DNA of 34,863 bases from Candidatus Ornithomonoglobus merdipullorum. GTDB lineage: Bacteria; Bacillota; Clostridia; UBA1381. The translations under genes and the position numbers were made by a program. Of the stretch, positions 1-34,863 are shown piece after piece. The notes below the pieces were generated by a model. The model saw nothing but the letters and a program-made list of their open reading frames with translations. It was not told where the DNA came from and made no database searches. Every line of letters begins with the position of its first letter. Position 1 is the first letter of the stretch. The DNA lies in contig DVNB01000014.1 in the NCBI GenBank assembly GCA_018714695.1, positions 1 to 34,863 of the forward strand, given 5' to 3'.

Positions 1-93
1 TAACGTGAAAGAATTAAAAACAATAAATAAAAAAGCCATGACAAATAAGCCTTACAACAGGCAATTTTTGCAAGGCGAGTGATATGACTTGTA
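1..93. other. Non-coding 3' flank of the IS110 transposase, element end not resolved
   Basis: These AT-rich bases lie downstream of the transposase stop. No gene is visible. Positions 1-15, read on the minus strand, resemble 1417-1430 on the plus strand (shared AATTCTT followed by ACGT, with an indel), which could be a subterminal inverted repeat. The window may start inside the element. Confidence 0.35.
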
Positions 94-1338
94 TTAACTT
101 ACAGCATAACCTCGTTGTTCGAGAAATTTAACAGCTTGTTTAATAGCCTTTGCCTCTTGTTTTGCCTTTAATTCATCGGGCATATCAAATTTGAAAAGAT
201 CACAAGGATTCCACACTTCACCTGTGGAAAGCATGCTGTAGATAGCTGTAAGGATCATTCTCGCAACAGCAATAATAGCTCGTTTTTTACCACGGCGCTT
301 AACAAGCTTTTCGTATTTGTTTTTGTAGTATGGATTTTTAGTAGACTTAACTGCACTGTGAGCAATTTCAACCAATGCAGGTTTTAAATACACTCCTGCA
401 CGGCTGATACGTACAGACTTTTTCTTACCGGCTGATTCATTGTTGCCCGGTGTAAGTCCCGCCCATGAACAAAGACGCTTTGAAGAGCCGAAAAGCGATA
501 CGTCGTTACCGATCTCAGAAATGACATTAATTGCACTCTTCCGTTCAATACCCGGAATAGTACACATTAGTGTAATAAGAGATTCGTAAGGTGCAACCAT
601 GCTATCTATAGTATCATCAAGATACTTGATAGAGTTTTCTATGTATGTCAGGTGAGAACGAATAATATTCATACGAAGCTTTTGCTCTTTGGATATTTGA
701 TAACCTTCAATAGATACAAGCACGGAATCAGCTTTCTTTTTCAAAGAGCGTTGAAGCAAAGAAACACAATATTCCGGATTGAAGGTTTCCTCTGAAAGCA
801 GATAGTCGGTGATTAAGGTAGCAGACTTTCCGAACATATCGGAAACGACTGAATCAAGACCGACATTGCAAACAGTAAAAGCGTTTTGAAAACGATTTTT
901 CTCACTTGACTTCATAGAAACAAGCTTGTAACGATAGCGTGTAAACTCACGTAATATACGAATTGGTTTCGGGGGTATAAAGCTGCCAGGAACGAGGCCT
1001 AAACGAAAAAGGTCACCGATCCATTTGGAATCTTTTTTGTCATCCTTGTTTCCTTTGACGGCTTTGACCCACTTGGGATTAGCAATAGTAACATTGATAT
1101 TTTTGGATTCTAAAATATTAAACACGGGGATCCAATACTTCCCGGTAGATTCCATACAAACATCGTTACAGTTGTTTTCCTTGAGCCAGTCGGCAAAGCG
1201 AAGGATGTCATTGTTAAAGGTAGAAAAGCGTTTGCGAGAATAATTAGGTTGGATATCCGAAGTGGTAGTAATAATGGTGGCAATAAAGAAAGATTTGTGA
1301 ACATCAACACCACAGCAAACAGGATAAACAACTTTCAA
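94..1338 (-). CDS. IS110-family transposase (DEDD/RuvC-like plus Transposase_20)
   Basis: IS110-type recombinase. The RuvC-like N-terminal domain shows the acidic tetrad: D12 in GVDVHK, E63 in CMESTGKYW, and D100 and D103 in KDDKKDS. The C-terminal half has the helix-hairpin-helix stretch IPGIERKSAINVISEIG, then WAGLTPGNNESAGKKKS with the serine-bearing region typical of the family (established: IS110 enzymes use both a DEDD and a serine site and are guided by a bridge RNA from the element's non-coding end). An AAGGAGG lies at 1347-1353. The first in-frame start is TTG at 1344, only 2 nt away; TTG at 1338 is 8 nt away and is preferred (414 aa). Length is normal and the frame is intact, so it is probably functional. 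The rest of the element is not delimited. Confidence 0.95.
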   Translation of the reverse strand: MKVVYPVCCGVDVHKSFFIATIITTTSDIQPNYSRKRFSTFNNDILRFADWLKENNCNDVCMESTGKYWIPVFNILESKNINVTIANPKWVKAVKGNKDDKKDSKWIGDLFRLGLVPGSFIPPKPIRILREFTRYRYKLVSMKSSEKNRFQNAFTVCNVGLDSVVSDMFGKSATLITDYLLSEETFNPEYCVSLLQRSLKKKADSVLVSIEGYQISKEQKLRMNIIRSHLTYIENSIKYLDDTIDSMVAPYESLITLMCTIPGIERKSAINVISEIGNDVSLFGSSKRLCSWAGLTPGNNESAGKKKSVRISRAGVYLKPALVEIAHSAVKSTKNPYYKNKYEKLVKRRGKKRAIIAVARMILTAIYSMLSTGEVWNPCDLFKFDMPDELKAKQEAKAIKQAVKFLEQRGYAVS

Positions 1339-1403
1339 AAACAAGACCTCCTTAAAAGAATTTTAGGTGAGGAAAAACATTGACTGAATCATCACACAAT
1401 TAA

Positions 1404-1535
1404 CAGGCGTTAAAACAATTCTTAACGTACGGGTTCTATGACACCACTTATTTGTGCTTGAAAGATGATTCTAACACTGATTTTTATACTGTTTCCGGAA
1501 AGTTCGTCTACAACTCCTCCTACCGTGTTTTGTAG
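1404..1535 (+). pseudogene. Possible 3' fragment of a gene interrupted by the IS110 element
   Basis: An open frame runs from just after a stop at 1401-1403 to TAG at 1533-1535. It encodes about 43 residues that read like ordinary protein, including YDTTYLCLKDDSN and FYTVSGKFVYNSSYRVL, with no start codon and no ribosome binding site at its beginning. I do not recognise the family. It lies directly upstream of the transposase, where an interrupted host gene would continue, although part of it could instead belong to the element's own non-coding end (bridge RNA region). Its base composition is more AT-rich than the genes that follow. Short length makes chance openness possible. Confidence 0.35.
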
Positions 1536-1562
1536 TGTATTTTTCCTCAAATACAGTATATC

Positions 1563-1619
1563 AAAAAAACAGCCGCTTGTCAGCACTTTCATTCCTATTT
1601 GTGCCGACGCTTTAGCGGC
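1563..1619 (-). terminator. Hairpin with U-tract on the minus strand
   Basis: The outer stem pairs 1572-1577 with 1614-1619 (GCCGCT/AGCGGC). The inner stem pairs 1579-1586 with 1601-1608 with one mismatch; the loop is 14 nt. On the minus strand the stem is followed, after two bases, by seven T residues (plus-strand A-run 1563-1569). It would stop leftward transcription heading for the IS110 gene. On the plus strand the nearest T-run is about 10 nt past the stem, so rightward termination is less likely. Confidence 0.55.
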
Positions 1620-1651
1620 GGAATGGAGATTTTTATGTCTATGACGGCGGG

Positions 1652-3631
1652 ATGAGGTTCAGACTGGGGTATTTTATATCGGCGCTTTTATGTTCGGCGG
1701 CGATCTGTCCTATAGGGGCTTTGAAAGTCACTCTCGGTAAGCGTGCGGAGAGGGCAGCTGGGACTTTTGTGTATATATTGTCTCTTTTCGGAGCCATGGA
1801 AATATCGATACTTTTTTCGGACGGGTTCGGCTCGACGCCGGTGATCTATTTTATAAACCTGCTGTTTTACGCCGCGGCGGCAGGAATAGGGCTCCTCGCA
1901 TCCGGAAGCATGCGCGTATCGGCGATAACAGCGCTGGGGGTATCGTATGCATTCAACGCCGCAAGCTTTATCGTTTATTGTCTGCGCGGATCATCTTTGA
2001 CGCCTACCGATCTCTATGCGTTCGGAACAGCTATGAATGTTGCGGAAAATTACGAGTTCAAGCTCAAGTTCCAGATGATAACCGCGACGGCTGCCGCTGC
2101 GGTGTTTTTCATGCTTGCATTTAAATTTCCTCTTAAATTTGATATTGGTCTGCGCAAAAAGGTATTGAGGATAGGAGGGGCCTGTGCCGCTGCGGCGTCG
2201 GTATTCGTGATAGCCGTATTTGATCATTCGGAGTACGACGTCTCTGAGTTTGACCAGTATTATGCCAATCTGACCTATGGATCGGCATTCAGCTTTTATG
2301 TGAACAGCACGAAGCTGGGACTGGAGATGAGCGATACGTATGATCCGGACGAGCTTGAAAGAACGATTCTGTCCTACGGCGACGAGGAGACTGAGCCGGC
2401 AGCGGGCAGTGATAAGCCAAATATAGTTGTGATAATGAACGAGAGCTTTGCGGATCTCGGAGTTATAAACTCATTTGAAACAAACGAGGACTATATGCCG
2501 TTTTACAGATCGTTGGAGGAAAATACGGTAAAGGGGACCTTGTTTGTATCGCCGTTCGGCGGGTATACATGCAATACCGAATATGAATTTCTTACGGGGA
2601 TGTCCGTCGGGGTGCTTGGCTCAAGAGCTGCGCCGTATATCCAGATGATGTTTGATGAGCTGCCGTATTCTTTGAATATGCATCTCAAGGCTCTCGGCTA
2701 TAACACTACGGCTCTGCATCCGTACTATGCGGACGGTTGGAACAGGACGCGCGTTTATGACTATCTTGGATTCGACAGATTTATAAGCCTTGAGAATTTT
2801 ACAGATTATACGGAGTTCCCGGAATATATAAGAGGATATGTGAGCGATAAGAGCTCATATGACGCGGTGTTAAATATCCTTTACGAGAAGGACAGCGACG
2901 AGCGTGAGTTTATATTCAATATAACCATGCAGAATCATGGAGGGTATACCGATGATACCTACGAAACGGAGATATTTTTGCAGAATATGACCGGTCAGTA
3001 TCCGGAGACGGAGCAGTACCTGACGCTTATAAAGCATTCCGACGAGGCGCTCGAATATTTATTGGATGCACTTGATGAGTTTGACGAGCCTACGATAGTA
3101 ATGATGTTCGGAGATCATATGCCGAATGTAGAGAGGGAGTTTTATGAGGAGCTTTACGGAGCGCCGCTTGAGGAGCTTGACGAGGGCAGGATCCAGATGC
3201 GGTATATGATACCGTTTATGATGTGGGCGAATTTTGATATCGATGAGGAGGATGATATCTATACCAGTCCGTGCTATCTCTCGAACATGATAATGGAGAC
3301 CGCCGGGCTTCCCAAAAGCCGCGTGCAGCTCTATTTGGACGATCTTGAGACAGTGATGCCGCAGCTGAATCCGATGGGCTATTATGATGAGCCGGGATAC
3401 TGGCATTACTTTTCCGAGACTGACCGTGACGAGGAATATTACGATCTTCAATACGCGCTTTTGACAGGCGAGGATCTGAGCTACGATTTTTCATACGGAG
3501 GTGTCCGAAACGAAAAGCAGGTGCCGCCGTGGACCGGGATGCCGGACACGGACGGTGCCGCCGACATATACGGTCCGGTGCGAAGGTTCAGTATGGATAC
3601 GTTTACGCGGTATATGTTGGGGATAGATTAA
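1652..3631 (+). CDS. LTA synthase-like membrane phosphoglycerol transferase (sulfatase fold)
   Basis: Polytopic membrane enzyme of the LtaS/MdoB alkaline-phosphatase superfamily, expected to move glycerol-phosphate from phosphatidylglycerol onto a cell-surface acceptor. The first ~210 residues hold about five hydrophobic segments. The extracytoplasmic domain starts near residue 250 with the metal-binding NIVVIMNESF, then GGYTCNTEYEFLTG (region of the catalytic threonine), a QNHGGY motif and GDHMP (metal Asp-His). Its 659 aa is typical. ATG 1652 follows an in-frame stop at 1613-1615 and is the first possible start; the ribosome binding site is poor (GGAG about 20 nt upstream), so translation initiation is the weak point. 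Whether the product is lipoteichoic acid, a polysaccharide substituent or another polymer cannot be told. No glycosyltransferase neighbour is present. Confidence 0.88.
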   Translation: MRFRLGYFISALLCSAAICPIGALKVTLGKRAERAAGTFVYILSLFGAMEISILFSDGFGSTPVIYFINLLFYAAAAGIGLLASGSMRVSAITALGVSYAFNAASFIVYCLRGSSLTPTDLYAFGTAMNVAENYEFKLKFQMITATAAAAVFFMLAFKFPLKFDIGLRKKVLRIGGACAAAASVFVIAVFDHSEYDVSEFDQYYANLTYGSAFSFYVNSTKLGLEMSDTYDPDELERTILSYGDEETEPAAGSDKPNIVVIMNESFADLGVINSFETNEDYMPFYRSLEENTVKGTLFVSPFGGYTCNTEYEFLTGMSVGVLGSRAAPYIQMMFDELPYSLNMHLKALGYNTTALHPYYADGWNRTRVYDYLGFDRFISLENFTDYTEFPEYIRGYVSDKSSYDAVLNILYEKDSDEREFIFNITMQNHGGYTDDTYETEIFLQNMTGQYPETEQYLTLIKHSDEALEYLLDALDEFDEPTIVMMFGDHMPNVEREFYEELYGAPLEELDEGRIQMRYMIPFMMWANFDIDEEDDIYTSPCYLSNMIMETAGLPKSRVQLYLDDLETVMPQLNPMGYYDEPGYWHYFSETDRDEEYYDLQYALLTGEDLSYDFSYGGVRNEKQVPPWTGMPDTDGAADIYGPVRRFSMDTFTRYMLGID

Positions 3632-3639
3632 AGTTTTAT

Positions 3640-3668
3640 GAATATGACAGACAGTTTTCTCATATATT
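3640..3668 (+). promoter_or_regulatory. Sigma-E-like sporulation promoter
   Basis: GAATATG at 3640-3646, a 14-nt spacer, then CATATATT at 3661-3668. This fits the Bacillus sigma-E pattern (kmATATT, 14 nt, CATACAnT) at 6/7 and 7/8 positions, allowing the free position. No convincing sigma-A hexamer pair is present. It sits about 50 nt upstream of a spore-type gene, which supports mother-cell expression (inference). A small GACC-AAAA-GGTC repeat lies in the leader at 3678-3689. Confidence 0.55.
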
Positions 3669-3716
3669 CTATCGAGTGACCAAAAGGTCCTAAACGAGCA
3701 GAACGGAGGAAACGAA

Positions 3717-5246
3717 ATGGAGCTGATAAAACAGTCGATACGCGTCTGTGACACGGCGGCGCGGGGGAATATGCAGGCGATGGCGGACGGTGACGTTATA
3801 GTGCCTGACGTGAAGCCGGATATACTAAAGCTTCTGCAGGTCGATGCAGAGGCGAGCGTGACGGACAAATATATCGAAAACGGGCGTCTTGTCGTTTGCG
3901 GACGTGTGGATTATAAGGTGCTGTATGTGCCTGATAAGGCAAACGAGCGGATAAGCGCAATATTCGCATCTATGGAATTCCGGCAGACCGCGGATGCGCG
4001 CGGCGCCGACAGCGATGCGGTGCCGCTTGTTTCGGCGGCGGTCGAAAGAGTGGAGTTCAACGCTGTGAATTCCAGAAAACTCAGGCTTCGCGCCATTGTG
4101 TCTCTGCGGTATGAGGTATGTGTTATAAAGGAGCCGGAGCTCACAGCGGATGTGGATGACGAGAGCGCGGAGCGAAGAAAAAGAAATGCGGTTTTTGAGA
4201 GCACCGCGGATGTATCCGAGCATGACTTTTCAATAAAGGAGACCTTGGAAGTTCCGTCGGGGCAGAGCTCGATAAATGAGATCTTGAAAACGGATGTGCG
4301 GATCTCGGACACCGAATATAAAACAGTTACGGGAAAAGTCATAGTAAAGGGCAGCGCGCATATCTGTATTCTCTACACCGATGATGAGGGCGACATAAGG
4401 TATATGGATGCGGAGACACCGTTTACGGAGGTCCTGGATATTGACGGCGCAGGCGAGGATGCCGTATGCGAGATAGATTACAGCGTGATAGGCGTAATGT
4501 GCTCGGCGGAGGCTGACAGTGACGGCGATATGAGGATAGCTTCGGTCGATATAGATATATGCGCTGCGGTAAGGGCATTCGAGGAGACGGAGACGGAGCT
4601 GCTCGAGGACTGCTATATGCCGTTTATGGACACGAAATGCGAGTATGAAAACATCACGCTTTCCGAAACTGTCGCGAGACCTTCTGCGCAGAACAATATA
4701 CGCGAGATAATCGATTTCCCGTCGAACGTGCCCGGAGTAAGCGGGGTCTATAATGTTATGACCAATGCCGAGGTGACGAAGACGGAACTGCGCCGCGGCA
4801 AGCTTTTGTGTGAAGGAAAGATAGAGGCGTTCGTGCTCTACATAACCGATTCGGCGGAGACTCCAATATATAGCCTGAAAAAGGACATAAAATTCTCGTA
4901 TATGCTCGACTGCGAGGGAGCGGCTGACGATTGCGAGACAGAGGCCAAGGCGGAGATACGTCATGTGAGCTACAGTCTTAACGCCGGGGGGAGCCTTGAG
5001 CTGAGATGCCTGCTTGAGCTCGGAGCCAGGATAGTGAGACAGAGCAGAGTGCCGAATATCGTTTCTGTGGAATGCAATGAGAGAGAAGGGAAGCGCGGTA
5101 TGATAATATACTTCGTAAAAAAAGGCGACAGCCTTTGGGATGTTGCAAAGCGCTACGGAGTTACGGTGGAGAGCGTAATGCGCGGCAATGATATGGAGGA
5201 CGAAACGCTTTCAGGCGGTGAGCGCTTGTTTATACCGCCGCAGTGA
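3717..5246 (+). CDS. SPOCS (DUF3794) and LysM domain protein, probable spore coat/cortex assembly protein
   Basis: A 509-aa protein with repeated SPOCS/DUF3794 modules: an N-terminal copy (VPDVKPDILKLLQVDAEASV), a middle copy (PSGQSSINEILKTDVRISD) and a third (ARPSAQNNIREIIDFPSNVPG). A single C-terminal LysM domain occupies roughly residues 462-508 (YFVKKGDSLWDVAKRYGVTV to GGERLFIP). SPOCS domains are associated with spore coat morphogenesis proteins such as SpoVID, and LysM binds peptidoglycan, so the protein probably ties coat material to the spore surface. No signal peptide or membrane segment is seen, as expected for mother-cell cytosol. ACGGAGGA at 3703-3710 gives a good ribosome binding site for ATG 3717. 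The sigma-E-like promoter upstream fits. Apparently monocistronic. Confidence 0.88.
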   Translation: MELIKQSIRVCDTAARGNMQAMADGDVIVPDVKPDILKLLQVDAEASVTDKYIENGRLVVCGRVDYKVLYVPDKANERISAIFASMEFRQTADARGADSDAVPLVSAAVERVEFNAVNSRKLRLRAIVSLRYEVCVIKEPELTADVDDESAERRKRNAVFESTADVSEHDFSIKETLEVPSGQSSINEILKTDVRISDTEYKTVTGKVIVKGSAHICILYTDDEGDIRYMDAETPFTEVLDIDGAGEDAVCEIDYSVIGVMCSAEADSDGDMRIASVDIDICAAVRAFEETETELLEDCYMPFMDTKCEYENITLSETVARPSAQNNIREIIDFPSNVPGVSGVYNVMTNAEVTKTELRRGKLLCEGKIEAFVLYITDSAETPIYSLKKDIKFSYMLDCEGAADDCETEAKAEIRHVSYSLNAGGSLELRCLLELGARIVRQSRVPNIVSVECNEREGKRGMIIYFVKKGDSLWDVAKRYGVTVESVMRGNDMEDETLSGGERLFIPPQ

Positions 5247-5316
5247 TGAATAATGATGCGCCTTGCGGGAACGTCTGAACAACAGGCTCCGCAGGCGCTT
5301 TTTGATGTGAAAACTA

Positions 5317-5345
5317 TGGACAAAAACGTTTATTTATGGTATACT
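5317..5345 (+). promoter_or_regulatory. Sigma-A promoter for the XRE-SLOG pair
   Basis: TGGACA (5317-5322), a 17-nt spacer and TATACT (5340-5345) with an extended -10 TG at 5337-5338. Predicted transcription starts near 5352, about 50 nt before the XRE start codon. An imperfect repeat around the -10 could be an operator but is not convincing. Confidence 0.75.
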
Positions 5346-5404
5346 CGATATATAACAGCGCCGGTGATATATTGTGCGGCGCGGATCAGGGGTGATGAAT
5401 TGCC

Positions 5405-5737
5405 ATGGAGATCGGATACAAGCTTGCGCTGTTCAGAAAAAGAGCGGGGCTGAAGCAGGCTGAGGCAGCGGATATGCTCGGTATTTCCAGATCAACATTG
5501 AGCCTTTACGAAAACGACAAGGAGCAGCTTCCGGTAAGTATATTTGTAAAGATGGCTGATCTGTACGACTTTGACGTATATGATGTGCTTGGTGTAAACG
5601 ATCCGTCAGAAAGTACGTTTACGGATGAGGAGGCTCTTATGCTCGAAGACGTCCATGAGAAATACTTTAAAAGAAGGGCAGAGAAAGCAATGGAGCTTAT
5701 GCCTGAGGGCAGTGTGGTATATGGAGAGTCGCTATGA
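5405..5737 (+). CDS. XRE-family helix-turn-helix regulator
   Basis: A 110-aa protein. Residues 5-62 form a Cro/C1-type HTH: YKLALFRKRAGLKQAEAADML, GISRSTLSLYENDKEQLP and SIFVKMADLYDFDVYDVLGV. The tail is charged and helical (ALMLEDVHEKYFKRRAEKAMEL) with no enzymatic motif, so this is a small DNA-binding regulator. The strong promoter just upstream suggests autoregulation (inference). Its last codon overlaps the SLOG gene by 4 nt (ATGA), so the two are translationally coupled. A longer overlapping open frame starting at 5253 is judged spurious. Confidence 0.88.
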   Translation: MEIGYKLALFRKRAGLKQAEAADMLGISRSTLSLYENDKEQLPVSIFVKMADLYDFDVYDVLGVNDPSESTFTDEEALMLEDVHEKYFKRRAEKAMELMPEGSVVYGESL

Positions 5738-6261
5738 GCTCAAATGAAAATCAGCGGTGCTTTTTTACCGGGCACAGGATCATGAGCAAATATGAGAGAG
5801 GAAGAGCGGCGTTATTAACGGAGAGCCTATGCGAAAAGCTTATACTGACCCGCGGAGTTACGGAGTTTATCTCAGGCGGCGCGATAGGATATGATCATAT
5901 TGCGGCGCTTGCGGTACTGCGTCTCAAAAAGAAATATCCGGTAAGGCTTTGCCTGTATCTGCCGTGCAGAGACAGGGCGGCGCGCTGGAGCGGCGCTCAG
6001 ATAAGAGAATGGAAAACTGTTGAGGAGGCTGCAGACGAGTGCAGATATATAACTGACGGACCGTACATCACCGGGTGTATGCATAGACGCAACCGTGCTA
6101 TGGTCGATGATGCCGTGTACGGTATAGCGTTCTGCAGAAGCGGATACGGCGGAACGGCGGCGACGCTGAGATATGCCGCGGACAAGGGCAGAAAGACTTT
6201 TGTACTGACCGTACCGGGAACGGAGCTTCCGTTCGGGACATTTTACAGGAGATATATTTAA
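5734..6261 (+). CDS. SLOG-fold (YpsA/DUF1273-like) protein
   Basis: A 175-aa Rossmann-like protein of the SLOG superfamily. The nucleotide-binding signatures are CFFTGHR near the N-terminus and the glycine-rich FISGGAIGYDHIAALAVL around residues 44-61, followed by LYLPCRDRAARW and the distal HRRNRAMVDDA and SGYGGTAATLRYA. Known SLOG proteins bind nucleotides or their derivatives and appear in stress, DNA-processing (DprA) and defence settings; the actual ligand of this group is unknown. It has no membrane segment. The start overlaps the XRE stop by 4 nt. The gene ends directly against the palindromic repeat at 6262-6414, which could act as its terminator. Confidence 0.82.
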   Translation: MSSNENQRCFFTGHRIMSKYERGRAALLTESLCEKLILTRGVTEFISGGAIGYDHIAALAVLRLKKKYPVRLCLYLPCRDRAARWSGAQIREWKTVEEAADECRYITDGPYITGCMHRRNRAMVDDAVYGIAFCRSGYGGTAATLRYAADKGRKTFVLTVPGTELPFGTFYRRYI

Positions 6262-6414
6262 AAGGGACTGTAGCAAAACTAATAAATATGCATTTTTATG
6301 CAGCTACGGCGCAAAACAGCCTCCCCTGAAAGGGGAGGGGAACCGCCGAACGGCGGTGGAGGGGTTGTCGCTATGCATAATAATTGATAAATATGCATTT
6401 TGCTACAGCCCCTT
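6262..6414. repeat. MITE-like nested palindromic repeat
   Basis: About 153 bp between the stops of two convergent genes. The ends are inverted repeats: 6262-6278 pairs with 6398-6414 with one mismatch (AAGGGACTGTAGCAAAA). Inside are CCTCCCCT-GAA-AGGGGAGG (6320-6338) and ACCGCCG-AA-CGGCGGT (6342-6357), and a repeated AAATATGCATTTT near each end. It has no coding capacity. It resembles small palindromic repeats that I recall from gut Clostridia genomes. In RNA either strand would fold strongly, so it may also terminate both flanking genes. Confidence 0.75.
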
Positions 6415-6419
6415 GATGG

Positions 6420-7751
6420 CTATGCGCGGTTTATTATACGCCGGAACAGCACGGCGGATGCGGCTGCCGTTATAAATTCCGTTGCCCATATAGCATGCCA
6501 TACGCCGTCAGCGCCTGTTATTCGGCTAAGCACGAAAGCCAGAGGGATGATAACGGCAACATAGCGCAGTACAGATATCACAAGTGACGGTATGCCGCGT
6601 CCGAGCCCTTCTAGAGCGCCTGATGCGACTACAGAGACCGATGATACCATAAAGCCGATGCTTATGAGCCTCAGGGCATGAGATCCCGTGGAAATTGTTG
6701 ACGGATTCGCGGTGAACAAACTGATGAGCGTATCCGGGAATATGAGGCAGACAGCTGTGCCGGCAGCCATGATGGATGCCGCGATAGCAAGCGATACGTA
6801 AAATATCCGTTTTACGCGCCCTAGCTCACCCGCTCCGTGATTGTAACCGATGAGAGGTCTCATGCCCTGAACGACACCGTTCGCGGTTAGGTATATAAAT
6901 GTCTGCAGCTTATAGTATATACCCAGCACAAGCACGTAAGACTGTGAAAATGCTGCCAGGATGCCGTTGAGCGCGGAAACGAGCACCGAAGGGAGCAGCA
7001 TGTTGAGCGATGCCGGGATGCCTACCGCGTACAGGCGTGAATATATGCTTCGTGAAGCTGCTATATTTTTTATACTTGTCTTTACAGGTATAGGACGTAT
7101 GAAATATACCGCTATATAAAAGAGCAGCGTAAGCGTTTGCCCTATGCCGGTGGCGATAGCCGCGCCTTCTATGCCGAGCGCCGGGAAGGGACCGATCCCG
7201 AAGATGAGTATCGGATCAAGGATTATGTTTGCGACGCACCCGATCATCATTCCTGCCATGGAGACCGTCATTCTGCCGACGGATTGAAATATCTTCTCAT
7301 ACGCCACGCCGATGTTGATAACTACGGAAAAAAGCATGGCAATATTGGCGTAGCGAAGCCCCAGCGCTATTACATCCTCAGAGTCGGTGAAAAAGTCCAG
7401 AAATGTTGGAAGAGCAGCAATGCATACGATAGTAAGGATGATCCCATGAACAATGCTCATCAGAACACCGGCAGAAACGGACGAGTCAGCCGCGTCTTTC
7501 CTGCCCTCGCCCAGAAAGAACGCTGCGGCGGTGCTTATCCCTATACCGAAGCCGACGGATACCGCGTTCACAAGATTTTGTACCGGATATACGAGAGAGA
7601 GCGCGGTCATAGCATCCTCGCTTATTTTTGCGACGAAGAAGCTGTCTATTATGTTGTAAAGCGAGTTAACGAGCATCGATACGACCATCGGCAGCGACAT
7701 CCTGACAACGAGCCCGAGTACGGGTCTTTCCTTCATATAAGTCTGATCCAT
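6420..7751 (-). CDS. MATE-family efflux transporter
   Basis: A 443-aa polytopic protein with about 12 hydrophobic segments, duplicated as in the MATE/MOP exporter family. The N-terminal PVLGLVVRMSLPMVVSMLVNSLYNIIDSFFVA and the later GVVQGMRPLIGYNHGAGELGRVKRIF are hallmark MatE motifs. It likely exports cationic drugs or metabolites using a Na+ or H+ gradient; the substrate cannot be predicted. The start ATG at 7751 has GGAGGG at about 8 nt. An in-frame ATG at 7847 would add 32 residues, but it has no ribosome binding site and its codons run through a terminator hairpin, so it is rejected. The gene has its own consensus promoter, diverging from nadA, and a leader with attenuator architecture. 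Confidence 0.93.
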   Translation of the reverse strand: MDQTYMKERPVLGLVVRMSLPMVVSMLVNSLYNIIDSFFVAKISEDAMTALSLVYPVQNLVNAVSVGFGIGISTAAAFFLGEGRKDAADSSVSAGVLMSIVHGIILTIVCIAALPTFLDFFTDSEDVIALGLRYANIAMLFSVVINIGVAYEKIFQSVGRMTVSMAGMMIGCVANIILDPILIFGIGPFPALGIEGAAIATGIGQTLTLLFYIAVYFIRPIPVKTSIKNIAASRSIYSRLYAVGIPASLNMLLPSVLVSALNGILAAFSQSYVLVLGIYYKLQTFIYLTANGVVQGMRPLIGYNHGAGELGRVKRIFYVSLAIAASIMAAGTAVCLIFPDTLISLFTANPSTISTGSHALRLISIGFMVSSVSVVASGALEGLGRGIPSLVISVLRYVAVIIPLAFVLSRITGADGVWHAIWATEFITAAASAVLFRRIINRA

Positions 7752-7770
7752 TTTTTGTTTCCCTCCTGTG

Positions 7771-7812
7771 ATGCGGCATAAAAACAGCCGCACGGTCCAA
7801 ACAGCCGTGCGG
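7771..7812 (-). terminator. Intrinsic terminator inside the MATE leader (probable attenuator)
   Basis: GCCGCACGG (7788-7796) pairs perfectly with CCGTGCGGC (7805-7813) around an 8-nt loop. On the minus strand the stem is followed by TGTTTTTA. It lies between the MATE promoter and the MATE ribosome binding site, so it must be read through for expression. Upstream in the same leader are a second inverted repeat (CCATAT-CAT-ATATGG on the minus strand, 7848-7862) and an ATGCGG that could pair with CCGCAT past the terminator. Confidence 0.7.
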
Positions 7813-7886
7813 CGAAAAAGAGAATTGTTATCTGTAAAAATCCGCATCCATATATGATATGGTTTTAATTATTCGATTCGCTAAAT

Positions 7887-7915
7887 AATATACCATAAAA
7901 CGCTTTTGCTGTCAA
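7887..7915 (-). promoter_or_regulatory. Sigma-A promoter of the MATE gene
   Basis: On the minus strand: TTGACA (7915-7910), 17-nt spacer, TATATT (7892-7887), with an extended -10 TG. Predicted start near 7880 gives a leader of about 130 nt before the MATE start codon. Confidence 0.85.
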
Positions 7916-7946
7916 GTCCCAATATCAATTATTCTTTTGTGCTATT

Positions 7947-8006
7947 TTTACACAAACTTTACACGATCGATAAGAAATTATGATGTTTACACCGAAAAGT
8001 TTACAG
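7947..8006 (+). repeat. Direct repeats TTTACAC/TTTACAG upstream of nadA
   Basis: TTTACAC occurs at 7947-7953, 7958-7964 and 7986-7992, followed by TTTACAG at 8000-8006, which is also the left arm of the nadA operator. The first two are 11 bp apart, one helical turn. They could be auxiliary half-sites for the operon's repressor (inference). Confidence 0.5.
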
Positions 8007-8025
8007 GTGTCTTGACAGCTGTAAA
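8000..8025 (+). promoter_or_regulatory. Probable NiaR operator overlapping the nadA -35
   Basis: A 26-bp palindrome centred between 8012 and 8013: TTTACAGGTGTC, TT, GACAGCTGTAAA, with a single mismatched pair. The -35 hexamer lies within it, so a bound repressor would block RNA polymerase. The operon's fourth gene encodes a NiaR-type repressor, the natural candidate. Assignment rests on position and symmetry. Confidence 0.72.
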
Positions 8026-8040
8026 GTAAACCTGTATAAT
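8012..8040 (+). promoter_or_regulatory. Perfect consensus sigma-A promoter of the nad operon
   Basis: TTGACA (8012-8017), 17-nt spacer, TATAAT (8035-8040). Both hexamers match consensus exactly. Transcription should start near 8047, giving a leader of about 58 nt with a small GCCGGT/ACCGGT-type hairpin (8071-8089) before the ribosome binding site. Confidence 0.92.
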
Positions 8041-8104
8041 ATACGAAACGGGACGAAAAACGGATCAGAAGCCGGTGCAATGTACCGGTGATAAGGAGAA
8101 AATG

Positions 8105-9013
8105 ATGTCAGATACGATAAAAAGGATAAACGAACTAAAAAAGGAAAAAAACGCTGTTATATTTGCTCACTATTACTGCCCGGAGGAAACACAGGCCGCG
8201 GCCGATAATATAGGGGACTCATTCTATCTTGCGAGAGCCGCAAAGGAGACGGACGCGGATATCATAGTATTTGCCGGTGTGCGTTTTATGGGCGAGAGTG
8301 CAAAGATTCTGAATCCCGGAAAGACGGTACTGATGCCGGATATGAAGGCTGACTGCCCGATGGCTCACATGGCGTCGGCGGAGCGTATAGCTGAGGTGCG
8401 GCGCGAGCATCCCGGTATTGCTTTGGTGTGCTATGTGAATTCGACGGCGGAGCTGAAATGCGCAAGCGACGTGTGTGTTACCTCGTCAAATGCCGAAAAA
8501 ATAGTAAGAGCGCTCCCTAACAGGGAAATATATTTTATACCGGACAGGAATCTCGGTAAACACGTTGCGAAGGCGGTGCCGGAAAAGACATTTGTGTTTA
8601 ACGACGGATACTGTCCTATCCATCACGGCTTTTCTGAGGAAGAGCTTATCCGCCTCAGGGAGGAGCATCCGCGGGCTGAGGTCATGGCTCATCCCGAGAG
8701 CCGGGAGTGCATATTGAAACATGCAGGATACATAGGCTCCACGGCGGGGATAATAGACCGTGTTGAACACTCTGATGCGGATGAATTTATAATATTTACG
8801 GAAAAGGGGATCAATTACGCGCTAAAAAACGCCGCACCGGAAAAGAAATTCTTTTATCCCGGATGCGGCTGCGAATGCGCGGATATGAAGCTCAACACAC
8901 CTGAGGCAATACTTCATGTGCTTGAAACGGGTGAAAATGAGGTCATACTTGAGCCCGGGACTGCGGAGCGTGCGCTGGCACCGCTTGAAAGGATGCTCGA
9001 GCTCGGAAAGTGA
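8105..9013 (+). CDS. nadA: Quinolinate synthase NadA
   Basis: Condenses iminoaspartate with dihydroxyacetone phosphate to quinolinate, the second step of de novo NAD synthesis, using a [4Fe-4S] cluster. The three expected cluster cysteines are present at C84 (ADCPMA), C170 (GYCPIHH) and C254 (PGCGCEC). Other family motifs are AHYYCPEE, DSFYLAR, YVNSTAELK and PDRNLG. At 302 aa it is full length. AAGGAG at 8093-8098 sits 6 nt from ATG 8105 and 3 nt from the adjacent ATG 8102, so 8105 is preferred. It is first in nadA-nadB-nadC-niaR, 19 nt before nadB, and probably NiaR-repressed. Confidence 0.96.
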   Translation: MSDTIKRINELKKEKNAVIFAHYYCPEETQAAADNIGDSFYLARAAKETDADIIVFAGVRFMGESAKILNPGKTVLMPDMKADCPMAHMASAERIAEVRREHPGIALVCYVNSTAELKCASDVCVTSSNAEKIVRALPNREIYFIPDRNLGKHVAKAVPEKTFVFNDGYCPIHHGFSEEELIRLREEHPRAEVMAHPESRECILKHAGYIGSTAGIIDRVEHSDADEFIIFTEKGINYALKNAAPEKKFFYPGCGCECADMKLNTPEAILHVLETGENEVILEPGTAERALAPLERMLELGK

Positions 9014-9032
9014 TCACCGGAGGGGATAAAAC

Positions 9033-10337
9033 ATGAAACTTACGACTGATGTTGTTATAGTCGGAACGGGAGTCGGAGGACTTTATTGCGCCCTGAATCT
9101 TCCGAAGGACAAGGATATAATAATGATAACAAAGGCTGCCGTTGACGAGAGCGACTCGTTTCTGGCACAGGGCGGCATATGCATGCTGAAAAACGACGAG
9201 GATTACGACAGCTATTTTGAAGACACTATGCGCGCGGGGCATTATGAGAACAGAAAGGAGTCCGTTGATATAATGATCCGTTCGTCGCAGGAGACTATAG
9301 CCGATCTTATAAGCTATGGTGTCGACTTCAAACGTAATGAAGACGGCTCGCTTGCGTTTACAAAGGAAGGGGCTCATTCAACGCCGAGGATATGCTTTCA
9401 TGAGGACGAGACGGGAAAGGAGATAACGTCGCATCTGCTCAAGGCGGTCCAGGAGCTGCCGAATGTAAAGATAATAGAGCATTGCCGCATGACGGATATA
9501 ATAGAAAAGGACGGCAGATGCGCAGGGATAGTTGCACAGCACGAGAACGGTTCTATGACAGAGATAGATGCAAGGTTTACCGTTCTTGCTACGGGCGGCG
9601 TCGGCGGTTTGTTTGAAAACAGCACAAACTATCCGCATCTTACTGCGGACGCGCTTGCGATCGCGATAAAGCATGGGATAGAGCTGGAGAATATAGATTA
9701 CATACAGATACATCCTACAACGTTGTTTTCAAGAAAACCGGGCAGGAGATTCCTTATCTCCGAATCGGTGCGGGGTGAAGGCGCGGTGCTTTTCAACTCG
9801 CACATGGAGCGGTTCGTGGATGAGCTGCAGCCGCGTGACGTTGTGGCCGCGGCGATAAGCGAGCAGATGAAGAAGGACGGCCGTCCGTATGTATGGCTCT
9901 CCATGAAGCCGATACCCAAAGAGGTGATCCTCTCGCACTTCCCGAACATATACAGGAGATGCCGCGAGGAAGGCTATGATGTGACACGCGAGTGTATCCC
10001 GGTCGTACCGGCTCAGCATTATTTCATGGGCGGGATAAAGGTAGACAGATATTCAAAGACCTCGATGGAGAATCTTTATGCTACGGGTGAGACGGCATGC
10101 AACGGAGTGCACGGCAGGAACAGACTCGCAAGCAATTCGCTGCTTGAAAGCCTTGTTTTCGCAAAACGCGCGGCAAAGCGCATAGCGGAGACATTTGACG
10201 ATTACGACATGATAGAGACCGATACGGATCTTGCGGCTTACAGGGGCTGCGACAAGGATTACGGCAAAACGGTCCTTAATGAAATGGAAAGGATGAGAAA
10301 ATACCATGAACAGCATAACACTGAAAATAAACGCTGA
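9033..10337 (+). CDS. nadB: L-aspartate oxidase NadB, short form
   Basis: FAD enzyme that oxidises L-aspartate to iminoaspartate, the unstable substrate of NadA. The dinucleotide fold is at residues 8-20 (VIVGTGVGGLYCA). SFLAQGGI, HEDETGKEI, IQIHPTTLF, ESVRGEGA, AQHYFMGGI and the C-terminal GRNRLASNSLLESLVF are classic NadB/succinate dehydrogenase flavoprotein motifs. At 434 aa it lacks most of the C-terminal helical domain of ~510-540 aa homologues. This looks native and not a frameshift, because the 3' end overlaps nadC by 32 nt and catalytic motifs are complete. The ribosome binding site is CCGGAGG about 10 nt before ATG 9033. Confidence 0.95.
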   Translation: MKLTTDVVIVGTGVGGLYCALNLPKDKDIIMITKAAVDESDSFLAQGGICMLKNDEDYDSYFEDTMRAGHYENRKESVDIMIRSSQETIADLISYGVDFKRNEDGSLAFTKEGAHSTPRICFHEDETGKEITSHLLKAVQELPNVKIIEHCRMTDIIEKDGRCAGIVAQHENGSMTEIDARFTVLATGGVGGLFENSTNYPHLTADALAIAIKHGIELENIDYIQIHPTTLFSRKPGRRFLISESVRGEGAVLFNSHMERFVDELQPRDVVAAAISEQMKKDGRPYVWLSMKPIPKEVILSHFPNIYRRCREEGYDVTRECIPVVPAQHYFMGGIKVDRYSKTSMENLYATGETACNGVHGRNRLASNSLLESLVFAKRAAKRIAETFDDYDMIETDTDLAAYRGCDKDYGKTVLNEMERMRKYHEQHNTENKR

Positions 10338-11157
10338 TAAGCTTATAATGAGCGCTTTAAGAGAGGATATATCAGACGAGGACGTTACGACAAATGCGGT
10401 GATGCCGGAATATAAAAAGGGGACTGTTGAGCTTATATGCAAGCAGGACGGGATCCTTGCCGGTATAGAAGTATTCAAGCGTGTTTTCACTCTGCTTGAC
10501 GAGAATACAGAGTTTGATATACCGGTAAAGGACGGAGCGGAGATAAAGAAGGGCGAAAAGCTCGGTACCGTAACGGGAGATATCCGGGTTCTGCTTTCGG
10601 GAGAGAGAACGGCGCTGAACTTTTTGCAGCGTATGAGCGGTATAGCAACATACACGCATTCTATAACGGAGCTTTTGAAGGGAACAAAGATACGTCTTCT
10701 GGATACGCGAAAGACGACTCCGAATATGAGGATATTCGAAAAATATGCCGTAAGAGCCGGCGGAGGCGGGAATCATCGATATAATCTTTCCGACGGTGTG
10801 CTTTTAAAGGACAATCATATAGGCGCCGCCGGCGGAGTTAAGGAAGCTGTGCTGATGGCAAAGGCGTATGCGCCGTTTGTGAGAAAGATAGAGGTCGAGA
10901 CGGAGGATCTTGATATGGTCCGCGACGCGGTCGAGGCAGGAGCAGATATAATAATGCTCGACAATATGTCACATGAGATGATGAAAGAGGCTATAGAGAT
11001 CATAGACGGCAGAGCGGAGACCGAGTGCAGCGGAAACGTGACGAAGGAGAACATCAAGGCGCTTGCCGATCTCGGAGTAGATTATATTTCGAGTGGCGCG
11101 CTGACTCATTCGTCGCCTATACTTGATCTTTCTCTTAAAAATCTTCATGCTGTATGA
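10306..11157 (+). CDS. nadC: Nicotinate-nucleotide pyrophosphorylase (carboxylating) NadC
   Basis: Converts quinolinate plus PRPP to nicotinate mononucleotide with loss of CO2, closing the de novo branch. The 283-aa sequence has the N-terminal alpha/beta domain and a type II PRTase barrel with ERTALNFLQRMSGIAT, RLLDTRKTTPNMR, AVRAGGGGNHRYNLSDGVLLKDNHI, KIEVE, IIMLDNM and VDYISSGALTHS. These include the expected quinolinate/PRPP-binding Arg, His and Lys residues. ATG 10306 lies inside the nadB coding region and gives the usual family N-terminus; a weak AAAGGAT is about 15 nt upstream, so translation is probably coupled to nadB. Confidence 0.96.
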   Translation: MNSITLKINADKLIMSALREDISDEDVTTNAVMPEYKKGTVELICKQDGILAGIEVFKRVFTLLDENTEFDIPVKDGAEIKKGEKLGTVTGDIRVLLSGERTALNFLQRMSGIATYTHSITELLKGTKIRLLDTRKTTPNMRIFEKYAVRAGGGGNHRYNLSDGVLLKDNHIGAAGGVKEAVLMAKAYAPFVRKIEVETEDLDMVRDAVEAGADIIMLDNMSHEMMKEAIEIIDGRAETECSGNVTKENIKALADLGVDYISSGALTHSSPILDLSLKNLHAV

Positions 11158-11188
11158 GCCCTAAACACGGAACGGAGGTGCCGGGATT

Positions 11189-11704
11189 TTGAATACTGCC
11201 GAAAGAGAGGACAGGATACTGGAGCGTATAAGAGAGAGCGGTGTGCCGGTTTCCGGCGGAACTCTTGCGCGTGAGCTCGGCGTCAGCCGACAGAGCATCG
11301 TGAAGGATATTTCAGCTTTAAAAGAGCGTGGGTATGAGATAATTGCTACAACTAAGGGGTATATGCTTCGTGTCCAGCCGAGGCCGGAGCGTGTTTTCAA
11401 GGTAGTGCATGCCGACGACGAGGTGAGACGGGAGCTTGAAACGATAGTCCGTACCGGAGGAGAGGTAAGAGATGTTTTCGTGTGGCATAAGATATACGGA
11501 CGGATAGAGGGCGCGCTGAACATAAAGACGCAGCAGGATATAAACGAGTATATCGAGAGTCTGGAAAACGGAAGATCCAGCCCGTTGAAGAAGGTAACGA
11601 ATGAATATCATTATCACACTGTAACGGCAGAAAGTGAGGAGGTCCTTGACCGGATAGGAGAGGCGCTTGACGAAATAGGATTTCTTGTGAAGGACGAGGA
11701 TTGA
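11189..11704 (+). CDS. niaR: Niacin-responsive transcriptional repressor NiaR (YrxA)
   Basis: A 171-aa regulator with an N-terminal HTH_11 winged helix (SGGTLARELGVSRQSIVKDISALKERGYEI, residues ~22-51) and a C-terminal 3H domain that binds nicotinate. Candidate metal/niacin ligands are H74, E82, H141 and H143, with spacing as in the structurally known family member. NiaR represses NAD synthesis and niacin uptake genes when niacin is plentiful. The start is TTG at 11189, 8 nt after GGAGGTG (11174-11180). As the last gene of the nad operon, 31 nt after nadC, it should repress its own promoter through the palindrome at 8000-8025. Confidence 0.93.
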   Translation: MNTAEREDRILERIRESGVPVSGGTLARELGVSRQSIVKDISALKERGYEIIATTKGYMLRVQPRPERVFKVVHADDEVRRELETIVRTGGEVRDVFVWHKIYGRIEGALNIKTQQDINEYIESLENGRSSPLKKVTNEYHYHTVTAESEEVLDRIGEALDEIGFLVKDED

Positions 11705-11712
11705 AAGAAAAG

Positions 11713-11753
11713 CGGGCAGATATGGTGAAAAGCAGCTGTATCTGCCCGTTTTT
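11713..11753 (+). terminator. Intrinsic terminator of the nad operon
   Basis: CGGGCAGATA (11713-11722) pairs perfectly with TATCTGCCCG (11739-11748) and is followed immediately by five T residues (11749-11753). It begins 9 nt after the niaR stop. Confidence 0.93.
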
Positions 11754-11786
11754 GCGTTAAAACTATGAAAATTCATAAAATCGGTC

Positions 11787-11815
11787 TTGAATTATGCTCT
11801 AAAATATGATATACT
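11787..11815 (+). promoter_or_regulatory. Sigma-A promoter of the yicC-remA-gmk housekeeping cluster
   Basis: TTGAAT (11787-11792), 17-nt spacer, TATACT (11810-11815) with extended -10 TG at 11807-11808. This is the only obvious promoter in front of the 14-kb co-directional run. Confidence 0.8.
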
Positions 11816-11895
11816 AAAAAATAATGTGCAAAAGTGTATTACGGGCTGTGACAATGTGTGTTTCGGATCCGTGTTGAAAGGGAATGATAGTAAAA

Positions 11896-12774
11896 ATGTT
11901 AAAGAGCATGACCGGCTACGGCAGATATGAGGCGATCGTCGGTACAAAAAATATCACGGTTGAGATAAAGTCGGTGAATCATAGGTTTTCCGATTATAAC
12001 ATCAAGGTGCCGAGGCAGTACGGTTATATGGAAGAGAGACTGCGCCGCCTGCTGAGCGAGAAGATCTCGCGGGGCAAGGTGGATGTTTTTGTCGGAATGG
12101 AGGCTTGCGGCGAGGCGGACAAGATAATATCCGTCAACAAAGAGCTTGCGGAAAACTACATATCCGCTCTGAAAGAGCTGCGCGACAGCTTTGGACTGAA
12201 GGATGATATCACAGTGTCAAGGGTCGCAGAGTTCCCTGATGTATTCAGGTCTGAGCCGAAGCGTGAAGACGAGGAGCAGCTGTGGCTTGACGTTAAGTCG
12301 GTAACAGAGCAGGCGCTTGACGCCTTCATAGCGATGCGGGAGCGTGAGGGCGGAAGGATAGAGGCCGATCTTAAGACAAGAGTGGAGTATATGAAAACGC
12401 TGGTGGCAGCTATCGAGGAGAGATCGCCGGAGACGGTCGCGGAATACCGTGAAAAGCTGCGCGCGAAGCTTGAAGAGCTCTTGGGCGAGCACGGTTACGA
12501 TGAGGCGAGAGTGCTCACTGAGGCCGCGATATTTGCCGATAAGATCGCAGTGAACGAGGAGACGGTCAGGCTCGGCAGTCATTTTGAAGAGTTTGAGGAG
12601 ATCATAGCGAGTGATGAGCCGGCAGGCCGCAGGCTTGATTTCCTTATACAGGAGATAAACCGCGAGGTGAACACGATCGGTTCGAAGGCATCGGATCTTG
12701 AGATAGCGAAGGTAGTTGTGACACTTAAGGGCGAGATCGAAAAGCTAAGAGAACAGATACAGAATATAGAGTGA
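11896..12774 (+). CDS. YicC/YloC-family endoribonuclease
   Basis: A 292-aa protein starting with the hallmark MLKSMTGYGR. It continues with VEIKSVNHRFSDYNIKVPR and ends with the DUF1732 half (EVNTIGSKASDLEIAKVVVTLKGEIEKLREQIQNIE). YicC proteins are oligomeric endoribonucleases linked to RNA turnover. ATG 11896 gives the canonical N-terminus; ATG 11884, four codons earlier, abuts the GGGA at 11880-11883 and would have no spacing, so it is less likely. It is first in the Firmicutes yicC-remA-gmk-rpoZ order, 24 nt before remA. Confidence 0.93.
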   Translation: MLKSMTGYGRYEAIVGTKNITVEIKSVNHRFSDYNIKVPRQYGYMEERLRRLLSEKISRGKVDVFVGMEACGEADKIISVNKELAENYISALKELRDSFGLKDDITVSRVAEFPDVFRSEPKREDEEQLWLDVKSVTEQALDAFIAMREREGGRIEADLKTRVEYMKTLVAAIEERSPETVAEYREKLRAKLEELLGEHGYDEARVLTEAAIFADKIAVNEETVRLGSHFEEFEEIIASDEPAGRRLDFLIQEINREVNTIGSKASDLEIAKVVVTLKGEIEKLREQIQNIE

Positions 12775-12798
12775 TCTCTCGGCAAAGGGGAATAGCAT

Positions 12799-13068
12799 AT
12801 GAGATTGATAAATATAGGATTCGGCAATATGGTCTCGGCGGAACGTGCCGTGGCTGTGATAAGCCCGGACAGCGCGCCGGTCAAAAGGCTCATGCACGAG
12901 GCTGAGGACAAGGGACTTCTGGTGAACGCGACCTACGGAAGAAGGACCCGCTCGGTGGTCGTGATGGATTCAAAGCATGTTATATTGTCGGCGATCACTC
13001 CCGAGAAGCTTGCCGTAAGACTTGACGGTGAGTATGAGCCGGGAGAAAATGATGACGGGGAGGAATGA
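12799..13068 (+). CDS. remA: Extracellular matrix regulator RemA (DUF370)
   Basis: An 89-aa DUF370 protein. [31 protein letters not shown] and the [21 protein letters not shown] region are the conserved DNA-binding signature of Bacillus RemA, which forms octameric rings that wrap DNA and activates biofilm matrix and osmoprotection genes. In many Clostridia its targets are unknown. The acidic tail is short. AAAGGGG at 12784-12790 is 8 nt from ATG 12799. Conserved position directly before gmk. Confidence 0.94.
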
Positions 13069-13074
13069 TATTTT

Positions 13075-13671
13075 ATGAAGGGAATACTTTTTGTTCTTTC
13101 GGGGCCGTCTGGGACCGGAAAGGGTACAGTCTGCGATGAGCTTATAAAGCGCGGCTGCGGCGTGTCGCTCTCCGTCTCGATGACTACCCGCGAATGCAGG
13201 GAAGGAGAAACTCCGGGGGTGACATATCACTACGTGACCAAGGACGAATTCAAGCGCAATATAGAAAACGGTGAGATGCTTGAATATGCTCAGTACGGTG
13301 AAAACTATTACGGTACGCCGAGGTCATCGGTCGAAGAAAAGCTTTCCGAGGGCATGGATGTTTTGCTTGAGATAGAGCCGCAGGGCGCGCTTCAGGTAAA
13401 GCGGAAGTTCCCCGAGGCTGTGTTGGTGTTCCTTGTTCCGCCGTCGATGAGTGAGCTTAAAAGACGGCTCATAACTCGGGGCAGAGAGGGTGAGGATGAG
13501 ATCGATAAGAGGATCGAGACCGCCAGATGGGAGCTTACACAGGCAGAAAAGTATAATGTGCATATAGTCAATGACACGCTTGACGAGTGTGTGGACCGTG
13601 TCATCGAGTATTTTGACGAAAAGCGTGCCGAGAGGAAAAAAATAGAGGAGCTTATAAATGAAAAGGTCTGA
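13075..13671 (+). CDS. gmk: Guanylate kinase
   Basis: Phosphorylates GMP to GDP with ATP. The 198-aa product has the P-loop GPSGTGKGT at residues 10-18, the GMP-binding SMTTRECREGETPGVTYHYV, the QYGENYYGTP motif and the lid TRGREGEDEIDKRIETA. Length is standard. It starts 6 nt after the remA stop, with GGGGAGG inside the end of remA as ribosome binding site. It is an essential purine enzyme that also affects (p)ppGpp balance in Firmicutes. Confidence 0.97.
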   Translation: MKGILFVLSGPSGTGKGTVCDELIKRGCGVSLSVSMTTRECREGETPGVTYHYVTKDEFKRNIENGEMLEYAQYGENYYGTPRSSVEEKLSEGMDVLLEIEPQGALQVKRKFPEAVLVFLVPPSMSELKRRLITRGREGEDEIDKRIETARWELTQAEKYNVHIVNDTLDECVDRVIEYFDEKRAERKKIEELINEKV

Positions 13672-13719
13672 TCAGACGATCGGACAAACAGCATAGAACA
13701 TGATCGGAGGTAATTTATT

Positions 13720-14232
13720 ATGATGACAAAACCCGGTATTACAGAGCTTGACAGATGTGTTGACAGCCGTTACACACTTGTATCTGTAGTTGCAAAGCGT
13801 GCAAGGATGATAGGAATGGAGCGGAACGATCCGGATTCTATCTACAATCCGCACGCGGAAAAACCGGTGACGCAGGCTGTAAACGAGATCGCAAACGGTA
13901 TAGTCGGTTACGTTCGCAGCGAGGCGATAAAGAAAGCGCAGGAGTACGAGGAAGAAAAGCTTGAGGCGATCTCGATGCTGCATGAGACGATAGCCGAGGA
14001 GCTTTCGGAGCACGGCGGCCACGATGAACACAGTGAGCAGAGCGAGAATACCGAGCAGAGCGGCGAGGCTGAGGAAGCATCGGAGGGTGCGGCTCCCGGT
14101 ATGTATGATGACCCGACAAAAACGGACGGCGATGAGTATTTCGGTATACTTGACGCCGCGCTTGCTGATGCACAGGCTGCGGTGGATAAAGAGAATGCCG
14201 ATGTTGGGAACGGCACGGCGGACGGAGAATAA
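13720..14232 (+). CDS. rpoZ: DNA-directed RNA polymerase omega subunit with acidic C-terminal extension
   Basis: The N-terminal ~75 residues are omega: ITELDRCVDSRYTLVSVVAKRARM, then EKPVTQAVNEIANGIVGYV. Omega helps assemble and stabilise beta-prime. The protein is 170 aa, about twice the usual 60-90 aa. Residues ~85-170 form a low-complexity acidic tail rich in Glu, Asp, Ser and Gly (for example EHSEQSENTEQSGEAEEASEG), with no recognised domain and probably disordered. The linker between the two omega motifs (MERNDPDSIYNPHA) is slightly longer than usual. GGAGG at 13706-13710 is 9 nt from ATG 13720. It lies between gmk and priA as expected; the stop overlaps the priA start by one base. Confidence 0.9.
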   Translation: MMTKPGITELDRCVDSRYTLVSVVAKRARMIGMERNDPDSIYNPHAEKPVTQAVNEIANGIVGYVRSEAIKKAQEYEEEKLEAISMLHETIAEELSEHGGHDEHSEQSENTEQSGEAEEASEGAAPGMYDDPTKTDGDEYFGILDAALADAQAAVDKENADVGNGTADGE

Positions 14233-16667
14233 TGTATGCAGAGGTGATAGTCGATCAGCGCTCGCGCGCTGTCGACAGACCGTTTGACTATGCGATACCG
14301 AAGGAGCTTTCTGAAAAGGTATCTGCCGGTTCAAGGGTGATAGTCCCGTTCTCGCGGGGAAACCGGGAAACTGAGGGCTTTGTGCTGCGCACAAAGGAAA
14401 GAGCCGATGCGTTGGGGCAGGTAAAAGCGATGATCGGATTGTCGGGTGACGAGCCGGCATTTCCGGAAAGCATGGTGCCTCTGATAGAGTATCTGCATAA
14501 GAGGTGTCTTGCGCCGTATCTTGATATAATACATGCCGCGATACCTGCGGGTTCTGCCGTTAAGACCGTGATGCACATAACCCTTCTGGATAAGGCAAAA
14601 CTTACCGGGAGAAGCGAGACAGATAAAAAGATCGTTTCTCTGCTTGAGGATTTCGGAGGCGGGATCGATATCGTTTCACTGATGTCGTATTTTGATACCG
14701 ATATCAAAGGCAGGCTCACGGAGCTTGACAGGCGCGGAGTGATCTCACGCTCCTACAGCCATGAGCGGAGTGTGCATAAGCGCGTTATACGCGCCGTGAG
14801 GCTTGCGGTGAGCGAGGAAGAGGCTGACGAGTATATCGGGAACAACAAGAGGGCAAAAGCGCAGAAGAGGATGATAGGTGTTCTTAAAAGCTGTGAATAT
14901 CTGTCGGCGGCAGACCTTGTAAGATTTTCGATCGGGAGCTATCAGACTTTGAAGGCTGTGGTCAAGGCGGGGATCGCCGAGTATTTTGACATAACCGTCG
15001 ACCGTGAGGTCTACAGTGACGACGGTGCAAGGACGCAGTTCCCGGAGCTCACTCCGGAACAGAAAGCCGCAGCTGATACGATCTGCAGCGCCGCCAAAAC
15101 CGGCGGAGGAACATTTCTGCTGCACGGAGTTACCGGCAGCGGAAAGACCGAGGTATTTATGCGCGTCATTGCAGACGCTGTGGAGCGCGGAAAGACGGCA
15201 ATGCTGCTCGTACCTGAAATATCGCTCACACCTCAGATGGTTTCGAGGTTCGTGTCACGGTTCGGCGCGCGCATCGCGATACTGCACAGCGGTCTGTCGC
15301 TTGGTGAGAGATATGATCAATGGGGCAGGATAATGCGCGGCGAGGCGGATATAGTCATCGGTGCAAGAAGCGCGGTATTTGCTCCGATAGAAAACATAGG
15401 GGCTGTTATTCTCGACGAGGAGCACTCCGAGACATATAAGTCGGAGATGTCACCGAGATACCATGCGCGTGAGGCGGCTCTGTTCCGCGCCGCGCAATGG
15501 GGTGCCGCTGCGGTGCTTGCTTCGGCAACGCCGTCGGCGGAAAGCTATCACAAGGCTCTTTGCGGAGAATACAAGCTGCTTGAAATGAAAAAACGATATA
15601 ATGAGAACAGGATGCCGGAGATCGAGATCGTTGATATGAGAAACGAGCTTGAGGGCGGAAATAAGAACATGTTCTCGAGACGGCTATATGAGGCTGTTCG
15701 TGAAAATATAGACCGCGGCTGCCAGACGATACTCCTGATGAACAGGCGGGGCTATTCCACATTTGTTTCGTGCAGAAAATGCGGGTATGTTCCGATGTGC
15801 CCGAACTGCAATATATCGTTGACATACCATAGCTACGGGAATATATTAAAATGCCACTACTGCGGCTACACACATTCGAATTACGAAAAATGCCCGTCCT
15901 GCGGCAGCAAGTATATCCGTTATTTCGGCGGAGGCACGCAGAGGGTAGAAAATGAGATAAAGCGTATATTTCCAGATGCGACATCGATACGTCTTGATGC
16001 TGATGTCACAACACGGAAAAACTCACACAGACGTATACTTGAGAAATTCGCAGAGGAAAATATAGATATACTTATAGGAACTCAGATGGTAGCAAAGGGG
16101 CTGGATTTCCCGAATGTGACTCTCGTCGGTGTAATATCGGCGGATACTATGCTGCATATTAATGATTTCAGGAGCGGCGAGCGGACGTTTGCGCTTCTGG
16201 AGCAGGTTTCGGGAAGGGCGGGCCGGGGTGAAAAGCAGGGCAGAGCGATAATCCAGACATATAATCCCGATAATTTTGCAATAGAGCTCGTAAAGACTCA
16301 TGATTATCGGACTTTTTACAGAAAGACGGCTGAAGAACGGAGACTCATGTGGTATCCGCCGTTCTGTGAAATGGTCTGCATAATGATAACCGATCCGGAC
16401 CGCAATGCTGTGATGCGCGCGGCGCATCTGTACCGCAGAGCGTTCGGCGATATAAATGAGATACCGCAGAAGCTGGCTGTTCTGGGACCTATCCCTTCGG
16501 GTATCTCGAAGATAAAGAACAAGTACCGCTGGCAGATACTCGTGAAATGCGAGAATGCCGACGCCATAAATGAGAGATTGATCTCGGCGGCGGAAACGGT
16601 GAAAAGAGAAAAGGAATTTGCGGAGACCGTCGTATCGATCGACAAGGGCCCCGTTACCATATATTGA
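14232..16667 (+). CDS. priA: Primosomal protein N' (replication restart helicase PriA)
   Basis: An 811-aa superfamily 2 3'-5' helicase that restarts stalled forks. Domains in order: N-terminal 3'-OH-binding domain (YAEVIVDQRSRAVDRPFDYAIP), a winged-helix region, and helicase lobes with Walker A GVTGSGKT (residues 299-306) and DEEH (395-398). The zinc-binding insertion near residues 514-555 contains CRKCGY, MCPNCN, KCHYCGY and KCPSCGSKY. Then come GTQMVAKGLDFPNVT and the QVSGRAGRG arginine-finger motif. It begins at the A of the rpoZ stop (TAATG), so translation is coupled. coaBC, often between rpoZ and priA in Firmicutes, is missing. Confidence 0.97.
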   Translation: MYAEVIVDQRSRAVDRPFDYAIPKELSEKVSAGSRVIVPFSRGNRETEGFVLRTKERADALGQVKAMIGLSGDEPAFPESMVPLIEYLHKRCLAPYLDIIHAAIPAGSAVKTVMHITLLDKAKLTGRSETDKKIVSLLEDFGGGIDIVSLMSYFDTDIKGRLTELDRRGVISRSYSHERSVHKRVIRAVRLAVSEEEADEYIGNNKRAKAQKRMIGVLKSCEYLSAADLVRFSIGSYQTLKAVVKAGIAEYFDITVDREVYSDDGARTQFPELTPEQKAAADTICSAAKTGGGTFLLHGVTGSGKTEVFMRVIADAVERGKTAMLLVPEISLTPQMVSRFVSRFGARIAILHSGLSLGERYDQWGRIMRGEADIVIGARSAVFAPIENIGAVILDEEHSETYKSEMSPRYHAREAALFRAAQWGAAAVLASATPSAESYHKALCGEYKLLEMKKRYNENRMPEIEIVDMRNELEGGNKNMFSRRLYEAVRENIDRGCQTILLMNRRGYSTFVSCRKCGYVPMCPNCNISLTYHSYGNILKCHYCGYTHSNYEKCPSCGSKYIRYFGGGTQRVENEIKRIFPDATSIRLDADVTTRKNSHRRILEKFAEENIDILIGTQMVAKGLDFPNVTLVGVISADTMLHINDFRSGERTFALLEQVSGRAGRGEKQGRAIIQTYNPDNFAIELVKTHDYRTFYRKTAEERRLMWYPPFCEMVCIMITDPDRNAVMRAAHLYRRAFGDINEIPQKLAVLGPIPSGISKIKNKYRWQILVKCENADAINERLISAAETVKREKEFAETVVSIDKGPVTIY

Positions 16668-16724
16668 GAAGTACCTTTGTTTTCGGTACGGATATTATTT
16701 TCAGACAGAAGGAAGGAGATCTGT

Positions 16725-17177
16725 ATGGCAATACGTCAGATCCGAATGAGAGATGATGAGATATTAAGAAAAAGATGCAAGGAGGTCACAAAGTTTGACG
16801 AAAAGCTTGGGATACTGCTTGACGACATGTATGAGACCATGACAAAGGCGGACGGAGTAGGGCTTGCGGCGCCTCAGGTAGGGATATTGAAGCGCGTTGT
16901 TGTGATCGATGTGGGAAACGGACGGATCGAGCTCATAAATCCGGAGATAATAGAGACAGAGGGTGAGCAGGACGGCGCTGAGGGTTGTCTGAGCTTCCCG
17001 GGGCTTTTCGGAAATGTGAAGAGACCGTATAAGGTCAAGGTAAAGGCTCAGGACAGGAACGGAAGAAAGTTCATTGTCGAGGGAGAAGAGCTTTTGGCGC
17101 GTGCGTTCTGTCACGAGTGCGACCACCTGGACGGGCATGTGTTCACGGAGCTTGTTACGGAATATCTGAAAAACTGA
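16725..17177 (+). CDS. def: Peptide deformylase
   Basis: Removes the N-formyl group from nascent proteins; Fe2+ metallohydrolase. The 150-aa product has the three family motifs: GVGLAAPQ (44-51), EGCLS with metal ligand C88, and HECDH with ligands H130 and H134 and catalytic E131. AAGGAGA sits about 7 nt before ATG 16725. An upstream in-frame start at 16677 would add 16 residues with no ribosome binding site and is rejected. It precedes fmt, the enzyme that puts the formyl group on. Confidence 0.97.
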
Positions 17178-17213
17178 CCGCTGCGGCGGGAATATTTCGA
17201 AAGGAGCTTTGCT

Positions 17214-18143
17214 ATGAAAATTTTATTCATGGGCACGCCGGATTTTGCGGCGGCGATGCTTTCGGCGCTTCACGACGCCGGCTTCGACGTGATAGGTGCG
17301 GTATCGCAGCCTGACAAGCCGAAGGGAAGAGGGCACAAGCTTATGCCTACGGAGGTAAAAATAAAAGCGCAGGAGTTCGGTATACCGGTGTTTCAGCCGC
17401 AGACTCTGAAGGATAATGCATTCGAGTCCGAGCTTAAAGAGCTTGATCCGGATATGATAGTGGTAGCTGCTTACGGCAAGCTCCTGCCTGACTATGTGAT
17501 AGATTATCCTAAATACGGATGCATAAACGTGCATCCATCGCTTCTGCCGCGTTACCGCGGAGCGGCGCCCGTTCAGCGCGCCGTGATAAACGGAGATGCC
17601 GAGACGGGGGCATGTATCATGCGGATGGATTACGGGCTTGATACCGGAGACGTGATACTCTGCGAAAAGACTGAGATAGGTGAGTACGAGACGAGCGGCG
17701 AGCTGTTCGGCAGGATGGAGGAGCTTTGCGGGCGTCTGCTTGTCAATGCTGTCAAAATGGTATGCGACGGGACAGCCGAATATAAGAAGCAGTCTGAAGC
17801 CGGAGTATGCTACGCAGAACGCATAAGGAAAGATGAGTCTCTCATCGACTGGACTAAGCCCGCCGCGGTGATCTCAAAGCTTATCTGCGGAATGGCGCCG
17901 GCGCCGCTGGCGTCTACGACGTATAAGGGCGCCGCTGTAAAGATAATCTCTGCGGAAAAGGCGGAGGGTTCCGGAAAGCCGGGAGAGATACTGAAAATGG
18001 TAAAGGGCAGAGGAATGCTCACTGCATGCGGCGAAGGTGCGCTTCTCATAAAGACGGTCAAGTTTGCCGGCTCGAAGCAGATGGGCATCGAGGACTATGC
18101 GCGGGGTCATGAAATAGAGATCGGCGCGGTACTGGGCGAATAA
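17214..18143 (+). CDS. fmt: Methionyl-tRNA formyltransferase
   Basis: Formylates Met-tRNAfMet from 10-formyl-tetrahydrofolate. The 309-aa protein has the N-terminal formyltransferase fold with MGTPDFA, the catalytic INVHPSLLPRYRGAAP (Asn and His) and GLDTGDV with the catalytic Asp. The C-terminal OB-like tRNA-binding domain begins near residue 205 (IDWTKPAAVISKLICGMAP). AAAGGAG is 8 nt before ATG 17214. The def-fmt pairing is conserved. Confidence 0.97.
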   Translation: MKILFMGTPDFAAAMLSALHDAGFDVIGAVSQPDKPKGRGHKLMPTEVKIKAQEFGIPVFQPQTLKDNAFESELKELDPDMIVVAAYGKLLPDYVIDYPKYGCINVHPSLLPRYRGAAPVQRAVINGDAETGACIMRMDYGLDTGDVILCEKTEIGEYETSGELFGRMEELCGRLLVNAVKMVCDGTAEYKKQSEAGVCYAERIRKDESLIDWTKPAAVISKLICGMAPAPLASTTYKGAAVKIISAEKAEGSGKPGEILKMVKGRGMLTACGEGALLIKTVKFAGSKQMGIEDYARGHEIEIGAVLGE

Positions 18144-18176
18144 AATACCGGTCAGTTGAAAAACATACGTTTTGCA

Positions 18177-18197
18177 GCCGCTTGCAACCCAAGCGGC
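18177..18197 (+). other. Intercistronic hairpin between fmt and the metalloprotease gene
   Basis: GCCGCTTG (18177-18184) pairs perfectly with CAAGCGGC (18190-18197) across a 5-nt loop. No T-run follows, so it is unlikely to be a terminator. It may protect or process the long mRNA. Confidence 0.6.
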
Positions 18198-18226
18198 CTA
18201 GGGAGATAGAGAAAGGATATTGGGAT

Positions 18227-18994
18227 ATGATAAATGCACTTGCATATTCTGCCGGGTATACCGGCAACAGCGGCTTTTACGGCATGGGCGGCGGGATGCT
18301 TTACACCCTGCTTGATCCGACTTATATTCTTGTTATAATCGGTCTTGTGATAACGCTTATCGCGTCGGCAAATGTTAACTCCACATTCAAAAAATATGAC
18401 CGCGTCAGCTCAAGGCGCGGCATCACTGCCGCGGATGCTGCAAGACGCATACTTGATGCGAACGGTCTTTACAATATAAGGATCGAAAGAGTAGCGGGCA
18501 ACCTAACCGACCATTTCAGCCCCAAAGAGGGAGTTATAAGACTTTCTGATTCCACCTTTCATTCGACATCGATAGCGGCTCTGGGAGTGGCGGCTCATGA
18601 GTGCGGTCACGCCGTACAGCATCAGGTCGGGTATGTACCGATAAAGCTGAGAAACGGTATAGTGCCGTTTGTAAATATATGTTCTTATGCGTCCGTGCCG
18701 ATAATCATAATCGGAATAATATTAGGGGCAACGAACCTTGCCTATCTGGGTGTCGCGCTGTTTTGTGTGGTTTTGGCTTTTCAGATCATAACCCTGCCGA
18801 CAGAAACGAATGCCAGCTCGCGCGCTCTTGCAACTCTTGGCTCAATGTCGCTGCTTGACGAGGATGAGCTTCAGGGCGCCAAGAGGGTACTGAGAGCGGC
18901 GGCGATGACATATTTTGCGTCTGTAGCTTCAACAGCGCTGCAGATATTCAGGCTTCTGCTCATAGTCAACAACAGCAGGAGGCGTGACCGATGA
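18227..18994 (+). CDS. Membrane zinc metallopeptidase, YugP family
   Basis: A 255-aa integral membrane protease. A first hydrophobic segment lies at about residues 23-45 (YTLLDPTYILVIIGLVITLIA). The catalytic HEXXH is in AAHECGHAVQHQ, near residues 124-131. Two further hydrophobic stretches follow (VPIIIIGIILGATNLAYLGVALFCVVLAF and the C-terminal FASVASTALQIFRLLLIV). Family substrates are unknown. ATG 18227 has AAAGGA at 9 nt; an in-frame ATG at 18182 lies inside the hairpin and has no ribosome binding site. It ends with a 4-nt overlap (ATGA) with rsmB, so it is translated together with the rRNA methyltransferase. It is an extra gene in the otherwise standard order. Confidence 0.9.
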   Translation: MINALAYSAGYTGNSGFYGMGGGMLYTLLDPTYILVIIGLVITLIASANVNSTFKKYDRVSSRRGITAADAARRILDANGLYNIRIERVAGNLTDHFSPKEGVIRLSDSTFHSTSIAALGVAAHECGHAVQHQVGYVPIKLRNGIVPFVNICSYASVPIIIIGIILGATNLAYLGVALFCVVLAFQIITLPTETNASSRALATLGSMSLLDEDELQGAKRVLRAAAMTYFASVASTALQIFRLLLIVNNSRRRDR

Positions 18995-20265
18995 ATGCCA
19001 GAGAGACGGCGCTCCTGACATTGTATGATATATTTTTCAAGAACGCTTATTCAAATCTAGCACTGAGCTCTCAGCTTGCAAAGGCGGGGCTTTCAAGAGC
19101 GGATACAGCGCTTGCAACGAGTCTTGTATACGGCACGGTCTCGAAGCATTTTACACTTGAATATGTGATCGGCAGATATTCAAAAATAAAGCCGAAAAAG
19201 CTTGACAAATATATAAGACTGATACTGGAGCTGGGATTGTATCAGCTTGCATTTACAGATAAGATACCGGAGAGTGCGGCGGTAAACGAGAGCGTGAAGC
19301 TTGCAAAAAAGTACGGCAGGCGCGGCACTGACGGATTTGTAAACGCCGTCCTCAGATCATTCTGCCGTGACGGAAGGGAGATCAAGTATCCGCCAAGGAG
19401 CGAAAGAAATTATCTTTCGGTGAGATATTCTTACAGTAACGAGCTTGCGGAATTTTTTGCGGAAACGTTCGGCGCCGGGCGCGCGGAAAGCATTATGGAC
19501 GCATTGAACGGTACTCCGCCGCTGCTTCTCAGGGTAAATGTATTAAAGACGGATGCCGAAGGGCTTGTAAAGCTTTTGCAGGAGCGCGGGACACCGGCTG
19601 AGGTCGTGAGCGGTGCTTTGGTGAAGACAGACGGCTTTGATATACGCTCAAGCGACCTCTATCGTGACGGATATTTTACGGCGCAGGACCTCGGTGCGTA
19701 TACAGCTTCTGTTGTGCTCGATCCCAAGAGCGGAGAGGCGGTGCTCGATATGTGCGCCGCGCCGGGCGGGAAGACGACGCACATTGCGGAGCTGATGGGC
19801 GATGACGGATCTGTTACCGCGTGCGACATATATGATCATAAGGTAAAACTTATAGAGGATGCCGCAAATAGGCTGGGACTCAGATCGATATGTGCAAGAA
19901 AGCTTGACGCGTCTGTTCCGCATGAGGAATTCAAGGGGAGATTTGACAGAGTGCTCTGTGATGTTCCTTGTTCCGGGCTCGGGATAATAAGACGAAAGCC
20001 GGATATAAAGCTGGGATCGCACGATTTTGGTGCGCTTATCGGGCTGCAGAGCATAATACTTAGAAATGCTGCCCGTTATTTAAAGCCGGGAGGTACGCTG
20101 GTCTATTCTACGTGCACCTTAAATCCCGGAGAGAACGGCGGAGTTACAGGCGGATTTCTAAACGAAAACAAGGATTTTGGATGTACTTACGAAAAAACAT
20201 TTTTTCCGGACGAGGACGGATCGGACGGATTCTATATTTGCAGAATGGAAAAGGCGAGGGTTTAG
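18991..20265 (+). CDS. rsmB: 16S rRNA m5C967 methyltransferase RsmB
   Basis: A 424-aa SAM-dependent methyltransferase of the Sun/Fmu family. An N-terminal NusB-like RNA-binding domain (residues ~1-140) is followed by the Rossmann catalytic domain: SAM motif MCAAPGGKTTHIAELM, C327 in CDVPCSG (product release) and nucleophile C375 in YSTCTLNPGE. Length is as expected. It overlaps the preceding protease gene by 4 nt and is 3 nt from rlmN, forming an RNA-modification pair. Confidence 0.96.
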   Translation: MNARETALLTLYDIFFKNAYSNLALSSQLAKAGLSRADTALATSLVYGTVSKHFTLEYVIGRYSKIKPKKLDKYIRLILELGLYQLAFTDKIPESAAVNESVKLAKKYGRRGTDGFVNAVLRSFCRDGREIKYPPRSERNYLSVRYSYSNELAEFFAETFGAGRAESIMDALNGTPPLLLRVNVLKTDAEGLVKLLQERGTPAEVVSGALVKTDGFDIRSSDLYRDGYFTAQDLGAYTASVVLDPKSGEAVLDMCAAPGGKTTHIAELMGDDGSVTACDIYDHKVKLIEDAANRLGLRSICARKLDASVPHEEFKGRFDRVLCDVPCSGLGIIRRKPDIKLGSHDFGALIGLQSIILRNAARYLKPGGTLVYSTCTLNPGENGGVTGGFLNENKDFGCTYEKTFFPDEDGSDGFYICRMEKARV

Positions 20266-20268
20266 TTC

Positions 20269-21303
20269 ATGATTGACCTTAAGGATTTGGAATACAGCGA
20301 GCTTGAAGAATTTCTGCTCGGGATGGGCGAGAAGAAATTCCGCGCTTTGCAGATCTTTAAATGGCTGAATGCCGGAGTTACGGATTTTGACGAGATGACA
20401 GATATTTCAAAGAGCTTGCGTGCGCGGCTGAGTGAGGTCAGCTTCATATCCGTGCTTGAGATAGCTGAAAAATATGTTTCCGCGCTTGACGGGACGGTTA
20501 AGTATCTTTTTAGGCTGCCGGACGGGAACTGTATCGAAAGTGTCGTTATGCGGTATCATCACGGACTTACGATATGTATTTCGTCACAGGTCGGCTGCCG
20601 TATGGGCTGCCGTTTCTGCGCGTCTACGATAGGCGGACTTGTAAGATCCCTTACCGCGGGCGAGATATTGGATCAGGTGATCTTCGCAGAAAAGGATATG
20701 GGCGAGCGTATCTCGAACATCGTGCTCATGGGCATAGGAGAGCCGCTTGACAATTACAATAACGTCATAAAATTTCTGCATAATGTAAACGATGAAAGAG
20801 GAAAAAATATCGGCTACAGGCATATAACGCTTTCGACCTGTGGAGTGGTGCCTGGGATCTATGCTTTAGCAGAGGAGGATCTTCCCATAACGCTGACGGT
20901 GTCGCTTCATGCGCCGAACGACAGGATCAGAAACGAAATAATGCCGATAAGCCGTAAATACAGCATGGAAGAGCTTATGAATGCCTGTGCGGCATACCAT
21001 GACCGCACCAAGAGGCGGCTGAGCTTTGAATATTCATTGATAAGCGGAGTAAACGACAGTCTGCGGGATGCGGACGAGCTTGCGGAGCTTATAAGACCGC
21101 TTCGTGCACATGTGAATCTTATACCGGTGAACAAGGTTGAGGAGCGGAGCTACAGAAAAGGGAGCAGATCGGAGATAAACGCATTTCTTGAAAGACTTAC
21201 GGAGCGCGGGATAAACGCTACGGTAAGGCGCGAGCTCGGATCGGATATAGCGGCGTCGTGCGGACAGCTCAGAAAACGTGCCGGCGGCATAACGGAGGAA
21301 TAA
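20269..21303 (+). CDS. rlmN: 23S rRNA (A2503-C2) / tRNA (A37-C2) methyltransferase RlmN
   Basis: Radical-SAM methylase, 344 aa. Cluster cysteines C110, C114 and C117 lie in CRMGCRFC. C103 (CISSQVG) and C331 (SCGQL) correspond to the catalytic resolving and methyl-carrying cysteines. MGIGEPLDNYNNV is the SAM-binding GEP motif. Both catalytic cysteines are consistent with RlmN; Cfr proteins share this mechanism, but genomic context and sequence favour RlmN. It follows rsmB by 3 nt. Confidence 0.96.
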   Translation: MIDLKDLEYSELEEFLLGMGEKKFRALQIFKWLNAGVTDFDEMTDISKSLRARLSEVSFISVLEIAEKYVSALDGTVKYLFRLPDGNCIESVVMRYHHGLTICISSQVGCRMGCRFCASTIGGLVRSLTAGEILDQVIFAEKDMGERISNIVLMGIGEPLDNYNNVIKFLHNVNDERGKNIGYRHITLSTCGVVPGIYALAEEDLPITLTVSLHAPNDRIRNEIMPISRKYSMEELMNACAAYHDRTKRRLSFEYSLISGVNDSLRDADELAELIRPLRAHVNLIPVNKVEERSYRKGSRSEINAFLERLTERGINATVRRELGSDIAASCGQLRKRAGGITEE

Positions 21304-21348
21304 AAGACGTATAAGCGCGGAGCGCGCAGGCTGAAAGAAGGTGTGAAA

Positions 21349-22083
21349 TTGAGAATAGGTGCACTGACCGATGTCGGAAGAGTCAGAAAGATAAATGAGG
21401 ACAGTTTCAGGATCTTTGAATCTGAAGAGTATTCTTATGGGATAGTAGCCGATGGAATGGGCGGACATCAGGCAGGCGAGGTGGCGAGCGCGATGGCTGT
21501 CGATGAGATAAGCGCATACATAGACGAGCATCTGAGCGGAGAGCTTGACCGCTTTCAGGCGATGGAGGTAATAAGACAGGGCTTTCTGTCAGCGAACCGG
21601 AAAATATATGAGTTTTCGTGTGAGAACGAGCGTGTGATGGGCATGGGCACAACTGCGACGCTTTGTATGCTTCGCGGCGGGTATATAATATTTGCGCATG
21701 TCGGTGACTCACGGGCGTATATGATAGGTGATACGATAAGCCAGATAACACGCGACCATTCCTATGTTCAGGAGCTTGTGAAGCTGGGGCAGATCACCCC
21801 GGAGCAGGCAAAGCACCATCCGCGCCGTAATATAATCACGAGGGCTATGGGGGTAGAAAAAACGGTAAAGGTCGATACGGGGGTAAAGCCGTATAACGGG
21901 GAGAGACTTCTTCTCTGCTCGGACGGGCTTGTTGATGAAATTGAGGACAGCGAGCTTTTTGATGCGGCAAGGGACGGAGATCCCGACGAATGTGTCAGAA
22001 GGCTTGTGAATACCGCCAACGAACGGGGCGGGAATGACAATATAACCGCGGTAATAATGGAAGGAGAGATGACGGATGCTTGA
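21349..22083 (+). CDS. prpC: PP2C-family Ser/Thr phosphatase (PrpC/Stp)
   Basis: About 244 aa. It has the PPM metal-binding signatures DVGRVRKINEDSF, VADGMGGHQAGEVAS, AHVGDSRAY, CSDGLVDE and GGNDNITAVI. It dephosphorylates targets of the cognate kinase and the kinase itself. The start needs judgement: GTG 21343 is only about 1 nt from the GAAGG (21337-21341), whereas TTG 21349 is 7 nt away and gives MRIGALTDVG; TTG is preferred. It overlaps the kinase gene by 8 nt, the standard coupling of this signalling pair. Confidence 0.95.
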   Translation: MRIGALTDVGRVRKINEDSFRIFESEEYSYGIVADGMGGHQAGEVASAMAVDEISAYIDEHLSGELDRFQAMEVIRQGFLSANRKIYEFSCENERVMGMGTTATLCMLRGGYIIFAHVGDSRAYMIGDTISQITRDHSYVQELVKLGQITPEQAKHHPRRNIITRAMGVEKTVKVDTGVKPYNGERLLLCSDGLVDEIEDSELFDAARDGDPDECVRRLVNTANERGGNDNITAVIMEGEMTDA

Positions 22084-24274
22084 CGCTGAAAGTCTTGCGG
22101 GAAGCGTGCTCAGCGGCAGGTACGAGGTGCTTGCCAAGATCGGGGCAGGAGGGATGGCAATCGTATATAAGGCTCACGACAAGGTGCTTGACCGTGACGT
22201 TGCGATAAAGATACTGAGAGAGAATTTTGAAGAAAAACAGGAGATAGTTTCAAACTTTATAAAGGAAGCGAGATCATCGGCAAGCCTTGTTCATCCGAAT
22301 GTTGTATCGGTATACGATGTTTGCGAGCAGGACGGGCTTAACTATATGGTGATGGAGCTTGTTGACGGAATAACGCTCAAGGAATACATAAAAAAGCATC
22401 CGCGTCTGCCATGGCAGGAGGCGTGTGATTATGCAATACAGATAGGACAGGGAATACAGGCGGCGCATGAGCGCGGGATAATACATCGAGATATAAAGCC
22501 GCAGAATATAATAATGGCGCCGGGCGGAGTACTCAAGGTTACGGATTTTGGAATTGCCAAGGCGATGGAGACGGATAAGACGATAGCGGGAGGTACAGCA
22601 TTAGGGAGCGTGCACTATATCTCGCCGGAGCAGGCGCGCGGCGGATATACCGATTTCAGATCCGACATATATTCGCTTGGGATAGTGCTCTATGAGATGC
22701 TCGCAGGCAGAGTGCCGTTTGACGGTGATTCACCGGTATCGGTCGCACTTATGCATATAGAAGAAGAGCCGGTAAACGTGAAGTGTGTAAATATGGACGT
22801 GCCTGCGGATCTTGCGTACGTCACGATGAAGGCAATGAGCCGCGATCAGTCGAAGCGGTATCAGAATATGCAGGACTTTATCGAGGATCTGCGCGCGGTC
22901 CTGGCTGATGAGCCGCTGCCGTCAAAGGATGGCAGCGAGGAGAAGAAGGAAGATGATGATTTTCTGCTTCCCGAGATAAAAAGAAGTGTGCCTCAGTATA
23001 ATGACGATGATGAGGTGCAGCCGAGGAAGAGGCAGGCATCGGGCGGGAATACTAAGAAAAAACGCTCGGGCGGCAAGAAGAAGGGCGGAAAGAAAAAGAG
23101 CGCGCATGCCGACAGAAATTCCGTGGTGCTTGCGCTTTCGACGATAGGCGTGATACTGGTCATTGCGGCAGTAGTTCTGTTTATGACTATAAATCCTATG
23201 GCAAATACGGTGCCGCAGCTTACGAATATGTCTATAGAAGATGCGATAGCTACCGCGGAGCAGAGCGGTTACAGCGTAAGCGACGAGATAGAATATTCGC
23301 TTTCGGATACGGTACAGGAAAATTACGTTATCTCACAGCTGCCTGAGGCGGGAGTAGAAGCGCCGAAGTCCGAGCCGATAAAGCTTATTGTTTCGCTGGG
23401 AACATCGGGAGGAGGCATAGCCGTACCGGATGTTACCGGAAAGGCGGTCGACGAGGCAGGGGAGCTCATAGAGAATGAGACCCTTACATACAGAGTTGTA
23501 TCAGAGTACAGTGATACTGTCGATGCGGGATATGTAATAAGACAGACACCGCTTGCCGGCACGCATATAAACTCGGGTGATATAGTTACCCTCCATGTAA
23601 GCGTGGGACGGAATACGCAGACTGAAGAACGCAGAACGGTACAGGTCCCGAGCGTTATAGGAATGTACCGTGATAATGCTGAAAGCACATTGGGCATGCA
23701 GGGACTGGGGATAGGTACGGTGACATATATGCCGTCCGACGCTGAGGAAGGCACGGTCGTTATGCAGAGTCCGGCAGAGGGAGCATGGGTCGAGGAAGCA
23801 TCGGGAGTTACGATAGTTCTTTCGAGCGGAAGCACCGATACGACGCTCGGCTCTGAATACCGCGATACCGTTCCGCAGGAGAGCTCCGGCTCCGAGAGCA
23901 CAAATGAGGAAACGGAGGATAACACGGACTCATCGTCGGAATCCGGTACGGGGGAGACGGAAACGGGCGGTTCCTCGTCATCGGATAACAGCGGCTCGGA
24001 ATCGGGCAGCGAGAGCGAAGCCGAAACAGGCTCATCCGGCTCAGACAGCAGCGGCAGCGGTTCAACGGAGATGTTTTCTGTAAGAATACCTGATGCCGCT
24101 AACGATACTGTAAACGTCGAAATAGTTTCGAACGGACAGGTAGTGCACAATGCTATGCACTCAAAGACGGAGGGCACCGTTACCGTTGAGATAGCAGATG
24201 ACGGCAGCGGCAGCGCAAGTGTACAGGCGTATATCGACGGCGCAAAGGTCAGCGACAAGACAATAACGTTCTGA
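22076..24274 (+). CDS. PASTA-domain membrane Ser/Thr protein kinase (PknB/PrkC)
   Basis: A 732-aa kinase. The cytosolic domain (~15-275) has the glycine loop IGAGGMAIV, ATP lysine K45, catalytic H137-R138-D139 and D157-F158-G159. A basic linker rich in Lys/Gly/Ser (~310-345) precedes one membrane segment (~348-372). Three extracellular PASTA domains follow (~376-443, 446-512, 520-586), which bind muropeptides or lipid II. Unusually, a Ser/Gly/Glu-rich spacer (~590-662) and an additional ~65-residue beta-type C-terminal segment (MFSVRIPDAANDTVNVEIV...) extend beyond the PASTA array. It controls growth, cell wall and spore germination in Firmicutes. The start overlaps prpC by 8 nt. Confidence 0.96.
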   Translation: MLDAESLAGSVLSGRYEVLAKIGAGGMAIVYKAHDKVLDRDVAIKILRENFEEKQEIVSNFIKEARSSASLVHPNVVSVYDVCEQDGLNYMVMELVDGITLKEYIKKHPRLPWQEACDYAIQIGQGIQAAHERGIIHRDIKPQNIIMAPGGVLKVTDFGIAKAMETDKTIAGGTALGSVHYISPEQARGGYTDFRSDIYSLGIVLYEMLAGRVPFDGDSPVSVALMHIEEEPVNVKCVNMDVPADLAYVTMKAMSRDQSKRYQNMQDFIEDLRAVLADEPLPSKDGSEEKKEDDDFLLPEIKRSVPQYNDDDEVQPRKRQASGGNTKKKRSGGKKKGGKKKSAHADRNSVVLALSTIGVILVIAAVVLFMTINPMANTVPQLTNMSIEDAIATAEQSGYSVSDEIEYSLSDTVQENYVISQLPEAGVEAPKSEPIKLIVSLGTSGGGIAVPDVTGKAVDEAGELIENETLTYRVVSEYSDTVDAGYVIRQTPLAGTHINSGDIVTLHVSVGRNTQTEERRTVQVPSVIGMYRDNAESTLGMQGLGIGTVTYMPSDAEEGTVVMQSPAEGAWVEEASGVTIVLSSGSTDTTLGSEYRDTVPQESSGSESTNEETEDNTDSSSESGTGETETGGSSSSDNSGSESGSESEAETGSSGSDSSGSGSTEMFSVRIPDAANDTVNVEIVSNGQVVHNAMHSKTEGTVTVEIADDGSGSASVQAYIDGAKVSDKTITF

Positions 24275-24275
24275 T

Positions 24276-25136
24276 ATGAAAGGTATAATATATAAAGGCA
24301 TAGGCGGTTTCTATTATGTTAGAAACGCCGATGGCGAAGAGGTAGAATGCAAGGCGCGGGGCAAGTTCAGAAAAGACCGCGTCATCCCAATGATCGGAGA
24401 CGAGGTCGAGGTCGATGTGAAAAACGGAAAGGGCTCGATCGTGAGTATAGAGACAAGGCGGACAAGGCTTGTGAGACCTCCGGTGGCAAATATCGATATC
24501 GTAGTGATAGTCGCCGCGGCAAAGAGTCCCGATCCCAATGCCGCGCTTATCGACCGTATGTTGGTAAATGCGGAGTCAAACGGCATAGAGCCTATAGTGT
24601 GTATAAATAAGACAGATCTTGCCGATGCGTCCGAGCTTGAGGCGATATATAAAGGTGCCGGGTATAAGACGGTTTCGGTCAGCGCCGAGACTGGCGGCGG
24701 AGTTGATGAGCTGAAAAGTCTTATCCGCGGCAGGATCGCGGCGTTCGCCGGTGTGAGCGGTGTCGGAAAATCGAGTCTGCTGACTCTTATAACCGGAAAC
24801 AGTCTTGAAACCGGAGCCGTTTCTGAAAAGATCAGCCGTGGAAGGCACACAACAAGACACGTGGAGCTGTTTCCGACGGAAGGCGGAGGATATGTGCTTG
24901 ACACGCCGGGGTTTTCGTCGGTAGAGATCGAGGATATACCGCTTGAGATGATAGAGCAATGTTTTCCGGAGATCGCGGAGGCGTCGGGGGGATGCAGATT
25001 CCGTGGCTGTGCCCATATCGGTGAGCCCGACTGTGCCGTAAAGGCGCTTGTTGCGGAAAAAAAGATAGCGCAGTCACGCTACTGCTCATATAAGGAGCTC
25101 TATGAGCTCCGGAAAGGGAAGAAGGAATGGAAATAA
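24276..25136 (+). CDS. rsgA: Ribosome small-subunit biogenesis GTPase RsgA
   Basis: A 286-aa circularly permuted GTPase: an N-terminal OB fold, then the guanine motif NKTD before the P-loop GVSGVGKSS, then DTPGF. The C-terminal zinc finger is GGCRFRGCAH...EPDCAVK. It tests late 30S maturation and is inhibited by (p)ppGpp in other bacteria. It starts one base after the kinase stop; PASTA kinases phosphorylate this GTPase in Bacillus, and the gene order is conserved. Its 3' end overlaps rpe by 10 nt. Confidence 0.96.
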   Translation: MKGIIYKGIGGFYYVRNADGEEVECKARGKFRKDRVIPMIGDEVEVDVKNGKGSIVSIETRRTRLVRPPVANIDIVVIVAAAKSPDPNAALIDRMLVNAESNGIEPIVCINKTDLADASELEAIYKGAGYKTVSVSAETGGGVDELKSLIRGRIAAFAGVSGVGKSSLLTLITGNSLETGAVSEKISRGRHTTRHVELFPTEGGGYVLDTPGFSSVEIEDIPLEMIEQCFPEIAEASGGCRFRGCAHIGEPDCAVKALVAEKKIAQSRYCSYKELYELRKGKKEWK

Positions 25137-25774
25137 TTTTGGCACCGTCTATATTGGCGGCAGACTTCGGGATATTGGGCAGACAGGTGAAGGAAGCTGA
25201 GAGCGCGGGCGCGAAATACCTGCATCTTGACGTTATGGACGGTGTGTTTGTACCGAATATAAGCTTTGGGATACCTGTAATAAGCTCCATTCGAAAATAT
25301 GTCGGAACTGTTTTCGATGTTCATCTGATGATAACCGAGCCTGAGCGGTATATCGGGAGGTTCATCGATGCCGGGGCTGACATAGTTACGTTCCACGCCG
25401 AGGCAACGAGGGACATAGCCGGATGTATCGATATGATAAAGGCACGAAACAAGCGTGCATCGGTGGCGATAAGTCCGAAGACTCCCTTGGATGCTGTGCT
25501 CCCGTACATAGACAGGCTTGACATGGTCCTGTGTATGACTGTGGAACCGGGCTACGGAGGACAGTCGTATATGACCGAGGTCGAGGATAAGGTGAGGGAG
25601 CTGCGCCGCAAAGCGGGTGAGAGCTTCGATATTGAAGTAGATGGCGGTATAAACGATGAAACGATCATAAGGGCCGTGAATGCCGGTGCAAACGTGATCG
25701 TTGCAGGTACTGCGGTGTTTGAGGGTGATATTACCGCAAATGTAGAAAGGCTGATGAAATCATGCGGGCAGTGA
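25127..25774 (+). CDS. rpe: Ribulose-phosphate 3-epimerase
   Basis: Interconverts ribulose-5-phosphate and xylulose-5-phosphate in the pentose phosphate pathway. The 215-aa TIM barrel shows APSILAADF, the metal-binding HLDVMDGVFVPN and VHLMI, VEPGYGGQ, and EVDGGIN with the catalytic Asp, then the phosphate-binding GTAVF. The start overlaps rsgA by 10 nt and its end overlaps thiN by 13 nt. GAAGGAATGG upstream provides a modest ribosome binding site. Confidence 0.97.
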   Translation: MEIILAPSILAADFGILGRQVKEAESAGAKYLHLDVMDGVFVPNISFGIPVISSIRKYVGTVFDVHLMITEPERYIGRFIDAGADIVTFHAEATRDIAGCIDMIKARNKRASVAISPKTPLDAVLPYIDRLDMVLCMTVEPGYGGQSYMTEVEDKVRELRRKAGESFDIEVDGGINDETIIRAVNAGANVIVAGTAVFEGDITANVERLMKSCGQ

Positions 25775-26373
25775 TAATAGGAAACGGTTCGATCGAGGAT
25801 CATGAATATATCCGTTCGCTTATCCATGAGGATGATACTGTCATATGTGCCGATGGAGGTTTAAGGCACGCTGCCGCAATGGGGCTGCGCGCCGATGTAG
25901 CAATAGGTGATTTTGATTCTTCGGATAAGGATGATTGTGTCAAAACATATGAGTTTCCTGTTCGTAAGGACTATACGGACGGAGAGCTTGCGGTTGATTA
26001 TGCCATAGAGCACGGTTTTGACAGTATCCTGCTCCTAGGCATGACAGGATCGAGGGTAGATCATATGCTTACGAATATTTTTCTGCTGTTCAAGGCGGAT
26101 AATATAACGATGGCGGATGAACACAATGAGCTATATGCCGTAAGAGGCGGCGGAAGGCTTGTGCTTTCGGGTAAAAAGGGCAAAACACTGTCGATCATTC
26201 CGGCAGGCGGAGATTTGTGCGGTATAGTTACTGAGGGATTGGAATATCCGCTTCATGGCGAGACGCTGTTCTTCGGTCACAGCCGAGGCAACAGCAATGT
26301 TATAATCGATGACATGTGTTCTATTTCGGCTGAAAGCGGCATGGCAGTCGTCGCAGTGAATGGCGGAGAATGA
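25762..26373 (+). CDS. thiN: Thiamine pyrophosphokinase
   Basis: Transfers pyrophosphate from ATP to thiamine to make thiamine diphosphate. The 203-aa protein has the catalytic domain motifs ICADGGLRHA, GDFDS, YTDGELAVDYA and LLGMTGSRVDHMLTNI, and a C-terminal thiamine-binding beta domain (SIIPAGG, HGETLFFGHSRGNSN). Its product is a cofactor for transketolase, which acts on the Rpe product, a plausible reason for their conserved adjacency. Overlaps rpe by 13 nt. Last gene of the large run. Confidence 0.95.
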   Translation: MRAVIIGNGSIEDHEYIRSLIHEDDTVICADGGLRHAAAMGLRADVAIGDFDSSDKDDCVKTYEFPVRKDYTDGELAVDYAIEHGFDSILLLGMTGSRVDHMLTNIFLLFKADNITMADEHNELYAVRGGGRLVLSGKKGKTLSIIPAGGDLCGIVTEGLEYPLHGETLFFGHSRGNSNVIIDDMCSISAESGMAVVAVNGGE

Positions 26374-26379
26374 ATTGGA

Positions 26380-26418
26380 CAGGACGGATCAGCATGATGA
26401 TGCCGTCCTGAATTTTTT
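26380..26418 (+). terminator. Intrinsic terminator ending the housekeeping cluster
   Basis: CAGGACGG (26380-26387) pairs with CCGTCCTG (26403-26410) over a 15-nt loop, followed by AA and six T residues (26413-26418). Located 6 nt after the thiN stop. Confidence 0.9.
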
Positions 26419-26459
26419 GAAACAATATTTGATCAGTGTGTTAAAGGGAAGTTTTAGTG

Positions 26460-27590
26460 ATGATATATCTTGACAATGCGGCGACCACAAAGCCGCGAAA
26501 AGAGGCTGTTGATGCGGCGATAATTGCAGCGGAGGAATTCGGGAATCCGTCGTCGCTGCACGGGCTGGGACTGAGAGCGGAAAAGCTTATAAATGAGGCA
26601 AAGGATTCGATCGCCAAGGAATTGAATGTTGAAAAAAAGCATATCTATTTCACCTCAGGCGGAACAGAGGCAAACAACCTTGCGATATTTGGCGCGGCTG
26701 AGGCGATGCAGCGAGCGGGGAAGCGGGTCATAACCTCGAGGATAGAACATCCGTCGGTGCTGGAAGCGTTCGGAAGACTCTCGGAGCTTGGATATGATGT
26801 AGTGTTTGCAGATGCGGAGAGAGACGGGAGGATAAGCGTTGATAGCGTCAAGAGCGCTATTACACCCGATACGATACTTGTAAGCGTTATGCATGTAAAT
26901 AACGAGACGGGAGTTATACAGCCCGTGAAAGAGATCGCTGACGCGGTAAAAGCCGTGGCACCGAAGTGCATAATACATTCCGATTGTGTTCAGTCTTTCT
27001 GCAAGATACCGGTCGTACCGTCGCGGATGGGGGCGGATATGGTAACGATAAGCGCGCATAAGATACACGGCTATAAGGGATGCGGAGCGCTTTATACCGG
27101 CGGCAAAAGGTTAAAGCCGCAGATCTATGGCGGTGAGCAGCAGGATGAGCTGAGGCCTGGAACAGAGAATACAGCCGGTATACTGGCGTTCGGTGCTGCA
27201 TGCAGGGCAGCAGCGCGTGATACCGATGGAATGAGAAAAAAGCGTGAGCTTATGAGATCTGAGCTTCTGAGGCTTGTTCCTGATATAATAATAAACGGCT
27301 CAGACGAGTATAATTCAGGAACAGTCTTAAATGTTTCTTTCCTGGGGATAAAGGCGGAAATACTTCTTCATTCACTTGAGCGGCACGAGATCTATGTCTC
27401 GACCGGATCGGCTTGTTCAAGCCATAAGCCGCAGCCGAGTCATGTACTTACGGCTATGGGGGCCGATGCCAAGGCTGTAGCCGGGGCGGTAAGGATAAGC
27501 TTTGCGGAGACCACGACGGAGGATGAAATAATGGAGGCGGCGGGAAAAATAGCTGCCGAGGTAAAGACAATAAGACGGTATATGAGATGA
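26460..27590 (+). CDS. Cysteine desulfurase (NifS/IscS-like, PLP-dependent)
   Basis: A 376-aa fold-type I PLP enzyme that takes sulfur from cysteine for Fe-S clusters or thio-modifications. Motifs: YLDNAATT, TSGGTEANNLAIFGA, VNNETG, HSDCVQ, the PLP-lysine segment SAHKIHGYKGCGAL (K near residue 201) and the sulfur-accepting STGSACSSHKP (C near residue 319). ATG 26460 is preceded by AAAGGGA at 10 nt; a GTG directly before it is not needed. No scaffold (iscU/sufU) or thiI follows, so the sulfur acceptor is unknown. It lies behind a terminator and no clear promoter hexamers were found in the short gap. Confidence 0.94.
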   Translation: MIYLDNAATTKPRKEAVDAAIIAAEEFGNPSSLHGLGLRAEKLINEAKDSIAKELNVEKKHIYFTSGGTEANNLAIFGAAEAMQRAGKRVITSRIEHPSVLEAFGRLSELGYDVVFADAERDGRISVDSVKSAITPDTILVSVMHVNNETGVIQPVKEIADAVKAVAPKCIIHSDCVQSFCKIPVVPSRMGADMVTISAHKIHGYKGCGALYTGGKRLKPQIYGGEQQDELRPGTENTAGILAFGAACRAAARDTDGMRKKRELMRSELLRLVPDIIINGSDEYNSGTVLNVSFLGIKAEILLHSLERHEIYVSTGSACSSHKPQPSHVLTAMGADAKAVAGAVRISFAETTTEDEIMEAAGKIAAEVKTIRRYMR

Positions 27591-27603
27591 ATTTGTTATA
27601 CTC

Positions 27604-27633
27604 TTGACAAAATATATACGGTTGTGATAAAAT
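27604..27633 (+). promoter_or_regulatory. Sigma-A promoter of the zinc-ribbon gene cluster
   Basis: TTGACA (27604-27609), 18-nt spacer, TAAAAT (27628-27633). It begins 13 nt after the cysteine desulfurase stop and leaves a leader of about 45 nt with a good GAAGGAGG ribosome binding site. Confidence 0.78.
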
Positions 27634-27682
27634 ATATCAAAAGTGCTACTCCTGGCGAGGGAGGGCTGAAGGAGGCAAGACT

Positions 27683-28267
27683 ATGGCGTTTTTTGATAAT
27701 ATAGGCAAGAAGATAAGTGATCTGGGTCAGGGCGCGATGACAAAAACAAGAGATCTCGCTGATTCCGCAAGGACAAGCGCTGCGATCTCTGATGAGGAAC
27801 GAAAAATAAATTCATATTACTCTCAGCTTGGAAGACTGTATTATGCAAAGTGTGCAGGCAGCGCAGATGGTGAGTTTTTGAATATAGTAAATATGATTAA
27901 GGATTCAAACAGAAGGATAGAAGAGCTCAGAGCAGAAAACCGTGCAAGAAAGGGACTTGTAAAATGTCCGCAGTGCGGTGCGGAAAATGCCGTCGATTCG
28001 TTATTTTGCTGTGCATGCGGAAACCGTATGGAGTTTCATGCAGCTACGCCATCGGGCGGCGCGGAGAACGTTTCAGGTGAGAAAGCTGCCGGGCAGGATA
28101 TCGTTTCGGATGAAAAGCAGCCGGATAGTGAGTCGGCGGCTGATGAGACGGCAACGGGAGCACCGGCTGAAACCAACGAAATTCCGGAGCAGAGAGTATG
28201 CAGCTCTTGCGGTGCTCCAATCGGCGAAGGAGCAGTATTTTGCGGCAGCTGCGGTACACGGCAGTAA
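27683..28267 (+). CDS. Double zinc-ribbon soluble protein with N-terminal coiled coil
   Basis: A 194-aa protein with no membrane segment. Residues ~1-90 are charged and helical, with a probable coiled coil in SNRRIEELRAENRARK. A first four-cysteine ribbon (CPQCGAENAVDSLFCCACG) is at about 94-112. A disordered Ala/Glu/Gly linker leads to a second ribbon (CSSCGAPIGEGAVFCGSCG) at the C-terminus. Ribbons of this kind usually bind one Zn2+ each and mediate protein contacts. No enzymatic motif; function unknown. GAAGGAGG lies 8 nt before ATG 27683. First of three zinc-ribbon genes. Confidence 0.85.
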   Translation: MAFFDNIGKKISDLGQGAMTKTRDLADSARTSAAISDEERKINSYYSQLGRLYYAKCAGSADGEFLNIVNMIKDSNRRIEELRAENRARKGLVKCPQCGAENAVDSLFCCACGNRMEFHAATPSGGAENVSGEKAAGQDIVSDEKQPDSESAADETATGAPAETNEIPEQRVCSSCGAPIGEGAVFCGSCGTRQ

Positions 28268-28316
28268 ATAAAGGTGAAAGGAGGAGGCACGGTTTAGGCT
28301 GCGCCGACAATAGGTA

Positions 28317-28952
28317 ATGTTTTGCAGAAAATGCGGTTCGGAAATACCGGACGGGTCTAAATTTTGTATTAAATGCGGTGAACCTGTAGAGACACCGGAA
28401 ATGACAAATGACGCTGAAATACCGGTTGTCGATGCGAATAGATCGCGATACAGAAAAATAGGGATCATTGCTGTTATCGCGGCAGCAGCCGTAGTTGCGG
28501 CGGTAGTTTTGGTATTCGTATTCGGAGGAGGACGGAGCTACAGGAAGGTCATAGACGAGTTTTTTGAGGCAGCCATAGTCGATATGGATGCCGAGGATAT
28601 GCTTGAACTCTATCCTCGAGAGATCGTAAGGAAAGAGTTTGGCAGCTACAGTTATGCAGATAATGGGGATATATATCTTGAAATGGAATTTGGCGATCGC
28701 CGGGGCAGGCCGGATATAAACATTGTACACAACGAGAGATATGATGATGAGCGTTTAAATTCACTAAGGCAGGAGCTTATGGGTGAATACGGTATCTCGC
28801 CGTCCGAAGCACGTGACGTAATTGTCACGTACAGCGTTGCCACCAGAAGCGGAAATGACAAGACGGGCACGGTCCGGCTGAGTATGATAAAACTTGGCAG
28901 GACATGGTATCTGCTCGAATTTGATGATGCGGATATGAGTAATCTTGCATAA
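28317..28952 (+). CDS. Membrane-anchored zinc-ribbon protein with extracytoplasmic domain
   Basis: A 211-aa protein. The N-terminal ribbon CRKCGSEIPDGSKFCIKCG is at residues 3-21 in the cytosol. A short linker and one membrane segment (IGIIAVIAAAAVVAAVVLVFVF, ~44-65) follow. The outer domain of about 145 residues (YRKVIDEFFEAAIVDMDAEDMLELYP to GRTWYLLEFDD) has the pattern of NTF2-like/DUF4878-type lipoprotein domains (inference). ATG 28317 has only a weak AGG upstream; a strong AAAGGAGG at 28277-28284 lies 32 nt away, across a sequence that could fold and bring it closer. Confidence 0.82.
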   Translation: MFCRKCGSEIPDGSKFCIKCGEPVETPEMTNDAEIPVVDANRSRYRKIGIIAVIAAAAVVAAVVLVFVFGGGRSYRKVIDEFFEAAIVDMDAEDMLELYPREIVRKEFGSYSYADNGDIYLEMEFGDRRGRPDINIVHNERYDDERLNSLRQELMGEYGISPSEARDVIVTYSVATRSGNDKTGTVRLSMIKLGRTWYLLEFDDADMSNLA

Positions 28953-28997
28953 TCGTTTTGATAACGGGAATGAAAAAACATGGAAGGTACGAGTGAG

Positions 28998-30026
28998 ATG
29001 AAAAAATATTGCAGTGTATGCGGAGCCGAGCTTGACGAGAATGACGTGTTTTGCGGTGCGTGCGGCGCTGTTCAGCGAGAAAGACACAGTTCAAATTGCA
29101 GATATTGCGGAGCGGCGCTTGAGCCGGGCGGTGAATACTGCCCTAATTGCGGAAGAAGGACAGTCATAGACTCGGCTGACAGAAGAATCTATGCTGGAAA
29201 CAAATTAGGAGGAAACGGAGGCTCTGGTGATTACCGTAGAGGCGTCCCCAATGGCATGCAGGACAGCTTAGGCGGCGCTGCGGGAGGCGGCAACGTAAGC
29301 CCGGATAAGGGAGGTAATACAGGTACGATTATAGCCGCGGTTTGTTCGGCTATAGCTGTTATTGCGGTTGTAGTATGCCTTGTCATTGTATTTGGCCCCG
29401 GAAATTCAGAAAGGGCGGATCGGGAGGCTGGGACCGCATTGGTCACAGAGAATATTACGCCGACACCTTTGCCGACAGCCACGCCGTCACGTTCGATGGA
29501 TCGGCAGCCGGGGCAGTATAATGATACCGCGCGTGTACCGGTACAGAGCTATGCGCCCGCACCGCCGCCGGCGCGTCCGACTGTGCCGCCGTCGACAGAT
29601 ACACGTCCGGATAACTCATATTCTAAATCGTATCTGACATACAGGGACAGTGAATATTCATTCTCGTGTCCGTATCCGAGTGACTTCATACTGACTCATG
29701 TGGATAATGATTTCTTCCGCTATACACTTGCAGCACCGGATGGCAGCGGTGCGGTGTACATATGTGCAACTCAGAACAGCAATGGCAGAACACCGCAGAC
29801 GGTGCGCGATAATTTTCTTGCGACCTATGGAGGTACACCGGATTATGAGAACAGCGGCAGCAGTTGGTGTGCGATAAGCACATTTGACGGCAGCCGATGG
29901 CATTACGGCTACTTCTCACTGAGTAAAAGCATGATACGCGGCTTTGAGGTCCATTATTCGGATGCCTACAGAAACCGTTACGATAAGTATATAAACGATA
30001 TCTATGACGGATTGTCGCTGAACTGA
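28998..30026 (+). CDS. Membrane-anchored double zinc-ribbon protein with PsbP-like outer domain
   Basis: About 342 aa. Two tandem ribbons lie at the N-terminus (CSVCGAELDENDVFCGACG and CRYCGAALEPGGEYCPNCG). A Gly-rich cytosolic linker and one membrane segment (IIAAVCSAIAVIAVVVCLVIVF) follow, then a Pro/Thr-rich spacer (TPTPLPTATPS; APAPPPARPTVPPS) like a cell-wall-crossing stalk. The outer domain (~215-342) begins YRDSEYSFSCPYPSDF, a pattern seen in PsbP/DUF1795-like domains (inference). ATG 28998 gives the typical MKKYCSVCG start; ATG 28980 in frame adds six residues and has its own GGGA, so either may be used. Third gene of the cluster. Confidence 0.83.
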   Translation: MKKYCSVCGAELDENDVFCGACGAVQRERHSSNCRYCGAALEPGGEYCPNCGRRTVIDSADRRIYAGNKLGGNGGSGDYRRGVPNGMQDSLGGAAGGGNVSPDKGGNTGTIIAAVCSAIAVIAVVVCLVIVFGPGNSERADREAGTALVTENITPTPLPTATPSRSMDRQPGQYNDTARVPVQSYAPAPPPARPTVPPSTDTRPDNSYSKSYLTYRDSEYSFSCPYPSDFILTHVDNDFFRYTLAAPDGSGAVYICATQNSNGRTPQTVRDNFLATYGGTPDYENSGSSWCAISTFDGSRWHYGYFSLSKSMIRGFEVHYSDAYRNRYDKYINDIYDGLSLN

Positions 30027-30054
30027 GATGGCGGGATGTTTCGAAGCAAAATAA

Positions 30055-30098
30055 ACGGAGGCTGTAAGCTTTTGACAAAGATTACAGCCTCCGTTTTT
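30055..30098. terminator. Bidirectional intrinsic terminator between convergent genes
   Basis: A perfect 13-bp stem pairs 30055-30067 (ACGGAGGCTGTAA) with 30082-30094, loop 14 nt. Rightward it is followed by TTTTT (30094-30098). Leftward the minus strand shows TTTATTTT. It serves both the zinc-ribbon cluster and the MerR gene. Confidence 0.93.
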
Positions 30099-30105
30099 AT
30101 AAATT

Positions 30106-30483
30106 TTACATCCAGCTCTGTTTTACGCCGTTATCGACCGCCTCGCCGTACAGTTCTATCTTGTGGTTGAGCCTGTCCAGAGTTTCGTTGATCTGATCGC
30201 GCTGCCTGACAAGTTTCCCGCGCTGCTCACAGAGCAGATCAAGTCTTGCGGGAATTGTCGAATCTCCTTCCATACAGAGCTTCACATACTTAGTGAGTGC
30301 TTCTATCGGCATCCCCGCGCTTCTCATACACAGAGCGAGCGATACCCATGAGAGATCTTTTTCCGTATAGTCTCTTATACCTCCTGCTGTGCGTGTTACC
30401 GGCGGCAGTACACCTATACGCTCGTAATAACGCAGCGTATCCTGCGATATATCGTATTTTTCACTTACCTGTTTTATAGTCAT
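30106..30483 (-). CDS. MerR-family transcriptional regulator
   Basis: A 125-aa protein with the N-terminal MerR winged helix (IKQVSEKYDISQDTLRYYERIGVLPPVTR, then GIRDYTEKDLSWVSLALCMRSAGMPIEALTKY). A dimerisation coiled coil covers ~80-115 (LLCEQRGKLVRQRDQINETLDRLNHKI). The C-terminal effector region is very short with no metal-binding cysteine pair, so it resembles the small aldehyde/stress-type (AdhR/NmlR-like) members more than CueR or ZntR. GAGGTGG precedes ATG 30483 by about 8 nt. It is the last gene of the minus-strand larB-permease-merR unit, 16 nt after the permease. Confidence 0.92.
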   Translation of the reverse strand: MTIKQVSEKYDISQDTLRYYERIGVLPPVTRTAGGIRDYTEKDLSWVSLALCMRSAGMPIEALTKYVKLCMEGDSTIPARLDLLCEQRGKLVRQRDQINETLDRLNHKIELYGEAVDNGVKQSWM

Positions 30484-30499
30484 ATTATTACCACCTCAT

Positions 30500-31408
30500 T
30501 CACATTATACAATTTACCATAAAGCCCGCAGCCAATGAGAATACTATCACAAATGCGATATAAAGTGCAAAATGCTTTGCACCGAGCACTATCTTGAGCG
30601 CGCCCAGATTTGTGATCTTGGTCGACGGACCGGTTATCATAAACGATGTTGCCGCGCCCATACTCATGCCTCCGGCAAGCCATTGCTGCAAAAGCGGTAT
30701 TGTGCCGCCGCCGCAAACATACAGCGGCACACCGATGGTCGCTGCCATCAGAAGTCCGAAGCCTTCATTTGAAAAGAGTCCGGCAAACGAATCAGCGGGG
30801 ACATATCTCTGAAAAAGCACCGAAAGTATTACGCCTACTAAAAACCACGGTCCGGTCGCTTTAATATTCCTGCCTATGTTTTTCAGAAGCCTTAAAAGCA
30901 TGTTCGGATCCGTGTCTCGTCCGGCACGTTCTTCGAATTTTGTGAATCTGAAAAAGGGTCTGTTTTTAAAGAAGATACGTATAAGAAGTCCCGCAGTTAC
31001 GCCGCATAAAAAACATGACACGAACCGCACGGTGAGCGCTGCCGGACCCAATGCAGCGCTGTATATAAGCAGCTGCGGATTTAAGAGAACAGAGCTCATC
31101 ATGAAGGCGGCAAGATAATCGTCACGAAGTCCCTTTTGTGAGAATGATGCGGCTATGGGTATCGTACCGTACATGCACAGCGGGGATGCTATGCCCAGAA
31201 GAGACGCAGGTATTAGGCCTATGATACCGAGATGTCTGTCCTGGACTGCCGTGAGAAGCCTGTGTATCCTGTCCTTGCCGAAAACGGAGACGATCGAGCC
31301 TATAACGATACCCAGCGCCCAGTAGGGAAGTATCTGCCGCACCTGAATATCGAAATAATACCATAGATATACTGCTTCGCGTTGAATTATATCAATAATG
31401 TTTTCCAT
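30500..31408 (-). CDS. ArsP/DUF318-type permease
   Basis: A 302-aa polytopic protein of the ArsP_1 (UPF0718/YraQ) family, with about 8 hydrophobic segments. The two inverted family signatures are GIASPLCMYGTIPIA (C78) and VPLYVCGGGTIPLLQQWL, followed by MITGPSTKITNLGALK. Known members export trivalent organoarsenicals or are proposed metal exporters; the substrate here is unknown. ATG 31408 is 7 nt beyond the larB stop with no clear ribosome binding site, so it is probably translated by coupling. It is followed 16 nt later by MerR, suggesting the regulator senses the exported compound. Confidence 0.87.
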   Translation of the reverse strand: MENIIDIIQREAVYLWYYFDIQVRQILPYWALGIVIGSIVSVFGKDRIHRLLTAVQDRHLGIIGLIPASLLGIASPLCMYGTIPIAASFSQKGLRDDYLAAFMMSSVLLNPQLLIYSAALGPAALTVRFVSCFLCGVTAGLLIRIFFKNRPFFRFTKFEERAGRDTDPNMLLRLLKNIGRNIKATGPWFLVGVILSVLFQRYVPADSFAGLFSNEGFGLLMAATIGVPLYVCGGGTIPLLQQWLAGGMSMGAATSFMITGPSTKITNLGALKIVLGAKHFALYIAFVIVFSLAAGFMVNCIM

Positions 31409-31415
31409 AATTTTT

Positions 31416-32171
31416 TTATTCGGATGATGTTCGTCTGTTTATCATACTTGCCTGATATGCCGCGCCGAAACCGTTATCGATATTTACGACACTTACACCG
31501 CTCGCACATGAGTTCAGCATCGACAGGAGCGCCGCTATGCCGCCGAATGATGCACCGTAACCGACGCTGGTCGGGACGGCTATTACCGGACAATCCGCAA
31601 GCCCCCCAATGACGCTTGCAAGCGCGCCCTCCATACCTGCGATCGCAACTATGGCGTTAGCTGTCATTATATCGTCCGTGTGTGCAAGAAGACGGTGTAT
31701 TCCGGCTACGCCTACATCGTACAGTCTCACCACATTATTCCCGAGCGCCTCGGCTGTTATAGCCGCTTCTTCCGCAACGGGCATGTCACTTGTCCCGCCG
31801 GTGGCGATAACGATCTTGCCTGTACGCTTTTCGGGCATGGAGCCTATAAGACCTATCCGCGCTGTAGGATAGTAATTGAAGCCGGCTGTCTCCTTCAGCT
31901 TGTCAGCCTTGGAGTTATCAAGACGGGTTATAAGTATTCTTTTTTCACCATGTGACAGCAGTGATCCTGCTATCCCGGCAATCTGCTCGGCAGTCTTTCC
32001 GGCGCCATATATGACCTCTGCAATACCCTGCCGTGCATGTCTGTGATGATCGGGCTTTGCGTAGCCGAGATCGTCAAACGGAGCCTGCTTTATTTTAAGT
32101 AAAGCGTCATCAATGCTCACGGTTCCATCTGCCACACCTTTTAAAAGTCCCGAAAGATCGTTGTTGTTCAT
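31416..32171 (-). CDS. larB: LarB, pyridinium-3,5-biscarboxylic acid mononucleotide synthase
   Basis: A 251-aa protein of the LarB/PurE-related family. The C-terminal AIR-carboxylase-like fold shows IATGGTSDMPVAEEA, GVAGIHRLL, VAIAGMEGALASVIGGL and PTSVGYGASFGGIAALL...CASGVSVVNIDNGFGA. LarB carboxylates and hydrolyses nicotinate adenine dinucleotide, the first step to the nickel-pincer cofactor of lactate racemase-type enzymes. ATG 32171 has AAGGAG at 8 nt; an upstream in-frame start at 32252 would run through a hairpin and is rejected. larC, larE and larA are not in the window. It heads a tight unit with the permease and MerR genes. Confidence 0.92.
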   Translation of the reverse strand: MNNNDLSGLLKGVADGTVSIDDALLKIKQAPFDDLGYAKPDHHRHARQGIAEVIYGAGKTAEQIAGIAGSLLSHGEKRILITRLDNSKADKLKETAGFNYYPTARIGLIGSMPEKRTGKIVIATGGTSDMPVAEEAAITAEALGNNVVRLYDVGVAGIHRLLAHTDDIMTANAIVAIAGMEGALASVIGGLADCPVIAVPTSVGYGASFGGIAALLSMLNSCASGVSVVNIDNGFGAAYQASMINRRTSSE

Positions 32172-32204
32172 TGCTGTTCTCCTTGATCTATGCTTAAGAA
32201 GACA

Positions 32205-32236
32205 CCCCGCCCGGAAAGGGAATATAAACGGCGGGG
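32205..32236 (-). terminator. Hairpin after the stalk-domain gene
   Basis: CCCCGCC (32205-32211) pairs with GGCGGGG (32230-32236), loop 18 nt. On the minus strand it is followed by TGTCTTCTT, an imperfect U-tract. It lies 25 nt past the stop of the stalk-domain gene and just before larB, so it could be a partial terminator setting the larB level. Confidence 0.5.
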
Positions 32237-32260
32237 GCTCCCAAGCTTGCATTATTGGCG

Positions 32261-32953
32261 TCAGTCTATGCTGACAAGTTCATATTCGCTGCTGCCGTAG
32301 CCTATTTCTGCCGCATGTTCGAGAGTGTGAAGACCATTCCTTGACTCTATCCTGTCGATGAGCGTGCCGCTCTCTGATCTGTCGGTGTTGTATACTATGT
32401 CGATACATGCCTGATCTACTGCCACAGGATCGGTCGACGCGGTATCTGCCGGAACTGTTATCGTTATCGTCTGTGTGCTTTGCTCCCAGCCTACCGTGAA
32501 ACCGAAGCTCTCGGAAATGAACCGTATGGGGAGCATGGTCCTGTCATTCAGTATGACAGGAGCGACATCGAGTGTGCGCACGGTATCGTTAAAATACGCG
32601 GTCGTGCTGTCGATAACGAGCCTTACTGTATTGCCGTTATAGGAAAGAGATGCTTCTCGTGCCGTTTCGTCCCACGATACGCTGCCGCCGGCTGCCTCTA
32701 TGATAGCACGTACAGGGACCAGCGTTCTGTCGTTCATTATTACGGGCGATGTTCCGCTTTCGTCTATCGACTCAGACTCACCGTTTACCGTCATCTGAGG
32801 ATCGCCTATTCGGAGCGTGATAACAATTTCCTCATCTGACGCAAGTACGCTGTCATTATTGCCGTGGAAGGATAATCCCGCAAACACGGCACATATGAGC
32901 GCGAGAACGGCAACGAAAACCGCTACCTTTCTGAAATTTGCATTGCGTGTCAT
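32261..32953 (-). CDS. Secreted/anchored stalk-domain protein (copper amine oxidase N-terminal-like repeats)
   Basis: A 230-aa protein. An N-terminal signal or anchor segment (VAVFVAVLALICAVFAGLSF, ~10-29) is followed by two copper-amine-oxidase-N-type repeats, marked by VIMNDRTLVPVRAIIEAAGGSVSWDE and VILNDRTMLPIRFISESFGFTVGWEQ. These stalk domains are common on surface proteins of sporulating Firmicutes and do not imply oxidase activity. The ~60-residue tail (from about 170) is acidic and unrecognised. GGAGGTG sits 6 nt before ATG 32953. The upstream extension to 33106 overlaps the aldo/keto reductase and is rejected. Confidence 0.86.
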   Translation of the reverse strand: MTRNANFRKVAVFVAVLALICAVFAGLSFHGNNDSVLASDEEIVITLRIGDPQMTVNGESESIDESGTSPVIMNDRTLVPVRAIIEAAGGSVSWDETAREASLSYNGNTVRLVIDSTTAYFNDTVRTLDVAPVILNDRTMLPIRFISESFGFTVGWEQSTQTITITVPADTASTDPVAVDQACIDIVYNTDRSESGTLIDRIESRNGLHTLEHAAEIGYGSSEYELVSID

Positions 32954-33012
32954 AAACACACCTCCTCGTAGATTTGTGATTTGTTTAAGTCTGTTTTCAG
33001 AGACTTTATTTA

Positions 33013-34158
33013 TCACGAGCCGAAGATTCGCTTCGCCTCGATCATGTTCTCTTTTATTTTTACTCCGAACGGACATCTCTTTTCGCAGGCGCCGCAGCCT
33101 ATACAATCTCCGCCGCGTGCTTCGAGCAGGTTATAATGTTCGCGCACGGTTTCCGGTATTTCGTTCTGAGCCTTTGCAAGATTCAAAAGCTTTGTGACCA
33201 TTGCTATATCTATTTTCTTTACACATGGGGCACAGTGACCGCAGTACATGCAGTGACCTTCCCAGCTTATGCGCGGAAATTCCGCAAATGCGCGCGCGTA
33301 GTCTTTATCCTTATCTGCAGCTGTTTCATATGCCGCGCTTTTTATAAGCTCATCGATACTGTGTGCACCGGCGAATACGGTTGCTACAGCCGGACGGGTG
33401 AGCGCATAGCTGATGCACTGGACCGGAGTCAGTGCCATTCCTGCAGGCGAGTTTTCATTTAAAAGGTCTCCGCCGCCGAACGCCTTCATTACCGTTATGC
33501 CTACACCTCTGCTCTGACAGACTTCATAGAGTCTCTCTCGTTTAGAATCGAGATTGGTCAATCTGCCGGCATAGCTTTCCTCACGCCAGAGATCCTCGCA
33601 GTCTTCACTCGCGGGAAGAAGATCATAGCAGGGATTGATGCTGAACATCAAAACATCTATGAGACCGCTTTCGACTGCCGTAAGCGCTGCATCTGGATTA
33701 TGGCTGCTCATTCCGACCGCTTTTATGACTCCATTCTTTTTTAGCTCCATCGCATAGTCGAGTATGCCGCTTTCTTGTACGTTCGACCAGTCGCTGACGG
33801 CGTCGACGTAATGTATCATGCCTATATCTATGTAATCCGTTGAAAGCTCGCTGAGCATGTCTTCAAATCCCTTTTTCACCATGTCAAGGTCACGTGTCCG
33901 CTCATACTGACCATTTCGCCAGATCGAGCACAGATGTGACTGCAGCACGAATTTGTCACGTCTGCCGCGAAGTGCTGAGGCGAGATTTTTTCTGAGGTCT
34001 GGATTAGGCGAGTATAGATCTATGCAGTTTATTCCTAGTTCAAAACATTTATCGATAAATTGTGAGGTGAATTCGGCATCCCTGCCGTTTAAGCCTTCAC
34101 AGCCAATTCCTATTTCGCTGACCGTTATACCGGTATTGCCAAGTTCATTGTATTTCAT
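33013..34158 (-). CDS. Aldo/keto reductase with C-terminal 4Fe-4S ferredoxin domain
   Basis: A 381-aa protein. The AKR barrel covers ~1-290 (LGNTGITVSEIGIGCEGL; CIDLYSPNP with the catalytic Tyr position; LQSHLCSIW; YIDIGMIHYVDAV; VGMSSHNPDAA; GVGITVMKAFGGG). The C-terminal domain has CMYCGHCAPCVKKID and the classic CIGCGACEKRCPFG, which should carry iron-sulfur clusters. Such fused AKRs are common in anaerobes; the carbonyl substrate is unknown. ATG 34158 has GGAG and AAGG just upstream; in-frame 34200 is rejected because it lies at the -10 region. It is 59 nt ahead of the stalk-domain gene and may be co-transcribed with it. Confidence 0.93.
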   Translation of the reverse strand: MKYNELGNTGITVSEIGIGCEGLNGRDAEFTSQFIDKCFELGINCIDLYSPNPDLRKNLASALRGRRDKFVLQSHLCSIWRNGQYERTRDLDMVKKGFEDMLSELSTDYIDIGMIHYVDAVSDWSNVQESGILDYAMELKKNGVIKAVGMSSHNPDAALTAVESGLIDVLMFSINPCYDLLPASEDCEDLWREESYAGRLTNLDSKRERLYEVCQSRGVGITVMKAFGGGDLLNENSPAGMALTPVQCISYALTRPAVATVFAGAHSIDELIKSAAYETAADKDKDYARAFAEFPRISWEGHCMYCGHCAPCVKKIDIAMVTKLLNLAKAQNEIPETVREHYNLLEARGGDCIGCGACEKRCPFGVKIKENMIEAKRIFGS

Positions 34159-34191
34159 TTCCTTCACTCCATATATTTGTTTTATATAACA

Positions 34192-34222
34192 ATTATACAA
34201 TCTGGACCTTGCTTGAAGTCAA
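34192..34222 (-). promoter_or_regulatory. Probable promoter of the aldo/keto reductase, 19-nt spacer
   Basis: On the minus strand: TTGACT (34222-34217), 19-nt spacer, TATAAT (34197-34192). The long spacer is characteristic of promoters activated by MerR-type regulators, though no clear dyad is seen inside this one. Confidence 0.5.
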
Positions 34223-34589
34223 TAGATTTTATGTTTTATTAACAAAAAGTTAACCTTTCGATAGGTGATGCTAATTTCTGCAGCGAATGCAGTGCCGATG
34301 CCGCCCATACCGGTCTGCGGCGGCATCGGCATATGTTTATGGGGTTACATAAGACTGCCTGTATATGGCAGACACAAATAGGTGAACGCCGTCGGTATCC
34401 GACAACTCGTACCGCGCCGCATCCGCACCAAATGAGGCTGATAATGAATGCATGTGCCCATGTTTATATGAATACATAGCGGCGTATGCGGCAAATAGGA
34501 AAGGTGCGGGACAGCTCGCGGGATACCTGGGGCGATCCGGCGCCTCGGGACGCCTTCGATAAATACCGTTTCCGATATTTTCTGATTTA
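34223..34589. other. Gene-free region upstream of the aldo/keto reductase
   Basis: No convincing gene. Open frames here lack ribosome binding sites. It holds the strong double hairpin at 34278-34331 and GC-rich folding sequence around 34510-34555 (a GGCG/CGCC pair and a GGAT/ATCC pair). It could be the long 5' leader of a transcript from the promoter at 34590-34620, or the remains of a lost gene. Confidence 0.4.
34278..34331. other. Tandem hairpins, one with a perfect 13-bp stem
   Basis: CTGCA-GCGAA-TGCAG (34278-34292) directly abuts a perfect 13-bp stem: 34293-34305 (TGCCGATGCCGCC) with 34319-34331, loop 13 nt. There is no T-run on the minus strand and only TATGTTTATG on the plus strand, so terminator function is doubtful. 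Confidence 0.65.
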
Positions 34590-34620
34590 ATTATATATGT
34601 TAAAGTAAACTTTAAGTCAA
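34590..34620 (-). promoter_or_regulatory. MerR-type promoter with operator dyad in the 19-nt spacer
   Basis: On the minus strand: TTGACT (34620-34615), 19-nt spacer, TATAAT (34595-34590). The spacer is almost filled by a perfect dyad, TTAAAGT-AA-ACTTTAA on the plus strand (34600-34615). A long spacer with a centred dyad is the hallmark of MerR-family activated promoters. It points toward the aldo/keto reductase, about 430 nt away. Confidence 0.68.
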
Positions 34621-34863
34621 GAGAATAAGTCATTTCTTTGCAGAAAGTTAAAAGAATGTTCACGAACCGAGTTCTCTTTTATATAATAGGTTAAATAGTG
34701 TGGATTGGCTTTGTTGTTTCGTTTTCGCAATTTGTTACTACTCAGGTATGAAAAATCGCATAATAAAGGCATTGTGCAAAACGTAGAAAATAAAAATAAA
34801 TTTTTTTGAGAATTTTTGCGTAAAAATGAGGTTATCCACACGACGAATGCTGCGAGTGAAAAC
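34621..34863. other. AT-rich gene-free end of the window with one DnaA box
   Basis: No convincing gene. A possible weak plus-strand promoter is TTCACG, 17 nt, TATAAT (34659-34687). A perfect DnaA box, TTATCCACA, is at 34832-34840 next to an A/T-rich stretch (34786-34826). A second, partial match (TGTGGATTG) is near 34700. The following gene lies outside the window. Confidence 0.4.

What the first reader, a model, noticed from the sequence alone, without database searches (positions are those of the whole stretch)
27604..30098. Three-gene zinc-ribbon cluster, possibly an uncharacterised membrane sensing or scaffold system
One promoter and one terminator bracket three different proteins that share CxxC-type ribbons. 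One is soluble with a coiled coil and two ribbons. One is membrane-anchored with one ribbon and an NTF2-like outer domain. One is membrane-anchored with two ribbons, a Pro/Thr stalk and a PsbP-like outer domain. The shared cytosolic ribbons could let the soluble member join the two anchors, relaying outer-domain signals inward. No enzyme is present. It is the best candidate for an undescribed system in this window.
Basis: partly seen in the sequence, partly recalled or inferred. Interest (0 to 1): 0.65.

Follow-up and report, generated by a model that had tools for sequence, protein, structure and literature searches.

The report
Zinc-ribbon adaptor and membrane-anchor gene cluster
Three neighbouring genes in an uncultured Clostridia genome make a soluble adaptor and two membrane proteins that all carry small zinc-binding clips; relatives keep the adaptor and one anchor together, so they probably form a membrane complex, but each piece is of a common, poorly understood kind.

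Summary
In 5 of 16 species of the genus, g1 (coiled coil, two ribbons) and g2 (ribbon-TM-outer domain) lie together in the same order, in four genomic settings. Four of the five also have a gene the window lacks: gX, one ribbon plus two TM helices, between g1 and g2. g3 is optional: intact only in the window and G008, a deleted stub in G003, not beside g2 in G004 and G007. A g1 homologue directly followed by a g2 homologue recurs once in another order, so the core is g1 + g2. Ribbon-TM-outer-domain proteins, often in arrays, are common in this clade and of a described architecture (NTF2-like DUFs with ribbons; Bacillus YdjG; staphylococcal TcaA). PspA is absent from all 16 genomes, so this is not a ydj-type Psp system. 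ZIP transporters next door in three genomes are separate units behind terminators. g2's NTF2-like fold is weakly supported; g3's PsbP-like fold could not be tested. Best reading: an envelope-associated scaffold or sensor in which g1 docks on ribbons of membrane partners. Docking and purpose are inference.

The parts
27604..27633 (+). promoter-like TTGACA-N18-TAAAAT (TG before the -10)
   Evidence: same hexamers, spacing and adjoining bases upstream of g1 in G008
27683..28267 (+). g1: soluble, amphipathic N-terminal stretch, coiled coil, ribbon 1 (aa 95-117), acidic linker, ribbon 2 (aa 172-193)
   Evidence: homologues
28268..28316 (+). 49-nt gap where relatives carry gX (one ribbon + two TM helices); a lone AAAGGAGGAGG lies too far from the g2 start and may be the old gX ribosome-binding site
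   Evidence: the deletion reading is inference
28317..28952 (+). g2: N-terminal ribbon, one TM helix (about aa 47-71), outer domain aa 73-211, probably NTF2-like
28980..30026 (+). g3: two N-terminal ribbons, one TM helix (about aa 114-138), Pro/Thr stalk, outer domain aa 215-348 (fold unknown)
30053..30098 (+). intrinsic terminator hairpin and U run

Best explanation
The cluster encodes a small envelope-associated scaffold or sensor. Shown: g1 and g2 (with gX in most relatives, g3 in some) are kept together in order; g1 has no TM helix, a coiled coil and two ribbons; g2, gX and g3 carry ribbons at the N-terminal end before the TM helices, and g2 and g3 a domain after it. Inferred: the anchors sit N-in, so the ribbons are cytosolic and the g2 and g3 domains lie outside; g1 lies along the inner membrane face by its amphipathic N-terminus and coiled coil and docks through ribbon-ribbon contacts on the anchors, single ribbons pairing in trans as the two halves of a double zinc ribbon do in one chain; the outer domains bind a wall component or small ligand. 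The complex would organise or tune membrane or wall proteins rather than drive transcription, since no output domain is present.
For: g1-g2 linkage in 5 of 16 genus genomes behind four different upstream genes (iscS; an mnmG-like gene; a Cu-amine-oxidase-N-like exported protein; a ClC-like gene). gX between them in four of five. g1-type followed by g2-type in G103 of another order: hhalign probability 96.8 (g1) and 95.7 (g2); there the next gene is a lipoprotein with a similar domain, which supports an outside location. A distant g1 paralogue is followed by a coiled-coil protein with a C-terminal TM helix in 12 of 18 family loci, so pairing with a membrane partner is recurrent. Works-like precedent: Bacillus YdjG and YdjH are needed to bring soluble YdjI and PspA to the membrane (PMC8581546).
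Against: No interaction has been shown. g3 is dispensable and gX is missing here. Fold evidence is weak (g2 model pLDDT 53.9, best Foldseek E 0.07); the two folds were modelled from only two sequences each. The linkage within the genus could be partly simple inheritance, and the link outside it rests on one genome.
Confidence: 0.4

Rival explanations
1. A loose array of independently acting ribbon-TM proteins. Such genes multiply and shuffle in this clade, and adjacency reflects shuffling and shared promoter use, not a complex.
For: Ribbon genes are abundant (14 ribbon matches in G000, 36 in G008, 20 in G007). Arrays with other outer domains occur (SH3, DUF6612, YARHG, NTF2-like). g3 and gX come and go.
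Against: The g1-g2 order is constant in five genomes in four settings and recurs in another order. Outside the ribbons the proteins are not alike, so this is not tandem duplication.
Confidence: 0.3
2. Zinc homeostasis: the ribbons sense or buffer cytosolic zinc for a neighbouring ZIP importer.
For: A ZIP (PF02535) gene lies directly downstream in G004, G007 and G008.
Against: Terminator hairpins separate it from the cluster in all three. The ZIP orthologue is in all 16 genus genomes, the cluster in five. In G000 and G003 the ZIP gene is on another contig.
Confidence: 0.08
3. Envelope-stress or cell-wall-antibiotic protein set comparable in use to staphylococcal TcaA: outer domains bind wall precursors or drugs.
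For: Same order of parts as TcaA (ribbon, TM, outer part; the TM and outer part of TcaA from my own knowledge). TcaA is a 454-residue ribbon protein linked to glycopeptide response (PMC10611510).
Against: Score of g2 to the TcaA model is 10.1 against a cut-off of 550. No phenotype data.
Confidence: 0.12
4. Membrane-tethered nucleic-acid binders: the ribbons bind DNA or RNA and the outer domain controls them.
For: Proposed for NTF2-DUF-ribbon proteins (PMC3924330) and for YdjG (PMC9239133).
Against: The ribbons are short and carry no helix-turn-helix; g1's linker is acidic (sequence).
Confidence: 0.1

Closest known systems
Bacillus subtilis pspA-ydjGHI operon (PMC11237479, PMC8581546)
   Same: Membrane protein with ribbons and an NTF2-fold domain (YdjG); soluble partners brought to membrane anchors
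   Different: No PspA in any genus genome; no SPFH or TPM domain in the cluster proteins; g1 is not PspA
NTF2-like DUF proteins with zinc ribbons (DUF4878, DUF3887, DUF3828; PMC3924330)
   Same: Ribbon, TM, exported NTF2-like domain
   Different: g2 matches none of these Pfam families above cut-off; it is in a conserved pair with g1
TcaA (Staphylococcus)
   Same: N-terminal ribbon, TM, outer part
   Different: Length and operon differ; TcaA model score far below cut-off
Double zinc ribbon (DZR, PF12773) and Zn_Ribbon_1 (PF13240) proteins
   Same: Ribbon motif above cut-off (PF13240 in all three; PF12773 in g1 and g3)
   Different: These families describe the ribbon only, not the cluster

Membership tests
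Zn_Ribbon_1 (PF13240) | CxxC...CxxC ribbon scoring above the Pfam cut-off | tested here: met
   41.4, 36.8 and 40.8 bits against 25
pspA-ydjGHI (Psp) system | PspA/IM30 protein (PF04012) present | tested here: not met
   none in 16 genomes, 9 of 14 control genomes positive
pspA-ydjGHI (Psp) system | SPFH (YdjI) and TPM (YdjH) partners | tested here: inconclusive
   no such domain among the three cluster proteins or the window neighbours scanned; rest of the genome not searched
NTF2-like superfamily (g2 outer domain) | NTF2 fold | tested here: inconclusive
   two-sequence model pLDDT 53.9; top Foldseek rows mostly NTF2-like but best E 0.072; VIA Z at most 5.8, with designed, cystatin-like, MOG1 and NTF2 rows close together
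DUF4878 (PF12870) | score above gathering cut-off | tested here: not met
   one of five members, E 0.13
TcaA (NF053815) | score above curated cut-off | tested here: not met
   10.1 against 550 bits, g2
PsbP-like (g3 outer domain) | PsbP/MOG1 fold | tested here: inconclusive
   model pLDDT about 30-45 in the domain, no meaningful match; no solved relative by sequence

The most novel reading that the evidence does not exclude
g1-type proteins are a general class of soluble adaptors in Clostridia that plug, by ribbon-ribbon pairing in trans, into interchangeable ribbon-TM anchors with different outer domains, making a modular PspA-free membrane scaffold of which this cluster is one dedicated set.
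Probability: 0.15. Interest if true: 0.65.

Novelty: new variant of a known kind. Interest (0 to 1): 0.35.

Why it matters
Ribbon-TM-outer-domain proteins are abundant in these uncultured Clostridia and I found no role assigned to them in the papers searched. A conserved soluble partner (g1) and a small two-TM companion (gX) give a concrete, testable complex and a way to ask what the shared ribbons are for.

Tried and rejected
ZIP link as an operon: rejected, terminators in between and different spread. Psp membership: rejected, no PspA. gX elsewhere in G000: the C106 ORF shares only the ribbon with gX, so gX is not found in this 86%-complete assembly. Solved structures by sequence: no relatives of either outer domain. 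Structure of g3: uninformative. Genome-collection scan with g3 found only the G008 record, an uncultured Clostridia bacterium. A first ZIP tree was wrong because of strand handling and was redone: the cluster holders are G004+G007, G008+G000 and G003, with at least two changes on the tree. Literature searches for ribbon + YARHG, ribbon + TcaA and similar terms found nothing on such a cluster. A search of the order of G103 found no further copy of its g2 homologue.

Full report
What is there. The window (contig C9 of a 2.65-Mb, 124-contig assembly, G000) carries three consecutive + strand ORFs at 27683-28267 (g1), 28317-28952 (g2) and 28980-30026 (g3). Pfam finds two zinc ribbons in g1, one in g2 and two in g3 above cut-off, and no other kind of domain above cut-off. 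A good promoter-like site lies at 27604-27633 and a strong hairpin with a U run at 30053-30098 (-26.7 kcal/mol, z -7.3). Between window and G008 orthologues the proteins are 53-57% identical and changes concentrate at third codon positions, so all three are real genes. About 11 genes of G000 have a PF13240 ribbon; three side by side by random placement has a probability of about 1.7e-4.

Relatives. In 60 related genomes, close g2 homologues occur only in the same genus: G003, G004, G007, G008; close g1 homologues occur in those four plus a weaker one in G059. All four, like G000, have g1 and g2 on one strand and in the same order. These four have a further gene between the two, gX, about 134-155 aa with one ribbon and two hydrophobic helices. 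The window lacks it, and its 49-nt gap holds a Shine-Dalgarno-like AAAGGAGGAGG too far from the g2 start, which may be the old gX site (inference). g3 is intact next to g2 only in G000 and G008; G003 has a stub with the first ribbon half and the last codons of the outer domain (one search shows it as a broken frame). The upstream gene differs: iscS-type aminotransferase in G000, and by my reading of the sequences an mnmG-like gene in G008, a Cu-amine-oxidase-N-like exported protein in G004 and G007, and a ClC-like gene in G003. The promoter of g1 is nevertheless alike in G000 and G008. So the unit is kept although its setting changes. A ZIP transporter gene follows in G004, G007 and G008, but a terminator hairpin separates it and it is present in all 16 genus genomes.

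Beyond the genus. The g2 outer domain is found in G071 of another genus of the family, near ribbon-TM proteins, one with a YARHG domain, and weakly in 8 genomes elsewhere among 391 sampled from the class. In one of these, G103 of another order, the g2 homologue directly follows a g1 homologue and precedes a lipoprotein with a similar domain. The g3 outer domain occurs in 37 of 70 family genomes, in the aligned cases on ribbon-TM proteins. g1 or a distant g1-type paralogue is detected in 28 of 30 good genomes of the order, and in 12 of 18 family loci the paralogue is followed by an acidic coiled-coil protein with a C-terminal TM helix.

Folds. The alignments that could be handed to the predictor held two sequences each. 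The g2 model (pLDDT 53.9) has a helix and strand order compatible with an NTF2-like domain and its top Foldseek rows are mostly NTF2-like, but none is significant, and the second look ranks cystatin-like and MOG1 rows about equally. The g3 model is too poor to use. 'NTF2-like' is therefore likely but unproved, 'PsbP-like' untested.

Mechanism. Best reading: a membrane-associated scaffold or sensor. g1, with an amphipathic N-terminus and coiled coil, would dock on the ribbons of g2, gX and g3, and the outer domains would face the wall. The g1-g2 linkage is shown; docking, topology and purpose are inferred. The nearest working analogy is pspA-ydjGHI, where YdjG and YdjH are needed to bring soluble YdjI and PspA to the membrane (PMC8581546), but PspA is absent from the genus, so this is not that system.

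Verdict. A real, partly conserved cluster of a known architecture class with an overlooked fourth gene in its relatives; new variant of a known kind, moderate interest.

Noticed in passing
L060 (G007:C45) 7748-16650 -: Array of eight consecutive ORFs with ribbons, nearly all also with TM helices and carrying different outer domains (SH3, DUF6612, the g3-type domain).
   Followed up: partly
L064 6121-7461 - (G000:C94) and 12 loci of related genomes: A coiled-coil + one-ribbon g1 paralogue is followed by an acidic coiled-coil protein with a C-terminal TM helix; a conserved pair of unknown function.
   Followed up: partly
L137 3844-7041 - (G006:C24) and L151 3734-6884 (G071:C38): Ribbon-TM proteins with YARHG or NTF2-like outer domains lie side by side; in G006 next to a yidC-type operon.
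   Followed up: partly
window 30106-31408 -: MerR regulator and ArsP_1 permease convergent with the cluster, ending just past its terminator.
   Followed up: no
L161 6082-8758 + (G103:C17): g1-like, g2-like, NTF2-like lipoprotein and double-ribbon TM2-type genes in a row.
   Followed up: partly
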